From positions 1-64,000 of the forward strand of contig CAUJFL010000092.1 of NCBI GenBank assembly GCA_963169165.1: a DNA stretch of 64,000 bases. Direction: 5' to 3'. The notes beneath the pieces are model-generated. The model ran no database searches. It had not been told where the DNA came from and was given only the letters and a program-made list of their open reading frames with translations. This document shows positions 1-64,000 of the stretch, in pieces. The translations under genes and the position numbers were made by a program. The DNA comes from Myxococcota bacterium (GTDB lineage Bacteria > Myxococcota_A > Polyangia > Polyangiales > Polyangiaceae). The first letter of the stretch is position 1, and every line of letters begins with the position of its first letter.

Positions 1-2
1 GG

Positions 3-1118
3 GCGTCGTCGGGGGGGGCCGCGCCCCGGGTGGGGTCCCCGCGGGCGCGCCGGGCGCCCGCGGCGCGCCCGGCGCCCGGGGCGCGCCCGGCGCCCGCGGC
101 GCGCGCGCCGGTCGCGGCGGCGTGCCCCGAGGGCATGCAGCGCGTGGACGGCGGGGTGTTCTGGATGGGCTCGACCGCGGTCAACGACGAGGAGTCGCCG
201 CGCCACCGCGTCGCCTTGCCCGCGTTCTGCATGGACACCTACGAGATCTCGGTCGCTCGCTACCGCGCGTGCGTCGACGCGGGCGCCTGCACGCCGGCGC
301 ACCCGGACAAGGAGTGGTGCAACGCCTCGGCGAAGGACAAAGCAGACCACCCGATCAATTGCATCGACTGGCACCAGGCCGCGGCCTTCTGCGAGCACGA
401 CCAGCGGCGCTTGCCGACCGAGCGAGAGTGGGAGTACGCGGCGCGCGGCGGCAAGGAAGAGCGCCCGTTTCCGTGGGGCTCCGACCCGCCCGACGGACGG
501 AGCTGCTACTCGCACGCCGGCACTTGCAAGCTCGGCGCGTACCCCGCGACGGCGTTTGGTTTGTATGATCTGGGCGGCAACGTGTGGGAGTGGACCGACA
601 GCTGGTTCGGAAAGTACCCCGAGCCGAGCGAACAGGGGACGCTGAAGGTCTATCGCGGCGGGAGCTTCAGCCGGCGGTTTCCCAAGTGGATGCGCAACGG
701 GCTCCGCAACCGCTACCGCCCCGACGAGTGGGGGGCGCACCTCGGCGCACGCTGCGCGCGCGACCTGGATCCGCGCGCCTGCCCCGACGGCAGCGAGCCG
801 CGGGCCGACGGCAAGGGGTGCCGCGTGACGGGCGAGCCCGAGCCGAGGCCCCGCCCAGCCTCTCCCGTCGACCCGACGGCGCCGGCGGCGCACCAGCCGA
901 CCCCCTCGCCGACCGAGGCCCCACCGAGGCCCGAGGCGCAGCCGGTCACCACCGTCCGCGATCCACAGTTCGACGAAGACTGTCGGCGCTACAAACCAGG
1001 CCGCCCCGTGGCCTACCGGGTGCAGGGCGGAGGGTTCGGTGACCGTCAGAAGGCCAAGGGCGCCTGCCAGAACCGCGACGTCGGCGTCGGGTTCAACAGC
1101 GTTTGCTGTGCACAGTGA
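3..1118 (+). CDS. Formylglycine-generating-enzyme/SUMF1-like domain protein, 5' partial (frame open to window edge)
   Basis: Motifs GGVFWMGS, RLPTEREWEYAARGG, GLYDLGGNVWEWTDSWF, VYRGGSFSRR; Cys-rich C-terminal tail. Frame has no stop back to base 3, so the true start may lie outside the window. Confidence 0.85.
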   Translation, partial: ASSGGAAPRVGSPRARRAPAARPAPGARPAPAARAPVAAACPEGMQRVDGGVFWMGSTAVNDEESPRHRVALPAFCMDTYEISVARYRACVDAGACTPAHPDKEWCNASAKDKADHPINCIDWHQAAAFCEHDQRRLPTEREWEYAARGGKEERPFPWGSDPPDGRSCYSHAGTCKLGAYPATAFGLYDLGGNVWEWTDSWFGKYPEPSEQGTLKVYRGGSFSRRFPKWMRNGLRNRYRPDEWGAHLGARCARDLDPRACPDGSEPRADGKGCRVTGEPEPRPRPASPVDPTAPAAHQPTPSPTEAPPRPEAQPVTTVRDPQFDEDCRRYKPGRPVAYRVQGGGFGDRQKAKGACQNRDVGVGFNSVCCAQ

Positions 1119-2069
1119 TCATGGCCTGTTGATCTCGTGGACCCGCGTCATCGCCATCATGTCCTTCATGCTGCGGCCCATCGCTTCGGTCGAGCCGTCG
1201 AGGAAGATCACGTTGCCGCGGCCGGTCTCGCCGAAGTGCTTCACGGCCTCGGTCCACATCGTGAACAGCAAGAAGCTGGCGTCGAGGTTGGCGACCTGGA
1301 TCTCCTTCGCCGCCTGTGACAGGCCGCGGGCGACCTCCTCGCGGAGCAGCGCGATGCCCTGGCCGCGCAGCTGAGACGCCGAGCGCTCGGCCTCCGCGGC
1401 GATGCGGATGGCGGCGGCGTCGGCCTCGGCCTGCTTCGTCTTGGTGATGAACAGCGCCTGACCCTGGTTCTCCGCGGCCGCGCGCAGGTTGGTCGAGGCG
1501 ACGACCTCGGCCATCGACCGCATGACCACCTCGTCGAAGCGGATGTCGTTCATCTGCAGATCGATCAGGTGGTAACCCCAGGCCTCGAGGCTCGCGTCGA
1601 GCTGGCTCTTGACCTCCTCGATGATCTCGCGGCGCAGCGACAGGATCTCTGCCTGGCGCTTCTTCGCTACGAACGAGCGGACGGAGCCCTCGACGGTGCG
1701 CACCAGCGCCTGCATGAAGCTCTGGTAGTCGATGAACTTGAACGCGACGTTCTTGATAGTGTTCTCCTCCTGGTCGACGACCGCGTAGAGCAGCATCGCC
1801 TGAAAGCCGACGTTGGCCTGGTCGGCCGTGATGGCCTGAAAGGAGAGATCGGCCGAGCGGTTCTGGATGCTGATGCGCTGCGCGACCGTCTCGACGAACG
1901 GGATCTTGAACCCAAGACCCGGGCGCAAGATGCGAGAGTACTTGCCGAACATCGTCAGCACGGCGACGTTGCCCTGCTGCACGGTGACGACCGACGCCAT
2001 CACGACGACGACGCCCGCGACGAGGGAGATGAGGAGGAAGACGGAGGAGACCGCGGCCATGGCTCCCAT
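1119..2069 (-). CDS. SPFH/Band 7 (prohibitin/stomatin-like) membrane protein
   Basis: N-terminal TM helix then VTVQQGNVAVLTMFGKYSRILRPGLGFKIPFVETVAQRISIQNRS; Ala/Glu-rich coiled coil (EAERSASQLRGQGIALLREEVARGL). Confidence 0.88.
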   Translation of the reverse strand: MGAMAAVSSVFLLISLVAGVVVVMASVVTVQQGNVAVLTMFGKYSRILRPGLGFKIPFVETVAQRISIQNRSADLSFQAITADQANVGFQAMLLYAVVDQEENTIKNVAFKFIDYQSFMQALVRTVEGSVRSFVAKKRQAEILSLRREIIEEVKSQLDASLEAWGYHLIDLQMNDIRFDEVVMRSMAEVVASTNLRAAAENQGQALFITKTKQAEADAAAIRIAAEAERSASQLRGQGIALLREEVARGLSQAAKEIQVANLDASFLLFTMWTEAVKHFGETGRGNVIFLDGSTEAMGRSMKDMMAMTRVHEINRP

Positions 2070-2167
2070 GGTCGGGCGCGCCGCCGCGCGCGGGCAAATT
2101 CGCGGCGCTCACGGCGGCTGTCGTCGCCCCGAGCACGTCTCCCGGATGACGAGCGACCTCAGCGACC

Positions 2168-2788
2168 TCAGGGCTGCCAGGCGTCCGGGGCCGCGCGCTG
2201 ACACGCGTCGCGGGCGAGACAGGCGGCCTCGATCTCGAGCAAGCGACCGAACGGGGCCAGCGCCACCTCGAACCGCCGCGCGTTGTAGAGCTGCGGCACG
2301 AGGAAGAGGTCGGCCATCGAGACGTCATCGCCCAGACAGTAGGCCCCGCCGGTCGGGCCGAGCGCCCGCGAGAACGCGGCGAGGCCTCGCTCGATCATCG
2401 CCCGCGCCCACTCTGCTTGCGCCGACCGATCGGGAGAGATACGCGTTAGAATCGATAGATTTTGCAGCGGCTGCGTCCCGGCGTTCACGATCTCGACGAG
2501 CTGCCGCATCCTGGCGCGCGCCAGCAGATCTGCCGGGCGCAGCGGCGGCGTGGGCACGAGCTCCTCCAGCAGCTCGATGATCGCGACCGACTCGGTGAAC
2601 GTGCGGCCGTCGATCGAGAGCGCGGGCACGAACGCGGTCGGGCTGACCGCCCCGTAGTCGTCAGAGCGTTGCTCACTCGCGAGCAGGTTCACGGCGACCG
2701 CGCGGTACGCGAGGCCCTTCTCCTCGAGCGCCCAGCGGACGCGCCAGGAGGACGAGGAGCGGTAGTAGTGGTGGAGGAGGAGGTCCAT
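2168..2788 (-). CDS. Glutathione S-transferase family, maleylacetoacetate isomerase-like
   Basis: MDLLLHHYYRSSSSWRVRWALEEKGLAYRAVAVNLL with SSSSWRVR zeta-GST-like motif; FVPALSIDGRTFTESVAIIELLEE. Start trimmed to the internal ATG at 2788. Confidence 0.85.
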   Translation of the reverse strand: MDLLLHHYYRSSSSWRVRWALEEKGLAYRAVAVNLLASEQRSDDYGAVSPTAFVPALSIDGRTFTESVAIIELLEELVPTPPLRPADLLARARMRQLVEIVNAGTQPLQNLSILTRISPDRSAQAEWARAMIERGLAAFSRALGPTGGAYCLGDDVSMADLFLVPQLYNARRFEVALAPFGRLLEIEAACLARDACQRAAPDAWQP

Positions 2789-2888
2789 CGGCGCGGGTGT
2801 ACGGCGGCGGGAGGCGGGGGAAAAGGGGCGGAGGCGGCGAGCTGCCGCGGGGGCTCGTTCGGCCGGACGCCGCCGACCGTGACGACGC

Positions 2889-2922
2889 ACGGATCGCGTA
2901 CGCCGAGGTGTACGCGATCCGT
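2889..2922. promoter_or_regulatory. Perfect 13-bp inverted repeat, candidate operator, between divergent genes
   Basis: ACGGATCGCGTAC-gccgaggt-GTACGCGATCCGT; lies between the starts at 2788 (-) and 2995 (+). Confidence 0.6.
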
Positions 2923-2994
2923 CCACGCCCCCCCCGCGCGGCGCGCGAGCTCGCTTCTCTCTGGCGCGGCACGAAGCTTGAAAGGGTGGGCGCC

Positions 2995-3387
2995 ATGAAA
3001 GTCAATCGAACGTGGGCGGCGCTCGCGGGCGCCGTCGTGGCGGTGGCGGTCTCGGCGGGCTGTCGCAACAGTGACAACACGCAAGCACAGACCCCGGCGA
3101 ACACACAACCGACCCCGACCTATTACCCGACGACGCCGACTCCGACTGCCACGGTCACGCCGACCTCGACCGCGGCGAGCCCCGCGGCGACGACGCCTGA
3201 CATCTTCAGCCAGATGGCCGGGATGGTGGGTCAGATGGGCGCGGCCATGGGGGGAACGGCGGGAACGGCTCCGGCCGCGACCACGGCGGCGCCGACCGGC
3301 ACGGCCGCGTCCACCGCCGCGGGCATGCCGACGATGCCGACGGCGTTGACGTCCGCGCTCGCGCCGTTCCTCACGCCGCCGAAGTGA
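2995..3387 (+). CDS. Small putative lipoprotein with Thr/Pro-rich linker
   Basis: MKVNRTWAALAGAVVAVAVSAGCRNSD lipobox; low-complexity TPTPTATVTPTST. ORF track start at 2797 is upstream; ATG at 2995 precedes the signal peptide. Confidence 0.7.
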   Translation: MKVNRTWAALAGAVVAVAVSAGCRNSDNTQAQTPANTQPTPTYYPTTPTPTATVTPTSTAASPAATTPDIFSQMAGMVGQMGAAMGGTAGTAPAATTAAPTGTAASTAAGMPTMPTALTSALAPFLTPPK

Positions 3388-3460
3388 AGGCGCTCCAGCT
3401 CGCCGCCACTCTTCACCCATCGTTCCCCCGTGGGCCGCGCTCTCAGCGCGGTCCGAGGGC

Positions 3461-4411
3461 CTACGGTCCCGCCGACGACGAGGCCGGCGCGGCGCTCGAG
3501 GGCGCGCCGCGCGCCGCCTCTCGCAGCGCCTCGGCCTCCACGCTGTACGCCGCGGCATCTCGGCCGGTCGCGAGGGCGGCGGCCCGGTCCATCGCGGTCC
3601 GGGCGTCGCCGAGCCTCCCCATCCGCCGCAGCACGCGCGATCTCCGCGCCGACAGCGACGCCGCCCCAGCGCGGTTGCCAAGTGATTCTTCGACCTGTGA
3701 GAGCCTCCCGAGATCGTCGGCGACCGCGCCCGGGTCCTCGCGGCGCTTGTCGAGGTCGAGCGCCTCGGCGTAGCGCCCCCGCGCGCCCTCGCGATCTCCG
3801 CGCGCCTCCCTCGCCACGCCCTCGGCGACCAGCGCCGACGCGAGCGCCGCGTCGTCTCCGAGCCTGCGCGCGAGCGCGGACGCGTCGCGCGCGAGGCGCT
3901 CGGCCTCCTCGGCGGAGGTCGACAGCGCGAGCGTCGCGAGCCCGACCCGCGCCGTCAGCCCCACCCTCGCGTCGCCGAGGGACTCGGACACCGACAGCGC
4001 CCGCGTGAGCTCGGCCCGCGCCTCGTCGCGCCTGCCGAGCGCCATCAGCGCGCCGCCGAGGTTGGTGCGCGCGCGGGCCTCGCCCGCGGTGCCCGCCCCC
4101 GCCGCGAGGTGCGCGCGCAGCGCCGCCGTGTGCATGACCAGCGCGCCGTCGCGGTCGCCGCGCTGCGCCGCGAGCGCGCCGAGGTTGCTGTACGCCTCGG
4201 CCTGGCCGGGCAGATCGTCGACCAGCTCGGCCTCGCGCAGGGCGTCGCGGAGCATGCCCTCGGCGCCCGCGAGATCGCCCCGCTCGAGGCGTCGCAGCCC
4301 CTCGGCGTTGAACCTCGACGCCGCGGTCGGGGCCGGTCTCGGCGCGGGCGGCGAGCCGCACCCGGTCACCGCGAGCGCGGCGGTCATGATCAGCGCGGCG
4401 CGCGCGATCAC
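3461..4411 (-). CDS. Tetratricopeptide-repeat lipoprotein, last gene of Mla-like operon
   Basis: MIARAALIMTAALAVTGCGSPP lipobox; repeated TPR-like units (EAYSNLGALAAQRGDRDGALVMHTAALRAH). Overlaps upstream MCE gene by 4 nt. Confidence 0.75.
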   Translation of the reverse strand: MIARAALIMTAALAVTGCGSPPAPRPAPTAASRFNAEGLRRLERGDLAGAEGMLRDALREAELVDDLPGQAEAYSNLGALAAQRGDRDGALVMHTAALRAHLAAGAGTAGEARARTNLGGALMALGRRDEARAELTRALSVSESLGDARVGLTARVGLATLALSTSAEEAERLARDASALARRLGDDAALASALVAEGVAREARGDREGARGRYAEALDLDKRREDPGAVADDLGRLSQVEESLGNRAGAASLSARRSRVLRRMGRLGDARTAMDRAAALATGRDAAAYSVEAEALREAARGAPSSAAPASSSAGP

Positions 4412-5454
4412 GGCGCGCCGCTCGACGACGGCATCGGGGGCCGCACGACGGTCTCGGTGCGCGGACGAACGCGCTCGGGGAGCGTCCCGCGCAGCAAGAA
4501 ATTGCGCTGCGCGGCCTCGACGAGCCGCGTCGCCTCTTCGACGGAGACGTCGACCTTTCGCGCCAGCTCGGGCGCGGTGCGCGTCGCCTGCCGCAGCTCG
4601 ATCACCAGCTGCTCCGCGAGCGCCATCGTGCGCTCCGTCGTCGCGAGCAGCCTCGGCACGTCGTCGAGCGCGTGATCCGCCCGCGCGAACACCTTGGCCC
4701 CTTGCTGAGTCGCCTCGCGCGCGTCCTTCGTGAACGCGCTCATCTCCTTGGTGAGCCGCTCCGTCTCGGAGAACGCCCGGCGCGCCTCGGTGGACGCCGC
4801 GCGCGCCTCCTTGAGCATCCCCTCGAGATCGTCGGCCAGCTGGGACTCGGTCATCATCCGGCCCGCGAGCCCCTGCCCGTGCGCGAGCGCGTCGGTCAGC
4901 TTGCGCAGGTTGACGAAGGTCGAGCCCATCTCGGCGATGGCGGCGTTCATCTGACCGCGCATCTCGGAGACGTCGCGCGACATCCTCGCGAACGTCGTCA
5001 CCATCGACTCTCGAGCCTCGGCGCGGACGACGGCGCCCGCGCGGAGCGGCTGGTCGCCCTCGGAGCGCAAGAGGACGCTCGAGGTGCCGAACGGCGGCAT
5101 GCCCGAGCCGAGCGGGGGCTCGACGACCACGGCGACCGTCTGGTCCTTCAAGAACCGCGCGGCGCTCGCGCGGAGGCGCATCGTGATGCGCACGGGCTTG
5201 CCGGGGAACGCTGGATCGTCGCGCAGCTCGACGCGCGTCACCGAGCCGACCTCGACGTCGCGCACCTTCACCGGGGAGCCGACCGCCGCGCCGTACGCGC
5301 TCTCTGTCGCCGCCGAGATCACGAACCCCGCGCGGAACAATTCGGCGATCTCGGAGCGGCGGCCCGCGCCGATCACGGCGAGCACGCCGAGCAGCGAGAC
5401 CACCAGCAGGAAGAGCCCGGTCGCGCGCTCGACGCGGGTGATCGGCGTCCTCAC
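4408..5454 (-). CDS. MCE/MlaD family substrate-binding protein of ABC transporter
   Basis: TM then GFVISAATESAYGAAVGSPVKVRDVEVGSVTRVEL...VRITMRLRASAARFLKDQTVAVVVEPPLGSGMP; GTG start at 5454 overlapping the ATPase stop. Confidence 0.88.
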   Translation of the reverse strand: MRTPITRVERATGLFLLVVSLLGVLAVIGAGRRSEIAELFRAGFVISAATESAYGAAVGSPVKVRDVEVGSVTRVELRDDPAFPGKPVRITMRLRASAARFLKDQTVAVVVEPPLGSGMPPFGTSSVLLRSEGDQPLRAGAVVRAEARESMVTTFARMSRDVSEMRGQMNAAIAEMGSTFVNLRKLTDALAHGQGLAGRMMTESQLADDLEGMLKEARAASTEARRAFSETERLTKEMSAFTKDAREATQQGAKVFARADHALDDVPRLLATTERTMALAEQLVIELRQATRTAPELARKVDVSVEEATRLVEAAQRNFLLRGTLPERVRPRTETVVRPPMPSSSGAP

Positions 5455-6209
5455 GCGCCGCCTCCGAGGACGTGCGCGCCGCCGAGCGCTTGCGGCAAGA
5501 CGCCGACGAAGCTCGGGCGATCGGGCGGGGGCAGGGCGCTCGGACGATCGAACACGTGACCGTTCTCGAAGTACACCATCCGCGTCGCCGTGTACGGCTC
5601 GAGCGCGCCGTCGTGATCGGCGTAGACGACGGTCATCCCGCGCTCGCGGCGCCGGCGCTCGATCGCCTTCGCCACGCGGCGCGCCTCGCCGAGGACGAGC
5701 CCGAGCTGCGGCTCGTCGCAGAGGAGCAGCGCGGGATCGAGCGCGAGCGCCCGCGCGAACAGCGCGCGCTTGCGCACCGACGCGTTCACGCGGTGGCTCA
5801 CCCGCGGGAGCTCGTCGACGATGTCGAGCTCCTCGGCGAGCGACGTCACCCGCTGCTCGAGATCGGGCACCCTCCCCGCGTGATAGCTGAGCGGCAGCGC
5901 GATGTTCTCGCGCACGGTGCGGTTGGCCCACAGGCCGCCCGCCTCGAAGACGAACCCCACCTGCGTGCGGTGCTCGCGCGTCGCCTGATAGCCGAGCCTC
6001 GAGAGGTCTCGGTTGCCGACCTTCACGCGGCCCGACGTCGGCCGGAGCAGCCCCGCGATCAGCCGCAGCGCCGTCGATTTTCCGCCGCCGTTGTGGCCGC
6101 ACAGCGCCACCGCCTCGCCCCGCAGCACGGAGAGGTTGACGCCGTCGAGCACGGCGCGCCCCGCCTCGTCGCGCACGGTCACGCGGTCGAGCACGACGTC
6201 GAGGCTCAC
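5451..6209 (-). CDS. MlaF-like ABC transporter ATP-binding protein with atypical conserved motifs
   Basis: Walker [10 protein letters not shown], Walker B LLLCDEP, H-loop ADHD; between MlaE-like and MCE genes with 4-nt overlaps. Signature, Q-loop and D-loop deviate (see findings). Confidence 0.87.
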
Positions 6210-6997
6210 GCGGCGCGCTCCGCCAGGGCGACCACCGACAACGTCGCGTTGAGCGTCAGGCACGCGAGGTAGCACGCGACCGTGCCGCGCACGTTGGCGC
6301 GCGGGATCTCGGTGAAGCTGCGGCCGACCGCGAGCCCGTGGAAGCAGTTCACCGTCGAGATCACGAGCCCGAACGCGACGCCCTTCGCGGTCGCGAAGGC
6401 GATCGTCGAGAGGCTGACGGCGTCGATGATCGCGTCGAAGCGGAGCCCCACGCTGACCAGGTTGAGCGCCTCGCCGAGCGAGAAGCCGCCGAAGAGCGCG
6501 ACGAACGACAGCGCGATCGTGAGCGACAGCGTCGAGATCGTCACGCCCACGATCCGCGGCAGCACGAGGAAGTAGTCGATGTTGACGCCCGCCGCGTCGA
6601 GCGCGTCGATCTCGTCGTTGACGCGCATGTAGCCGAGCTCGGTCGCGATCGCGGTGCCAGAGCGGCCGATCAGCACGAGCGCGATGACGATGGGCAAGAT
6701 CTCGCGGACGATCGCCTGCGCCACCACGACGGGCACGTGCGGCGCGAGGCCGTTCGGCCGCATCAAGGCGTCCGAGATCGCGATGACCGAGAGGCCGCAC
6801 AGCACGGCGATGGCGCCGAGGATCGGCAGCGGCTCGACCGCCGTGAAGTAGATCTGCGAGGCCGTCGCGCGCGCCACGAGCCCCGCGCCGCGCCCGCGCT
6901 CGAGCACGGCGCCCTTCGCGGCGGCGTACGGCAGCGACGCGATGCCTACGGCGTCGCGCTGCCACGTCCACACCCATCTCCCGACGGCGCCCAGCAT
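6206..6997 (-). CDS. MlaE family ABC transporter permease
   Basis: [29 protein letters not shown] is the classic MlaE/YrbE motif; multiple TM helices. Confidence 0.92.
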
Positions 6998-7034
6998 CAG
7001 CGCGCAGCGTATGCCAAAAGCTGGGCGGCGCGGC

Positions 7035-7697
7035 TCAGGTCGGTGGCGGAGGGGGCGGCGTCACGACGAGCGGCTGGGTCTTGAACTTGAGCTCGCGATC
7101 GGCCGCGCCGATTCGGGCGGCGAACAGCCCGACGAACGAGCCGAACAGCGCGTCGCCCGCGCCGATCGTCGTCGCGCCGGTCGGGCGGCTGACCCACTTC
7201 TTGATGCGCTCGATGATCTCTTGCGAGACGGGGTTCACCTCGACCAGCCCAGACAGCACGTAGCGCCCTCCGAGCTTCAGCTTCGACCGGTCGATGACCG
7301 CGAGCTTCTGCGCCTCGGCGCAGCGGCGCAGGACGCCCTCGAGGTTGGGGGACACGACGTTCGACGAGCCGCCCGGCTGCGTGAGCTGCACGCGGAACAC
7401 CTCGTCCCACGGATCGAACACGACGCGGCAGCTCTTGGCCGTGAGCGCGAGCGGGTTGGTCGCCCCCTCCTCGAACAGGTACGCGCGGAGCACGAGCACG
7501 GTCGGGATGCCGCTCTTCAGCTTGGCCTCGATCTCGGCGTCGACGATGTCCCGGTACGCGACCGTCACGCGCAGGATGGTCTTGTCCCACGCGAAGACGG
7601 CGGTCTTCTGCGCGAGCTTCGGCGGATCGTCGGCGCGCGCGGCGCCCGAAACGAGCGTCGCCGCGACGAGGGCCAGGGTCGCGGCCCCGAGGCGCAC
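7035..7697 (-). CDS. Exported protein of unknown function (DUF4390-like, tentative)
   Basis: Signal peptide VRLGAATLALVAATLVSGAARAD; ILRVTVAYRDIVDAEIEAKLKSGIPTVLVLRAYLF. GTG start at 7697. Confidence 0.6.
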   Translation of the reverse strand: MRLGAATLALVAATLVSGAARADDPPKLAQKTAVFAWDKTILRVTVAYRDIVDAEIEAKLKSGIPTVLVLRAYLFEEGATNPLALTAKSCRVVFDPWDEVFRVQLTQPGGSSNVVSPNLEGVLRRCAEAQKLAVIDRSKLKLGGRYVLSGLVEVNPVSQEIIERIKKWVSRPTGATTIGAGDALFGSFVGLFAARIGAADRELKFKTQPLVVTPPPPPPT

Positions 7698-9355
7698 GCG
7701 GCTAAGCGCCTCCCCCGCAGCACAGGCACGAAGCCGAGGGGGTTCGCGAGCGCGAACACGAAGCCGCCCGCCTTCGTGTCGATGCGCAGGCCGAGGTTGA
7801 AGGTGAGATCGATCGGGACCCGCGCGAGCCCCGAGTATCCGGCGGGCGGGTCGTCGAGATCGCGCCGCGCGGCGACCGCGTAGACCCCGACCGCCGTGAA
7901 CGCGTCCACGCCGTACACCGAGCGCACGCCCCGGTAGACGGGCACGCGGTGCTCGAGCTGCAGCCGCGCCGCGTACTCTCCGAAGCGCACCTCGGCGACG
8001 TCGGTGCCGAAGAAGTTCGGCGCCGGGCGGCGGTCGGTGTTGAGCTCGAGCACGCGGTCGGGCAACAAATCTGACAGGTCCGCGACGTAGAACCGCTCGA
8101 ACACCGGCGCGTCTCCGGCGATCGCGCCGCCGTACGCCTCGAGCCTGAGCACGTGGCCGTTCTTGGCCTGCCACCAGCGCGAGGCTCGCACCTGCACGCG
8201 CTGGTACGCGTACGACGAGCCGAGCGGGGTCGCGGCGACGTCGAGCGCCGACTGCACGAGCCACCCGCGCGTGGGCAGCACCGGCACGTCGCGCGTGTCG
8301 TGCGTCAGATCGAGGTGCAGCGCCGACAGCAGGCTCACGCCCGGCAGGAGGTGGTAGGCGAGCGGCTCGACGCGCGCGCCCCGCCGATGCGACGCCGCGC
8401 GAGGCAGCTCGGCCTGCACGCGCTCGAGGCGATAGTCGGCGAACAGCTGCGTCGAGACCGAGAGATCGCGCCCGACGCCGAGCGAGCCGCCGAGCCTCCG
8501 GTACCGCACGACGGCGAAGTCCTCGACGCGGCTCGCCCCGCCGACCGGATCGTCGTAGCGCACGTCGCGCGTGCCGTAGAACTCGCGCGCGAGGTTGTAG
8601 AGGAGCGTCCCGTGCGTCATCCACGGCGACCCTCGAAACGACGGATCGAACGTGCGCACGCGCAGCGCGAGCTGATCCTCGGCCACCGCGAACGCGCCGC
8701 CGAGCGTGACGCCGGTGCCTGCGAGGTTGGTCTCCGCCGCGTCGAGGCCGGTGTACGCCGAGAGCGGCCGCGGCTCGCCCGCGCGGTCGGCGGTCGCCGA
8801 CAGCCCGAGCCACACGTCGTTGATGACGATCGTGTTGCGCTCGCGCACGTCGACGACGAGCACCACCGCGCCGCGCTTCGAGCCGCGCCGCAGCGAGTAC
8901 GACACCTTCTGGAAGAAGCCCGTGCCCAGCAGCCGGTAGCGCGAGAGCTCGAGCTCGGGATCGTCGACGTCGAAGACCTGCCCCTCGTGAAACGGCACGT
9001 AGCGCTTCACGACCGACGCGCGGGTGAGGAGGTTGCCGCGCACCTCGTCTCGCTCGAGCAGGTATGTGAGCGACACCTTGCCCAGCACGACCGGCGCCGC
9101 CTCTGGCCCGGCGGCCGGGGCGCTCGCCGCGGGCGCGCTCGACGCCGACGATGAAGCGGCGCTCGACGCCGCGGGCGCGCTCGACGCCGCGGGCGCGCTC
9201 GACGCCGCGGGCGCGCTCGACGCCGATGATGAAGCGGCGCTCGACGGGGCGGCGGGGGCGGGCGCGGCGACGGCCAGATCCTGTGCCCGCGCGAGCGCCG
9301 ACGGGACGAGCACGCACAGCGCGACGACGACGGCGTGACCGCGCTGCGGGCTCAC
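7565..9355 (-). CDS. Omp85/BamA-family outer membrane protein (POTRA plus beta-barrel); 3' end possibly frameshifted
   Basis: Signal peptide, Ala/Ser linker, POTRA-like segment (VVKRYVPFHEGQVFDVDDPELELSRYRLLGTGFFQKVSYSLRRG), barrel strands ending FVFALANPLGF. Last ~45 codons overlap the next gene and look non-coding. Confidence 0.78.
   Translation of the reverse strand: MSPQRGHAVVVALCVLVPSALARAQDLAVAAPAPAAPSSAASSSASSAPAASSAPAASSAPAASSAASSSASSAPAASAPAAGPEAAPVVLGKVSLTYLLERDEVRGNLLTRASVVKRYVPFHEGQVFDVDDPELELSRYRLLGTGFFQKVSYSLRRGSKRGAVVLVVDVRERNTIVINDVWLGLSATADRAGEPRPLSAYTGLDAAETNLAGTGVTLGGAFAVAEDQLALRVRTFDPSFRGSPWMTHGTLLYNLAREFYGTRDVRYDDPVGGASRVEDFAVVRYRRLGGSLGVGRDLSVSTQLFADYRLERVQAELPRAASHRRGARVEPLAYHLLPGVSLLSALHLDLTHDTRDVPVLPTRGWLVQSALDVAATPLGSSYAYQRVQVRASRWWQAKNGHVLRLEAYGGAIAGDAPVFERFYVADLSDLLPDRVLELNTDRRPAPNFFGTDVAEVRFGEYAARLQLEHRVPVYRGVRSVYGVDAFTAVGVYAVAARRDLDDPPAGYSGLARVPIDLTFNLGLRIDTKAGGFVFALANPLGFVPVLRGRRLAACASGPRPWPSSRRRSFRAPRAPTIRRSSRRRPPSSRGTRPSCA
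9121..9260. repeat. Short tandem repeat with 18-nt period encoding APAASS-type linker
   Basis: gcgctcgacgccgcgggc repeated, flanked by two gcgctcgacgccga(c/t)gatgaagcg units. Confidence 0.7.
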
Positions 9356-9422
9356 GGCGGCGCACCGGTGGGGCCCCGAGCCACGCGAGCTTCTTCGACG
9401 GGAGCGGGCCCGCGTCGCGCGC

Positions 9423-9773
9423 TCACCCCGGCGGCCAACCGAGCTGGCGTCCGCCGAGGACGTGCAGGTGCAGGTGAAACACGCTCTGTCCGCCGTCGCG
9501 GCCGGTGTTGGCGACCACCCGGTAGCCGCCGTCGGACAGGCCGAGCTCGCGCGCCGCGCGCCGCGCTCCCTGCAGCAGCGCCAGGTGCAGCGCGCCGTGC
9601 TCGGGCGTCAGCTCGTCGAGCGAGGTCACGTGCGCCTTCGGGATCACGAGCGCGTGCACCGGCGCCTGCGGCGACAGATCGTGGAACGCGATCACGTCGT
9701 CGTCCTCGAACACGGTGCGCGCCGGGATCTCGTGCTGCGCGATGCGACAGAAGATGCAAGCGGGGGGCGACAT
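9423..9773 (-). CDS. HIT (histidine triad) family protein
   Basis: CIFCRIAQHEIPARTVFEDDDVIAFHDLSPQAPVHALVIPKAH ... QSVFHLHLHVLGGR (HxHxHxx motif). Start at internal ATG 9773. Confidence 0.92.
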   Translation of the reverse strand: MSPPACIFCRIAQHEIPARTVFEDDDVIAFHDLSPQAPVHALVIPKAHVTSLDELTPEHGALHLALLQGARRAARELGLSDGGYRVVANTGRDGGQSVFHLHLHVLGGRQLGWPPG

Positions 9774-9847
9774 GCGAACGCGAGTATACTCCGCGCCCGC
9801 CGCGAGGAGCCCGCGCGCGGCGCCGACCCGAAAGGACACTCTCCACC

Positions 9848-10597
9848 TTGGAATTCGTGAGCCCGACCTTGCCGCGCGATCTCTTCGGCTGGCACAGCCC
9901 CCGCCTCGGCATGCACATGCCCATCGCCCGCTACGGCGACTACGGCGACACGCTGCTGCTCTTCCCCACCGCGCAGGCCGACTACCTCGAGTACGAGCGG
10001 TTCTTCCTCATCAAGGTGCTCGAGCCGCTGATCTTCGCGGGGCGCCTCAACGTGTTCGCGATCGACAGCATCAACCGCCACGCCTGGATGAACGATCGCG
10101 TCTCGGCCCCCGAGAAGGTGCGCCGTCAGCAGCTCTACACGGGCTACGTCGAGGAGGAGGTCATGCCGCACATCCGGCGGGTCCTCGGCTCGAGCGACGC
10201 GCGCGTCGCGGTGTGCGGCGCGAGCTTCGGCGCGTTCCACGCGGCCAACCAGTTCTTCCGGCGGCCCGATCTGTTCCACACGCTGATCGCGATGAGCGGC
10301 TTCTTCGACGTCGAGGCCTACACCGACGGCTTCCGCTCGAGCGAGCTGTACTTCAACAACCCCGCCTGGTTCGTCCGCGGCATGCACGACACGTCCGCCT
10401 TCCGCGACAACCGCGTGCACCTCGTGACGGGCTCCGGCGAGTACGAGCGCCCCGACCTGTCGCGCCGCTTCTCGCGGCTGCTGTGGGACAAGGGGATCTG
10501 GAACGATCTCGACGTCTGGGGCCCCGACATGCGGCACGACTGGCCGACCTGGCGCGAGATGCTGCCGTACTACATCGAGCACAAGCTCGGCTGGTGA
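9848..10597 (+). CDS. Alpha/beta-hydrolase, putative esterase
   Basis: CGASFGAFHA nucleophile elbow (GxSxG); SGEYERPD; MRHDWPTWREMLPYYIEHKLGW. TTG start at 9848 preceded by aaaggacac SD-like sequence. Confidence 0.8.
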   Translation: MEFVSPTLPRDLFGWHSPRLGMHMPIARYGDYGDTLLLFPTAQADYLEYERFFLIKVLEPLIFAGRLNVFAIDSINRHAWMNDRVSAPEKVRRQQLYTGYVEEEVMPHIRRVLGSSDARVAVCGASFGAFHAANQFFRRPDLFHTLIAMSGFFDVEAYTDGFRSSELYFNNPAWFVRGMHDTSAFRDNRVHLVTGSGEYERPDLSRRFSRLLWDKGIWNDLDVWGPDMRHDWPTWREMLPYYIEHKLGW

Positions 10598-11451
10598 GCG
10601 CGCGCGGCGAGCATCGCCTGTTTCACGGCGACGCGCTCGACCTCGCGGCCAGGCTGGGCGCGAGGCGGTTTCGCCTGATCTACCTCGATCCGCCGTACGG
10701 GGTCGGCACTTCGCACCGCGCGCGCGCGAAGAAGGGCGCGCGCGCGGACGGCGAGCTCGCCTACTTCGACGGCGGTGATCGCGACGCGCTGCTCGCGATG
10801 CTCCGGCCGCGCCTCGAGGTGCTCCGCGGCCTGCTCGTCGACGACGGCACGCTGTGGCTGCACCTCGACCAGCGCGCCGTACACGAGGCCAAGGTGCTGT
10901 GCGAGGCGGTGTTCGGGCGACGGGCGTTCCTCGGGGAGATCATCTGGATGCCGGGCAACGGCGCGCGCTCCGGGTTCCCGATGACCCACCAGACGCTGCT
11001 GGTGTTCGCGGCGAGCGACGCCCGGCGCGCGCTGTACCGCGGCGACGATCCCGCCCTGCGCGAGCCTTACGCCGCGACGAGCCAGCAGATGCACTTTCGC
11101 GGCCTCGACGAGGACGGCCGCCGGTTCCGCGAGCGCACGATCGCGGGCAAGACCTATCGCTACTACGCCGACGTCGGGCGTCGCCGCGGCAGCGTGTGGG
11201 CCGACCTGCCCGCGATGCTGGCCAACACGCCGCTCCGCGCCGAGGCCACTGGCTACCCCACGCAGAAGCCCATCGCGCTGCTCGACCGGATCGTGCGCGC
11301 GTCGACCGAGGAGGGAGACTGGGTCCTCGATCCGATGTGCGGCTCCGGCACGACGATCGAGGCGGCCGTCCGCGCGGGGCGGCACGCGGTCGGCAACGAC
11401 AGCGGCGAGCTCGCGCACCGCATCGCGACCGAGCGGCTCGCGAGGCTCTGA
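10594..11451 (+). CDS. DNA methyltransferase, beta-class (N6-adenine or N4-cytosine)
   Basis: DPPYGVG motif IV precedes DPMCGSGTT motif I; GYPTQKPIALLDRIV. GTG start overlaps previous stop by 4 nt. Confidence 0.9.
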   Translation: MSARGEHRLFHGDALDLAARLGARRFRLIYLDPPYGVGTSHRARAKKGARADGELAYFDGGDRDALLAMLRPRLEVLRGLLVDDGTLWLHLDQRAVHEAKVLCEAVFGRRAFLGEIIWMPGNGARSGFPMTHQTLLVFAASDARRALYRGDDPALREPYAATSQQMHFRGLDEDGRRFRERTIAGKTYRYYADVGRRRGSVWADLPAMLANTPLRAEATGYPTQKPIALLDRIVRASTEEGDWVLDPMCGSGTTIEAAVRAGRHAVGNDSGELAHRIATERLARL

Positions 11452-11497
11452 CCGCATCCGCGCGAAGAATCGCCGGCTTTCGTGCTACAGCGACGCG

Positions 11498-12367
11498 ATG
11501 CGCTTCTCTGCTTGTTCGATCGTCGCCGTGCTCTCCTCAGTCCTCGCGCTGCCCCTCGCGTGCGGCGGCTCGGACCCGTCGTCGACCGACGACTCGAGCT
11601 CCTCGAGCGCGGGCAAGAGCGGGGCGGCAGGAGCGAGCGCCGGAGCAGCAGGCGCGAGCGCGGGCAAGGCCGGGGCGGCGGGCGCGAGCGCGGGCGCGGC
11701 GGGAGCGAGCGCGGGCAAGGCCGGGGCGGCGGGAGCGAGCGCGGGCGCGGCGGGAGCGAGCGCGGGCAAGGCCGGGGCGGCGGGCGCGAGCGCGGGCGCA
11801 GCAGGCGCGGGCGCCGGAGCGGCGGGCGCGAGCGCGGGCGCCGCGGGAGCGAGCGGCGGAGCGGCAGGAGCGAGCGCGGGCGGCGCGAGCGGCGCCGCGG
11901 GAGCCTCCGACGCGAAGTGTACGCCGTCGACGCCGTGCCAATCCCCCAGCGAGTTCTGCAACTACTCGGACAACCTCTGCGGCGCGACCATGTACGTCGG
12001 CCACTGCAAGGCGCGCCCCGTGGGCTGCAGCGCCGTCTACAGCCCGGTCTGCGGCTGCGACGGCAAGGTCTACCCCAACAGCTGCAGCGCCAACGCGCTC
12101 GGCTTCGATCTCGCCAACGAGGGCGCCTGCGCGCCACCGGACGCGAAGCTCTTCGCGTGCGGACCCTATTTCTGCGACAAGGCGACCGAGTACTGCGAGA
12201 AGATCGGCGATCTTCCCAGCATCGCCGACTCGTACGAGTGCAAGTCGCTCCCGCCGGTCTGCAAGGGCGTCGCGAGCTGCGACTGCCTCGACAAGACGAT
12301 CTGCGGCACACAAGAGTGCGTGGAGACGCCCGACGGCGGCCACCGCACCGTCTGCCCGGGCCCCTGA
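11498..12367 (+). CDS. Lipoprotein with Gly/Ala/Ser repeat linker and Kazal-type protease-inhibitor domain
   Basis: Lipobox LPLACGG; CKARPVGCSAVYSPVCGCDGKVYPNSCSANALGFDLANEGAC matches Kazal pattern. Confidence 0.85.
   Translation: MRFSACSIVAVLSSVLALPLACGGSDPSSTDDSSSSSAGKSGAAGASAGAAGASAGKAGAAGASAGAAGASAGKAGAAGASAGAAGASAGKAGAAGASAGAAGAGAGAAGASAGAAGASGGAAGASAGGASGAAGASDAKCTPSTPCQSPSEFCNYSDNLCGATMYVGHCKARPVGCSAVYSPVCGCDGKVYPNSCSANALGFDLANEGACAPPDAKLFACGPYFCDKATEYCEKIGDLPSIADSYECKSLPPVCKGVASCDCLDKTICGTQECVETPDGGHRTVCPGP
11612..11815. repeat. Tandem repeat, 51-nt period (17 aa), about 4 copies
   Basis: Encodes GK(S/A)GAAGASAGAAGA(S/G)A x4 within the Kazal lipoprotein. Confidence 0.85.
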
Positions 12368-12423
12368 GCGCCGGGCAAATGCTCGCCCGGTAGGCCGAGT
12401 TGTGGCATAGGCGGCCCCTTGCC

Positions 12424-13086
12424 ATGGCCAGCGAAGAAGCGCTTACGCCCTCGACCGACTCGACCCCGCCGGAGCCGGCCCCCGCCGCCAAGAAGGGCCT
12501 GAGCAGGCGCCTCTACGACTATTGCTTGAAGTGGGCCGGCACCCCGTACGCGATGCCCGCGCTCTGCGTGATGAGCTTCGCCGAGGCGTCGTTCTTCCCG
12601 TTGCCGCCCGACGCGCTGCTCCTGCCGATGTGCTTCGCCAAGCCGAAGCGCAGCTTCGTGTACGCGACCGCGTGCACGCTCGCGAGCGTGATAGGCGGCA
12701 TGCTCGGCTACTACATCGGGCACGCGCTCTGGGAGCAGGCGGGCCTGTCGCACTGGTTCATCCCGCGCATCTTCTCTCAGGCGGCCTTCGACAAGGTGAA
12801 GGCGATGTACGTCGGCAACGCCTTCGTGATCATCGCGCTGAAGGGCCTCACGCCCATCCCCTTCAAGATCGTGACGATCACCGCGGGCGTCGCCAAGATC
12901 CCGTTCGGCGAGTTCGTCGCGGCGTCGATCGTGTGCCGCGGCATCCGCTTCTACGCCGAGGCCACGCTCATCTATTTCTTCGGCGAGAAGGTGCGTCCCA
13001 TCGTCGAGAAGTACCTGACCCCGCTGATGCTCGCGGCGTTCGTGCTGCTCGTCGGCGGCTTCGTCCTGATCAAGCTCTACAAGTGA
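12424..13086 (+). CDS. DedA/VTT-domain membrane protein (YqaA-like)
   Basis: FAEASFFPLPPDALLLPMC; SVIGGMLGYYIGHALW; GLTPIPFKIVTITAGVAKIPFGEFVAAS. Start at ATG 12424. Confidence 0.88.
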   Translation: MASEEALTPSTDSTPPEPAPAAKKGLSRRLYDYCLKWAGTPYAMPALCVMSFAEASFFPLPPDALLLPMCFAKPKRSFVYATACTLASVIGGMLGYYIGHALWEQAGLSHWFIPRIFSQAAFDKVKAMYVGNAFVIIALKGLTPIPFKIVTITAGVAKIPFGEFVAASIVCRGIRFYAEATLIYFFGEKVRPIVEKYLTPLMLAAFVLLVGGFVLIKLYK

Positions 13087-13092
13087 GGTGAC

Positions 13093-14463
13093 GTGCCGCC
13101 GATGAGGCTCCGCGACGACTCGTTCCTCGAGGCCACGGTCGTCGGGCCGGGCCGCATCGAGGTGCTCACCGGCTCGCTCGCGGTCGAGGCCGATCCGAAG
13201 CGTCGCGTCGAGGTCGGCGCCGAGGCGCTGCTCGTCGGGCGGCACGGCTCGTGTCAGCTCGTGGTCGACGATCGGCGCGTCTCGTCCGTGCACGCCGAGG
13301 TCGTCGCGACCGAGCGCGGCGTGCGGCTGCGCGATCTCTCGAGCAAGAACGGCACGTTCATCCAGGGCGTGCGCGTCGGCGAGGTGTTCCTCACGCACAG
13401 GGCGCGCATCAAGCTCGGCGAGACGACCCTCGCCTTCGAGCCGTCGAAGGGCCCGCGCGCCGTCGAGGAGGTCTCGTCGTTCGGTCCGCTGGTCGGCCAG
13501 AGCCACGAGATGCGCGCGCTCTTCGGTCGCCTGCGCCGCATCGCCGCCACCGAGCTGACGGTCCTCGTCGGCGGCGAGACCGGCACCGGAAAAGAGCTGC
13601 TGGCGCGCGCGATCCACCTCGGGAGCCCCCGCGCGAAGGGGCCGTTCGTCGTCGTCGACTGCGGCAGCATCCCGCAGACGCTGGCCGAGGCGACGCTGTT
13701 CGGTCACGAGAAGGGCGCGTTCACCGGCGCGACCGAGCGGCGCGCGTCGCCGTTCGTCGAGGCCGACGGCGGCACGATCTTCCTCGACGAGCTCGGCGAG
13801 CTGCCGGTCGACCTTCAACCGAAGCTGCTGCGCGCGCTCGCCGAGCGGCGCATCAAGCCCGTCGGCAGCAACACCTACCGCCCGGTCGACGTGCGGGTCG
13901 TGGCGGCCACGCGGCGCGATCTCGTCCGCGAGGTCAACGACGGCGTCTTCCGCAGCGATCTGTTCTTTCGCGTCGCCGAGGTGCGCGTCGATCTGCCGCC
14001 GCTGCGCGCCCGCCTCGACGACATCCCCGCGCTCGTCCGCCGCCTGCTCGCCGATCTCGGCGCCGAGAGCGCGTTCTCGCGCGTGACCGACGAGTCGCTG
14101 TCGCGCCTGCGTCGCCACGACTGGCCGGGCAACGTGCGGGAGCTGCGCAGCGCCGTCGCGGTGACGCTCGCGCTGACCGATCCCGGCGAGCCCCTCGAGA
14201 TCTCGCCGAGCTCCGGCGGCCTCGCCGAGCTCGCCCCCAGCCGCGCCGAGGCGTCGTCGCCGTCCGACCCGCAGTCGCCCGCGGCGTTCAAGGACGCGAA
14301 GCAGGCCGCGCTCGCCGGCTTCGAGCGCGACTATTTCATGCGGCTCTCCGACGCGTGTCAGGGCAACGTCTCCGAGATGGCCCGGCGATCGGGGCTCGAG
14401 CGCGCGCACGTTCGGATGTACCTGCGGCGCCACGAGCTCGCCGACCGGTCGAGGGGCTCATGA
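13093..14463 (+). CDS. FHA-domain sigma-54-dependent transcriptional activator
   Basis: FHA: LLVGRHGSCQLVVDDRRVSSVHAEV...DLSSKNGTFIQGVRV; AAA+: GETGTGKELLARAIH, GAFTGA, GGTIFLDELGELP; C-terminal Fis-type HTH. Confidence 0.93.
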   Translation: MPPMRLRDDSFLEATVVGPGRIEVLTGSLAVEADPKRRVEVGAEALLVGRHGSCQLVVDDRRVSSVHAEVVATERGVRLRDLSSKNGTFIQGVRVGEVFLTHRARIKLGETTLAFEPSKGPRAVEEVSSFGPLVGQSHEMRALFGRLRRIAATELTVLVGGETGTGKELLARAIHLGSPRAKGPFVVVDCGSIPQTLAEATLFGHEKGAFTGATERRASPFVEADGGTIFLDELGELPVDLQPKLLRALAERRIKPVGSNTYRPVDVRVVAATRRDLVREVNDGVFRSDLFFRVAEVRVDLPPLRARLDDIPALVRRLLADLGAESAFSRVTDESLSRLRRHDWPGNVRELRSAVAVTLALTDPGEPLEISPSSGGLAELAPSRAEASSPSDPQSPAAFKDAKQAALAGFERDYFMRLSDACQGNVSEMARRSGLERAHVRMYLRRHELADRSRGS

Positions 14464-15821
14464 GGCGCGGCGTGTTTGGTTTGTTCTTGTTGCTCGCGGC
14501 GTGCGTCGAGCCGTCTCCGAAGCGTCGGCAAGGGGTGCCGCCGAACCTCGCCCGCTACGTCACCGACGTGCCGCCCGAGCCAGCGCACCGGCTCGACTAC
14601 CATTTCGACGGCAAGATCCGCCTGTTCGGCTATCGGCTCGACCCCGAGGGACCGGTGCAGCCCGGCCAGCAGGTGAAGCTCACGCTGTACTGGCAGGCGA
14701 TGGAGCGCATCGAGCCGGGCTTCTCGCTGTTCACGCACCTCGGCGACGCGCGCGGGCACCGCTACCCGACGGGGAACTTCGACAACGTCGGGCCGCTGCG
14801 CGAGCCGTCTCGCGGCGGGCAGGCGCTCCCGCCCGGCGACTGGGTGCGTGGCAAGGTCTACGTCGACGAGCAGCCGCTGATCATCCCGCGCGAGGCGGCG
14901 GGCGAGGTGCAGATCACGACGGGCATCTGGAGGGGCGACGTGCGCAAGCCGATCACGACCGGCGCGGGCGACGCCGAGAGCCGCGCGCTCGTCGCCACGC
15001 TGAAGGTGGGCGCCTCCGAGGCGGCGCAGCCGCGCGACGGCGCGGTCCCCACGCTGCGCGTCCCACGCCTGGCGCCCGGCGTCGCGGCGCCCAGGATCGA
15101 CGGCAAGCTCGACGACGAGGCGTGGCGCCACGCCGCGCGCACGGGCCCGTTCGTCGACGTCGGGAGCGGGCGCGCGGCCTCGGCGCTCGGGGTCGACGGC
15201 TCGGCGCGCATCACCTGGGACGACAGGCGCGTGTTCTTCGCGTTCGAGGTCACCGACAAGAAGCTGCTGGGCGGCCTCTCGCCGGCCGAGCTCAAATCAA
15301 TCGATCCTCACGTCTGGGAGAAGGAGTGCGTCGAGCTGATGCTCGATCCCGACGGCGACGGCGACAACCTCGACTACTACGAGGTGCAGATCTCGACGCA
15401 GAACGCCGCGTTCGACTCGCAGTTCGACGGCTACAACCTGCCGCGCGGCGGGCCGGAGGGGCCGTTCGGCCACCAGGAGTGGTCGTCGCAGCGCGAGAGC
15501 GCCGTCGCCGTCTCCGGCACGCTGGACGACGACGCCGACGAGGACCAGGGCTACACGGTCGAGCTGGCCATCCCGTGGGCCGCCTTCACGAAGGCACGGC
15601 AGGCGCCGCCTCGGTCCGGCGACGTCTGGCGGGTCAACCTCTACGCGATGAAGCGCAACGGGGGCGTCGCGTGGTCGCCGATCCTCGGACAGGGCAATTT
15701 TCACCGCGCTTCGCGCTTCGGGAGGCTCGTGTGGACCTCCGAGCCGCCCCCGTCCCCGTCGGCGTCGTCGGCCGCGTCGTCGTCGCCCCGAACCGGGACG
15801 TTCCCGCCTGGGCCGCCCTGA
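14460..15821 (+). CDS. Lipoprotein with CBM9/DOMON-like domain
   Basis: MRRGVFGLFLLLAACVEP lipobox; IDGKLDDEAWRHAARTGPFVDV...ITWDDRRVFFAFEVTDKK...ECVELMLDPDGDGDNLDYYEVQIS typical of CBM9-like sequences. Confidence 0.8.
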   Translation: MRRGVFGLFLLLAACVEPSPKRRQGVPPNLARYVTDVPPEPAHRLDYHFDGKIRLFGYRLDPEGPVQPGQQVKLTLYWQAMERIEPGFSLFTHLGDARGHRYPTGNFDNVGPLREPSRGGQALPPGDWVRGKVYVDEQPLIIPREAAGEVQITTGIWRGDVRKPITTGAGDAESRALVATLKVGASEAAQPRDGAVPTLRVPRLAPGVAAPRIDGKLDDEAWRHAARTGPFVDVGSGRAASALGVDGSARITWDDRRVFFAFEVTDKKLLGGLSPAELKSIDPHVWEKECVELMLDPDGDGDNLDYYEVQISTQNAAFDSQFDGYNLPRGGPEGPFGHQEWSSQRESAVAVSGTLDDDADEDQGYTVELAIPWAAFTKARQAPPRSGDVWRVNLYAMKRNGGVAWSPILGQGNFHRASRFGRLVWTSEPPPSPSASSAASSSPRTGTFPPGPP

Positions 15822-15854
15822 GCCAAGCCCTGCGCGCGCGGCGGCTCGCGGGAC

Positions 15855-16835
15855 GTGCTAGCTTCGCCGACGATGCAATCCGCCGTGGCCTCGGTCCACG
15901 AGCCTCTCCCGATCATCGGCCGCCTGCGCGCGGCGGTAGAGGGCGCCCTCGAGGGAAAGCCAGACGTCGTCGAGCTGGCGCTGGTCGCGCTGCTGGCGGG
16001 CGGCCACGTGCTGCTCGAGGACGTGCCCGGCGTCGGCAAGACCACCCTGGCCCGCGCGCTCGCGAAGGCGATGGGCTGCGATCTGAAGCGCGTGCAGTTC
16101 ACGAGCGATCTGCTCCCGAGCGACATCCTGGGCGTGTCGGTGTTCGATCAGCGCGTCGGCGAGTTCACCCTGCGCCAGGGGCCGATCTTCAGCAACGTGC
16201 TGCTCGCCGACGAGATCAACCGCGCGAGCCCGCGCACGCAGTCGGCGCTGCTCGAGGCCATGAACGACGGGCAGGTGAGCCTCGACGGCCAGACCATCCC
16301 GCTGCCGCACCCGTTCTTCGTCATCGCCACCCAGAACCCCGAGGACTTCGCCGGCACGTTCCCGCTGCCCGAGTCCCAGCTCGACAGGTTCATGGTGCGC
16401 CTCAAGATCGGCTACCCGCCGCCCGCCGTCGAGCTGCGCCTGTTGCTGGACCGCGACCCCGATCGCGCCGCCGACGTGCCCGCGGTGCTCGACGCCGGCT
16501 CGCTCGTCGCGCTGCAGCGCCAGGCAGAGCGCGTGGCCGTCGATCCCGCGCTGGGTCACTATCTGCAGGCCGTGCTGCAGGCGACGCGCAGCTGCACCGC
16601 GCTCAGCCTGGGCGCGTCGACGCGCGCCGGGATGAGCCTCGCGCGCGCGGCCCGATCCCGCGCGCTCCTGCGCGGGCGCTCGTTCCTCATCGCCGACGAC
16701 ATCCACGAGCTGGCCGTGCCGGTGCTCGCGCACCGCGTGAGGCTCGCGGCCCACGCCGAGGGGTACATGCCGTCGCGCGACGAGGCGGAGGGCGCCGTGC
16801 ACGACGTCGTCGCGCGCGTCCCCGTCCCGCTGTGA
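15855..16835 (+). CDS. MoxR family AAA ATPase
   Basis: [92 protein letters not shown] at 15873 is an alternative start. Confidence 0.95.
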
Positions 16836-17836
16836 CGGCGTGGCGGCGAGCCTGGACGCGGCTCGCGACGCTGAAGATGCCCCGGCGGCTGCGCCTCACG
16901 CGCGAGGGCAAGCTCTTCGTCGGCATCACGTTCGGCGTCGGCTTGGCCGCGATCAACACGGGCAACAACCTGCTCTACCTGCTGCTCGGCATGCTGCTGT
17001 CGTTGATCGTGATAAGCGGCGTGATGAGCGAGATCTCGCTGCGCGGGCTCACCGTCGTGCGCCGCCTCCCCACCCGCGCCCAGGTGTCGCGGGCGCACCT
17101 CGTCGAGATCGAGGTCAGCAACTCGAAGAAGCGCGTCCCGTCCTACGCGATCGAGGTCGAGGATCTCCGCGAGGGGCAGCCGGCCGACAAGCGCTGCTTC
17201 TTCTTGAAGATCAGCCCCAGCTCCGCGCAGGTCGCGGCCTACCGCCGGACGCCCCAGCGCCGCGGGCGAGACCACCACGTCGGGTTCCGCGTCGCCACCC
17301 GCTTCCCGTTCGGATTGTTCGAAAAATCTCGAGAGATCACCAGCGAGGGCGATCTCGTCATCTACCCCGCCGTCGATCCGGTGCGCCTCGGCCCCGACAG
17401 GGGCGGCGCCCGTCGGTTCGGCGGCGGCGCGATCGGTCGTGGCGCGGGCGACGAGATCGCGGGGGTCCGGCCCGGCCGCGCCGACGAGGATCCGCGCGAC
17501 ATCTACTGGCGCAAGAGCACGGTCCCCGGTCAGCTGGTGATGCGCGAGCGCGCGCGAGAGACGAGCCCCGACGTCAGCTTGACGCTCGACGTGCTCGAGC
17601 CCGAGTCGCCGCCAGAGGACTGGCCCGCGCGCTTCGAGCGGCACGTGCGGGACACGGCGTCGCGGGCGGTCGCGCACGTGCGGCGCGGCGACCGCGTGAC
17701 CATCTCGACGACCGCGGGGCAGCGTGTCCGCGCCGAGCGCGCGTCGGGCACCGATCCGCTGCTGCGCTTCCTGGCGCTGGTGGAGCCCGCGAAGGCGCGC
17801 CCGGAGGGACCGCGACGGGTCGCGAGGAGCGCGTGA
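16832..17836 (+). CDS. DUF58 domain-containing protein
   Basis: N-terminal TM pair and [33 protein letters not shown] (DUF58 core). GTG start coupled to moxR stop. Confidence 0.87.
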
Positions 17837-19971
17837 GGTTCGGCCTCGTCCACCGCATCATGACCAACGCGCTGGCGGCGCTCGGCGTGCTGTCGCTCGT
17901 CGCGACCGGCGAGCTCGGGCGGTGGGTGAACGTGGCCATCATGCTGGGGCTCGCGTGCGCTGTCGCGGTGCCAGAGCGCTTCGGCGACAACCCGTGGGTG
18001 CGCCGCGCGTCGCAGATCGCGCCCTTGCTGTTCCTCTCGATCCAGATCGGCCGCTGGGTGTCGGGCCGGCCGCTGCTCGAGGTGTCGGTCGAGTTCGCGG
18101 CGGTGCTGCAGATCGTCCGCGTCGCGACGCGCAGCGACTCGGCGCACGATCAGCAGGTCATCGTCCTCGCGCTGCTGCACCTGATCGCCGGCACCGTGCT
18201 CGGCGGCGGCCTCGCCTATGGCGTGTGCTTCCTGGGGTTCCTGGTGGTCGCGCCCGCCGCGCTCGTCCTCTCCCACCTGCGGCGCGAGGTCGAGGGCAAC
18301 TACCGCCAGGGCGCGCGCGACAGGACGGGCCTGCCGGTCGACGTGCCCCGCATCCTCAAGAGCCGGCGCGTCGTCGGCAAGACGTTCTTGATGGTGACGT
18401 GCTCGCTCGCGCTGCCGATCCTGGTGTTCACGGCCGGGCTGTTCGCGCTCTTCCCGCGGGTCGGGTTCCACTGGCTGATCCTCCACCACGAGGGCGGGCG
18501 CAGGGTCGGCTTCTCCGATCTCGTCGATCTCGGCAGCGTGGGCCTCCTGCGCGACGATCCGCAGATCGCGCTGCGCGTGTCGATCCCCGATCTCCCCGAG
18601 CCGCCGCCGGATCGGATCGCCCTGCACCTGCGCGGCACGGCGCTCGACTACTACGACGGGCGCGCGTGGGCGCGCACCAACGTGCACCGCGCGGCCGTCG
18701 GACAGCTGCAGCAGGTGATCCCGATCGAGCGCCGCCCCGAGCCCGACGATCAGCGCGTCACGATCGACCTCGAGGCGTTCGAGCCCCCCGTGCTGTTCAC
18801 GCCGCCCGGGGCCGTCGCCGTCGAGATCGTCCCGCGCTCCGACTCGCCGTTCTTGCTCGGCGTCTCGCGCCTGCGCGTCGAGCGCGGCGCCGAGGGAGAG
18901 CTGCGCTACCGCGACAGCGAGGAGCGGGGCGTGCGCTACCACGCGTGGGTGTCGCGTCGCCCGCGCACGACCGCCGCCCGCGAGGATCTCTCGCGCTACC
19001 TGCAGCTGCCGCCGCGCCTGCCTGCCCGCGTCGCCGCGCTCGCGGCCGAGTGGGTCGGCGCGACGCCGCAGCCGCTCGAGAAGGCGCGCGTCATCGAGCA
19101 GCGCCTCCGCACCCAGTATCGCTACGACCGCGCGTCGCCATCGGGTGGCACGGAGCGGCCGCTCGATCACTTCCTGTTCGAGTCGAAGCGAGGCCACTGC
19201 GAGTTCTACTCGACCGCGATGGCCATCCTGCTGCGCACGCAGGGCGTGCCGACGCGCAACGTGACCGGGTTCGCGGGCGGGAGCTGGAACCGGTTCGCGC
19301 GCACGTACACGGTGCGCCAAGGGGACGCGCACTCGTGGGTCGAGGTGTGGATCGACGGCGTGGGCTGGCAGCTGTTCGATCCCACGCCGCCGGCCGAGGC
19401 CGCGCCGCAGAGCGAGCTGCGCGGGGTCACCGCGTTCTTGCGAGACATGCTCGAGGCGACCAGCCAGCGCTGGGATCGCCACGTCGTCGGCTACGACATC
19501 CACCAGCAGCTGTCGCTGTTCGAGCGGCTCCGCGGCACGTTCCGCGCGCCCGCGGGGCGGTCTCCGTTCGGGTTGCCCCCCCGGGCGCTGCTGCTGTCGT
19601 TCGTCGGGATGGTCGCAGCGGCGTGGGCGGTGCGGAGGCTGCTCCGTCGACGCCGCGCGCACGCCGAGCCGAGCGCGCCGCGCGGGGCACCGGCGGCTCG
19701 GGCGCGGGCCGCCACGGCGCTCTACGAGGCGCTCGAGTCGGCGATGAGCGCGCAAGGGCTGCCGCGCGCGCAGGGGGTGCCGCCGCTCGCGCACGCGCTC
19801 TCGAGCGAGGTCGCCGCGCACCCGCTGTCCTCCGAGATCCGCGCGCTCACCGAGCTCTACCTCGAGGCGAGGTTCGGCGCGCGCGCGCTCCGCGCCGAGG
19901 AGCACGAGGATTTCTTGCGCCGCACGAAGCGCGTGCGCGCCCACCGCGTCCGCGCCGCGCGCGCCGGCTGA
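17833..19971 (+). CDS. Transglutaminase-like membrane protein (DUF3488/TgpA-like)
   Basis: N-terminal TM block; RGHCEFYSTAMAILLRTQGVPTRNVTGFAGGSWN...GDAHSWVEVWIDGVGWQLFDPTPP retains Cys-His-Asp triad. Confidence 0.92.
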   Translation: MRFGLVHRIMTNALAALGVLSLVATGELGRWVNVAIMLGLACAVAVPERFGDNPWVRRASQIAPLLFLSIQIGRWVSGRPLLEVSVEFAAVLQIVRVATRSDSAHDQQVIVLALLHLIAGTVLGGGLAYGVCFLGFLVVAPAALVLSHLRREVEGNYRQGARDRTGLPVDVPRILKSRRVVGKTFLMVTCSLALPILVFTAGLFALFPRVGFHWLILHHEGGRRVGFSDLVDLGSVGLLRDDPQIALRVSIPDLPEPPPDRIALHLRGTALDYYDGRAWARTNVHRAAVGQLQQVIPIERRPEPDDQRVTIDLEAFEPPVLFTPPGAVAVEIVPRSDSPFLLGVSRLRVERGAEGELRYRDSEERGVRYHAWVSRRPRTTAAREDLSRYLQLPPRLPARVAALAAEWVGATPQPLEKARVIEQRLRTQYRYDRASPSGGTERPLDHFLFESKRGHCEFYSTAMAILLRTQGVPTRNVTGFAGGSWNRFARTYTVRQGDAHSWVEVWIDGVGWQLFDPTPPAEAAPQSELRGVTAFLRDMLEATSQRWDRHVVGYDIHQQLSLFERLRGTFRAPAGRSPFGLPPRALLLSFVGMVAAAWAVRRLLRRRRAHAEPSAPRGAPAARARAATALYEALESAMSAQGLPRAQGVPPLAHALSSEVAAHPLSSEIRALTELYLEARFGARALRAEEHEDFLRRTKRVRAHRVRAARAG

Positions 19972-19975
19972 TCCG

Positions 19976-20890
19976 TCACTCGACGCGCAGCGGCGTCGCC
20001 ATGAACAGCAGCACGAACAGCGACAGGCACGCGATCGCGACCGCCCGCCTCCCGGGGCCGAGCGCCTCGCCCTCGTCGGTGGGAGGGTGAACGCCGCCCG
20101 AGGCGCGCAGCACGAGCGCCGTCAGCCCGAACCACACGAGCCAGAAGGTGCTGTTCGACACCGCCGTCAGCACCGCGTCCGTCGTGAACCCGTGCGCGCG
20201 CGCGCGCCACACGTTGCGCGCGGCGTTGATCACGAAGAGCCCGAGCAGGCCGCGGTGGAGCCACCTCCCGAGGGTGTTGGCGCGCTCGCCCAGCAGCGCG
20301 TAGGCGACGTGGCCGCCGTCGAGCTGGCCGATCGGCAGGAGGTTCACCATCGTCAAGAAGAGCCCCGTCCACCCGGCGAACGCCGTCGGGTGCAGGTACA
20401 CGTCGTGCCCCGCGGGGATCGGCCGCGCGAACGCGAGCTTCATCGCGACGTACAGGAGCGAGTCGCCCTCGATCAAGGACGGCGAGCTCGCGGGCTTCAC
20501 GTCGGAGAGCGACAGGCCGATCGCCAGGAGAGGCAGCGCGAACAGCATGCCCGCGAGCGGCCCCGCGGCGCCGATGTCGAGCAGCGCGCGACGCGACGCG
20601 ATCCGCGACGTCATCCCGATGATCGCGCCCGCGGTGCCGAACGGCGAGAGGTACGGCAGCGGCAGGAAGTGCGGCAGCGAGGCCGGCACGCCGTGCAGCC
20701 GCGCCGCGATGTAGTGGCCGAATTCGTGCGCGACCAGGATGGTGAGCAGCGGCGCCGCGAACGTCCACCCGCGCCAGATCGGGCCGTCCTCGCCGACGTA
20801 GCCCGCGCCCGTGTGCATCACCGAGAGCACCGTCAGCGCGAAGAGCGCGAGCGGCGCGAGGCGCTTCGCCGTCGTGCGCGGGTCGATCAT
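19976..20890 (-). CDS. Site-2-protease-type M50 family metalloprotease
   Basis: VAHEFGHYIAARLHGVPASLPHFLPLP (HExxH); NLLPIGQLDGGHVAYALLG (second zinc site). Confidence 0.92.
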   Translation of the reverse strand: MIDPRTTAKRLAPLALFALTVLSVMHTGAGYVGEDGPIWRGWTFAAPLLTILVAHEFGHYIAARLHGVPASLPHFLPLPYLSPFGTAGAIIGMTSRIASRRALLDIGAAGPLAGMLFALPLLAIGLSLSDVKPASSPSLIEGDSLLYVAMKLAFARPIPAGHDVYLHPTAFAGWTGLFLTMVNLLPIGQLDGGHVAYALLGERANTLGRWLHRGLLGLFVINAARNVWRARAHGFTTDAVLTAVSNSTFWLVWFGLTALVLRASGGVHPPTDEGEALGPGRRAVAIACLSLFVLLFMATPLRVE

Positions 20891-21336
20891 CCCGGCTCGA
20901 TATCGGCGGTGAGGCGCCGCACTGCGTCCTCGATCGTCAGCGTCACCTGACCTTGGGCGCTCTCGAGCGTGATCGAGCCCGTCGCGCGGTCCGGCTCCAC
21001 GACGACGGTCGCGCCGAGCGCGTCGAGCCGAGCCGCGAGCCTCGTGGCGTCGGTCGGTCCGAGCCGCGCGAGCAGCCCCGCAGCTGCGCCGAGCGCCGCC
21101 AGCGCCTCGTCGAACAGCGCGTGGAGCGCGCGATCGTCGGTCGACGCCGCGTCGCCCACTAGCCGCGCCGCGACGGCGCGCGCGAGCTGCAAGACCGCCT
21201 CGCGCGCCCGCGACGCCTCGACCGCGATCGTGAGGTCGGCGAGCGGAGAGGCCGGGTCCTCGAACACGCGCGGCTCACGCCGGGCTCGTGCGGCTGGTGG
21301 CGCCTCGAGCACCGCGCCGCGCAGGATCCCGGTCAC
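20887..21336 (-). CDS. Hypothetical protein
   Basis: GTG start at 21336 overlaps the upstream ORF; coupled to the M50 gene by a 4-nt overlap. No recognised domain. Confidence 0.6.
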   Translation of the reverse strand: MTGILRGAVLEAPPAARARREPRVFEDPASPLADLTIAVEASRAREAVLQLARAVAARLVGDAASTDDRALHALFDEALAALGAAAGLLARLGPTDATRLAARLDALGATVVVEPDRATGSITLESAQGQVTLTIEDAVRRLTADIEPG

Positions 21337-21539
21337 GTCGGCCTCGCCGCGCGGAGCTCGTGCGCCGCGCGCGCCACCGCCCCCGCCAGCAAGGCCGCGC
21401 GCGCGGCGCGATCCGTCGCGCCCGAGAGCGCGCGCGCGAGCGGGACCGTCGCGGCGAGCTCGCGCACGAGCTCGGCCTCGCCGAGCAGCGCGGACGCCGC
21501 GACGAACGCCTCGTCGAACGCGGCATCGCCCGAGGTCAC
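21333..21539 (-). CDS. Small Ala-rich hypothetical protein
   Basis: VTSGDAAFDEAFVAASALLGEAELVRELAATV...; 4-nt overlaps on both sides argue for a coupled gene. Confidence 0.5.
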   Translation of the reverse strand: MTSGDAAFDEAFVAASALLGEAELVRELAATVPLARALSGATDRAARAALLAGAVARAAHELRAARPT

Positions 21540-22372
21540 GCGCGCGCCTCCCACCGCCCGTCACGCTCGCTCGCGCGACCGTCGAGCGCGAGCTTGTCGA
21601 GGTGCGCCTCGAGCGAGAGCCTCGCGAGCGGCCACGCGGCCATGGGCGTGTCTTCGTACACGCGCGGCACCAAGTCGTCGACCGTCCCGGCGTGAAGCGC
21701 CAGCGCCGCGATGACCCTCTGCTCTCGCATCAGCCGGTGCGCGACGTAGCGCTCGAACGTGTGAGACGGCTCGTCGATCGGCGCCCCGTGGGCGGGCAAG
21801 GCCACGCGCGCCGCGCGCGAGGACAGCCGCCGCAGCTCGACGAGGTAGCGGGCCATGTCTCCCTCGCCTCGGGCGATCAGGATGGTGCCCTCGCTCGCGA
21901 TCATGTCTCCGACGATCAACGCGCCGAGCTCACGCTCGTGGAGGCAGAGGTGTCCAGGCGCGTGACCCGGCGTGAAGCACACCTCCCAGCGCTGCGGGCT
22001 CGGGCCGTCGAGCGCGATCACGTCTCCCTCGTCGAGCAGCCTGGCGACCGGGGCGTCGAGCCTGTGCGCGGTCTCGGCGTGCGCCCACAGCGGGACGCCG
22101 AGCGCCTGGCGAAAGAACTCGGCCCCTCCGACGTGATCCGGGTGGTGGTGCGTGGCGAAGATCGCGACGATGCGCCGCCCGCTCGAGACGAGGCCGCGCG
22201 CCCAGGTGACCCACTCTCGCCGCTCGTCGTCGAATGGCGTCGAGGGCTCGACCAGCAGCACGTCGCGCCCGCCGAGCGCGTAGCTGTTGGTGTGGGTCGC
22301 GGGCGGGAGCGTGGGCGTGCGAACGGAGAACCCCTCGACGCCCGCGATGATCTCGACGGGGCGCGGCGTCAC
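21536..22372 (-). CDS. MBL-fold metallo-hydrolase
   Basis: ATHHHPDHVGG (HxHxDH); FTPGHAPGHLCL; LIVGDMI; ALPAHGAPI. GTG start at 22372. Confidence 0.93.
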   Translation of the reverse strand: MTPRPVEIIAGVEGFSVRTPTLPPATHTNSYALGGRDVLLVEPSTPFDDERREWVTWARGLVSSGRRIVAIFATHHHPDHVGGAEFFRQALGVPLWAHAETAHRLDAPVARLLDEGDVIALDGPSPQRWEVCFTPGHAPGHLCLHERELGALIVGDMIASEGTILIARGEGDMARYLVELRRLSSRAARVALPAHGAPIDEPSHTFERYVAHRLMREQRVIAALALHAGTVDDLVPRVYEDTPMAAWPLARLSLEAHLDKLALDGRASERDGRWEARA

Positions 22373-23706
22373 TCGGGGCACGCGATCAGCTCTTCGCGCC
22401 ACACGCCCTCGGTGCAGATGCGCGTCGTGGCGGTGGCCGTGCAAGCGGCGCCATAGGTACACTTCTGGTTGGCGGTAGGGCACGGCTGGCCAAGGTTGGG
22501 AGCCACCTTCGGGCACGGCGCGACGCCCGGCCCGGCGCATCGCCATTTCGTGTCCGGGCTGCAGGGCCCGCCCGCGCAGCCGGTGCAGACGCAGCTCGCG
22601 CCGTCGGCGAGCGCGCAGACCGCGCCCTCATTCTTGCACGATCCGCCGCCGTCGACGACCTTGACGGGGCAGCCGTCCATCCCTGGCGTGAGCGGCGCCG
22701 GGCACGAGGCGGCCGCTTGCACCCACCCGCCCTCGGTGCACGAGGCGCGCGCGCGGCAGCCGATCGCGACCTGCTCGCCGTACTCGCACTCGAGGCCCAG
22801 CTTGGGGCACGGCCCTCCGCCGGGCAGCGCAGGAGGGCACGCCGCGGCCTCTTCTGCGACGACCTTGCAGTGGCCGTCGCCGCCGCACTTGGCGCTGAGC
22901 CCAGGCGGGAATTGCGACGCGCAGTTGACCTTGCAGGGCCCCTTGCCAGCGCCGCACACCTCGAGCTCGTAGGCGTGGACCTTCGATGCGGCGACCGCGA
23001 CGTAGTCTCCAGGCGGCTTCAGCGTGCAGCTGCAGCACTCGTTCGCCGCGTGCAGCGTGCAGTCTGCGTCCTTCTCGCACGCCGACAGCGCGTGCTTCTC
23101 GATGTTGCTGACCTCGCATTTGTTCAGCTCGCAGGTCGCGAGCAGCGAAGGGTTCGAGCCCGCCGCGCACGCGGGGCACCCCACGGGAGCGGGACACACC
23201 TCTTCGAAGTGTGCTTGCAGCTTGGTGTAGTTGACGGCGTCGAGGTCATTGACCTTGGGGACCGTGCAGACACCGCAGCAGCTCTTCGGCGCGAGCAGGC
23301 ACTCGCCCGGCTGCGCGCAGCTCGACCACTCGAGCCCCATGCCCTTGCAGCTGCCGGGCGAGTCCTCGACAGTACACGCGGCGCCGCACGGACACACGGT
23401 GGCGCCCTGGCAGGTTGCGCCCGCGCCGCACTCGTCGTCGTCCCAGCACCGCCCCCCGATGATCTCCTTGCAGACGCCCTTGGCGCAGTTCTTCCCGGGG
23501 CCGCAGTCGGCGTCCTTCGCGCAGCCGCAGCTCGCGCCCCCAGCTCCGGAGGTGCCGGCGCTGCCCCCTTGCGACGAGCCGCTGGACCCGCCGTTCGAGC
23601 TGCCCGCCTGGCCCGAGCCCGCCGCGCCCGCCGCGCCCGCCTCGAACGTCTGCCCTCCGCACCCGACCAGCACCACGACCGACAGCGCGAAGACAGTCTT
23701 GCTCAT
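22369..23706 (-). CDS. Cysteine-rich lipoprotein
   Basis: MSKTVFALSVVVLVGCGGQ lipobox, Gly/Ser linker, then many CxxDxDC-type Cys clusters. Confidence 0.75.
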   Translation of the reverse strand: MSKTVFALSVVVLVGCGGQTFEAGAAGAAGSGQAGSSNGGSSGSSQGGSAGTSGAGGASCGCAKDADCGPGKNCAKGVCKEIIGGRCWDDDECGAGATCQGATVCPCGAACTVEDSPGSCKGMGLEWSSCAQPGECLLAPKSCCGVCTVPKVNDLDAVNYTKLQAHFEEVCPAPVGCPACAAGSNPSLLATCELNKCEVSNIEKHALSACEKDADCTLHAANECCSCTLKPPGDYVAVAASKVHAYELEVCGAGKGPCKVNCASQFPPGLSAKCGGDGHCKVVAEEAAACPPALPGGGPCPKLGLECEYGEQVAIGCRARASCTEGGWVQAAASCPAPLTPGMDGCPVKVVDGGGSCKNEGAVCALADGASCVCTGCAGGPCSPDTKWRCAGPGVAPCPKVAPNLGQPCPTANQKCTYGAACTATATTRICTEGVWREELIACPE

Positions 23707-23720
23707 GCGCGCAGCGTATC

Positions 23721-24512
23721 TCACCTGCGTTCAGCGACCACGTCCGCGATGCGGTACCGGCCGGGCGCGCGGCCCGCGAGGAACCTGGCCGCCGTGATGG
23801 CCCCGCGCGCGAAGAGATCTCGGTTGGTCGCGCGGTGGGTCAGCTCGAGCCGCTCGCCCTCGCCGAGGAGATGGACAGTGTGATCACCGATCACGTCGCC
23901 GCCGCGCACCGCGAGCACCGCGAGCTCGTCGTGGCGCCGCGCGCCGACCAGCCCGTCGCGACCCGACAGCTCGCGTAGTCCGCCGCGACCCTCATGCACC
24001 GCCTCTGCGAGCCGCTTGGCGGTCCCGCTCGGCGCGTCCGCCTTCTTGCGGTGGTGCGTCTCGACGATCTCGACGTCGAACTCGGCGCCGAGGCGCTTGA
24101 CGGCCTCGCGCACCAGCTCGGCGAGCACCTGCACGCCCAGGCTCATGTTGGCCGCCCACAGGAGCGGAACGAGCGCGGACGCGTCGTCGAGGGCCTTGTT
24201 GGCCGCGGCGTCGAGCCCCGTCGTGCCGCAGACCCAGGGGAGCCTCGCGCGCTTGACCGCGGACGCGACGATCGGGGTCGCCTTCGGGGTCGAGAAATCG
24301 ATCACCGCCTCGGCCCCGAGCAGCGCGGCGTCCACGTCGGCGGTGAGCGCGACCCCGAGGTGGCCCACCGCGGAGAGCTCGCCGACGTCGCGCCCGAGCA
24401 GCGGGCTCGACGGAGACTCGGCGGCGCCGACGACGAGATCGCCTCCTTCGCACGCGAGCCGGACGACCGCGGCGCCCATGCGGCCGCCGGCGCCGAACAC
24501 CGCGAGCTTCAC
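23721..24512 (-). CDS. dapB: 4-hydroxy-tetrahydrodipicolinate reductase
   Basis: VFGAGGRMGAAVVRLA; VIDFSTPKAT; CGTTGL; EIVETHHRKKADAPSGTAKRL. GTG start coupled to dapA. Confidence 0.95.
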   Translation of the reverse strand: MKLAVFGAGGRMGAAVVRLACEGGDLVVGAAESPSSPLLGRDVGELSAVGHLGVALTADVDAALLGAEAVIDFSTPKATPIVASAVKRARLPWVCGTTGLDAAANKALDDASALVPLLWAANMSLGVQVLAELVREAVKRLGAEFDVEIVETHHRKKADAPSGTAKRLAEAVHEGRGGLRELSGRDGLVGARRHDELAVLAVRGGDVIGDHTVHLLGEGERLELTHRATNRDLFARGAITAARFLAGRAPGRYRIADVVAERR

Positions 24513-25405
24513 TTGGCGGCCTCGAAGCGCGCGAGGACCTCGGCGAGCCTGGCGCGCGTCGCGTCGGACACCGGCACGAGCGGCAGCCGCACCGCGTCGC
24601 TCATCGCGGCGCGGGCCGCGAGGACGGCCTTGATCGGGCCCGGGTTCGCCTCGATGAACATCGCGTCGTGCACCGGCAAGAGCCGCTGGTGGAGCGCGAG
24701 CGCCTCTCGCGCGCACCCCGACGCGAAGGCGGCCACGACCGCCGACACCTCCGCAGGGAAGGCGTTGCTCGTCACGCTGATCACGCCGTCGGCGCCCGTC
24801 GCCATCATCGCGAGCGTGAGCGCGTCATCGCCGGAGAGCACCGTCAGGCGATCGCCGAGCGCGCGCTTCAGCTCCTGGCAGCGCAGCACGTTGCCGGTCG
24901 CCTCCTTGGTCGCGACAACGTTGGGGCACGCCTCGGCGATCCGGCAGGTCGTGTCGAGGGCCAGATCGACGCTCGAGCGGCCGGGGATGTTGTACAGGAT
25001 GACGGGCGCGTCGACCGCGCTCGCCACCGCGCGGACGTGCTGGAACAGGCCCTCCTGTGTCGGCTTCGAGTAGTAGGGCATGACGACCATCACGCCCGTC
25101 GCGCCGGCCTCGAGCGCGCGCCTCGACGCCTCGATCGTCTTCTTCGTGGAGAAGCTCCCCGTCCCGGCGAACACGGGGACGCGCCCCCTCGCGACCTCGA
25201 CCGTGCGCCTGATGACGTCGAGCTGCTCGGCGTCGGAGAGCGTCGGTGTCTCACCGGTGGTCCCGCACGGCACGAGCCCGGAGATGCCGCCCTGGACCTG
25301 CGCCTCGACCAGCGCCTCGTACGCGGCGAGGTCGACGGCCTCGCCGTCGCGGGTGAACGGGGTGACGAGCGCGGTCAGCGCCCCTTTGGGTGCCAGGTGG
25401 GCCAT
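24509..25405 (-). CDS. dapA: 4-hydroxy-tetrahydrodipicolinate synthase
   Basis: ALVTPFT; GLVPCGTTGETPTLS; ILYNIPGRSSVDL; VVATKEATGN; LSGDDALTL. Confidence 0.96.
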   Translation of the reverse strand: MAHLAPKGALTALVTPFTRDGEAVDLAAYEALVEAQVQGGISGLVPCGTTGETPTLSDAEQLDVIRRTVEVARGRVPVFAGTGSFSTKKTIEASRRALEAGATGVMVVMPYYSKPTQEGLFQHVRAVASAVDAPVILYNIPGRSSVDLALDTTCRIAEACPNVVATKEATGNVLRCQELKRALGDRLTVLSGDDALTLAMMATGADGVISVTSNAFPAEVSAVVAAFASGCAREALALHQRLLPVHDAMFIEANPGPIKAVLAARAAMSDAVRLPLVPVSDATRARLAEVLARFEAAK

Positions 25406-25448
25406 GGCGCGTGGATGGCAGAGGCCCAGCGGCGCGGCAACGGCGAGG

Positions 25449-26291
25449 TCAGCCGGCGGCCCACCCGGCGCGGAAGCGCGCGAGCAGCTCGCGATCGTCG
25501 CGGTCCCACGGGTGAAAATCTGGCCTGAGGTAGTCGAGCCAGCCGGGCAGCACGCGCGGGACGAGCCCGGGCTCGACGAACAAGAAGCGCAGCAGCCCGA
25601 GCCACGCGCGCGCGTCGGTCAGCGAGCCGTCTCTCGACATCAGGTGCAGCGTGTGCAGCGCCGTCAGCGTCGGGAACATCACCGAGGTGAAGGCGTACGA
25701 CCGCAGCCGCACGAACGTGCTGCCGGAGACCTCGGCGAGGAGATCGAACGCGACGGCTTTGTGCTCGGCCTCCTCGGCCGCGTGCCACCGCCAGATCCGC
25801 GCGTGCGCCTCGTCGACGCCCTCGGAGAAGGCCGGCTCGCCGAGCACCAGCTCCGCCATCAGCGCCGTGTAGTGCTCGAGCGCGGCGGTCGCGGCGAGAC
25901 GGACGACGGGCGGCAGGTGCGCCCTCATCGCGGCGGTGCGGCGGCGCACGCCCGCCGAGATCGGCTCGAGATCGAACCCGCGCCGCTTCGCGTAGTCGTT
26001 GTACGCCTCGTGCACGCGGCCGTGCTGCGCCTCCTGCGCGACGAACGCGCCGATCGCGCGGCGCAGCTCGGGATCGCTCGCGCCGTCCTGGTTGGCGCGG
26101 ACCGCCTCGATGAACATCCGCTCCCCGTCGGGGAAGACCGCCGAGAGCGCGTACAGCAGCGCCGTCACGCCCTTCTCGCCGCGATAGAAGTACTTGGGAG
26201 CGTCCTCGGGGACGTCGAACTCGGGGCGCCGCACCTCGATGCGCGGGCGGTCGCGAGCGGGGACCCGGACCGCGGGAGCGAAGGGGAACAT
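25449..26291 (-). CDS. Metal-dependent hydrolase (PF10118-like)
   Basis: PDGERMFIEAVR, FVAQEAQHGRVHEAYN, ALEHYTALMAE, WHAAEEAEHKAVAFDL: spaced Glu/His metal ligands. Confidence 0.8.
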   Translation of the reverse strand: MFPFAPAVRVPARDRPRIEVRRPEFDVPEDAPKYFYRGEKGVTALLYALSAVFPDGERMFIEAVRANQDGASDPELRRAIGAFVAQEAQHGRVHEAYNDYAKRRGFDLEPISAGVRRRTAAMRAHLPPVVRLAATAALEHYTALMAELVLGEPAFSEGVDEAHARIWRWHAAEEAEHKAVAFDLLAEVSGSTFVRLRSYAFTSVMFPTLTALHTLHLMSRDGSLTDARAWLGLLRFLFVEPGLVPRVLPGWLDYLRPDFHPWDRDDRELLARFRAGWAAG

Positions 26292-26311
26292 CGGCCAGCG
26301 AAGCTACCACG

Positions 26312-26806
26312 CTACGGCGTGAACTTGCCGTAGCCGCCGCGGTAGTAGGCGAGCGGCCGTCCGCCGTCGCGCGCGCCGACCCACAGCACCCGCCCGAGCG
26401 CGATCACGTGGTCGCCCGCGTCGACCGCGTCGTGGAGCGCGCAGTCGATCCACGCGAGCGCGTCCTCGAGCACCGGCGCGCCCGACGCCTCGCGCCGCCA
26501 GCGGAGCCCGTCGAACTTGTCGGCGGCCTTCGACGCGAACCGCCGCGACAGCTCGCCGTGATCCTCGCCGAGGATGTTGACGCAATAGTGCCCCGCCGCG
26601 CGCAGCCTCGGCCACGTCGACGAGGTCTTCGCGGCGCAGAACGACACGAGCTGAGGCGCCATCGACACCGACGTGAACGAGCTGGCCGCCAGGCCGGTCG
26701 GCGCGCCCGACTCGGGGTCCACCGCGGTGATCACGGTGACGCCAGTGAGAAAGTGGCCGAGCACGCCGCGGAGGGCCGCGGGATCGATCGGAGGGGGAGA
26801 GGACAC
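26312..26806 (-). CDS. Flavin reductase family (FMN-binding) protein
   Basis: LRGVLGHFLTGVTVITA; GLAASSFTSVSMAPQLVSFCAAKTSSTWPRLRAAGHYCVNIL. GTG start at 26806; an upstream in-frame start is possible. Confidence 0.88.
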   Translation of the reverse strand: MSSPPPIDPAALRGVLGHFLTGVTVITAVDPESGAPTGLAASSFTSVSMAPQLVSFCAAKTSSTWPRLRAAGHYCVNILGEDHGELSRRFASKAADKFDGLRWRREASGAPVLEDALAWIDCALHDAVDAGDHVIALGRVLWVGARDGGRPLAYYRGGYGKFTP

Positions 26807-26884
26807 GTCGGCAGTGTCGTCGAAACTCCTGGCGACCGCCACGGGCACGACGCGCGAACGCACAGGTGAACCGCCGCGTCCGAC

Positions 26885-27511
26885 GTGCCATGGGGAGGCG
26901 TGCGCGCTGCCACCCTCGTCACCCTCTCTCTTCCCCTCGCCCTCAGCCTCGCCCTCGCGTGCGGAGCCTCGGAGGACTCGCTCGCCACGCAGCCGGGCGG
27001 GGCCGCGGGCGCGGGAGGGGACGCCGCGGGCAGCGCTGGCAGCGGAGGGACGGGCGTCGGTGGCGCGGCGGGCGCGGCAGGGGTCGCTGGCGGCGCCGGC
27101 GCGGGAGGCGCGGCGACGGTGACCACGCTGGCCGAGGTCCAGGCGGCGCTCTTCACGCCCAGCTGCGCGACCAGCCTCTGCCACAGCGCGAAGCAGAAGG
27201 CCGGAGGGCTCTCGCTCGCGAGCGAGGCCGACTCCTGCGCGGCGCTGGTCGGCGTCCCGGCGACGGAGAGCGGCCCGACCAGCCCGAGCTCATGCTCGCG
27301 GGGTGGCGCGTCTGCGCTCGGCCTCCTCCGCGTGAAGCCTGGCAGTCTCACTGAAAGTTTTACATATCTAAAGGTCAGCTCACCTGACAAATGCGTCACG
27401 ATCGAGGGCGTGGAGGCAGGAGAGCGGATGCCCAAGGGAAAGCCCGCCGCCAGTCAAGCCGCGGTCGACTCGCTCGCGCGCTGGATCGAGGCCGGCGCGG
27501 CGTGCGAGTGA
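26885..27511 (+). CDS. Lipoprotein with a cytochrome-like CxxxCH motif
   Basis: Lipobox LALACGA, Gly/Ala linker, ALFTPSCATSLCHSAKQKAGGLSLAS. GTG at 26900 is an alternative start. Confidence 0.72.
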   Translation: MPWGGVRAATLVTLSLPLALSLALACGASEDSLATQPGGAAGAGGDAAGSAGSGGTGVGGAAGAAGVAGGAGAGGAATVTTLAEVQAALFTPSCATSLCHSAKQKAGGLSLASEADSCAALVGVPATESGPTSPSSCSRGGASALGLLRVKPGSLTESFTYLKVSSPDKCVTIEGVEAGERMPKGKPAASQAAVDSLARWIEAGAACE

Positions 27512-27608
27512 ACAGTTGGCAAGCGGCTCACCGCAGGGAATCAGAGTGAGCTCGACCCCGCCCGACCCGTTTGACCCCGTCGGACTGCCGCGGTAACGCT
27601 GGCGAGTC

Positions 27609-28904
27609 TTGCCCTCCCTCGCACGTCGTGCCTCCGTCGGGGCCTTGGCGCTGGGTCTGAGCGCGCTCGGCGGCAGCGCCCGCGCCGCCGAGACCTACTC
27701 GGGCCAGGACTTTCGCACGCTCGCCCGCTCCACGGTGGGCGTGATGCGCGCGCACCAGTGGGTCCTGCGGGCGCAGATGGATCGCGGGCAGGTGCCGTTC
27801 TTTGCCAACGGCATCTACCGGGGCATGCGCGCGAAGCTCGAGATGCCCAACGGCGCGACGGTGCCCGGGCTCGTGACGCGCGCCGGCGCCGAGAACTGGG
27901 GCGGCAGCGGCGACGTGGCGAGAGACTTCGGGCTCTTTTACGGCCTCCAGCTCGACGCGCTGCTCGCCGAGCCCGATCGGGGCAGCGACCAGCACATGGT
28001 CGCAGACGGCCTCGCGTTCATCGGCGCCGGTTACCATGGGTTCGAGGCATCGGTTGGCCTCCGTACCACCTGGACCCGTGGCTTCACCCCGAGCGGTAAC
28101 TTTGGCGGAGGCGACGCTACCCGCGCCGGGACTCCCCCAGCCTACGCCTTCGATGGTGGCAAGACCAAGGATCGCTTCGCGCTCACCGGTGTCACGATCT
28201 CCACCTACCACAAGGAGGGGGTGACGCTCGGGGCCGCGCTCGGACAGGCGCTCGTCCAGTCGTCGGACGGAGCGGTCTCGCCCGAGACCGTGCTCGCCTC
28301 CGCGCGCGCGCTCTTCCAGCCCGAGGCGCTGATGAAGCGGCTCGACCTGCGCAAGTGGCTGGGGATCCCCGGGGTGGGCCTCGAGCGCATCGCGGGTCAG
28401 GTCGACTTCTACGGCGACCGCTACCTGGCGGTCCGTGATCGCGCCGCGGCGGTCGCGAGGGGCGCGGCGGCGGTGCCGAACGTCATCCCCGCTCGGGAGG
28501 CGGCCATCTACGAGATCCCCACGTCCATCGACGATCTCCTCTCTCTGGGCGTTCACCTCGGGGCGGTGACACAGGTCGCGCCGACGCCGCTGCTGCGCTC
28601 CGGTGAGATCGGGTGGATGTGGGCCAACGATACGCTGCAGCTCGGCGCGCGCGGCGCGGTCGTGCGCCGAGGAGCCGAGTACGGCGGAGCGTACGACGCC
28701 TTCGCCGGGGTCGCGCTGCAGGACTTCATGCTCGTCGGTTCTCTCAGCTACAACAGCCCCGATCCCTCGACCTCGCTCCCCGTCCCGTTCGCGCGGGTGA
28801 TCGGGCTGCAGCTCTTCTGGGGGCCCGCTGACATGGCGCGCCCGCTCGTGCCGATGCTCGGCGTGCGCAAGCCGAAGCTCGACCGCGAGAGGAGCGGGAC
28901 GTGA
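27609..28904 (+). CDS. Secreted protein of unknown function
   Basis: Signal peptide ending GSARA; coupled to the RCC1 gene by a 4-nt overlap. No recognised domain. Confidence 0.65.
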   Translation: MPSLARRASVGALALGLSALGGSARAAETYSGQDFRTLARSTVGVMRAHQWVLRAQMDRGQVPFFANGIYRGMRAKLEMPNGATVPGLVTRAGAENWGGSGDVARDFGLFYGLQLDALLAEPDRGSDQHMVADGLAFIGAGYHGFEASVGLRTTWTRGFTPSGNFGGGDATRAGTPPAYAFDGGKTKDRFALTGVTISTYHKEGVTLGAALGQALVQSSDGAVSPETVLASARALFQPEALMKRLDLRKWLGIPGVGLERIAGQVDFYGDRYLAVRDRAAAVARGAAAVPNVIPAREAAIYEIPTSIDDLLSLGVHLGAVTQVAPTPLLRSGEIGWMWANDTLQLGARGAVVRRGAEYGGAYDAFAGVALQDFMLVGSLSYNSPDPSTSLPVPFARVIGLQLFWGPADMARPLVPMLGVRKPKLDRERSGT

Positions 28905-31612
28905 CGCGGCGCGCGCGCCTCAGCTGGCTCCTGCCGATGGTGCCGCTCGCCGCCGTCGGTTGCCTCACGAACACGTTGCTCCCGGACCCCGGAGAGGGAG
29001 AAGGCCCGATCGCTCCCGCCGACCGGCTCGCGGCTCGGCTCTCTCCGCTGCTCGCGCCCGGCGCCGTCCAGCTCGCGCCACCGCAAGACCTCGATCCGAC
29101 CACGCTCGCGCTCGCGTCGGTGCCGTTGCGCAACGGCGCGTATGTCCAGGTGCTCGGCCGCCGCGTGGTCAGGGAGCACGACCGTACGACGGGCTACACC
29201 AGCGCGATCCGCGGCACCACGCAGGCCTGGATCGACGCCCAGGGGCGCGTGGTGCCGCTCCACGTCACGGCGGCCGACGGTCTGCTCACGCTCGCGGCTC
29301 AGTCCGCCGTCCCGGTCGGAGATGGCCTCCTCTTTCCGACGAGCGCCGGGACGCTGTGGCAGCTCCTGCCGCTGCGGCTCGAGCAGGCGACCTCGGCGGC
29401 CGGAGTGCTCGGCCCGGCGCTGGCCGCGGACCAGTTCGTCAGCGCGACCTCGGCCGGCGAGGGCGTGCGCGTCGAGGTGTCACGGCTCACGCTCGGTGCG
29501 ACGCGAGAGGCGCCCGTGAGCAGCGCGTCGATCGGGCTGGGCGAGGCCGGGTCGGCGCGCTGGCTCGAGGAGATCGCTCCGGGCGTCGTCGCGCTCGTCG
29601 CCGAGGCGGCCGACGGTAGGCTGCTCTTCGCGAGGAGCGACGGCGGCGCGATCGTGTCGACCACGGAGCTGAAGCTCCCCGCGCTCACCACCGATCCAAC
29701 CTACGGCTGGCCGATGCCGCCGGAGCCTCCCAGCACACGGTTCCGCTTCGACGCGGGCGACCTGCTCGTCGTGAGCGACGACGAGACGACCGGCCCCGCG
29801 AGCGTGCTGTCGAGGTGGCGCGTGAGCGGAGACGGCTCGGTGGAGCGCGTCGCGACGGCCGAGCCACCGCCTCCCGGGTTCGGCGAGTGGTCGCCTCCTT
29901 TTGGCTTTGGCGCGTCGCTCGCGGCGCGCGCCGAGCCCAACCCCCAGGAGCCCACGCTCGAGGTGCCGCTCGCCTACCGCGCCCGCGCGATCGTCGGCGC
30001 GGCGTTCGACTCGATCGACGTGCCGCGCACGCCCTGCCTCGACGACGAGGCGTGTCGTTCGATCGGCGAGAGCTCGCTGCTCGGCGTGGTCGGGCTCGGC
30101 GAAGCGCCGGTCGCGATCTACGGTCTCTGGGCGTGGATTCAGGAGCAGAGCGCGCAGCTCGTGGGCCTCTACGCGCGCCCGCTCGGGGCTCCCGCGGCGC
30201 CCTACGCGGCCTGTACGCCCGGCGCCGGGGTGTGTACGAGCGCGAGCGCGCGGCGCGCGTGCAACCTCGACGGGACCGCGATCGTCGACGAGTCGTGCGT
30301 GCCGCCAAAGCGCCGTTGCGTCGACGGCGCTTGCGCCGCCGAGTGCGCGACGGCGAGCGACTGCGCCGTGAAATCGAGCTGCGTAGATCCGGTCTGCAAC
30401 CCCGACGGCACCTGCGCGGTCGATCCGTCGAAGCACGTCGGCGCGGCGTGCACGTCGGGCGACGCCGCGGGGACCTGCTCGCCCGCCGGCGCGTGCGTCA
30501 TCTGCACGCCAGGCGAGAGCCGGTGTGACAACGGCGTCATGCTCGTGTGCGGACCCGACGGCGCGGGCTTCGGGCAGACAGGCAGCTGCGCGAGCGCCGT
30601 CGAGCTCGGCGCGGGAGGGCGTCACACCTGCGCGCGCCTGACCACGGGCGGGGTCGTGTGCTGGGGCGCGGACACGCAGCCGAAGCCGACCCTCGTCCCG
30701 CTCCCCAATTCCAGGGCGCTCGCGGTCGGCGGTGCGCACGCGTGCGCGATGGACGCCGGCGGCTCGGTGCAGTGCTGGGGGCGCAACGACGTCGGTCAGC
30801 TCGCAACTGGCCCGACCGGCGTCGACGTGAACAGCCCGAAGCTCATCGGTGGGACCTTCACTTCGATCGTCGCGGGCGGTGGACACTCCTGCGCGATGCA
30901 ATCCAATGGCGTCGTGAGCTGCTGGGGAGACAACACCCAAGGCGAGGTCGCGAACGGCGGCTCGGGGATGCCCTCTCCGGCTCCGAGCGCGGCGCAGTGT
31001 GGCTCGGCGAAGGGTGACACGGTGTTCGCCGGCATCGCGAATGGTGCCATCGTGAAGCCAGGCGGCGCGCTCATCGCCTGGGGGCGAAACGACGCGGGAC
31101 AGTCGGGCATCGGCTACATCACCGGCCCGCTCACGACCGGGATGACGACCCCGCTCACCGGCGTCGTCGAGGTGACCTTTGGCTTCTTCCACGGGTGCTC
31201 GCGCCACACGGACGGCGCCGTGCGCTGCTGGGGGCTCGGAGACGGCGGGCAGCTCGGCAACGGGCAGCTCGCGACCAGCTACGCCGCCGTGACGACGACG
31301 GTCGCCGACGCGGTCAGCGTCGCGGCCGGCTGGTACCACACCTGCGCGGCCACCAAGGCGGGTCAGGTGCTGTGCTGGGGCCACGAGGATCACGGTCAGC
31401 TGGGGGACGGAGGCGCCGACGGCGCGCCGCGCCCGACGCCAGCCGTCGTCTCCGGGGTCTCCACGGCGGTCAAGGTCGTGGCGGGAGATCAACACTCATG
31501 CGCGCTGCTGAAGGGCGGCGGCGTCGTCTGCTGGGGGATGAACGACGTGGGGCAGCTCGGCGATGGAACGAGCGGCAACGACCGCGCGCTCCCTGTGACA
31601 GTGAAGCTCTGA
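28901..31612 (+). CDS. Large lipoprotein with C-terminal RCC1 repeats
   Basis: Lipobox LAAVGCL; repeated GGxHxCA...GxVxCWGxNxxGQLGxG blades. Confidence 0.88.
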   Translation: MTRRARLSWLLPMVPLAAVGCLTNTLLPDPGEGEGPIAPADRLAARLSPLLAPGAVQLAPPQDLDPTTLALASVPLRNGAYVQVLGRRVVREHDRTTGYTSAIRGTTQAWIDAQGRVVPLHVTAADGLLTLAAQSAVPVGDGLLFPTSAGTLWQLLPLRLEQATSAAGVLGPALAADQFVSATSAGEGVRVEVSRLTLGATREAPVSSASIGLGEAGSARWLEEIAPGVVALVAEAADGRLLFARSDGGAIVSTTELKLPALTTDPTYGWPMPPEPPSTRFRFDAGDLLVVSDDETTGPASVLSRWRVSGDGSVERVATAEPPPPGFGEWSPPFGFGASLAARAEPNPQEPTLEVPLAYRARAIVGAAFDSIDVPRTPCLDDEACRSIGESSLLGVVGLGEAPVAIYGLWAWIQEQSAQLVGLYARPLGAPAAPYAACTPGAGVCTSASARRACNLDGTAIVDESCVPPKRRCVDGACAAECATASDCAVKSSCVDPVCNPDGTCAVDPSKHVGAACTSGDAAGTCSPAGACVICTPGESRCDNGVMLVCGPDGAGFGQTGSCASAVELGAGGRHTCARLTTGGVVCWGADTQPKPTLVPLPNSRALAVGGAHACAMDAGGSVQCWGRNDVGQLATGPTGVDVNSPKLIGGTFTSIVAGGGHSCAMQSNGVVSCWGDNTQGEVANGGSGMPSPAPSAAQCGSAKGDTVFAGIANGAIVKPGGALIAWGRNDAGQSGIGYITGPLTTGMTTPLTGVVEVTFGFFHGCSRHTDGAVRCWGLGDGGQLGNGQLATSYAAVTTTVADAVSVAAGWYHTCAATKAGQVLCWGHEDHGQLGDGGADGAPRPTPAVVSGVSTAVKVVAGDQHSCALLKGGGVVCWGMNDVGQLGDGTSGNDRALPVTVKL

Positions 31613-31619
31613 GCGAGGC

Positions 31620-32867
31620 TCAGTCGGTCTTCACGACAACGCCCAGCGTCGTCGTCAGCTGCTGCTTCGTGCTGCCCGTAAGCCCGTCGGCGAACACCTT
31701 CTCGCTCGCCTGGTCGAGCCTGTTCTCGAGGCGCACGAGCAGGTTCTTGGTGGGCAGCGCCTCGAGCGTGAGCGTGCCAGTCATGATCGTGCCCTTCTTC
31801 GGGTTGCCGTCGGCGCCCACGAAGAGGCCGCCCGTCGCGCCGCCATGCTTCGCGTCGACGAAGTACTCGCCGCGCGCGGCGACCCCGAACTTGTCGCCCA
31901 GCCCGACCCGCGCGAGCACCGCGCCGCCGTACCAGCTCGCGGTGTGCTTGGTGTCGTCGGCGTGCACGATCTTCTCGGTGACGTAGGTGCCGTTGACGAC
32001 GAGGCGCAGCGGGTCCACCGGGCGAAGGTCGACGACCACGTCGGCGAGGTGGCGCATCCGACCGTTGGCGCCCTTCACCGCGACGGTCGTCGAGGGAGTG
32101 TTGGGACCAGGCGGCACCACCGCGGTGTCGCTCTGCTCGGGCCCTCCGAGGTAGCCCACAGTGAGCGCCACCCGTTCACTTGGCACATACGCCACCGAGA
32201 GGCCGGCGCTCTTGCCGGTGTTGTTGTCGACCGAGTTGTTCCACCCGTTGACCAGCAAGAACTTGAGCGTCAGCTCCTTGGTCGCGAGGTAGTCGGCGCG
32301 GAGCCCGGTGTGAAAGAAGGGCTGCCCGAGGTTGAACATCACGCCGCGCGTGTAGTTGATGTTGAGGTGGCTCTGCGGCACCTCGTGCCCGTACACGGTG
32401 TCGAACTTGCCGAAGATCAGCGTGAGCTTGCCGTCCGGGCCGCCCGGACGAAACGAGCCATAGGCCTGCTGCACGACGGCGAGCCCCGACGCCTTGCCGG
32501 TCGCGTCCGCCAGCGCGAGGTTCGGCGTCGCGGAGCCGAAGCGCACCTGCCCGACGAAGCCCACCGGATCGGGGTCGATCGCGGTGTCGAGCCCGAACCA
32601 CGCGACGTTGAACCCCTTGTACTGGTCGAACGCGCGGAACGTCGTGGGCGCGTCCGACGGCTTCGGCGCCTTCCAGCTGTGCGCGTAGTACGCGTCGACG
32701 AAAGCGCCGACGCGCACGCGCTCGAACCACGCGGGCTCCTTGGGCGCGGGCGCGGGGAGCGCGGCGGCCCCCACCGGCGGAGGCGCGACGGGCGGAGGCG
32801 CGTCCGCGGCGGACGCGAGGGAGGAGGTGAGCAGGACGACGGAGACGGCGGAGATCGAGCGACGCAT
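31620..32867 (-). CDS. Outer-membrane beta-barrel porin (BBP2/porin-like)
   Basis: Signal peptide; VGAFVDAYYAHSW..., LTLIFGKFDTVYGHEVPQSHLNINYTRGVMFNLGQPFFHTGLRADY typical of this porin type. Confidence 0.78.
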   Translation of the reverse strand: MRRSISAVSVVLLTSSLASAADAPPPVAPPPVGAAALPAPAPKEPAWFERVRVGAFVDAYYAHSWKAPKPSDAPTTFRAFDQYKGFNVAWFGLDTAIDPDPVGFVGQVRFGSATPNLALADATGKASGLAVVQQAYGSFRPGGPDGKLTLIFGKFDTVYGHEVPQSHLNINYTRGVMFNLGQPFFHTGLRADYLATKELTLKFLLVNGWNNSVDNNTGKSAGLSVAYVPSERVALTVGYLGGPEQSDTAVVPPGPNTPSTTVAVKGANGRMRHLADVVVDLRPVDPLRLVVNGTYVTEKIVHADDTKHTASWYGGAVLARVGLGDKFGVAARGEYFVDAKHGGATGGLFVGADGNPKKGTIMTGTLTLEALPTKNLLVRLENRLDQASEKVFADGLTGSTKQQLTTTLGVVVKTD

Positions 32868-32964
32868 TGCGCCAGAGCTTCGCCCCTCGAAATTTCGGAG
32901 AAGTTTCGCGTTCGCTTCCCACGGCGAAACAACGGACGCGGCGCATCACAGAGAATGCGCAACG

Positions 32965-32989
32965 AATTCGCCTATTTTTCTAGCGAATT
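32965..32989. promoter_or_regulatory. AT-rich inverted repeat upstream of glutamate dehydrogenase gene
   Basis: AATTCGC-ctatttttcta-GCGAATT in the AT-rich intergenic region before 33044. Confidence 0.4.
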
Positions 32990-33043
32990 TGACGCGGCGC
33001 GGGGTTGCTTCCGGCATGTTTCGTCGTCTAGAACGCGCGGGCC

Positions 33044-34339
<1,296 letters not shown>

Positions 34340-34355
34340 GCGACGGCGCGCGCGG

Positions 34356-35465
34356 TCAGCCGAGCTCGGTGACCGCGCGCACGAACCCGGGCGCTTGCGC
34401 CTCGATCGACAGGCGCGCCTCGACGTCGCGGCGCGCCGACGTCGCGAGGCGAGCCCGCAGCGCGCGATCGTCGAGCAGCCGCGACAGCGCGGTCGCCCAC
34501 TCCTCGGTCGTGGTCGCCGTCAGCGCGTTGTCGTCGTGTCGCATCAGCTCGGCCGCGCCGCCGACCGGGCTGCCGACGCACGGGACGCCGCACGCGAAGT
34601 ACTGCACCTGCTTGAAGCCGCATTTCCCGCGGCTCCACGCGTCGTCGACGAGCGGCGCGATCCCGACGTCGATGCGCTGAAAGTCCTCGATCTCTCGCGC
34701 CTCGCTCCACGCCACGCTCTCGAGCTCGACGCCGGGGATGGACAGCTGACGAGCCGCGCCGACGAGCCGCACCTTGAAGCGTCGACCCTCGCGGGCGAGC
34801 CGCTCGAGCGCTGGCAGGACGAGGTCGAGGTGCGTCGCCGTGCTGTGCGTGCCGATCCAGCCGACGACCGGCGCGTCGTGCCCGTCGACCCAGGCGCCGT
34901 CGAGGCGGCCCGGCAGCGGCGTCCACGCGTCGCGCGGCACCACGGTCGGGAGCACGACGACGTCGCCGTGGTACGCGCGCGCCCAGCGGGCCAGGTGATG
35001 GCTCCCCGCGATGACCCGCCGCGCTCGCCGCACGATGTCGAACGACTTGGACGGCGACTTCAGCAGGCGCGCGGCGAGCGGCGCGGCGGAGACCCGCTGC
35101 TGTCCGGGATCCGTCATCCAGATCGCGTCGTCGAGATCGAACACGAGCGGCAACGAGAGCGCGTCGGTCAACGCGCGCTCGACGATCGCGGGCCCGAGCA
35201 GCATCGCCTCGCGCTGGATGAAGACCGCGTCGTAGCGCCGCGCGCGCGTGAGCAGCGCCGCCCGCCGCGCCACGGCGAGGGCGAGCGCGCGCGCCTTCGC
35301 CAGCTTGCCGCGCCGGGCGTAGAAGTCGCGGAACACCTCGTCGGTCAAGAACGGAACAAAATCTACATCAACGCCCGCGGACCGGAGCGCGGGGAGGTAC
35401 GACGCGAGCCGAAAGCGCGTACACGCCGCGCCCGTGGGGTACGTCGCGAGCGCGAGGAGCCGCAC
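34356..35465 (-). CDS. Glycosyltransferase (GT-B, family 4-like)
   Basis: FDLDDAIWMTDPG; VVGWIGTHSTATHLDLVLPALERLA; DVGIAPLVDDAWSRGKCGFKQVQYFACGVPCVGSPVGG. Confidence 0.88.
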   Translation of the reverse strand: MRLLALATYPTGAACTRFRLASYLPALRSAGVDVDFVPFLTDEVFRDFYARRGKLAKARALALAVARRAALLTRARRYDAVFIQREAMLLGPAIVERALTDALSLPLVFDLDDAIWMTDPGQQRVSAAPLAARLLKSPSKSFDIVRRARRVIAGSHHLARWARAYHGDVVVLPTVVPRDAWTPLPGRLDGAWVDGHDAPVVGWIGTHSTATHLDLVLPALERLAREGRRFKVRLVGAARQLSIPGVELESVAWSEAREIEDFQRIDVGIAPLVDDAWSRGKCGFKQVQYFACGVPCVGSPVGGAAELMRHDDNALTATTTEEWATALSRLLDDRALRARLATSARRDVEARLSIEAQAPGFVRAVTELG

Positions 35466-35475
35466 GCTCGCTCGC

Positions 35476-37236
35476 TCAGCGCTTCGCCGAGGGGGCGGGC
35501 CGCGAGGTGCCGTTGGCGACCCACGCGCGCTCGAGCCCGACCGCGGCGTTCGTCAGCGTGACCTTGCCCTTGCCCGCCGTCAGCTGCACCGTGTCGCCCC
35601 ACTGGGCCACGGGCGGCAGGGTGATCGAGCGCTGACCCTTCAGCGCCGCGAGCCCGGCGGCGTCGGCGGAGAACACCGCGATTCCGGCGCCCGCCAGCGC
35701 GCTCGCGAGGCCGCTCGGGAGGGCCGCGCCGATGACGACGCGCACGCTGGCGTCCAGCTCGCCGACGCGCGTCGCGAGGGCGCGCGCGCTGTCGGCCGAC
35801 GCGAGCAGCGCCACCTCGGCGCCGCCAGGCTCGGGGAGCGCCTCGACGAGGTCGAACGTCGTCGTCTTCCAGCCGCGCGGCGCCGGGGCGGCGAGCGGTT
35901 TGTCGCGCTTCGGGGCGCCCGCCTCGGGCTTGCGCTCGCGCGTGACGAGCACGTCGTCGGTCGGCAGCACCCGCGGGATCGTCACGCGCACTGGGCGCTT
36001 GAACGCGCGCGGATCGCCGAGCGTCCCCGTCGCGACCGCGTAGGCGAGCGTCTCGGCGGACGCGACGATGAACCCCGGCGCGAGCGGCTCGGGATCGCAG
36101 GTGCGCAGCGACGTGCGCCCCGGCCCGACCGGATAGAGCTCGCCCGCCATCACGCGACGATCCGGCTCGACGATGCGCGCGCCGGTCGCGGCGAGATCGG
36201 CGAGCGCGCCCGACTGCGCCAGCACCTCGAGGGCCTGACGCGAAGGCGGCGCGACGAGGAAATCGAGGCGCGACGGCACGCGCTTCGATTTGAGCAACGC
36301 CGCCGCGGCCAGCAGGTCGCGGAGATTGGTGCCCGAGTCGCCGCCCAGGATCGCCTGGTGGATGGGCTTGCCCGCGAGATCGCGCACCGAGCGCACCTGC
36401 CCCTGCTCGTCGCAGATCAGCGGATCGACCGTGCCGAGATCGAGCGTCACCGCGTCGTCGCACGGCGCGCCTTGATCGGCGAACAGCGTGCGGTGCGCCT
36501 TCGAGCGGCGCTGATCTCGCAAGAAGCTCTCGGTCTTCTCGTCGGACAGGAACAGCCCCGCGGCGGCGCCCAGCATCGGCGCCGCGCCCGCGAGCACCGC
36601 GCGCTCGGAGACGTTCAGCAGCTTGGCGCTCTGGCCCGCGAACTCGAGGACGACGGGCGCGCGGTGGCGCTCTTCGATCCGCTTGACCACGTCGCCGATG
36701 CCTCGACGCACGAGCTCGAGCGCGACGTCGCGAGCGCACACGAACGGCCGCGTTCGTCCCGAGATGAGGATCTGCACGGAGCGCGGCGGCCGTAGCCACA
36801 CCGAGCCCTGCGCGAGCGCCTGCGCGAGCTGCCCCGGCGACGCCAGGAGCACCAGCATGCCGACACCGCCGAGCGGCGCGAGGCGCGGATCGTCGGTGAG
36901 CGCGAGGCGCGCGGGCGAGCCGAACCGCTCGAGGTGCACCGGCGCGGGGAAGCCGATCCCGGGGCGGGCGACCTGGACGCCGGCGGAGAGCATCTCGGGG
37001 ACGACCGCGGACCACGCGCCCGCGGCGACCTTGGAGTTCCACGCGACGTCGGTGACGCAGACGCCGTCGTAGGCGACGGCGACCTCGAGGGGGGTTTTCT
37101 TGAGGCCCGCGGCGACCGCCTCGACATAGGCGCGCGTCGGCGCCCGCGAGAGGATCACCTGATCGACCTTGACCTGGACGAGATCGCCCCTCAGCTGAGG
37201 ATCGGCGGCCCGCCCGGCCAGGATCTTTTGGGGCAT
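35476..37236 (-). CDS. Aconitase-superfamily homolog (large plus swivel domain architecture) lacking canonical catalytic/Fe-S motifs
   Basis: MPQKILAGR start; GVGMLVLLASPGQLAQALAQGSVWLRPPRSVQILISGRTRPFVCARDVALELV; VLEFAGQSAKLLNVSERAVL...GLFLSDEKTESFL; GGDSGTNLRDLLAAAALLKSKRVPSRLDFLVAPPS all track aconitase/LeuC blocks. Confidence 0.75.
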   Translation of the reverse strand: MPQKILAGRAADPQLRGDLVQVKVDQVILSRAPTRAYVEAVAAGLKKTPLEVAVAYDGVCVTDVAWNSKVAAGAWSAVVPEMLSAGVQVARPGIGFPAPVHLERFGSPARLALTDDPRLAPLGGVGMLVLLASPGQLAQALAQGSVWLRPPRSVQILISGRTRPFVCARDVALELVRRGIGDVVKRIEERHRAPVVLEFAGQSAKLLNVSERAVLAGAAPMLGAAAGLFLSDEKTESFLRDQRRSKAHRTLFADQGAPCDDAVTLDLGTVDPLICDEQGQVRSVRDLAGKPIHQAILGGDSGTNLRDLLAAAALLKSKRVPSRLDFLVAPPSRQALEVLAQSGALADLAATGARIVEPDRRVMAGELYPVGPGRTSLRTCDPEPLAPGFIVASAETLAYAVATGTLGDPRAFKRPVRVTIPRVLPTDDVLVTRERKPEAGAPKRDKPLAAPAPRGWKTTTFDLVEALPEPGGAEVALLASADSARALATRVGELDASVRVVIGAALPSGLASALAGAGIAVFSADAAGLAALKGQRSITLPPVAQWGDTVQLTAGKGKVTLTNAAVGLERAWVANGTSRPAPSAKR

Positions 37237-37438
37237 CGTGCGAGGCGGATCGCCTGCTCGCGCGCGCATGTTGGAAGTTCCGAGCTCCGACGTTTCGTGG
37301 GTTTCGTGGCGCCCGGCGCCGCTTCGGACGGCTGCGAGCGGCCAGGGAAGTTATCCGCTCGAAAGCCAGGGGGTCAAGCGAGCCTTTTGGAAAGAACTTC
37401 CCGAAAGGGTGCGCGCCCTCGTAATCTGCCGCACCACG

Positions 37439-37798
37439 ATGTTCAAAGAAGCGCTCGCGCACGTGGTCGACGGGACCGAGGGCGGCCTCGCCGGCCTGCT
37501 GATGGATTTTCAAGGTGTCGCGGTCGAGACCTACACGAAGCCTGGCGCGGCGCTCGACATGGACATCGTCGGCGCCGAGTTCTCCGTCGTGATCAAGTCG
37601 ATCCAGCGCGCCGCCGAGTCGCTCGAGGCCGGTCGCGCGCAAGAGGTCGCGGTCAGCGTCGACAAGATGATCACGGTGATCCGCGTGCTGAACTCCGACT
37701 ACTTCGTCGCGCTCGCGATGGCGCCGGACGGCAACATCGGCAAGGGGCGCTACCTGCTGCGCACCGCCGCGCCGAAGCTCCTCTCCGAGCTCGAATGA
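37439..37798 (+). CDS. Roadblock/LC7 domain protein
   Basis: GLAGLLMDFQGVAVETYTK...FSVVIKSIQRAAESLEAGRAQEVAVSVDKMITVIRVLNSDYFVALAMAPDGNIGKGRYLLRTAAPKLLSEL. Confidence 0.88.
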   Translation: MFKEALAHVVDGTEGGLAGLLMDFQGVAVETYTKPGAALDMDIVGAEFSVVIKSIQRAAESLEAGRAQEVAVSVDKMITVIRVLNSDYFVALAMAPDGNIGKGRYLLRTAAPKLLSELE

Positions 37799-38334
37799 CC
37801 ACGAGGCCCGGCGAGGTCGTCTCGCTGCCACGCCGCGAGCCGCCGCGCGTGCTCGTCGTGTCCGGGCCCAACCTCCAGCTGCTCGGCCACCGCGAGCCCG
37901 AGATCTACGGCGCGACGACGCTCGACGAGATCCACGCGCGCCTGACCGAGGTCGCGCGCGGCGACGGCGCGTCGGTCGTCGCGCGGCAGAGCAACTCGGA
38001 GGGAGAGCTGGTCACGTGGGTCGGCGAGGCCGCGCGCGACGGGTTCCACGGCGTGCTGATCAACCCGGGCGCCTACACGCACACGAGCATCGCGCTGTTC
38101 GACGCGGCGAGGGCCTGCGGCCTGCCGCTCGTCGAGGTGCACCTGTCGAACCCCGACGCGCGCGAGGCGTTCCGTCGGCGGAGCTTCGTCGCGAGGGCCG
38201 CGATCGCGCGCGTCGCCGGCTTCGGGTGGCGCTCGTATGAGCTCGGGTTGCTGGGGCTGCTCGCGCACCTCGGTCGCCCCGCGCCGCGCGCGCGCGCCCG
38301 CGCCAAGGTCGCCGTCCTGAAGAAGCCGCGCTGA
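37795..38334 (+). CDS. aroQ: Type II 3-dehydroquinate dehydratase
   Basis: VSGPNLQLLGHREPEIYGATTLDEI; QSNSEGELV; LINPGAYTHTSIAL; VEVHLSN. ATGA overlap with roadblock gene. Confidence 0.93.
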   Translation: MTTRPGEVVSLPRREPPRVLVVSGPNLQLLGHREPEIYGATTLDEIHARLTEVARGDGASVVARQSNSEGELVTWVGEAARDGFHGVLINPGAYTHTSIALFDAARACGLPLVEVHLSNPDAREAFRRRSFVARAAIARVAGFGWRSYELGLLGLLAHLGRPAPRARARAKVAVLKKPR

Positions 38335-38344
38335 GGTCGGAACC

Positions 38345-39400
38345 TCAGCGCGCGCCGAGCGTCGAGAGAAAGTCGGCGATCTTCGACAGCGGCAGCACCT
38401 CGTTCGCGAGGCCCGCGCGCACCACGGCGCCAGGCATCCCGTACACGACCGCGCTCTCCTCGCTCTCGGCGACGACGAGCCCGCCCGCCTCGCGGATCGC
38501 GCGCGCGCCCGCCAGGCCGTCGTCTCCCATGCCCGTCAGCACGACGCCGCACACGTCGAGCGCGGGAGCCGCGAGCTGGGCGACGCTGCGGAGCAGGCGA
38601 TCGGCGCTGGGGACGTAGCGATCGTTCGTGCCCGGCGCGCCCGTCCGCAGCCGGAGCTCGGCGCCCACGCGGACGATCTCCATGCACTGGCGACCGGGGC
38701 ACACGTAGCCGCGCTGCGCCGCCACGAGGTCGCCCTCCTGCCCCTCGGTGACGCGAAAGGAGCCCCGCTTGTCGAGCCGCTCGGCGAACGTCCGCGTGAA
38801 CTTGTCGGGCATGTGCTGCGCCACCAGCACGGAGGCGGGGAGCCGCGGCGACAGCCTGGAGAACACCTCGAGCAGCGCCGTCGGCCCGCCGGTGCTCGAG
38901 GCGACGCCGATGACGAGCCTCGGGGTGCCGCTCGGTTGCTCGCTCGGGGGCGGTGTCTCCCGTGGGCGCACGCTGCGCGCTTCGGGGGCCGCGCGCCGCA
39001 GGTTGCGGACGAGGCGCACCTTCTCGAGCAGCTCGGTGCGCACGTCGGCGCCCTCGGGGGCGACCTGGCGCTCGGGCTTCGCGACGAAATCGATGGCGCC
39101 GAGCTCGAGCGCCTTGAAGACGTTCTCCTTCTGGCTGTAGCTCGACACGACGATCACCGGCGTCGGCTGCTTGGCCATCAGGATCCGCAGGAAGGTGAAG
39201 CCATCCATGCGCGGCATCTCGAGGTCGAGCGTGATGACGTCGGGCTTCAGCTGCGCGACGAGCCGCAGCGCCTCGTCGCCGTCGGACGCCTTGCCGATGA
39301 CCTCGGCGTCGTCGCTCCCCGCGAAGATCTCGGCGATGTTTCGGCGGTTGAACGCCGAGTCGTCGACGACCAGCACCCCCAGCTTCTTCTTGTCGTTCAT
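38345..39400 (-). CDS. cheB: Chemotaxis response regulator protein-glutamate methylesterase
   Basis: REC: VLVVDDSAFNRR...VITLDLEMPRMDG; methylesterase: GVASSTGGPTAL, VAQHMPDKFT, GMGDDGLAGA. Confidence 0.96.
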   Translation of the reverse strand: MNDKKKLGVLVVDDSAFNRRNIAEIFAGSDDAEVIGKASDGDEALRLVAQLKPDVITLDLEMPRMDGFTFLRILMAKQPTPVIVVSSYSQKENVFKALELGAIDFVAKPERQVAPEGADVRTELLEKVRLVRNLRRAAPEARSVRPRETPPPSEQPSGTPRLVIGVASSTGGPTALLEVFSRLSPRLPASVLVAQHMPDKFTRTFAERLDKRGSFRVTEGQEGDLVAAQRGYVCPGRQCMEIVRVGAELRLRTGAPGTNDRYVPSADRLLRSVAQLAAPALDVCGVVLTGMGDDGLAGARAIREAGGLVVAESEESAVVYGMPGAVVRAGLANEVLPLSKIADFLSTLGAR

Positions 39401-40278
39401 CGGACCCCCTTCTTCGGCTCGGAGTCGGTCGGTGGGCGTCGGTACACGAACGTGTCCGCGAGCTGCACGGGCTCGAACGGCCCCGGCTCGGCGAGCAGCG
39501 ACTCGGAGTGGCCGAGCATCAGGAAGCCCCCCGGCACGAGCCGCTCGAACAACAAGCCGAGCACCGCCTTTCTCGCCTCGGGCACGAGGTAGATGAGCAG
39601 GTTGCGGCAGAACACGGCGTCCGCGCGGCCGACCACGCTCGCGCGCACCTCGTCGAGCAGGTTGAGCTGGGAGAACGTGCACATGTCCTGCAGGTGACCT
39701 CGGACGCGCGCGCCGTCCTCGTGCGGCTCGAAGCTCGACGAGGCGGCGAGCCCGGGCGAGCCGCGGAACGAGCCCTTGCCGTAGACCGCGCGCCGCGCGA
39801 ACGCGACGCAGCGCTTCGACAGATCGGTGCCGAGCACGCGGAGGTCCCAACCCTCGAGGTCGGGCGCCTCGGACAGCAGGATCGCGAGCGAGTAGGCCTC
39901 TTCGCCCGTGGCGCAGCCCGCGCTCCAGACGGTCAGCCGACGCCGCGACGCCGCGAGCTCTCGGAGCCTTGGCACGATCTCGCGGCTGAACGCGGTCAGC
40001 TGGTACTCTTCTCGAAAGAAGTAGGTCTCGTGCGTCGTGACGAGGTCGAGCGCCTCCTCGATCTCGCGGCGAGCCGCCGGGGTGTCGCGCCGCAGCAGGT
40101 CGGCGTACCCGCCGAACGTCTCGGCGCCGGTCGCGATCACGCGATCGCGCAGCTTGCGCTCGATCGCAGGCCGCGCGTCCTCGCCGAGCGCCAGCCCGGC
40201 CACCTCCCGGAAGAGCTCGACGAGGCGCCCGGCGTCGTGCGCGTCGAGCGTGGGCGGCTGGGAGGGGACGGGCTTCAT
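39397..40278 (-). CDS. cheR: Chemotaxis protein methyltransferase
   Basis: LVTTHETYFFRE; VWSAGCATGEEAYSLAILL; VLGTDLS; AVFCRNLLIYL; FLMLGHSESL. Confidence 0.96.
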   Translation of the reverse strand: MKPVPSQPPTLDAHDAGRLVELFREVAGLALGEDARPAIERKLRDRVIATGAETFGGYADLLRRDTPAARREIEEALDLVTTHETYFFREEYQLTAFSREIVPRLRELAASRRRLTVWSAGCATGEEAYSLAILLSEAPDLEGWDLRVLGTDLSKRCVAFARRAVYGKGSFRGSPGLAASSSFEPHEDGARVRGHLQDMCTFSQLNLLDEVRASVVGRADAVFCRNLLIYLVPEARKAVLGLLFERLVPGGFLMLGHSESLLAEPGPFEPVQLADTFVYRRPPTDSEPKKGVR

Positions 40279-40739
40279 GGAGTGGCCTCGACCGCGGCGG
40301 ACACGACGCCGAGCTTCTCGAGGTCGAGCACGAACGTGCGGCGCTCGCCCTGTGTGGCGACGCCGACCAGCGCGCGTCGAGCGGCGTACGCGCCGAGCTC
40401 GGGGGGCGGCCTCAGCTCGGCCCCGCGCGTGCCGAACACGTCGGTCACCGCGTCGACGACGAGCGCGACCAGCCCGCGCGGGGTGCGCGCGACGATCCAC
40501 TTCGAGCGCGGCGCCTCTCCCTGCACCCCGAAGCTCGCGCGCAGATCGACGACCGGCACGACGTCGCCGCGAAATTCGGTGACCCCGAGCACGTGCTCTG
40601 GCAGCCGCGGCAAGCGATCGAGCGGGAGCGGGTTGACGATCTGCACGACCTTCGAGATGTCGATCGCGTAGCCCACCTCGCCGAGGGTGAAGCCGACGAG
40701 GCTCTTCTGCGGGTTGGAGGCGGCGCGGTCGCGCGGCAT
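40275..40739 (-). CDS. cheW: CheW-like adaptor protein (1)
   Basis: FTLGEVGYAIDISKVVQIVNPLPLDRLPRLPEHVLGVTEFRGDVVPVVDLRASFG. Confidence 0.92.
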   Translation of the reverse strand: MPRDRAASNPQKSLVGFTLGEVGYAIDISKVVQIVNPLPLDRLPRLPEHVLGVTEFRGDVVPVVDLRASFGVQGEAPRSKWIVARTPRGLVALVVDAVTDVFGTRGAELRPPPELGAYAARRALVGVATQGERRTFVLDLEKLGVVSAAVEATP

Positions 40740-41239
40740 CAGAGCACCTTCAGCACGGCGGCCAGCGACAGCAGGATCAGCAGCTGATCACCTTGTCGTC
40801 CGAGCCCGACCACGTGCTCCGACACGGTGCCGCCGAGCGCGGTCGCGGGCTCGATCTCTTGCTCGGCTAGCCGCACGACGTTGAGCACCTCGTCGACGAG
40901 GAGACCGATCGTCTCGTCGTGCGGCGCGCGGACGAGCAGCACGCGGGCGCGGCGCACGCTCGCGGGAGCGACCGGCCTCGCGCGCTTGCCGAAGCAGACG
41001 CCGAGATCGAGCACCGTCACGAGCATGCCGCGGACGCTCGAGATCCCCAGCACGGCGCGCGGCGCCCGCGGGACGAACGTGGTCGACGGCGGCGACAGCA
41101 GCTCGCGCACGTCGGCGAGGGGCAGCGCGAAGACCTCGTCCGCGACGCGGAACGCGAGGTGCTCGGTGACGTGCTCCCACTCGAGCGAGTGGGCGCGCCG
41201 CGCGAGGCGAGCTGCCGGGGTGCGCGCGAGATCGGCCAC
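40739..41239 (-). CDS. CheW-like adaptor protein (2)
   Basis: FRVADEVFALPLADVRELLSPPSTTFVPRAPRAVLGISSVRGMLVTVLDLGVCFG; IGLLVDEVLNVV. Confidence 0.9.
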   Translation of the reverse strand: MADLARTPAARLARRAHSLEWEHVTEHLAFRVADEVFALPLADVRELLSPPSTTFVPRAPRAVLGISSVRGMLVTVLDLGVCFGKRARPVAPASVRRARVLLVRAPHDETIGLLVDEVLNVVRLAEQEIEPATALGGTVSEHVVGLGRQGDQLLILLSLAAVLKVL

Positions 41240-41242
41240 GGG

Positions 41243-43354
41243 TCACGCCGATGATGCCACGTCCTTCAGGCGTGAATCCGTCTTTCGAGCCTCGCCGCCG
41301 CTCATCGCCTCGTCGATCAGCGCGGGCGCGTCGAGCACCAGGCCCACGCGCTGATCGCCGAGCGACGCCGCCCCCGCGAAGCCCCGCACGCCCGCGAGCG
41401 AGCGCCCGAGCGGCTTGATCACGATGTCCTGCTGGCCCTCGAGGAAATCGACCACGACGCCCAGGCGCCGCGCCCCCGCCGACACGACCAGCACGAACCG
41501 GCTGCGGCCCCGCGGCCGCGCGGTCAGCTCGAAGAGCGCGTGCAGGTGCACGAGCGGCAGCGACGCTCCGCGCAGCGTCATCACCTCGCGCCCGTCGACC
41601 GTCCTGCTCGCCGCCGGATCGTACGCGAGGGCCTCCTCGACCGCCGACAGCGGCACCGCGAACGTCTGGCCGCCAGCCTCGACCAGCAGCGACGAGAGGA
41701 TCGCGAGCGTGATCGGCAGGGTCACCGTCATCTTGGTGCCGATCCCTGGCTCGCTCTGCACATCGATCACGCCGCCCAGGCGGGAGATGTTGGTCTTGAC
41801 CACGTCCATCCCCACGCCGCGCCCCGCGAGCATGTCGGCCTGGCCCTTCGTCGAGAACCCCGGCAAGAAGATGAGCCCGAGCAGCGCGCGATCGTCGAGC
41901 TCGGCTGCGCCCGTCTCGTCGAGGAGCCCACGCGCGAGCGCGATCTCGCGGATCCGCGCCCGATCGATGCCGCGCCCGTCGTCCTCGATCTCGATCCAGA
42001 CGTGGCTGCCCTTCTGGAACGCGTTGATCGCGATCGTGCCGACCTCGGGCTTCCCTAGCGCCACGCGATCATTGATCTGCTCGATGCCGTGATCGATCGC
42101 GTTGCGGACCATGTGCATCAGCGGATCGCTCAGCTCTTCGACGATCAGCTTGTCGAGCTCCGTCTCGGCGCCGGTGATCACGAGGCTCACCTGCTTGCCG
42201 GCCTCGCGCGACGCCTGGCGCGCGACGCGCCCGAGCTTGTCGAAGATCTGCCCGATCGGGACCATCCGCACCTCGAGGATGCCGTCCTGCACCTCGCCGA
42301 GGTGCCGCTCGAAGCTCCGCTGCAGCCGGTACAGCTCGAACCCCAGCTCGCGGAGCGACGGGTTCGCGCGGACGCGCTCGGTGATGCGGGCGAGCGACGA
42401 GCGCACGATCGAGAGCTCGCCGACCACGTTCATCAGCGAGTCGAGCTTGCGGATGTCGACGCGCACCGTCTGGGACACCGATCGCAGCGACAGCCCCGCC
42501 GCGCCGCCCTCTGCCGCGGCGACCGGCTCGTCGAGCTCCTCGCGCGCGCGCGGCGACAGCTCTGCGTCCTCGGCGCGCGACCGGGGCGGCGCGTCGGTCG
42601 GGTCTCGGCGACGGTCGACCTCCTCGACCGTCACGCGCTCGCGCTGCAGCGTCGCCGTGATCTCCTCGTGCGTCGCCCGCGAGGCCAGCAGCAGCTCGAG
42701 CTCGATGCTCTCTGCGTCTCCGCCGTCGCCGGTAGGCAGGTACGTGACGATCTCGCCGAGCGGCTTCGCGCGGGCCTTGAGCGTCTCGAGCTCCTCGTCG
42801 ATCGTCAGCAGGTTGAAGCTCGCGCGGACCCGGAACAGCGAGAAGCCGCTCGAGATGCAGGTCCGCAGGCGGTGCTCCTCGTACTCGGTCAGCACCGCGA
42901 GCAGGCTCGGATCGAGATCGTACGCCGCCGAATCGCGCGCGCCCGGCGCGACGCTGCGGCGGACCGCCTTCGCGAGGTCGGCGAGGAACTTGTCCGCCGC
43001 GCCGAACAGCGACTCGTCCGGCTCTCGCTCGAGCGTCAGGAGCTGGCCGTAGACGTCGAGCGCGCGGAACAGGAGATCGAGCACCTCTCGCGTCAGCTCG
43101 ACGCGGCCGAGCCGCAGGTCGTCGAGCACCTCCTCGAGATCGTGCGAGAGCGTCGCCATGCGCGACGCCCCGAACAGCCCCGCGAGCCCCTTCAGCGTGT
43201 GGACCCCGCGAAAGACGTCGTTGACCAGCTCGGGCGACGACTGGCCCCGCCGCGCCACCTCGTCGAGCGCGAGGAGATCCCGCGAGAGGCCCTCGACGAT
43301 CTCCTGCGCTTCGGAGAAGAACTCCTCGCGCGCCTTGTCGGTCACATCCGCCAC
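41243..43354 (-). CDS. cheA: Chemotaxis histidine kinase CheA
   Basis: HPt FRGVHTLKGLAGLFG; N box HMVRNAIDHGIE; DDGRGID; GRGVGMDVVKTNI; C-terminal CheW-like regulatory domain. Confidence 0.96.
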   Translation of the reverse strand: MADVTDKAREEFFSEAQEIVEGLSRDLLALDEVARRGQSSPELVNDVFRGVHTLKGLAGLFGASRMATLSHDLEEVLDDLRLGRVELTREVLDLLFRALDVYGQLLTLEREPDESLFGAADKFLADLAKAVRRSVAPGARDSAAYDLDPSLLAVLTEYEEHRLRTCISSGFSLFRVRASFNLLTIDEELETLKARAKPLGEIVTYLPTGDGGDAESIELELLLASRATHEEITATLQRERVTVEEVDRRRDPTDAPPRSRAEDAELSPRAREELDEPVAAAEGGAAGLSLRSVSQTVRVDIRKLDSLMNVVGELSIVRSSLARITERVRANPSLRELGFELYRLQRSFERHLGEVQDGILEVRMVPIGQIFDKLGRVARQASREAGKQVSLVITGAETELDKLIVEELSDPLMHMVRNAIDHGIEQINDRVALGKPEVGTIAINAFQKGSHVWIEIEDDGRGIDRARIREIALARGLLDETGAAELDDRALLGLIFLPGFSTKGQADMLAGRGVGMDVVKTNISRLGGVIDVQSEPGIGTKMTVTLPITLAILSSLLVEAGGQTFAVPLSAVEEALAYDPAASRTVDGREVMTLRGASLPLVHLHALFELTARPRGRSRFVLVVSAGARRLGVVVDFLEGQQDIVIKPLGRSLAGVRGFAGAASLGDQRVGLVLDAPALIDEAMSGGEARKTDSRLKDVASSA

Positions 43355-43464
43355 GCCGCCGTCGACGATAGCGGAACCCGCGGCGCGACGGAGCGCGACG
43401 GCCCGGATCGCCGTTGACCCGGCGACCTGGGCGTTCTAGTCACACTGTAACGAGGTCGGTCGCC

Positions 43465-44073
43465 ATGCCCGTGCAAGTCCCGCAGGTTCGTATCCTCGTC
43501 GTCGATGACGACAAGGCCATCTGTGAGTACGTCCAGACCGTCCTCGAGAAGGACGGCTACTCGGTCAAGACCCTGAGCAACCCGCTCGCCGCCGAAGAAG
43601 AGGTGCGCCACGGCGATTTTCACCTGATCTTGCTCGATCTGATGATGCCGAAGCTCGACGGCATCGAGGTCCTGAAGAAGATCCGCAAGCTCGACAGCGA
43701 CGTGGCCGTCGTGATCTTCACCGGGTTCCCGACGCTGGACACCGCGGTCGCCGGCATGAAGCTCGACATCGTCGACTACATCAAGAAGCCCTTCCAGGTC
43801 GAAGATCTCCGCGAGGTCGTCGCCCGCGTGATGAAGAAGAAGGGCCTCGCGCGCACGCCCGAGGAGCAGCTCCACAAGGTGATCGGCGACACGATCCGCA
43901 ACATGCGCAAGGATCAGAAGCTGACCTTGAAGCAGATGAGCAAGCGCACGGGGCTGTCGGTGTCGCTGCTGTCGCAGATCGAGCGCGCCGAGTCCTCCGC
44001 GTCGATCCAGAGCCTCTACAAGATCGCGTGCGCGTTCAACGCGCGCATCCAGGATCTGTTCGGCGAGCTCTGA
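43465..44073 (+). CDS. Receiver-domain protein fused to XRE/Cro-type helix-turn-helix
   Basis: REC: ILVVDDDKAICEYV...LILLDLMMPKLDGIEVL...IKKPF; HTH: IRNMRKDQKLTLKQMSKRTGLSVSLLSQIERAESSASIQSLYKIACAF. Confidence 0.93.
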   Translation: MPVQVPQVRILVVDDDKAICEYVQTVLEKDGYSVKTLSNPLAAEEEVRHGDFHLILLDLMMPKLDGIEVLKKIRKLDSDVAVVIFTGFPTLDTAVAGMKLDIVDYIKKPFQVEDLREVVARVMKKKGLARTPEEQLHKVIGDTIRNMRKDQKLTLKQMSKRTGLSVSLLSQIERAESSASIQSLYKIACAFNARIQDLFGEL

Positions 44074-44107
44074 GCGAGCGCCTCGGCGTGGACAGTCGCG
44101 GCGCGTC

Positions 44108-45154
44108 GTGAGAAGAGCCGGTCGCTTGCGACGCTCCGTCCGCTCACCCTCCCTGCTCGCGCTGTGCGCCGCGCTCTCGGCGTGCGGCTCGACGCCCGCC
44201 GACACCACGTTCGCGCCGTACACCGATCTTCACGTCGATCCCGAGACGTTCCGTGGCGAGCTGCCCTGCGGCACCGCGCCGGGCGCGATGCGCTCGTACG
44301 TCGTCAAGCTCTGGGACGTCACGGGTCAGGCCGCGGTCGACCTCACCGGCGCGACCCCGATCATCGTGTCGCAGCCCACCCAGTGCGCGCAGTCGGCGGC
44401 CTTCTCGGTCGTGCAGCCGGGGAGCTTCTACGTGGGGACCATCGACGCCTACGACATCCCGAGGCCGTGCCTCGACGCGGCGTCCTGCGGCGCCGTCACG
44501 GCGCCCGTGGCGTCGACCGACTGCGGCTTCGGCAAGGGGCCAGAGGTGCCTCCGCCCCCGCCGCTCGAGGGAGAGGTGTTCGGGCCGCCCGACGCGACCC
44601 AGTCGATCTACCTCCGACGGGTGCTGCTGCGCGGCTGTCGAGCGATGCAGCGCGCGTCCTCTGCGGCGACGTCTTCCACGCGCGCGCTCGTCGCGGGCGT
44701 CGGGTGCGGGACGGGCGTCGACCAGGTCGAGCGGCTGAAGATCGTGCGGGCGGATGCGGCGACGTTCGATTTGTTGTGCGGCGATCCGCTGCCGCTCGCG
44801 ACGGTCGGCGCGACCGGCTCGCGCGCGTCGATCTTCGCCTACGCGCCGCAGGCCGAGTCGCCGCGCTGGGGGACCACCTGCGAGGTGGGCGCGACCGCGC
44901 TCGCCTGCGCGCCGCTGTCCGATCGCGGCGCGATCGTCGTCCGTGGCGCGGACGTGTGCGGGGGCGCCACGGGTGATTTTCATGTGCGCGCCGTGGGCGG
45001 CGCCGCCGAGGCCACCGCGCCGTGCGCTGGCGAGGCGTCCCTGGCGAGCCTGCCGGTCGCGGCCTACACGCTGCTCGTCGACGGCGGGGGTCAGGCGTCG
45101 TGCAAGGCCGTCGTGTCACCCGGGCAACAGACCGTCGCCACCTGCGTCCGCTAG
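44108..45154 (+). CDS. Lipoprotein of unknown function
   Basis: Lipobox LCAALSACGS; secreted Cys-containing protein. Confidence 0.68.
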   Translation: MRRAGRLRRSVRSPSLLALCAALSACGSTPADTTFAPYTDLHVDPETFRGELPCGTAPGAMRSYVVKLWDVTGQAAVDLTGATPIIVSQPTQCAQSAAFSVVQPGSFYVGTIDAYDIPRPCLDAASCGAVTAPVASTDCGFGKGPEVPPPPPLEGEVFGPPDATQSIYLRRVLLRGCRAMQRASSAATSSTRALVAGVGCGTGVDQVERLKIVRADAATFDLLCGDPLPLATVGATGSRASIFAYAPQAESPRWGTTCEVGATALACAPLSDRGAIVVRGADVCGGATGDFHVRAVGGAAEATAPCAGEASLASLPVAAYTLLVDGGGQASCKAVVSPGQQTVATCVR

Positions 45155-46548
45155 TCGCGCGGCGCCACCGCGCCGGGGCGGGCTTCGCCGAGCTGGCCGC
45201 GGTCGTTGAGCCCGAAGCACGCGACCTCGCCGTCGAGCGACAGCGCGCACGTGTGGCGGCTCCCCGCGGTGATCGCGCCGATCCGCGCGACCTCGAGCAC
45301 CCGGCGGGGCTCGTGCGTCGTGACGAAGCCGCCGTCGCCCAGCTGTCCGTCCTGGTCCCAGCCCCAGCACCGCGCCTCGTCGCCGTCGACCCGCGCGCAG
45401 GTGTGCCCGTTGCCGGCGGTGAGGGAGAGCGCGCGCAGCCCGTCGATGCGGGTCGGCGTGAGGACCTCCGCGCGCGCGGGCTGACCTGCCTGCCCGTCCT
45501 GGTTCCGGCCCCAGCACGACACGCTCCCAGCTCCGTCGCGGATGCAGGCGTGCTCGCGCCCGACCGCGAGCTCGACCGCACCGGCGCGCCAGGCGACGAC
45601 CGGGCGACGATTGGGAGCCTTGTTGCCGCCGCCGAGCTGTCCGTGATCGTTGAGCCCCCAGCAGACGACCTTGCCGCCCGTCACAAGCGCGCACGTCGTG
45701 TCGAGGCCCGCGCCGAGGGCGACCGCGCCCTCGACGGCGACCGACGCGGGCGCGCGCGACGTCTCCACGCCGAAATTTCCCCAGCAGACGACGCCTCGGT
45801 CGCGCGTGATGGCGCACGTATGGCGCATCCCGGCGGCGACCGCGATGGCGGACACGCCCGGCACGACCGCGGGCCTCCACGGGGCCTCGTCGGCCACGCC
45901 TCGCTCGCCGTGCGTGTCGCTCCCCCAGCAGGCGATCTCGCCGCCCTCGAGGACCGCGCACGTGTGGTCGCCGCCGGCAGAGAGCGCGGTGGCCCTCGCG
46001 GGGAGCGGCACGGCGCGCGCGCCGACGGACAGATCCGCCGCCTCCGCGCCCAGCTGCCCCGCGTCGTTCGAGCCCCAGCACCTCACCTCGCCGCTCGACG
46101 TTCGCGCACACGTGTGGTGCCGCCCCGCGCTGAGGGCCACGATGTGCACGCACGCGCCCCGCGCGTCGCACGTGCCGCCGCGCTCGCACGCCGAACCCTC
46201 ACGGGCTGGCTGCTCGACCGGGGCCCCGCGCTGGCACGCGCGCACGCGGCACGCGGCGCCGCTGGGGACGGCGGGCACGTCGGCCAGATCCTCGCGCGAG
46301 ACGAGCGCGCCGCCCTCGCACGCTGCGCGCCGACAGTCTCCGGCGACCTGCTGGTCGTCGGGCAGCGGTCCGGGGGGCAGGGACCTCGTGACGCACCGCC
46401 CGGCCTCGCACGCGCGCCGGGCGCACGGACCCGCTTCACCGCAGTCGCCGTGTCCCGCGCACTCGGCGGCGGCGGGGCGAGGCGCGCCGGGCGGTGGACC
46501 CGACGCGCACGACGCGAGCCACACGAACACCAGCCACATCGAGCGCAT
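45151..46548 (-). CDS. RCC1-repeat lipoprotein
   Basis: Lipobox VWLASCAS; repeated GxxHTCA...VxCWGxNxxGQLG blades. Confidence 0.88.
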   Translation of the reverse strand: MRSMWLVFVWLASCASGPPPGAPRPAAAECAGHGDCGEAGPCARRACEAGRCVTRSLPPGPLPDDQQVAGDCRRAACEGGALVSREDLADVPAVPSGAACRVRACQRGAPVEQPAREGSACERGGTCDARGACVHIVALSAGRHHTCARTSSGEVRCWGSNDAGQLGAEAADLSVGARAVPLPARATALSAGGDHTCAVLEGGEIACWGSDTHGERGVADEAPWRPAVVPGVSAIAVAAGMRHTCAITRDRGVVCWGNFGVETSRAPASVAVEGAVALGAGLDTTCALVTGGKVVCWGLNDHGQLGGGNKAPNRRPVVAWRAGAVELAVGREHACIRDGAGSVSCWGRNQDGQAGQPARAEVLTPTRIDGLRALSLTAGNGHTCARVDGDEARCWGWDQDGQLGDGGFVTTHEPRRVLEVARIGAITAGSRHTCALSLDGEVACFGLNDRGQLGEARPGAVAPRD

Positions 46549-46574
46549 CGCGCGTCAGCGTAGCGAAAGAGCGG

Positions 46575-48521
46575 TCACTCGACGATGAGCGTGCCGACGC
46601 CCTTGTCGGTGAACAGCTCGGCGATCACCGAGTGGGGCACCCGCCCGTCCAGCAGGTGGACGCGCCGCACCCCGCCGCGGAGCGCGGAGCGAGCAGCCGC
46701 GACCTCGGGCTCGTCGCGCGCGGACAGCGACGAGATCGTCGCCTCCGAGACCAGCTCTCCGCCCTCGAACAGGCCCGGCGCGCTGCCCACGAACACCAGC
46801 TTCTCGGCGCGCAGCGCGACCGCGATCGCGGCCGCCGCGGCGGGCAGCGAGAGATCGACCGACGCGCCGTCGTCGGCCCGCGCGAACGGCGCGATGACGG
46901 GCACGTACCCCTTGTCGAGCAGCACCTCGACGAGCGTGGGATCGACGGCGGGGACGAGGCTGCCGTCGGGCTCGCGGCGCGCCCGCAAGAAGCCGCCGTC
47001 GGTCCCGGACACCCCCACGGCGCGCGCGCCGTCGCGGTTCACGAGCTGCACCATCTCCTCGGTCAGCGCCGCCGCCTCGGGCCCCGCCGCGTGGACGATG
47101 AGCGGCGCCAGCCCCGCCGACGCGAGCAAGTTCACGTCCGCCGCGAAGGTGGCGCGTCGCGACGACGTCGCGAGCTGCGCGGGCCCGCACGCGATCACCG
47201 CGCGCGTCCCCGCGAACGCCGCGATGTAGGACAGCGCCTCGACGAGCAGCGCGCGCTTGAACCCCGGCGTGTAGTTGGTCAGCCGATCGTCGCGCGTGAC
47301 CGTGCCGTCATCAGCCGCGGTGATCGCCCGCGCGTAGTCGGCGTTGATCTTCACGTAGTCGTACGAGAGATCGCAGCCGTACGCCGTCGCCGTCGCGCCG
47401 CCGTCGCCCGGCAGGGAGATGTCGACGTGGACCTCGGGCTCGCGCATCTTCGCGCCGAGCGCCGCGCGCGCGCCGTCGACCGGCGCGCCGTCGACGAAGA
47501 CGGCGATCCCTTGCAGCTTCACGCTGCACCCCGCCGCGTCGACGCGGTGACCTCTCGACCCGGCGCGCGCGCCGAGCGCCGCGACGACGCGCCCCCAGTT
47601 CGGATCGGCGCCGAAGACCGCGGCCTTCACGAGCGGAGAGCCCGCGACGGCGCGCGCGAGATCCCTCGCCACGTCTTCGGTGGGCGCGCCCCGGACCTCG
47701 ACGGTCAACAGTCGCGACGCGCCCTCTCCGTCCTCGGCGACGGCGCGGGCGAGCTCGGACAGCGCCTCGGCGATCGCGCGCTCGAACGCGACGAGCTCGT
47801 CAGCGGACAGCGCCACGCCGCTCGCCCCGTTCGCGAGCGCGAACACCGCGTCGTTGGTGCTCGTCTCTCCGTCGATCGTCAGGCTCCCGAACGAGCCGGG
47901 CAGCGCGCGATCGAGGGCCGCGCCGAGCGTCGCCTCGTCGAGCGCGGCGTCGGTCGTGATCACGGCCAGCACCGTCGCGAGCTCGGGGTGTACCATCCCC
48001 GAGCCCTTCGCGAACGCCGAGAGCCGCACCACGCCGCGCGGCGTCTCGACCGCGCGCGCCGCGAGCTTGACCCGGGTGTCGGTCGTGAAGATCGCCTCGG
48101 CCGCGGCCTCGATGGCGGGTCCGAGCGCCGCCACGAGGCGCGGAGCCGCGTCGCAGAGCTTCTTCGCGGGGAGGCGGACGCCGATGACGCCCGTCGAGGC
48201 CGCGAGCACCGTCGCCACGTCGACGCCGAGCTCGCGGGCGACCGCGCCCCGGACGAGGGCGCTGTCCGCGAGGCCCGCCGCGCCGGTGAGCGCGTTCGCG
48301 TTGCCGCTGTTGAGCACGAGCGCCCGGACCGACGTGGAGGGCAGCAGCGCGCGCGCCTCGAGGACGGGCGCGGCCGCCGCGAGGTTGGTCGTGAAGCGCC
48401 CGACGCAGACGGCGGGCCGATCGCTGGCGACGAGCGCGAGATCCTTGCGAGCGGCCTTGATGCCAGCGTGGACGCCCGCATACGAGAACCCGCGCGCCGA
48501 CTCCATGATGGCGCGGCTCAT
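46575..48521 (-). CDS. argJ: ArgJ (glutamate N-acetyltransferase/ornithine acetyltransferase) fused to C-terminal acetylglutamate-kinase-like domain
   Basis: ArgJ: GVHAGIKAARKDLALVASD, NSGNANALTG, GSGMVHPELATVLAVITTDA, TIDGETSTNDAVFALAN, FGADPNWGRV, YDYVKINADY. C-terminal ~228 aa track ArgB: KRALLVEALSYIAAFAGTRAVIACGP...AADVNLLASAGLAPLIVHAAGP...VHLLDGRVPHSVIAELFTDKGVGTLI. Confidence 0.9.
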   Translation of the reverse strand: MSRAIMESARGFSYAGVHAGIKAARKDLALVASDRPAVCVGRFTTNLAAAAPVLEARALLPSTSVRALVLNSGNANALTGAAGLADSALVRGAVARELGVDVATVLAASTGVIGVRLPAKKLCDAAPRLVAALGPAIEAAAEAIFTTDTRVKLAARAVETPRGVVRLSAFAKGSGMVHPELATVLAVITTDAALDEATLGAALDRALPGSFGSLTIDGETSTNDAVFALANGASGVALSADELVAFERAIAEALSELARAVAEDGEGASRLLTVEVRGAPTEDVARDLARAVAGSPLVKAAVFGADPNWGRVVAALGARAGSRGHRVDAAGCSVKLQGIAVFVDGAPVDGARAALGAKMREPEVHVDISLPGDGGATATAYGCDLSYDYVKINADYARAITAADDGTVTRDDRLTNYTPGFKRALLVEALSYIAAFAGTRAVIACGPAQLATSSRRATFAADVNLLASAGLAPLIVHAAGPEAAALTEEMVQLVNRDGARAVGVSGTDGGFLRARREPDGSLVPAVDPTLVEVLLDKGYVPVIAPFARADDGASVDLSLPAAAAAIAVALRAEKLVFVGSAPGLFEGGELVSEATISSLSARDEPEVAAARSALRGGVRRVHLLDGRVPHSVIAELFTDKGVGTLIVE

Positions 48522-48590
48522 GGTGGAGCGCGCGGCGGGCCGCAAGGCCCGAAAGTCCGCGTCGTGTCGCGGGTATGATAGGATGGAGTC

Positions 48591-49307
48591 GTGCAATTTC
48601 GCCGCGCGCTCCTGATGTTCGCAGGCCTGGGCGCGCTCGTCGCCGCCTGCGCCGGCGGAGAGGATACGACGCCCGAGATCGTGACCCTCGATCCGGCGGG
48701 GTCGGGCGGAGCGTCGAGCGCGGGCGGCGCGCCGGGAGACAGCGGCGCCGCGGGCGAAGGTGACTCGGGCGCCGACGGCGGCGTCGGTCAATTCCCCGAC
48801 GCATCGGGTGGAGCGTCGGGCGCGGGCGGCATCGGCGCCGCGGGGTTCCCCTCGGAGTGCTCGCCCGGCGCGAAGGATCAGATGGGCCCGTGCGGCAACT
48901 GCGGGACGATGACCCGCACCTGCAGCGCCACCGGCTCCTGGGGCGAGCCCGCGTGCGAGGGCGCGGGAGAGTGCAAGGCAGGAGACAAACAAACCGAACC
49001 ATGTGGGCACTGCGGCGACAAGACCCGCACGTGCAACGCCGCCTGCAAGTGGGACGCGTTCGGGGGCTGCTCGGGAGAGGGCGCGTGCGCGCCGGGGTCG
49101 ACCCAGGCCGGCGGCTGCGAGGGTTGCCAGCAGCAGGTCTGCGGCAACGACTGCAAGTGGGGCGGCTGCGCGCTCAAGCCCGGCAACGAGTGCACCTGGG
49201 ACGAGGGCAAGCACTTCAAGTGCTGCGGCACGGGCCAGTGGTCGTTCTGCTCGGCGTCTTGCAAGTGGAACCCCTGCGGCTCGACGTCGACGAGCAACTG
49301 CCCCTGA
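48591..49307 (+). CDS. Cysteine-rich lipoprotein
   Basis: GTG start, lipobox ALVAACAG, Gly/Ser/Ala linker, repeated GPCGNCGTMTRTC / EPCGHCGDKTRTC units. Confidence 0.75.
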   Translation: MQFRRALLMFAGLGALVAACAGGEDTTPEIVTLDPAGSGGASSAGGAPGDSGAAGEGDSGADGGVGQFPDASGGASGAGGIGAAGFPSECSPGAKDQMGPCGNCGTMTRTCSATGSWGEPACEGAGECKAGDKQTEPCGHCGDKTRTCNAACKWDAFGGCSGEGACAPGSTQAGGCEGCQQQVCGNDCKWGGCALKPGNECTWDEGKHFKCCGTGQWSFCSASCKWNPCGSTSTSNCP

Positions 49308-49322
49308 CGAGGTCGCGCACCC

Positions 49323-52300
49323 GTGCGCAAGCTCCACGCCGCCGCCGACCACCCGATCGTGCGCTGGCTGGCGCGCGCTCTGCTCGGGCTGCTCGCGCTC
49401 GTCGGCGCGTTGCCGTTGCTCGCCGTGCTCGCGCTCCGGGCTCCTGTCGTTCAGGCTCGCCTCGAGCGCGAGGCCAAGGCCGTCTTGCTGCGCGAGCTCG
49501 GGCTCACCTGCTCGTTCAGGGCGGAGGTGAGGCTGCTCCCCCCCGAGGTCGTCCTGCGCGACGTCGTGGTCCCCGCGACCGACGGCCCCGCGCCCGCGCT
49601 CACCACGCCGCTCGCGCGAGCGCGCCCGAGGCTGTTCTCGCTCCTCTCGGGTCGCCTCGACGCCGGCGAGATCACGCTGGAGGCGCCGCGTGTCCGGCTC
49701 GTGGCCGACGCGAGCGGCGTGACGAACGTCGCGTACAGGCTCCCTCCGGCCAAGGCTCCGCGTCCGGTCTCGATCGAGCCGCCGCTGCGTCGCCTCTCGG
49801 TGCAGGGCGCCTCTGTCGATCTGTCGCTGCCCGGCCTGCGCGTCGAGGCATCGTCGCTCACCGCGCTCGTGTCGCTGCGCTCGGGGCCGGTCGCCGACGT
49901 GGCGCTCGAGCTCGAGCGGGGCAAGCTCACGCGCGCGCGCGACGGTCACGTCGACGAGGACGTCGTCTGCGGGCTGGGGCTGGACGCGACCGTGTCGTCC
50001 ACCCGCGCCGTCATCCGTCGCCTCGACCTCGCCGCTGGGCTCGATCCGGAGGGCGCCGCTTCGCCGTCGTGTGAGGCGCTCGACGACGCGACGCGCGCGT
50101 CGCTGTCCCTCTCCGAGGTCGATCTCGCGCTCGAAGGCGCCGCGCCCGCGGGTCACGCGCGCCTGCGAGTCGACCTCCCGCTGTGGCCGCTCGACCGGGT
50201 CACGCCGCCGACCGCGCCGCGCATCTCCGGGCGCGCCGCGCTCGAGCTCGAGCTCGACCACGACGGCTCGATGACGCTCCCGAGGGGGCGCGGCACGCTC
50301 CACGTCGACGAGCTCGCGTTCACCGATGGGGGCGTCTCGCACCTGGCGGCGCACGCGGTCGACGCGGTCGTGGTCTCGGGCGGCACCGCCGTCGAGCTCG
50401 AGCGCGCAGACGTCCGGTGGGGCGGCGGCGAGGCGCGCCTCACCCACGCTCGCGTCGCGGTGCTCGAGCCGGGGCTCCCCGTCGACGTCGAGCTCGTGTC
50501 CGCTCGAGGCCTGCAGTTCCCCGCGATCATGGCCGATCTGGGGATCACCCCACACACGATCGTCAAGTGGTCGCTCGACACGGTCGAGATCGCCGGGTTC
50601 CGCGGCCACATCATCGAGCCCACGCTCGGCGGCCCGTCGATGCACGGAGAGATCTCGGGCGACACCACCGACTTCGAGGTCGGCGATCGAGGCTGGGACC
50701 ACCCCGCGCGCCGAAGGCTCGTCGGCGTCAAGCGCGCGAAGGTGCGCGGGACGTTCGGCGTCGAGCCCGACGCCATCACGTTCACGAAGATGCTCGCGGA
50801 CTTCGGCCAGAGCCACCTCGACGTGCCGCGCGTCTTCATCGGGTTCAGCCGCCCGGTCGAGGTGCGCGCGGTCGCGCCGACGCGCGTAGACCTCGCCGAC
50901 ATCGGACCCATCGCCGAGATCCCCGTGGCCGGCCGCGTCGACGCGGCGATGTGGGTGCACGCCGTGGCGGGTCAGACGCGCATCGACGGCGAGCTCGAGG
51001 CGGCGGGCCTGGTGATGGGCGGGCTGCCGCTCGCGGACACGATGACGGCCAAGGCCGCGTTCGTCCCGCTGGTGCTCGAGCTGACCGAGGTGCGCGCGCA
51101 GAAGGGGAAGAGCCCCTACGAGGCGTCGCTCGTGCGGCTCGATTTCGATCGCCCGCGAGGGGTCGTGCTCGACGCGCGCGTGACGACGAGGTCCCTCGAT
51201 CTTCGCGATGGGCTCGCGATGCTCACGCTCGACCAGGATCCGCGGCTCGCCGAGATCTCCGGCGCTGGCGCCGCGCGGGGTGAGCTTCACTTCGAGGTCG
51301 GCACCGAGCGCGACGTCTGCGGCGGAGGTCTGCTCGAGGCGCGCGTCGTCGCCGAGCTGGGGCCGATGCAGCTCTACGGAGAGCGCTACGACGGCGGCAG
51401 CGCCGACGTCGACTACATCTGGTTCGATCGCGCCGGAGAGCACCGCGGCGTCGAGGCGATCCTCCGCGCGTTCACGCTGAGGAAGGGCAGGGGAGTGATC
51501 AGCGGCGCGGGCTCGATGCGGGGCGGCGGCGTGCTCGAAGGGCGGTTCTCCGCGCACGACGTGCCGCTCTCTCGCCTCGACGCGCTCGGCGATCTCGGCC
51601 GCGCCGTCGACGGCAGCGTGAGCGCGTCCGGCACGGTGTCGGGCACCGTCGAGGAGCTCGCGGCGTTCGCGACCGTGTCGATGCCGCCCGTGCGGGTAGG
51701 ACAGCGCTGGTTGCCGTCGTCCGACTTCACCGTCGAGCTCGTCCCGACGAACCGCGCGTCACGGCCCGGGCCGACGACCCGGTGCGGCAGCGCGATCCCC
51801 AGACCGTTCGACCGCGCCGAGTACGATCGAGACGAGGCCGACGGCGTGTTCCACACGAGCGGGAGCCTCTTCGGGGGCACGGTCGAGCTCGCCGACGTCA
51901 CGACCACCCGCCAGCGCGCGAAGCGCACGCGCGGCAAGGTGTCGCTGAGACAGCTCGATCTCGGCGCGGTCGCGCAGCTCTCGCCCGCGATGGCGCTCGC
52001 CGACGCGCCGCCGTCGGGGCAGCTGTCCGCGGTCGTGCAGCTCGATGACATGGAGAACGATCGTCCCGAGCTGGCCGACGCGCGGATCGAGCTCTCCGCG
52101 CTGTCGCTGGCGAAGGGCGGCGTCACCGCGAAGCTCTCGCCGAAGAAGGGGCCCGTCGCGCTCGTGTTCTCGCGGGGGCGTCTGTCGATCTCCGAGCTCC
52201 CGATCGCGGTCGAGAGCCCCGGCGGCGCGAGCGGCACCCTCTCGATGCGCGGCGAGGTCACGAACCTCGGCACCACGCGCGATCTGGATCTCTCGGCCGA

Positions 52301-53690
52301 CCTGTTGCCGCTCGATCTGTCCGCGCTGCCCCGCGTGGTGCCCGCGATCGAGTCAGCGCGCGGGAGGCTCGAGGGCGCGCTGTCGATCCGCGGCCGCGCG
52401 GAGGCTCCCGAGCTCTCGGGCGAGGTGCGTCTCAGCGGCGGCGAGCTCTCGCTGACCGGCGTGCCCGCGTCGCTCGAGGGGGTCGAGCTGGTCGCGCGGG
52501 TGTCGAGAGAAGAGATCCAGATCGTCCGCGCCGACGCCCGCGCGGGCGTCGGCAAGGTCGCCCTGCGCGGTCGCGCCGCGCTGCGGGGCTACGAGGTCGG
52601 CGACATCGAGCTGCGCCTCGACGCGGACGGCGTGCGCGCGCCGATCGCCGACGGCGTCGACCTGACCCTCGACGCTCGCCTCGGGCTGTCGTCGCGTCGG
52701 CCCGCGCCCGGCAAGCCTCGCCGCGCCGAGGTCCGCGGCGACCTCACCATAGCTCACTTTCTCTACACGCGCCCGATCGGCTTCTCGATGAGCCTCGACA
52801 AGCTCGCGAAGCAGGGGCGGCGCACCGAGGTGAGCACGTACGATCCGTCGCGCGATCTCGTCGACTTCGATCTCGCGGTCCGCGCCAGCGCGCCGCTGGT
52901 CTTTCGCAACAACCTCATCCAGGCCAAGGTCACCGTCGGCGAGACGCTGCGGCTCGAGGGCACGAACCAGCGCTTCGGCATGCGGGGCAACCTCCGCGTC
53001 GAGAAGGGCGGCACCCTGCGCCTGCGCGCCAACGAGTTCGAGATCTCGCAGGGCACGATCCGCTTCGATGATCCGACCCGCGTCGCTCCCCGCGTCGATC
53101 TGCGCGCGACGACCGAGTACCGCCGCTACACGTCGAGCGTCTCGCAGGCGACCGGCGCGAGCGCGGGCGCGCAGACCACGGGCGGTCGCGCGGGCGGCTC
53201 GTGGCGCATCGCGCTGCACGCGCACGGCGACGCCGACGATCTCAAGCTCGATCTGTCGAGCGAGCCGTCGCTCGGCCAGGACGACCTCGTCCTCTTGCTC
53301 GCGATCGGGATGACCCGCGCCGAGATCGATCAGCTGCAGGCGTCCAACGTCGGCAGCGCGGCGGCGTTCGAGGCGCTCTCCGCGCTCTCCGGCGCCGACA
53401 ACGCCGTGAAGACCGCCATCCCCATCATCGACGACTTTCGCTTCGGCAGCGCGTACTCCACGCGCACCGGCCGCACGGAGCCCACCGTCACGGTCGGCAA
53501 GCGGCTGACGTCGCGCCTGCGCGCCAACGTGATCACCGGCCTCTCCGAGAACCGCGACGTCCGCTCGAACCTCGAGTGGCGCCTGTCGCCGCAGACCAGC
53601 GTCCTCGGCAACTACGACAACCTCAACGACGTCACCAGCCAGGGGCTCGGCAACCTGGGCACCGATTTTCGCGTCAGGCTGGAGTTCTGA
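49323..53690 (+). CDS. TamB/AsmA-like translocation-assembly protein (DUF490)
   Basis: N-terminal TM (LALVGALPLLAVLALRAPVVQARLEREA); long repetitive beta-rich body; C-terminal DDLVLLLAIGMTRAEIDQ...GTDFRVRLEF typical of TamB. Confidence 0.9.
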   Translation: MRKLHAAADHPIVRWLARALLGLLALVGALPLLAVLALRAPVVQARLEREAKAVLLRELGLTCSFRAEVRLLPPEVVLRDVVVPATDGPAPALTTPLARARPRLFSLLSGRLDAGEITLEAPRVRLVADASGVTNVAYRLPPAKAPRPVSIEPPLRRLSVQGASVDLSLPGLRVEASSLTALVSLRSGPVADVALELERGKLTRARDGHVDEDVVCGLGLDATVSSTRAVIRRLDLAAGLDPEGAASPSCEALDDATRASLSLSEVDLALEGAAPAGHARLRVDLPLWPLDRVTPPTAPRISGRAALELELDHDGSMTLPRGRGTLHVDELAFTDGGVSHLAAHAVDAVVVSGGTAVELERADVRWGGGEARLTHARVAVLEPGLPVDVELVSARGLQFPAIMADLGITPHTIVKWSLDTVEIAGFRGHIIEPTLGGPSMHGEISGDTTDFEVGDRGWDHPARRRLVGVKRAKVRGTFGVEPDAITFTKMLADFGQSHLDVPRVFIGFSRPVEVRAVAPTRVDLADIGPIAEIPVAGRVDAAMWVHAVAGQTRIDGELEAAGLVMGGLPLADTMTAKAAFVPLVLELTEVRAQKGKSPYEASLVRLDFDRPRGVVLDARVTTRSLDLRDGLAMLTLDQDPRLAEISGAGAARGELHFEVGTERDVCGGGLLEARVVAELGPMQLYGERYDGGSADVDYIWFDRAGEHRGVEAILRAFTLRKGRGVISGAGSMRGGGVLEGRFSAHDVPLSRLDALGDLGRAVDGSVSASGTVSGTVEELAAFATVSMPPVRVGQRWLPSSDFTVELVPTNRASRPGPTTRCGSAIPRPFDRAEYDRDEADGVFHTSGSLFGGTVELADVTTTRQRAKRTRGKVSLRQLDLGAVAQLSPAMALADAPPSGQLSAVVQLDDMENDRPELADARIELSALSLAKGGVTAKLSPKKGPVALVFSRGRLSISELPIAVESPGGASGTLSMRGEVTNLGTTRDLDLSADLLPLDLSALPRVVPAIESARGRLEGALSIRGRAEAPELSGEVRLSGGELSLTGVPASLEGVELVARVSREEIQIVRADARAGVGKVALRGRAALRGYEVGDIELRLDADGVRAPIADGVDLTLDARLGLSSRRPAPGKPRRAEVRGDLTIAHFLYTRPIGFSMSLDKLAKQGRRTEVSTYDPSRDLVDFDLAVRASAPLVFRNNLIQAKVTVGETLRLEGTNQRFGMRGNLRVEKGGTLRLRANEFEISQGTIRFDDPTRVAPRVDLRATTEYRRYTSSVSQATGASAGAQTTGGRAGGSWRIALHAHGDADDLKLDLSSEPSLGQDDLVLLLAIGMTRAEIDQLQASNVGSAAAFEALSALSGADNAVKTAIPIIDDFRFGSAYSTRTGRTEPTVTVGKRLTSRLRANVITGLSENRDVRSNLEWRLSPQTSVLGNYDNLNDVTSQGLGNLGTDFRVRLEF

Positions 53691-53692
53691 TC

Positions 53693-54619
53693 GTGCGCGC
53701 GACGTCTCTCTGGCTGTGCTCGCTCGTCGCGCTCGCGGGCTGCGGCGGCGCGCCCGACGAGCAGGCGCCGCCCGATCCGTGCGCGCGCGACCGACGCCCG
53801 CCGCTCGCGGACAGCGTGTGCGTGGCGACGTTGACCGGGCGCCTGATCGACCCGTCCGGGGCGCCGCTCGCGTCGAGGCTGACCACGCTCTGCGGCGGAG
53901 ACACCTGCTACTACGGCCGCACGGGCGACGACGGCGTGTTCGCGACGACGGTCGACGCGCGCCTCGTCGCCGACGAGTACGTCGTCTTCGCGCACGGCGC
54001 GCCGAGCCACGCCACCTTGCTGCTCGAGCTCACGTCGGCGCTCGAGGGCCCGAACATGCGCCTGCCGTCGCCGATCACGCTGCCGAGGCTGCCCGACGCG
54101 GGGCCGGCGCTCCCGGCTGACGACGGCGCGGGCGGAGAGATCACGAGCGGCGGCCTGACGCTGCGGGTGCCGCCCGGGACGCGCGTGTCGCTCGACGTCG
54201 AGGACGTCGCGCGCGGCGAGCTGGGCCGCATGCTCCGCGTGACCCGCGTCGAGGGCGCGCTCTTGCCGCCGTTCGCGCGGGAGGTGGGCGCGACGTTCGC
54301 CCTCGCGACGGCGCCGTTCGACGCCAGCTTCTCGCTCCCCGTCGGCGCCTCGATCGTCGGCGCGTCCGGCCTGTCTCCGGGGCAGCGGGTCGAGCTCTAC
54401 GATCAGGAGACGAGCTTCCTCGGGGACACCCGCGGCACGGGGCGCGCGCGCCTGATCGGCCACGGCGCCGTCTCCGCGGACGGGGCGCGCGTCGAGCTCG
54501 ACGAGGGCCTCTCGCGGCTCACCTGGCTCGTGGTCCGCGGGTTGTTATCGAGCGAACCGAGTATCAGTTTGCAAACTGAAGACTTGGCTCACGGCGCGTC
54601 GCCGAGCTGGGCGACGTAG
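53693..54619 (+). CDS. Lipoprotein with carboxypeptidase-regulatory-like segment
   Basis: VRATSLWLCSLVALAGCGG lipobox; ATLTGRLIDPSGAPLASRLTTLCGGDTCYYGRTGDDGVFATTVDARL. Confidence 0.7.
   Translation: MRATSLWLCSLVALAGCGGAPDEQAPPDPCARDRRPPLADSVCVATLTGRLIDPSGAPLASRLTTLCGGDTCYYGRTGDDGVFATTVDARLVADEYVVFAHGAPSHATLLLELTSALEGPNMRLPSPITLPRLPDAGPALPADDGAGGEITSGGLTLRVPPGTRVSLDVEDVARGELGRMLRVTRVEGALLPPFAREVGATFALATAPFDASFSLPVGASIVGASGLSPGQRVELYDQETSFLGDTRGTGRARLIGHGAVSADGARVELDEGLSRLTWLVVRGLLSSEPSISLQTEDLAHGASPSWAT
54564..54579. repeat. Perfect 16-bp palindrome
   Basis: TCAGTTTGCAAACTGA near the overlapping convergent gene ends. Confidence 0.6.
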
Positions 54620-55665
54620 CGCACCACGGCCGCGAGATCGGTCGCGCCGAGCAGGCCTGGTGTCCCCCCCGGCGGGGCCACGTTGCCAGCGGTCGAGGTG
54701 TGGTCCAGCACCATGTAGTAGACGCCCTTCTTCAGCGGGATGGTCCGCTTGTGCTCCTTGCCCTGCGGGACGACCTCGGCGGCGAGCGGCTGGCCCGGGA
54801 GCGGGCCCGCGCCGGGGCGAAACACGTGATCTCGAAGCCAGGGATCCGCGGTGTCCCGGCGCATCAGGAAGAGATCGATGTTGGGCACGCCGTCGACGTT
54901 CATCGTCAAGAACAGCGCTCGTCCGTCGTCCTCGACCGTGAACGGCCCCACGAATTCGCGCTGCTCCGAGTGGATCTCGGACCAGTCCGACGCCAGCAGG
55001 ATCTTGTCGGACCCCCGCACGTTGTAGGGGTGAAACGGCCGCTGCCCCTTCTCGAGGATCCCCAGCGCGAAATCGGCCTCTCCGTTGGGATCGCGGAGCA
55101 CAGTGAAGCCCTTCGACAGCTCCTGCGACACGATCTGCGAGCCGATGCGCGAAACGAGCTCGGGGCTCGTCTGGCCCAGCAGCATGCCGGCGACGCCGGA
55201 GGCCGTCTGACGCTCGATCATCACGGCCTCGAACTTGGAGGACTGGACGTTGCGAGGGCGGAAATACGCGTACATCGTCCCGTCGTCGATCAGCAGATCC
55301 GGGTTGTAAGTGATGGCCGCCGCCGCGCGGAACCCGACCCGCCCCGTCGGTTGGGTGTAGACGTAGCCCGCGCCCGAGAACTGGACGAAGGCGTCGTCGT
55401 TGTCCAGCTCGCGGTAGTCGCACTGATCGATGAAGAACCTCCCGACGGCGGGGGCGTCGTCGCGCACCTTCAGCGGGGCGCCGCGCTGCTTCATCTCCTT
55501 GCAGAACTGCCCCGAGCCGAACTGCAGCAGCTCCCGGCGGAGCGTGCGGTTCTTGGGATCGTTGACCACCCCCGGCATCAGCGTGACGAGCTTGGTCCCG
55601 GTGGATGTACACGCCGACGCGGCGGACGAGAGGAAGAGGGCGAGGCCGAGGGCGCGGAGGGACAC
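54589..55665 (-). CDS. Lipoprotein of unknown function
   Basis: VSLRALGLALFLSSAASACTSTG lipobox (GTG at 55665); GVYYMVLDHTSTAGNVAPP near C-terminus. Confidence 0.7.
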   Translation of the reverse strand: MSLRALGLALFLSSAASACTSTGTKLVTLMPGVVNDPKNRTLRRELLQFGSGQFCKEMKQRGAPLKVRDDAPAVGRFFIDQCDYRELDNDDAFVQFSGAGYVYTQPTGRVGFRAAAAITYNPDLLIDDGTMYAYFRPRNVQSSKFEAVMIERQTASGVAGMLLGQTSPELVSRIGSQIVSQELSKGFTVLRDPNGEADFALGILEKGQRPFHPYNVRGSDKILLASDWSEIHSEQREFVGPFTVEDDGRALFLTMNVDGVPNIDLFLMRRDTADPWLRDHVFRPGAGPLPGQPLAAEVVPQGKEHKRTIPLKKGVYYMVLDHTSTAGNVAPPGGTPGLLGATDLAAVVRYVAQLGDAP

Positions 55666-55810
55666 GGCGCGAACCCTAGACGCCGCTCGCGCGGAGTCGA
55701 GCCCTATTTCGCCATCGACCGGCCCTGGTCGACCCCGTGTCAAACAAGACATGAGTCACGCCACACGGATGTGCGTCGATTCGGTGGCTCACTCGAGACA
55801 CCCTGTAACT

Positions 55811-56752
55811 TCAACGCTTTCGGTCGCTGACCAAACGTGTCGATTTTGACTCGCCGTCGTCGCTCCCGTGTTGATCGGCCCGCTTCCCCGCCTCGATCTT
55901 CGTGTATCTCGCGGGCTCGCCAGGACGGGCGAGATCGACCCAGGACGTGGCCTTGTCGCGGACGTCGACGTGAACGAATGTGTTGTTGGGATAGTATCCG
56001 CAGCCGAGCTTCTTGATTGACTTACAGAAGTCGCGGAGCTCGGCGTTGCTCACCCCGGCGATCCGAAAATCGATGGCCGCGCCGTCGTTGTGCTTGGACC
56101 GGGAGCCTCGCTGTCCCTTGGCGCGGGGGCGGAAGCCGCTCACCACCTCGATGGTGCGGCCGCCGAAGTGATCGCTCACCTCCGCCATCGTCGCGATGAG
56201 GCGCGGGTGGATCGCGTGGCGCGAGTCCGCGTGCGCGGACAGGACGCGCGAGAAGCCCTCCTGGGCGCGGCGCGAGACGCGGGATTTCTTCTCGAACACG
56301 GCGCCTTGCCAGCTCTCGCCGTCGAGCACGATCTTCACGTGGCCGGCCTTCTGAAGGCCGTCGTCGCCGCGCTCCTCGTCGCGCTCCTTCTTCTTGTCGC
56401 GGGCGCGTGGGGCCTCGCTCCGCTCGCGATCACGGTCGCGCTCGCCGCGGGCCTCGGGATCGACCGCCTTCTTCTTGGAGGCGCGGGTGTCGGAGGGCTC
56501 GTCGCCCGGGATCACCAGCTTCATCCCCTCGTGGAGCTTCTGCGAGGGGGCGAGATCGTTGGCCTCGCGGAGCGCCTCGACGGTCACGTGAAAGCGCTTC
56601 GCGATCCTGGCGAGGGTCTGCCCGGCGCCGACGACGTGCACCTTCTCGGCGCGCGGGTCGCCCTTCGCGGCGGCGCGCGCGGTCGGGGCCGCGACCGCGG
56701 ACAGGCCGAGCCACAGCAGGATCCCGCCGCCCCACCTCGCGAAGCGCTTCAT
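55811..56752 (-). CDS. LysM plus M15/DUF882-type murein peptidase
   Basis: LysM: KVHVVGAGQTLARIAKRFHVTVEALREANDLAPSQKLHEGMKLVIP; peptidase: VVSGFRP...SKHNDGAAIDFRI...FVHVDVR. Confidence 0.88.
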   Translation of the reverse strand: MKRFARWGGGILLWLGLSAVAAPTARAAAKGDPRAEKVHVVGAGQTLARIAKRFHVTVEALREANDLAPSQKLHEGMKLVIPGDEPSDTRASKKKAVDPEARGERDRDRERSEAPRARDKKKERDEERGDDGLQKAGHVKIVLDGESWQGAVFEKKSRVSRRAQEGFSRVLSAHADSRHAIHPRLIATMAEVSDHFGGRTIEVVSGFRPRAKGQRGSRSKHNDGAAIDFRIAGVSNAELRDFCKSIKKLGCGYYPNNTFVHVDVRDKATSWVDLARPGEPARYTKIEAGKRADQHGSDDGESKSTRLVSDRKR

Positions 56753-56842
56753 GATGTGTGCCCCTCGGCTACGGCCGCACCCTCGCCACGTAAAGCGCTT
56801 TTTTGCCCCGGCCGAGCGATGGGTGTCAGACTCTTTCGAAGC

Positions 56843-57904
56843 ATGGCCGAAGGTAAGAACCTCGTCGGGGTCGACATCGGCTCCAGCTCGATCAAGGTCT
56901 GCCAGCTGAAAGAGGTCCGAAAGGGCCACAGCCTGGCCCGGGTCGCCTACGCGCCGCTCGCGCCGCAGACGGTGGTCGACGGCCACGTGATGAACCCCGG
57001 CGCCGTCGTCGAGGCGCTGAGCCGCGCGTTCCACGACCACAAGATCAAGCAGCGAGACGTCGCGCTCAGCGTCAGCGGGCAGTCGGTGATCATCCGCAAG
57101 ATCACCGTTCCTCACATGACCCCGCAGGAGCTCGAGGAGCAGATCCAGTGGGAGGCCGAGCAGCACATCCCGTTCGACATCAAGGACGTCCACGTCGACT
57201 ACGAGGTGCTGCGCCGCAGGCCCGAGGCGGGGCAGATGGACCTGCTGCTCGTCGCGGCGAAGAAGGAGGAGATCAACGACTACGCGAACATCGCGAAGGA
57301 GGCGAAGCTCAAGCCGCTCCTCGTCGACATCGACGCGTTCACGGTGCAGAACGCCTTCGAGGCGTGGCGCGGGATCCCCCAGGACCAGACCGTCGCGCTC
57401 ATCAACGTCGGCGCGAGCCTCGCGTCCCTGAACGTGCTCGCGGGCGGCGTCTCGGCGTTCACCCGCGACATCGCGAACGGCGGCCAGTCGATCACCGAGG
57501 AGATCCAGCGGCAGCTCGGCGTCCCGTTCGAGCAGGCCGAGGTCTACAAGACCGGCAGCAGCACCGACGAGGGCGCGGTCATCCCCAAGCAGGTCGTGGA
57601 CATCGTCAACGGCGCCTGCGACAGCATCGCGGCCGAGATCCAGCGCAGCCTCGACTTCTTCCTCGCGACGACCGGAGAGGGCGAGCTCGGGCGCGTGTTC
57701 CTGACCGGCGGCAGCGCGAACCTCCCGCAGCTCGTCACCGCGATCGAGCGGCGCTCGAGGGTGCCGGTCGAGGTGTTCTTCCCGACCGAGAAGCTCACCG
57801 TCGAGCCTCGAGACGTCGACCCGCACCTCGTGCAAGCGCGCAGCGCGCAGCTCGCCGTGGCGCTGGGCCTCTCGCTCCGCAAGGACAAGGAGAAGCGCGC
57901 GTGA
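56843..57904 (+). CDS. pilM: Type IV pilus assembly protein PilM
   Basis: VGVDIGSSSIKVCQLKE; EEQIQWEAEQHIPFDIKDVHVDYEVL; FTRDIANGGQSITEEIQRQLGV; VFLTGGSANLPQL. Confidence 0.96.
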   Translation: MAEGKNLVGVDIGSSSIKVCQLKEVRKGHSLARVAYAPLAPQTVVDGHVMNPGAVVEALSRAFHDHKIKQRDVALSVSGQSVIIRKITVPHMTPQELEEQIQWEAEQHIPFDIKDVHVDYEVLRRRPEAGQMDLLLVAAKKEEINDYANIAKEAKLKPLLVDIDAFTVQNAFEAWRGIPQDQTVALINVGASLASLNVLAGGVSAFTRDIANGGQSITEEIQRQLGVPFEQAEVYKTGSSTDEGAVIPKQVVDIVNGACDSIAAEIQRSLDFFLATTGEGELGRVFLTGGSANLPQLVTAIERRSRVPVEVFFPTEKLTVEPRDVDPHLVQARSAQLAVALGLSLRKDKEKRA

Positions 57905-58548
57905 TCAGGATCAACCTACTCCCCCAGAAGCGCGCCGCCGCGCAGGCCGAGCAGAGCCAGGCGTGGATCGGCGTCGTGATGGCCGCGCTGCTCGTGCAGG
58001 CGGTCGGCCTCTTCTTCTTCCACCAGGCGAAGCAGACCGAGCTCAAGCGCCAGCGCCAGCAGAACCAGGAGATCTCGAACCAGATCGCCGAGATCCAGAA
58101 GACTGTCGCGAACCACGCGAACGTGCTCGCGCAGCTCGCGATCTACAAGCAGCGCGAGGAGGCGATCAACAAGCTGCAGTCGGCGCGCACCGGCCCGACC
58201 GCCGTCCTGCTCGAGGTCGCGCAGGTGATGACGACGGGCCGCGGCCCGACCGTCGCCAACCCGGACACGATCCCGCAGCTGCGCAAGGACAACCCGCTCG
58301 CGCTGCCGAGCCCCAGCTGGGACGCGCGGCGGCTGTGGATCCTCGGGTACCAGGAGACCGATCGCGTGGTGACCATCGAGGGGCTCGCGCGCGACGGCGA
58401 GGACGTCTCCGAGCTCGCGCGGCGCCTCGCGCTCTCCGACTACTTCGAGGCCGTCAAGCTGCTCCCGGCCGCCAAGGTCAAGGTCGACTCGCGCTCCGGC
58501 AGCCTCGAAATGTTGAAATTCCAGCTTCAAGCCAAGGTGAGGTACTGA
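57901..58548 (+). CDS. pilN: Type IV pilus inner membrane protein PilN
   Basis: VIRINLLPQKR start, TM, coiled coil, WILGYQETDRVVTIEGLA. Confidence 0.92.
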   Translation: MIRINLLPQKRAAAQAEQSQAWIGVVMAALLVQAVGLFFFHQAKQTELKRQRQQNQEISNQIAEIQKTVANHANVLAQLAIYKQREEAINKLQSARTGPTAVLLEVAQVMTTGRGPTVANPDTIPQLRKDNPLALPSPSWDARRLWILGYQETDRVVTIEGLARDGEDVSELARRLALSDYFEAVKLLPAAKVKVDSRSGSLEMLKFQLQAKVRY

Positions 58549-58549
58549 G

Positions 58550-59191
58550 ATGGCCGCCGCAAAGGGCTCTTCTTCTTCTCCGCTCGCGAAGCTGCCGCTG
58601 CCCGCGAAGATCGGCATCGGCGTCGGCCTCGTCGTGCTGATCGGCGTCGCGTATTTCGTCATCGGCTACAGCGAGGTCTCGTCGCAGATCACCGCGGCGA
58701 AGCAGCAAGAGTCGAAGCTTCGCGGCGAGCTCGCCACGGCGCGGGAGAGCGAGTCGGCCTACCTGCGCGACATGGCGGATCTCACCGATCGGCAGCAGCG
58801 GCAGCGCGAGCTCAACAAGGTGCTCCCCGAGGCGGCCGAGTACCCGTCGTTCCTGTCGGCCGTGCAGGGCGTCGCGAACGTGACCGGCGTCGCGCTCAAC
58901 TCGTGGGACCCGATGGACGAGGTGCCGCAGCAGTTCTTCGCCAAGGTGCCGATGAAGCTGACGATCGCCGGACGGTTCCACCAGGTGGCGAAGTTCTTCT
59001 ATGGCGTCGGGCAGCTCGACCGCATCATCAACATCGAGAACATCACGATGCGCGAGCCGAAGCGGGAGGGCGACGACGTCACGGTGTCGACCGAGTGCCT
59101 CGCGACGGCGTTCCACACGCTGCCGACGCCGGTCGCGCCCGCGGGAGACGCGGCCGCCGCGCCCGCCGCGCCCGCAGGGGGTGCCAAGTGA
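58550..59191 (+). CDS. pilO: Type IV pilus inner membrane protein PilO
   Basis: Position in pilMNOPQ; TM then coiled coil; FHQVAKFFYGVGQLDRIINIENITM. Confidence 0.92.
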   Translation: MAAAKGSSSSPLAKLPLPAKIGIGVGLVVLIGVAYFVIGYSEVSSQITAAKQQESKLRGELATARESESAYLRDMADLTDRQQRQRELNKVLPEAAEYPSFLSAVQGVANVTGVALNSWDPMDEVPQQFFAKVPMKLTIAGRFHQVAKFFYGVGQLDRIINIENITMREPKREGDDVTVSTECLATAFHTLPTPVAPAGDAAAAPAAPAGGAK

Positions 59192-59787
59192 ACCGCCGGA
59201 GCGCTCGCTCGCTCTCCTTGATCGCGGCGGTGTTCGCCGTCCCCGCGATCATCGTCGGCTGTGACGACGACGTCGTGCAGGCGCCGCCCCCTCCTCGCGG
59301 CGCGGCGGCGGCCGTCGTGTCGGCGTCGGCGTCGGCGTCGGCGTCGGTCGGACGCAGCTTCGCCGAGGCCGACTTCACGCCGTCGGATCGCAACCGCGAC
59401 CCGTTCCGCGACTACCCCGAGCTGTTCACCGGTGACCAGGGCAGGGGCGGCGGAGCGGGCAGGAGCCAGCAGAAGATCGTCGCGGAGCGCTTCGCCCTCG
59501 ACGAGCTCAAGCTGGTCGGCATCGTCACGGGCGGAACGCAGGCCCGGGCGATGTTCGTCGATCCCGAGCGCGTCGGGCACATCATCACCGTCGGACAGCT
59601 GGTCGGGCGCTCCGAGCTCGTGAAGGCCGGCGGCGTCACCGGCCCCGAGTACGACCTCAACTGGAAGGTCGAGCGCATCCGCGAGAAGGACGTCGTGTTC
59701 GTCCGCGACAACCCCGGTCGCAACGTGGCGACCGCGACCCGCGTCGTCGCGCTGCGCCCCGAGGGCGACCTCTCCGACCGCAGGTAG
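59188..59787 (+). CDS. pilP: Type IV pilus lipoprotein PilP
   Basis: Lipobox AIIVGCDDD; DPFRDYPELF; FALDELKLVGIVTGGTQARAMFVDPERVGHIITVGQLVGR. Confidence 0.92.
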   Translation: MNRRSARSLSLIAAVFAVPAIIVGCDDDVVQAPPPPRGAAAAVVSASASASASVGRSFAEADFTPSDRNRDPFRDYPELFTGDQGRGGGAGRSQQKIVAERFALDELKLVGIVTGGTQARAMFVDPERVGHIITVGQLVGRSELVKAGGVTGPEYDLNWKVERIREKDVVFVRDNPGRNVATATRVVALRPEGDLSDRR

Positions 59788-59960
59788 CCGTCGGCGCACG
59801 TGCCCGCGAGCCTCGACCCGCGCTCTCGCGGGGTGGCTCCGCGCGCCTTCGCGCGTGACGAGCGGCCGCCGCGCGACGCGAAGAAAAAAGCAGCCCTCGA
59901 ACTTGGCCCTCGCGCCACCCCCCTGCCTACGATCGGCACAGTTTAGGAGAGCCCCGCAAG

Positions 59961-62282
59961 ATGACCTTCTCCCGCCGTCCGAGCCCCGGTGTCCCCAGGC
60001 ACCTCGTGTGCGCCGCAGCCCTCGCGCTCGGCCTCGCAACACCCTCGCTCGCGCTGGCCGAGGGCGCACAGCTCAACCGTGTCAGCGAGGTCCGCGCGGT
60101 CGCGGCCGCCGAGAGCACCGAGATCGTCGTGGTCGGCACGTCGAGCCCCAAATTCTCGGCGCGGCTCGCCGACAAGCGACGGCTCGTCATCGACATCAGC
60201 GACACCAGCGTCGAGGGCGCGCCCGCGCCGATCACCGCGCGCGTCGGCCTGGTGACGGGCGTCTCGACGCAGGCGTTCAAATCAGAGTCGGGCGTCACGA
60301 CGCGCGTGACCGTGAGCCTCGCCGAGGAGGCGAGCTTCCGCGTCCGCGCCGACGGGACCAACCTGCGCATCTCGCTCTCGAAGGGCGACGCCGCGTCGGC
60401 GCCCGTGAAGCTGCCCGCGGCCGAGGCCCCGCGCGCACCGACCGGCGAGCCCGATCGGGTGCGCGACGTCCGCTACTCGCGCAAGGACGGCGTGGAGCGG
60501 ATCACCATCGAGGTCGGTCCCGACGCGCGCGTCTCCGAGGGCGCGGCGAGCGGCGGGAGGTCCAGGCTCGAGCTGCGCGGCGCCAAGGTGCCGAGGGAGC
60601 TCGAGCGCACCCTCGACGTCGGCGCGTACGGCGGCATGGTCCGCTCGATCAGCACATTTCATACAGACTCGGGCGTGGTCGTCGAGGTCGAGCGACAGGA
60701 CGGCGCGCAGGCCAGCGTCTCGCGCGAGGGCTCGGCCGTCGTCTGGACGTTCTCGACGAAGGCCAAGGGCTCGACCTCCGCGCAGACCGGCGTCGCGTCG
60801 GACGGCGGCGTCGCCAGGAAGACGCGCACCGTCGCCCGTGAGGAGGCCGTCGTCGGCGTCCCCAAGGTCGAGACGGGCGTCACCGCCGACGAGCTGGCGG
60901 CCCCCGACGCGGCCGGCTTCGTGTCGGCGCCGCTCGGTCAGGCGCGGGGCGCGGGCGCCGTCGACGGTCGGCCGCGGCGCTACACGGGCGCGCGCGTCGA
61001 CATCGATCTGAAGGACGCCGACGTCCACAACGTGCTGCGCATCCTCGCCGACGTCGGGCACGTGAACATCGTCACCGCCGACAACGTGAAGGGCGACGTC
61101 ACGCTCCGCCTGCGCAACGTCCCGTGGGACCAGGCGCTCGACGTCGTCCTGCAGGCGAAGAGCCTCGGGATGGTGCGCACCGGCAACATGCTGCGCGTCG
61201 CGCCGCTCGCCGATCTGGAGAAGGAGCGCGAGATGCTCATCCAGAAGCGCAAGCAGGAGCTCGATCTCGCGCCGCTCGAGACGCGCCTCATCCCCGTGTC
61301 GTACTCGAACGCCGCCGACGTCGCCGCTCGCGCGAAGGAGCTCCTGTCGGCGCGCGGCTCGCTGTCGGTCGACGAGCGCACGAACATGCTCATCGCGCGC
61401 GACGTGCCGGGCAACCTGAACCAGGTCGAGGAGCTGGTGCGCTCCCTCGACACGCAGACCCCGCAGGTGCTGATCGAGGCGCGCATCGTCGAGGCCACGA
61501 GCCGCTACCTGCGCGACGTCGGCATCCAGTGGGGCGGCGACGCCACGTTCTCGCCCGCCACCGGCAACCCGACGGGCCTCGCGTTCCCCAACAGCATCGG
61601 GCTCGTCGGCGGCGCGAGCGACGCGCAGACGCCGACCGGCGGCCTCTCGCCGTTCCAGCGCACCGTGCAGAACCCCAACTTCGCCGTGAACCTCCCGGCC
61701 GCGGCGGGCACCGGCACGGGCGGCGCGCTCGGCCTCACGTTCGGCTCGATCAACAACGCGTTCAACCTCGGGCTGCGCCTCTCCGCGGCCGAGTCGAGCG
61801 GCATGCTGCGCATCGTGTCGAGCCCCCGCATCCTCACGCTCGACAACCGACAGGCGAGGATCGCGCAGGGGACGTTGATCCCGTACTCGCAGATCAGCGC
61901 GCAGGGCGTGCAGACCAACTTTCAAGAGGCGAAGCTGCAGCTCGACGTGAAGCCGCACGTCACCGCCGACGGCAGCATCTCGATGCACGTGAAGATCAAC
62001 CGCGACGAGCCAGACTTCAACCAGACCTCGGCGCGCGGCGATCCCACCATCCTGAAGCGCGAGGCCGAGACGGACCTGCTGATCATGGACGGCCACACCG
62101 CGGTCATCGGCGGGATCTTCACGCGCAACACCGGCCGCAACCTCGATCAGGTGCCGTTCTTCGGAGACATCCCGCTGCTCGGCCTCTTGTTCCAGCGGCG
62201 CCGCGCGAGCGACTCGCGAGGAGAGCTCGTCATCTTCCTCACGCCGCGCATCGTGAACCGCGCCGAGGCGCTCGGGAAATAG
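59961..62282 (+). CDS. pilQ: Type IV pilus secretin PilQ
   Basis: AMIN-like N-terminus; VDIDLKDADVHNVLRILADVGHVNIVTADNVKGDVTLRLRNVPWDQALDVVLQAKSLGM; secretin core through FGDIPLLGLLFQRRRASDSRGELVIFLTPRIV. SD taggag upstream. Confidence 0.96.
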   Translation: MTFSRRPSPGVPRHLVCAAALALGLATPSLALAEGAQLNRVSEVRAVAAAESTEIVVVGTSSPKFSARLADKRRLVIDISDTSVEGAPAPITARVGLVTGVSTQAFKSESGVTTRVTVSLAEEASFRVRADGTNLRISLSKGDAASAPVKLPAAEAPRAPTGEPDRVRDVRYSRKDGVERITIEVGPDARVSEGAASGGRSRLELRGAKVPRELERTLDVGAYGGMVRSISTFHTDSGVVVEVERQDGAQASVSREGSAVVWTFSTKAKGSTSAQTGVASDGGVARKTRTVAREEAVVGVPKVETGVTADELAAPDAAGFVSAPLGQARGAGAVDGRPRRYTGARVDIDLKDADVHNVLRILADVGHVNIVTADNVKGDVTLRLRNVPWDQALDVVLQAKSLGMVRTGNMLRVAPLADLEKEREMLIQKRKQELDLAPLETRLIPVSYSNAADVAARAKELLSARGSLSVDERTNMLIARDVPGNLNQVEELVRSLDTQTPQVLIEARIVEATSRYLRDVGIQWGGDATFSPATGNPTGLAFPNSIGLVGGASDAQTPTGGLSPFQRTVQNPNFAVNLPAAAGTGTGGALGLTFGSINNAFNLGLRLSAAESSGMLRIVSSPRILTLDNRQARIAQGTLIPYSQISAQGVQTNFQEAKLQLDVKPHVTADGSISMHVKINRDEPDFNQTSARGDPTILKREAETDLLIMDGHTAVIGGIFTRNTGRNLDQVPFFGDIPLLGLLFQRRRASDSRGELVIFLTPRIVNRAEALGK

Positions 62283-63218
62283 TCAGACCCTGATCCGCAC
62301 CGCGCCCGGCAGCACGGTCGCGCGGAGCGGGAGCGAGCCGGGTGTCTCGCCGTCCATGTCGATGAGCACGCGGGTCCACGGGTGGAGCGGCTCGGCCTCG
62401 ATGACGGCGCCGCGCGTGACCTTCACCGCGCGCGCCGAGAGGTGCGTGCCCGCGTAGATCTTGTTGGACAGCGACAGCCCCTCGAGCCTGGTGAAGTCGC
62501 CCATCGACACGACGTCGAAGAGGCCGTCGGTCGGATCGGCGTCGGGCGCGACCTTCATGCCGCCGCCGAAGTACTTGCCGTTGCACACGGCGAGGTTGAA
62601 CACCGGGCCCTCTTCGAAGACGGCGCCGTCGACGCGCACGCGCATCGGCTGGTTGGTGTAGCGGAGCCACGCGCGCGCCGAGCCGAGGAAGTACGAGGCC
62701 TTGCCGCCGAGCCACTTGGGAGACGCGTTGACCATCGCGTCCGCGACGCCGCCGATGCCGAAGCTGGTGATGTTGATGAACGCGCGGGTGACCTTGACGC
62801 CGTCGCCGTCGAGCAGCTCGAGGTGGCCGAGATCGTGCGCCTTGGTGGTGCCGGTGCGCGCGCGCGACACCGCGTCGCGCACCGTCCGCTCGACGCCGAG
62901 CGTCTTGCGAAAATCGCCCCCGGTGCCCGCGGGGACGACGAGCAGCTCGGGACCAAGGGTGGCGCGGCCCCGCTCGTCGAGGTAGCCCTGCGCGGCCTCG
63001 TTGAGCGTGCCGTCGCCGCCCATCACGGCCACCATCGGGACGCCGTCCCGGTGCGCGAGGCGCACGAGGCGGCCCGCGTCGCCGGGGCGCTCGGTCTCGG
63101 CGACGTCAGAGGTGAGGTCGAGGCGTTCGAGCTCGCGTCGCACCTCGGGGAGCAGGCGCTTGGCGCTGCCGGCGCCCGCGCGGGGGTTCAACACGACTCG
63201 GACGTCGGGGGGCTTCAT
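62283..63218 (-). CDS. Diacylglycerol/lipid kinase family protein
   Basis: VVLNPRAGAGSAKRLLP; VMGGDGTLNEAAQGY; VPAGTGGDFRKTLG; GGGMKVAPDADPTDGLFDVV. Start at ATG 63218. Confidence 0.93.
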   Translation of the reverse strand: MKPPDVRVVLNPRAGAGSAKRLLPEVRRELERLDLTSDVAETERPGDAGRLVRLAHRDGVPMVAVMGGDGTLNEAAQGYLDERGRATLGPELLVVPAGTGGDFRKTLGVERTVRDAVSRARTGTTKAHDLGHLELLDGDGVKVTRAFINITSFGIGGVADAMVNASPKWLGGKASYFLGSARAWLRYTNQPMRVRVDGAVFEEGPVFNLAVCNGKYFGGGMKVAPDADPTDGLFDVVSMGDFTRLEGLSLSNKIYAGTHLSARAVKVTRGAVIEAEPLHPWTRVLIDMDGETPGSLPLRATVLPGAVRIRV

Positions 63219-63385
63219 CGAGGTCGCGCGCGAGGATAGACGAGACGCGTCGCCACGAAAGGGCGCTCTCGCTCGCTTGACGACCGACGGCCACCCGGTA
63301 TCGTGAGACCTCGCGAGCTTCTTGACGGAGACGCTCGCGCGTCCAGCCATCCCCCCGCTCGAGATCGAGAGAAGAGACACGTTTC

Positions 63386-64000
63386 ATGGCCGCTGAAGAG
63401 CGCAAGCTGTTCGTCGCAGGGCTCCCCGAGTCCATCACCGAAGAAGTGCTTCGTCAGTTGTTCGAGGCGACCGGCGGCGCGGTCGTCGATGTCAGCCTGC
63501 CGAAGGATCGCGCGACGGGGCGACCGCGCGGCTTCGGCTTCGTCACGATGTCCACCGGCGACGAGGCGCAGGCGGCGCGCGAGGCGCTCGATGGCACGAT
63601 CCAGGCAGGTCGCTCGATCTCCGTTCGCGAATTCAAGGCCGAGCCCCCGAAGCGAGACGGCGAGCGCGGGCCCGCGTCCGGCGGCTTCGGAGATCGCGGC
63701 GGCTTCGGCGCGCGCGGCGATCGTCCGCCCCCCAGCGGCGGGATGGGCGGAGGCGGCGGGAGCCCGCCCGACCGCACGATCTACGTCGGCAACCTGCCCT
63801 ACGACTCGACACCCCAGGAGATCGAGGCGCTGTTCAACGATCGCGAGCTCGGTCCGCTCGTGCGCGTCAGCCTGCCCACCGACGCCGAGGGGCGTCGCCG
63901 CTTCGGCTTCGTCTCGATGCCGTCGCCCGAGAGCGCAAACGCGGCGATCGAGGCCCTGCGCGGCGCCGATCTCCGCGGGCGCCCGCTCGTGATCAACCTC
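63386..64000 (+). CDS. RNA-binding protein with two RRM domains, 3' partial
   Basis: RRM1 KLFVAGLPESITEEVLRQLFE...RPRGFGFVTM; Gly/Arg/Pro linker; RRM2 TIYVGNLPYDSTPQEIEALFND...RRRFGFVSMPS. Frame open to the right edge; not in the supplied ORF track as a single ORF. Confidence 0.88.
   Translation, partial: MAAEERKLFVAGLPESITEEVLRQLFEATGGAVVDVSLPKDRATGRPRGFGFVTMSTGDEAQAAREALDGTIQAGRSISVREFKAEPPKRDGERGPASGGFGDRGGFGARGDRPPPSGGMGGGGGSPPDRTIYVGNLPYDSTPQEIEALFNDRELGPLVRVSLPTDAEGRRRFGFVSMPSPESANAAIEALRGADLRGRPLVINL

Follow-up and report, generated by a model that had tools for sequence, protein, structure and literature searches.

A maintained aconitase-family protein of Polyangiaceae without the iron-sulfur cluster cysteines and with a predicted cluster-independent role

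Introduction

The known catalytic members of the aconitase superfamily, to which the aconitase of the Krebs cycle belongs, carry, to our knowledge, an iron-sulfur (Fe-S) cluster. Proteins of this fold can also bind RNA, as in IRP1, which contacts RNA through its active-site arginines. Among bacterial enzymes, the AcnA of Mycobacterium binds RNA as apo-aconitase (PMC7527780). The superfamily also includes AcnX, which keeps an Fe-S cluster despite the relocation of its ligands (PMC8184944).

Here, an aconitase-family protein, referred to as the pseudo-aconitase, is described from a window of 64,000 nucleotides of a Polyangiaceae genome (GCA_963169165.1, contig CAUJFL010000092.1), this window being the whole stretch of DNA that was analysed. 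The Polyangiaceae are soil bacteria, with Sorangium among their genera. The original prediction, made from the letters of the window, was of a full-length protein that appeared to have lost the cluster ligands and substrate motifs of aconitase and that was either a non-cluster pseudoenzyme or a repurposed activity. No description of this family was found in the open-access literature searched.

Results

Gene and start codon

The gene had been placed on the minus strand at 35476-37236, and this frame is unbroken (586 codons, 586 aa) and contains all the sequence blocks quoted for it; its start, however, lies further upstream. An 11-residue in-frame leader (37237-37269, minus strand) precedes the earlier start in 79 of the 79 sequences examined, with MRARAGDPPRT as the usual reading and one or a few differing residues in the other sequences. 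The first and second codon positions of this near-invariant leader are at least 90% identical and the variation falls mainly at third positions, which are variable in most codons, and no conservation was seen 5' of the leader ATG in the 79 sequences. Since the leader is conserved with coding-type variation and nothing is conserved before its ATG, the start is assigned to 37269, 33 nt upstream of 37236, which gives a gene at 35476-37269 (minus strand) encoding 597 aa. Residue numbers used below start at the Met of the shorter frame (MPQK...).

Fold and domains

The protein matches the Pfam family Aconitase (PF00330) with an E-value of 7.1e-22 and 78.4 bits (cut-off 28.7). Its NCBIfam matches span the aconitase/LeuC group as a whole, yet it scores far under every equivalog cut-off, with 166.5 bits for NF005558 (PRK07229; cut-off 612), which leaves it outside that family, and 158.7 bits for TIGR01342 (cut-off 719). 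Relatives in the PDB were found with E-values down to 4.4e-19 by sequence and 2.6e-25 by profile. In a profile-profile comparison (hhalign) with eleven PRK07229-type aconitases from other Myxococcota, residues 2-543, including the swivel domain, were aligned with a probability of 100% (E 2.9e-52). AlphaFold2 with 70 orthologues (71 sequences) gave a model with a mean pLDDT of 85.7 and a pTM of 0.88, whereas the single sequence gave an unusable model (pLDDT 36.7). The top PDB match of the model by Foldseek was mitochondrial aconitase (1c96; E 1.1e-28, TM 0.77 by query length, 727 alignment columns), followed by matches that include the large subunit of the isopropylmalate (IPM) isomerase MJ0499 (TM 0.83 by target length), AcnB, IRP1 and, weakly, AcnX (E 5e-10).

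Aconitase domains 1-3 correspond to residues 1-430 (35947-37236, minus strand), as supported by PF00330, NCBIfam, Foldseek and dN/dS. The swivel domain (domain 4, LeuD-like) corresponds to residues 455-586 (35479-35874, minus strand) and is shortened, degenerate and fast evolving. The LeuD-like C-terminal part that had been proposed is covered both by the profile-profile alignment and by a Foldseek match to LeuD (2pkp; probability 0.92, 110 columns). Most of the stretch equivalent to TDHI..RSNIP is absent from it, and because the profile alignment runs through residue 543, the swivel is read as present but shortened. The searches could have assigned the protein to an unrelated fold; sequence profiles and the confident AlphaFold model instead agree on the aconitase/IPM isomerase fold, and they indicate that the pseudo-aconitase has the four domains of aconitase (domains 1-3 plus swivel).

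Cluster ligands and active site

The active-site columns were mapped through the profile alignment in 74 near-full-length orthologues, with residues named as in mitochondrial aconitase; for the residues other than the cluster ligands, these names are the ones that we take to belong to each motif. The cluster ligands of mitochondrial aconitase (C358, C421 and C424) were taken from PMC8184944.

All three cluster cysteines are missing from every one of the 74 orthologues. The position of C358 is occupied by Asp300 (36337-36339, minus strand), with Asp in 73 of the 74, and the Cys421-x-x-Cys424 pair is replaced by RRVM (36148-36159, minus strand), with R360 at C421 and M363 at C424, both columns being variable and without Cys, the second one holding hydrophobic residues or Thr. 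In place of GSDSHT, the protein has TDDPR (36883-36897, minus strand), where D165 corresponds to D116 (Asp or Glu), S166 to P117 (mostly Pro) and H167 to R118 (Arg in 72/74). H147 corresponds to A98 (mostly Ala), N258 to Gly, Ala or Ser, and E262 to a variable column, which makes D165 the sole survivor among His147, Asp165, Ser166, His167, Asn258 and Glu262. The arginines R447 and R452 are both lost (P382 and P387), R580 is deleted and S642 and S643 are also lost; an Arg is aligned at R644 in 68 of the 74, in a region that is poorly aligned. These columns match, one by one, the four motif replacements that had been named from the sequence.

The protein has five cysteines (60, 167, 259, 275 and 380, kept in 59, 70, 67, 2 and 13 of the 74 orthologues, respectively); none is at a ligand position and none is invariant, so the cluster ligands are not found elsewhere in the chain. 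In the active relatives, nearly all mapped catalytic positions are identical (11/11), with an exception at C358 in the GSSANPG-type proteins described below. The pseudo-aconitase has neither the three Cys ligands nor the catalytic set nor the set of substrate/base residues that mark catalytic members of the family, having lost the cluster cysteines, the catalytic Ser, His and Glu, and the citrate-binding arginines. Judged from these replacements, the protein very probably has no [4Fe-4S] cluster and no aconitase activity.

A separate variation was seen at six loci of other Myxococcota (L140, L141, L143, L144, L145 and L146), which encode PRK07229-type aconitases with GSSANPG[YFW]RD, having Ser at the Cys358 position where GSCTN is normal. 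They keep GSDSHT and GCNGC and, where this was tested (L141), are full length and exceed the cut-off of the family. L145 and L146 do not differ in the stretches compared, and the five distinct GSSANPG aconitases form one clade (support 100/100). From their motifs, these aconitases may bind a cluster with two cysteines.

Distribution, selection and origin

Orthologues are present in 32 of the 37 Polyangiaceae genomes searched and in the three sampled genomes of one neighbouring family (f8), a distribution with which a wider genome sample agrees. When 85,462 species genomes were scanned, 80 loci were found, whose titles name Polyangiaceae or the genera Sorangium, Polyangium, Minicystis, Labilithrix and Byssovorax, plus one metagenome-assembled genome (MAG) labelled Nannocystis; the remaining titles are broad Myxococcales, Polyangia or (delta)proteobacterial records, nearly all of them MAGs. 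Genome-sequenced strains of Sorangium cellulosum, Polyangium and Minicystis also have the gene.

Compared with its nearest relative (L036), the pseudo-aconitase is 93% identical over the whole protein, a degree of conservation that equals that of mglC, aroQ and GDH and exceeds that of most che genes. For residues 1-430 the identity is 96.7%, with 11, 5 and 101 differences at the first, second and third codon positions, respectively, and a dN/dS of 0.053 by the NG86 method, whose synonymous estimates become rough at larger distances in these GC-rich genomes. The core formed by domains 1-3 is under strong purifying selection. The swivel remnant is the fastest-evolving part, with a dN/dS of 0.29 in the same comparison. 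A full-length frame without catalytic residues is thus held under purifying selection, as is characteristic of a pseudoenzyme, and this, together with the distribution of orthologues, bears out the original view of a gene that is maintained and not decaying.

In the maximum-likelihood tree, the pseudo-aconitases form one clade with a support of 100/100 and a stem of 1.96 changes per column. The clade falls inside or beside the PRK07229 aconitases (~650 aa), where the exact branching point is ambiguous and one member has an odd composition. The family is a lineage-specific paralogue of the monofunctional PRK07229/TIGR01342-type aconitase, fixed with new invariant residues. In total, 54 positions are invariant in the family and absent from the active relatives, among them R118, R163, R169, E236, D241, R243, S245-R249, D271, D300, D359, K413, R414, R417 and R422. 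D115, D359 and R378 are near-invariant, and a Gln of aconitase is replaced by Arg31 in 71 of the 74 orthologues. The longest invariant or near-invariant run, FLRDQRRSKAHR (36490-36525, minus strand), lies in a stretch of lower confidence in the model, and a conserved basic segment, FKRPVRVTIPRVLPTDDVL (35947-36003, minus strand), follows domain 3. The median pI of the family is 9.4, compared with 5.9 for the active PRK07229 relatives.

The genome of the window has separate genes for AcnA (1391 bits) and LeuC (738 bits), the canonical enzymes whose presence had been proposed as a check, and a third aconitase-family member with SCTG and CGAC motifs. Other genomes with a pseudo-aconitase that were checked also have strong Aconitase-family matches elsewhere. 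As AcnA and LeuC are encoded separately in the same genome, the pseudo-aconitase is not the aconitase of the organism.

Genomic neighbourhood

The divergent neighbour of the pseudo-aconitase gene is mglC (37439-37798, plus strand), encoding a Roadblock/LC7-type polarity protein, followed by aroQ (37816-38334, plus strand) for type II 3-dehydroquinase (Pfam DHquinase_II, E 9e-49). The window MglC had no Pfam match and was identified through a five-sequence profile that matches PDB 7ct3 (MglC) over the full length with an E-value of 4.9e-32, and through synteny. Pfam and NCBIfam miss this mglC orthologue, with Robl_LC7 reaching only E 0.0065 in one orthologue.

The divergent mglC adjoins the pseudo-aconitase in 73 of the 80 loci, which are all the Polyangiaceae loci with a readable flank; of the other seven, three are truncated at a contig end and four belong to family f8. 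Behind mglC, most loci have aroQ, accB and accC, and the genes on the far side of the pseudo-aconitase differ between lineages. The intergenic region between pseudo-aconitase and mglC has a median length of 261 bp and contains CTTGACCC in 49 of the 73 cases (in shuffles, any 8-mer reached at most 13). A promoter-like pair conserved in these regions is formed in the window by TTGACC (37377-37372) and ATAACT (37354-37349), separated by 17 nt (37349-37377, minus strand); despite the strong conservation of CTTGACCC, a strict sigma-70 consensus scan of the intergenic region gave no match.

Other families and some Polyangiaceae have the mglC-aroQ-accBC operon and lack the pseudo-aconitase, so mglC does not need it. 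Three Polyangiaceae genomes show mglC directly adjoined by the genes that elsewhere come after the pseudo-aconitase. The pseudo-aconitase was therefore either gained beside an older operon or cleanly lost several times, and it is dispensable. Genus g13 has neither the pseudo-aconitase nor mglC. In family f8 (L091, L094, L095 and L097), the pseudo-aconitase lies downstream of genes for an ABC-F-like ATPase and a glutaredoxin-like lipoprotein and faces pyrB and tsf; mglC lies at a separate site in these genomes. No pathway genes clustered with the pseudo-aconitase were seen at the loci compared, and no mention of aconitase was found in two papers on MglC.

Two other features of the window were recorded. 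A chemosensory cluster (38345-43354, minus strand) includes CheB with a receiver domain and CheR, identified with Pfam, and CheW-like and CheA-like frames from the list of open reading frames; in the window and in L036, the sister genome, it comes directly after mglC-aroQ, a place taken by accB-accC in other Polyangiaceae. At 28901-31612 (plus strand), the window encodes a bacterial RCC1-repeat protein of 903 aa whose start resembles that of a lipoprotein.

Discussion

Sequence comparisons indicate that the pseudo-aconitase is a real, maintained and lineage-wide member of the aconitase family, either a pseudoenzyme or an enzyme rebuilt without the cluster, which agrees with the two readings of the original prediction. 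As the fold is kept under selection and the cluster ligands and nearly all catalytic residues are lost, the protein probably has a new job, different from that of aconitase.

The leading reading, to which we give a probability of about 0.55, is that of a cluster-independent binding or regulatory protein. It would fit the basic pI of the family, the conserved promoter-like element and the divergent mglC at all 73 readable Polyangiaceae loci. The four-domain fold, which is kept, would be locked in the 'apo' state, which is a natural reading since apo-aconitases bind RNA (PMC7527780), and the basic, Arg-rich segments MRARAGDPPRT, FLRDQRRSKAHR, LLKSKR and FKRPVRVT would bind an anionic partner. 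Taken jointly, a transcript or DNA, an acidic protein and an anionic metabolite have a somewhat better than even chance of including this partner; a nucleic acid in particular, by analogy with apo-aconitases, is a tentative suggestion, and the first candidate target would be the divergent mglC operon. Since the active-site arginines by which IRP1 contacts RNA are themselves missing from the pseudo-aconitase, lost or deleted, binding in the manner of an IRP would require different contacts. The overall pI supports a basic nucleic-acid-binding signature; arginine makes up 11 of the 54 family-specific invariants, which is not clearly more than the 9 of the 54 invariants common with active aconitases, so that the signature is a lead only. 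Three Arg-rich segments that are conserved (the leader, FLRDQRRSKAHR and FKRPVRVT) either are not covered by the model or fall where its confidence is lower. Many polar invariants (D115, R118, D300, D359 and R378) would suit a new active site as well, which counts against a binding or regulatory protein.

The main rival is built on these residues. The old pocket is not random, several of its positions being newly invariant (Asp at C358, Arg at H167, Arg31 in place of Gln, and the near-invariant D115, D359 and R378), and a cleft remodelled with carboxylates and arginines (D115/D116, R118, D300, E357/D359 and R378), perhaps with a mononuclear metal or none, could act on another anionic substrate. 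AcnX gives a precedent in the superfamily for changed cluster and substrate sites with function kept (PMC8184944). A cleft enzyme is expected to conserve its swivel, and the swivel of the pseudo-aconitase is shortened and evolves fastest (dN/dS 0.29 versus 0.05). In aconitase, this domain holds the loop with the general base Ser642, which is lost here. Together with the dispensability of the gene in several lineages and the lack of clustered pathway genes, this makes a new cluster-independent enzyme possible and clearly less probable than a binding or regulatory protein. A bolder statement, and one that we regard as rather doubtful, is that this is a permanently cluster-free aconitase-fold family, seen here only in Polyangiales, recruited as a stand-alone regulator (binding nucleic acid or as part of the Mgl polarity module) or as an enzyme with an Asp/Arg pocket and without Fe-S chemistry.

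A role in the Mgl cell-polarity system, in which the basic pseudo-aconitase would bind the acidic MglC or share its regulation and so couple metabolism to polarity or gliding in Polyangiaceae, is unlikely. It would fit the divergent mglC, identified through 7ct3, in all 73 readable Polyangiaceae loci while the far-side genes vary, the absence of both genes from genus g13, and the complementary charge (median pI 4.8 on the MglC side versus 9.4). However, many genomes have mglC without the pseudo-aconitase, the two are apart in family f8 with mglC intact elsewhere, and the adjacency may simply be inherited.

A cluster still bound through other residues in the manner of AcnX, whose ligands come partly from different positions (PMC8184944), for example through C60, C167, C259 or the Asp at the C358 position, is very improbable: C167 and C259 are frequent (70/74 and 67/74), yet the protein from the window has no invariant cysteine (C60 is kept in 59/74), and every orthologue lacks the Cys421-x-x-Cys424 pair, whose cysteines AcnX retains at equivalent or nearby positions. 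An artefact of a GC-rich genome or a decaying pseudogene can be dismissed, even with long overlapping open reading frames common in the window and stops or splits in the orthologues of G036, G021 and G014, given the 80 loci with conserved motifs, the coding-type variation of the leader, the confident fold from the family alignment and the purifying selection (dN/dS), which rules out decay.

A large, conserved bacterial clade in which the fold is kept and the cluster discarded would be a different outcome for an ancient enzyme. It offers a natural test of whether an 'apo' aconitase can become a permanent regulator, or whether this fold can catalyse without Fe-S chemistry. It is also a warning for annotation: the pseudo-aconitase scores above the Pfam threshold for Aconitase, and genome models could include it among the aconitases.

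Comparison with known systems

The closest relatives by sequence are the aconitases of the PRK07229 (NF005558)/TIGR01342 type, with about 650 aa, the same single-chain domain order and an alignment over residues 2-543, sharing blocks such as VHLERF and SxETxAxA..G...DPR. They keep GSDSHT, GCxxC, the paired arginines after GCxxC, RSN and GSSRE, whereas the pseudo-aconitase has none of these and a shorter swivel. AcnX is likewise an aconitase-fold protein with changed cluster and substrate sites (PMC8184944); it is still active and still has a cluster ([2Fe-2S] or [3Fe-4S]), whereas the pseudo-aconitase has lost the ligand cysteines and branches on the aconitase side. No AcnX was found among its Pfam, NCBIfam or PDB-profile relatives and the Foldseek match is weak, which places it outside AcnX. 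IRP1/IRP2 and the bacterial apo-aconitases have the aconitase fold and bind RNA when cluster-free, and the model of the pseudo-aconitase matches IRP1 in Foldseek; IRP1 and bacterial AcnA are switchable enzymes with their active sites kept, whereas the pseudo-aconitase, from its residues, would be unable to switch. The best relatives of solved structure by sequence profile are LeuC/LeuD and the homoaconitase large subunits (MJ0499 and MJ1003), which belong to two-subunit enzymes with intact motifs, in contrast to the one chain with lost motifs of the pseudo-aconitase.

Follow-up and report, generated by a model that had tools for sequence, protein, structure and literature searches.

A degenerate NAG kinase domain fused to ArgJ in Myxococcota: a possible arginine-sensing pseudokinase

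What might a kinase-like domain that has lost its catalytic residues contribute to the complete ArgJ enzyme to which it is fused? This question is raised by a gene of the window (i.e. the whole stretch of 64,000 nucleotides that was analysed, from contig CAUJFL010000092.1 of the Myxococcota bacterium assembly GCA_963169165.1), which encodes ArgJ followed, in the same frame, by a degenerate NAG kinase (AAK) domain. In this study, the catalytic state of both domains, the distribution of the fusion, the retention of its arginine site and the remaining arginine genes of the genomes concerned are considered, together with the explanations that they permit.

Results

Layout of the fusion gene and its surroundings

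The fusion gene runs from an ATG at 48521 to a stop codon at 46575-46577 (Table 1). It lies within an open frame of 1660 codons (46575-51557, minus strand) that has no stop codon upstream of the likely start; this long frame is a high-GC artefact, and the ATG at 48521 was taken as the putative start on the basis of alignment to homologues. A first-pass annotation had described one 648-aa frame with a complete ArgJ followed by an ArgB-like domain, and both the arrangement and its coordinates were borne out by profile and alignment evidence; the observation was correct in detail, the strand alone (minus) having been left unstated. The AAK domain comprises approximately residues 417-648 and can be aligned over its full length to NAG kinases of known structure, among them that of T. 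maritima (2bty, E=1.3e-34), for which the match was obtained in two stretches (query 21-96 and 82-244). A sequencing or assembly artefact was ruled out, since a congeneric genome (G038, 81% identical) has the same deletions.

Table 1. Features of the ArgJ-AAK fusion gene and their positions in the window
Feature	Position	Strand	Remarks
ArgJ-degenerate NAG kinase (AAK) fusion, whole gene, 648 aa	46575..48521	-	
ArgJ domain, residues 6-397	47331..48506	-	Thr110/Gly111 oxyanion, Lys172, nucleophile Thr183, Glu266 and Asn393 positions all retained
Thr183, expected self-cleavage nucleophile (A/T junction in ELATVL)	47973..47975	-	From sequence; conserved in 88/88 fusions
Linker between ArgJ and AAK, residues 398-418, ...DGTVTRDDRLTNYTPG	47268..47330	-	Conserved across fusions; model confidence mostly low
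Retained N-terminal helix, residues 419-436, LLVEALSYIAAF	47214..47267	-	Tyr432 matches arginine-site Tyr15 of T. maritima NAGK
Lost K8-x-G-G motif, residues 444-447	47181..47192	-	KYGG to ACGP
Lost HGGG motif, residues 477-480	47082..47093	-	To HAAG
Deletion of GxRVT substrate-binding segment	47070..47081	-	GLRVT in intact ArgB; approximate site
Lost NxNAD motif, residues 556-561	46839..46856	-	NVNADT to DLSLPA
Lys574 of AEKL	46800..46802	-	Aligned to Lys196 of T. maritima NAGK (2bty); retained in 43/43 dead domains
Deletion of GGMxxK with second catalytic lysine K217	46704..46715	-	GGMIPK in intact ArgB; approximate site
Retained arginine-site motif AELFTDKGVGT, residues 634-644	46590..46622	-	E635 = key glutamate

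Several neighbouring genes of the window were also annotated. Just downstream of the fusion gene, a protein encoded at 45151-46548 (minus strand) contains seven RCC1_2 repeat matches, and its start is possibly lipoprotein-like. The gene at 43414-44073 (plus strand) encodes a response regulator receiver domain combined with a Cro/C1-type HTH_3 domain (Pfam, 102.6 and 45.7 bits), the latter being an uncommon response-regulator output, and adjoins CheA/CheW-like genes on the opposite strand. A TamB/AsmA-like protein of 1455 aa (TamB, 145 bits) is encoded at 49323-53690 (plus strand).

A complete ArgJ and a kinase-like domain devoid of catalytic residues

The ArgJ part passed the curated models NF003802 (402 bits vs a cut-off of 351) and TIGR00120 (353.9 vs 298), as well as Pfam PF01960 (408 bits vs 32). 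Its active site (Thr nucleophile, T-G oxyanion, Lys of KGSGM, Glu and Asn) is complete in the window protein, as it is in 43/43 dead fusions (defined below), and the cleavage region that had been pointed out previously, ELATVLAVITTDA, is present. After cleavage at Thr183, itself inferred from the ArgJ family, the beta chain would carry the AAK domain. The inhibitor usually reported for ArgJ enzymes is ornithine, not arginine (PMC3827942).

The AAK domain scored under the curated ArgB cut-off (TIGR00761, 64.6 vs 151.3 bits). Six catalytic or substrate residues were assessed (K8, G44 of HGGG, R66, N158, D162 and K217, in E. coli numbering), the motifs being read by aligning the domain with the genome's own intact ArgB; none of the six is retained in the window protein, and all six are lost in the congener too. 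The degenerate and deleted NAG kinase motifs reported in the first-pass annotation were thereby confirmed. The domain could in principle still be a kinase, acting on NAG or on another substrate by means of substitute residues, as its overall AAK fold is retained and pseudokinases occasionally retain activity. However, the domain lacks, all at once, the glycine-rich HGGG, both phosphate-binding lysines, the Asp of metal binding or catalysis and the substrate residues Arg and Asn. Nothing equivalent is visible in the alignment, and continued kinase activity is regarded as barely credible.

Distribution of the fusion and repeated loss of its kinase

The fusion was detected in approximately 20 of 60 genomes of the window's family. 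A scan of species genomes returned 80 loci, in every one of which the AAK domain shares a single frame with ArgJ sequence; most of them carry a Myxococcota or Deltaproteobacteria label (Polyangiaceae, Kofleriaceae, Archangium, Anaeromyxobacter, Polyangium and others), and further fusion families turned up in a sample of the phylum. Removal of copies at least 95% identical left a set of 88 fusions, in which 28 keep all six tested residues (live), 17 miss one, and 43, the window protein included, miss at least two (dead). This survey of ArgJ homologues reveals a fusion that recurs widely in Myxococcota, often with an intact kinase, and a loss of the kinase that is itself recurrent.

In a tree of the ArgJ domain, constructed by a quick method, the fusions are placed apart from seven stand-alone ArgJ rows (support 96), a topology that would be consistent with one fusion event within this sample. 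On the same tree the live/dead label switches 13 times by parsimony, with at least six switches on well-supported branches. In Polyangium-type genomes, no ArgJ or NAG kinase is recognisable apart from an intact fusion, and the latter is therefore probably a working enzyme for both steps. Dead copies include those of the cultured Archangium violaceum and A. lansinium and of family f11.

Two further observations were made in this set. In a whole clade of Anaeromyxobacter fusions (L071, L076, L081, L089, L099-L102, L104-L108, L111 and L114), HGGG has become HGGA and NxNAD has become SxNAD. Both catalytic lysines are kept, and in many of these fusions the arginine loop ends in GVGS; they may be partly altered kinases. 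At locus L031 (G008:C659), a stand-alone argJ (35850-37016) is directly followed by a stand-alone argB (37088-37789), and a neighbourhood of this type could give rise to a fusion.

Retention of the arginine site in dead domains

The arginine site of arginine-sensitive NAGK and NAGS enzymes is marked by the signature E-L-F-(T/S)-x-x-G-x-G-T and a tyrosine of the N-terminal helix (PMC3236213); it also includes a key glutamate and a key lysine of the central sheet, the loop being given as E-(L/I)-(F/M)-(T/S)-x-x-G-x-G-T (PMC4490483). The dead domains retain the motif, the lysine and the glutamate without exception (43/43 each), and the helix tyrosine in 42/43, with phenylalanine in the remaining one. 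Through its alignment with Lys196 of 2bty, Lys574 fits the key lysine of the central sheet, its correspondence to Lys201 of ngNAGS being inferred without a residue-by-residue alignment. As one genome scan had been baited with the motif AELFT[DSE]xG[VI]G, its loci cannot prove that the motif is retained, and retention was retested on loci found without it. The motif is kept in 16/16 such dead domains. For columns conserved to 90% or more among the live fusions, retention in these domains is 0.97 within the ELFT loop, 0.89 within the helix and 0.55 elsewhere (Mann-Whitney p=1.4e-6); this p-value serves as a guide only, because the columns are interdependent and the sequences related. The most eroded fusions, those of family f11 (L191 and L194-L197), have all six catalytic positions lost or deleted and, even so, LVxGLxYVRxF and ELFTxxGxGT kept.

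That an arginine-binding element is kept favours regulation over pure scaffolding. A solely structural role, in which the dead kinase assembles an ArgJ ring or docks the separate NAGK with no sensing of arginine (for example, in mixed hexamers or through channelling of the unstable acyl phosphate), would suit the near-constant presence of a separate intact NAGK and the behaviour of the N-terminal helix, which is ring-forming in arginine-sensitive NAGKs and constitutes the most constrained segment between the two congeners (dN/dS 0.05). It does not account for the invariance across the dead domains of the ligand residues Lys574 and Glu635 and of the GxGT loop; Lys574 belongs to the central sheet, away from the helix. 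Moreover, the separate NAGK of many genomes is devoid of the helix and cannot, therefore, form the same interlaced ring. A structural role alone is considered unlikely, though it cannot be set aside.

Selection and structure models

Degenerate AAK domains evolve under purifying selection. According to the Nei-Gojobori method, dN/dS of the dead domain is 0.25 between the window and its congener, while in eight dead pairs AAK values range from 0.03 to 0.51, similar to those of the ArgJ part. These ratios, the absence of frameshifts and stop codons from the dead domains, and the keeping of the same parts in many independent lineages, even in f11 where much else is deleted, argue against a decaying remnant, i.e. 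a fused kinase whose task was taken over by a separate argB and which is drifting to loss with no present role. Such decay would be in keeping with the piecemeal deletion of catalytic parts and with the presence of a separate NAGK beside nearly every dead fusion, yet it appears very unlikely.

AlphaFold2 modelling of the AAK domain gave a confident fold (pLDDT 85, pTM 0.82), the nearest solved structures being arginine-regulated NAGKs (e.g. arginine-bound 2bty), followed by gonococcal NAGS. The full-length model (pTM 0.63) has pLDDT values below 50 in the linker and helix, and the packing of AAK against ArgJ is not confident; consequently, no inter-domain mechanism can be read from the structure.

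Other arginine genes of the fusion-bearing genomes

The genome from which the window derives (G000; 5.8 Mb, 479 contigs, 84.6% complete) contains a bona fide stand-alone ArgB of 289 aa on contig C474, with all catalytic motifs and the arginine site, and a second ArgJ, cut by the contig end, on C248; the fusion is thus not the sole source of either activity. No match to the ArgA model over its cut-off was obtained in 10 genomes (G000 and nine relatives).

Stand-alone NAGKs were divided into type A, in which the helix, Lys and motif are present (34 loci, some of them repeat fetches), and type B, which is without the helix and motif (37 loci, a few more distant kinases included) and is therefore presumably insensitive to arginine, as in E. 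coli. Many dead-fusion genomes have a type B separate kinase, and in approximately 14 of these, some being drafts, the fusion is also the sole ArgJ found (e.g. G373, 97% complete; G248, 94% complete; G113, G126, G132, G137 and G138), making the dead domain the only recognisable arginine sensor of the acetylated steps there. The arrangement is that of E. coli, in which arginine is sensed by ArgA and not by the NAG kinase, but built on a different acetyltransferase. The separate kinase of the window genome is of type A, and a fused sensor would, accordingly, represent an additional control point in that organism. Three dead-fusion drafts of unknown completeness (G125, G129 and G149) yielded no separate NAGK at the threshold used.

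A rule whereby the fused kinase dies if a separate argB is present was not upheld: G091 and G092 keep intact motifs beside a type A kinase, and many intact fusions coexist with a type B argB. Coexistence thus permits loss of the kinase and does not force it. In most genomes of the window's family that have a type A argB, the fused kinase is dead or altered. Separately, extra divergent ArgB-like kinases over the TIGR00761 cut-off, with motifs such as NGGS/GNRLT/DADQ, were noted in the genomes of L186 (G020), L202 (G115, Archangium lansinium), L209 and L225.

Discussion

The explanation towards which we lean is that the fused AAK domain is an arginine-sensing pseudokinase that provides feedback control of ArgJ; there are no binding or activity data, and both arginine binding and its effect on activity are inferred. 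In the proposed sequence of events, ArgJ would cleave itself at Thr183, as inferred from its family and from the presence of the residue, with AAK remaining on the beta chain, and the AAK domains would associate via their N-terminal helices. L-arginine would then bind between this helix and the ELFTxxGxGT loop, as the conserved ligands imply, and the geometry of the kinase-like ring would shift, thereby lowering the acetyltransferase activity of the attached ArgJ. This last step is an inference by analogy with gonococcal NAGS, in which the change brought about by arginine rests on the AAK domain alone (PMC4490483), and the oligomeric change, like the sign and target of the effect, is likewise inferred. 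The outcome would be end-product feedback on glutamate acetylation by an AAK domain that no longer phosphorylates NAG. The earlier suggestion of a pseudokinase possibly regulating or scaffolding arginine synthesis is supported by the separate argB, the purifying selection and the kept arginine-binding element.

Certain points speak against a sensor. In arginine-sensitive NAGKs, the helix and loop also determine the form of the hexamer, and their retention could serve assembly alone; the model offers no confident AAK-ArgJ packing; and the reported inhibitor of ArgJ is usually ornithine, not arginine. Furthermore, as an arginine-site NAGK and another ArgJ are already available in the window genome, the benefit of a further sensor in that organism is unclear.

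The fusion may be compared with several known systems. Classical ArgA (N. gonorrhoeae 2r8v/3d2p; E. coli, P. aeruginosa) similarly joins a glutamate-acetylating enzyme to an AAK domain that has no kinase function but has the ELF(T/S)xxGxGT arginine site and an N-terminal helix that is mobile, and it is inhibited by arginine (PMC4490483). In ArgA, however, the GNAT partner is C-terminal to AAK, whereas the partner in the window protein is ArgJ, which has an unrelated (Ntn-type) fold and is N-terminal, indicating that the combination arose separately. The window protein scored under the cut-off of the ArgA model TIGR01890 (68.1 vs 202.85 bits), and a GNAT domain is absent from its Pfam scan. Arginine-sensitive ArgB (T. 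maritima 2bty, P. aeruginosa 2buf, M. tuberculosis 7nlf) has the fold, helix Tyr, AEKL Lys and ELFT loop in common with the window AAK, which differs in being without all tested catalytic motifs, fused to ArgJ and approximately 50-60 residues shorter. The likeness to ArgJ (M. tuberculosis 3it4, S. clavuligerus 1vz6) extends to a complete domain with all checked catalytic residues, but known ArgJ proteins end at approximately 400 residues, where the window protein continues into AAK. The bifunctional NAGS/K of Maricaulis and Xanthomonas (3s6g, 3s6k) combines NAG synthesis and AAK in one chain under arginine control (PMC3236213), but has a GNAT partner, a tetrameric form and an active kinase, which the window protein has lost; it is the kinase-intact ArgJ-NAGK fusions that constitute its functional parallel.

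The first-pass annotation had been unaware of any description of this fusion, and no prior description of an ArgJ-ArgB fusion protein was found in the subset of open-access papers searched, which is no proof of novelty; matches to 'argJB' were mostly operon names in staphylococci. The parts are already known; what looks new is that ArgJ and AAK are paired and that the pair has repeatedly been converted to a pseudokinase form.

A broader reading is that Myxococcota evolved a second, independent arginine-gated glutamate acetyltransferase, from an ArgJ-NAG kinase fusion whose kinase died repeatedly and was kept as an arginine-sensing pseudokinase, and that in several lineages feedback control would move from NAG kinase to ArgJ, arriving where ArgA of E. 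coli did from an unrelated acetyltransferase; the case for this reading is evenly balanced in our judgement. If true, arginine control is predicted for ArgJ, a class usually described as ornithine-controlled, and the fusion offers a natural replicate of the route by which a regulatory domain may have been gained by ArgA (and by vertebrate NAGS): fusion to a kinase, loss of its catalysis and retention of its allosteric pocket. Unlike the case of ArgA, all stages of this route would be extant in one phylum: the fusion as a sole-copy bifunctional protein (Polyangium), beside a second kinase, half-eroded (Archangium), and fully dead (the window protein and f11).
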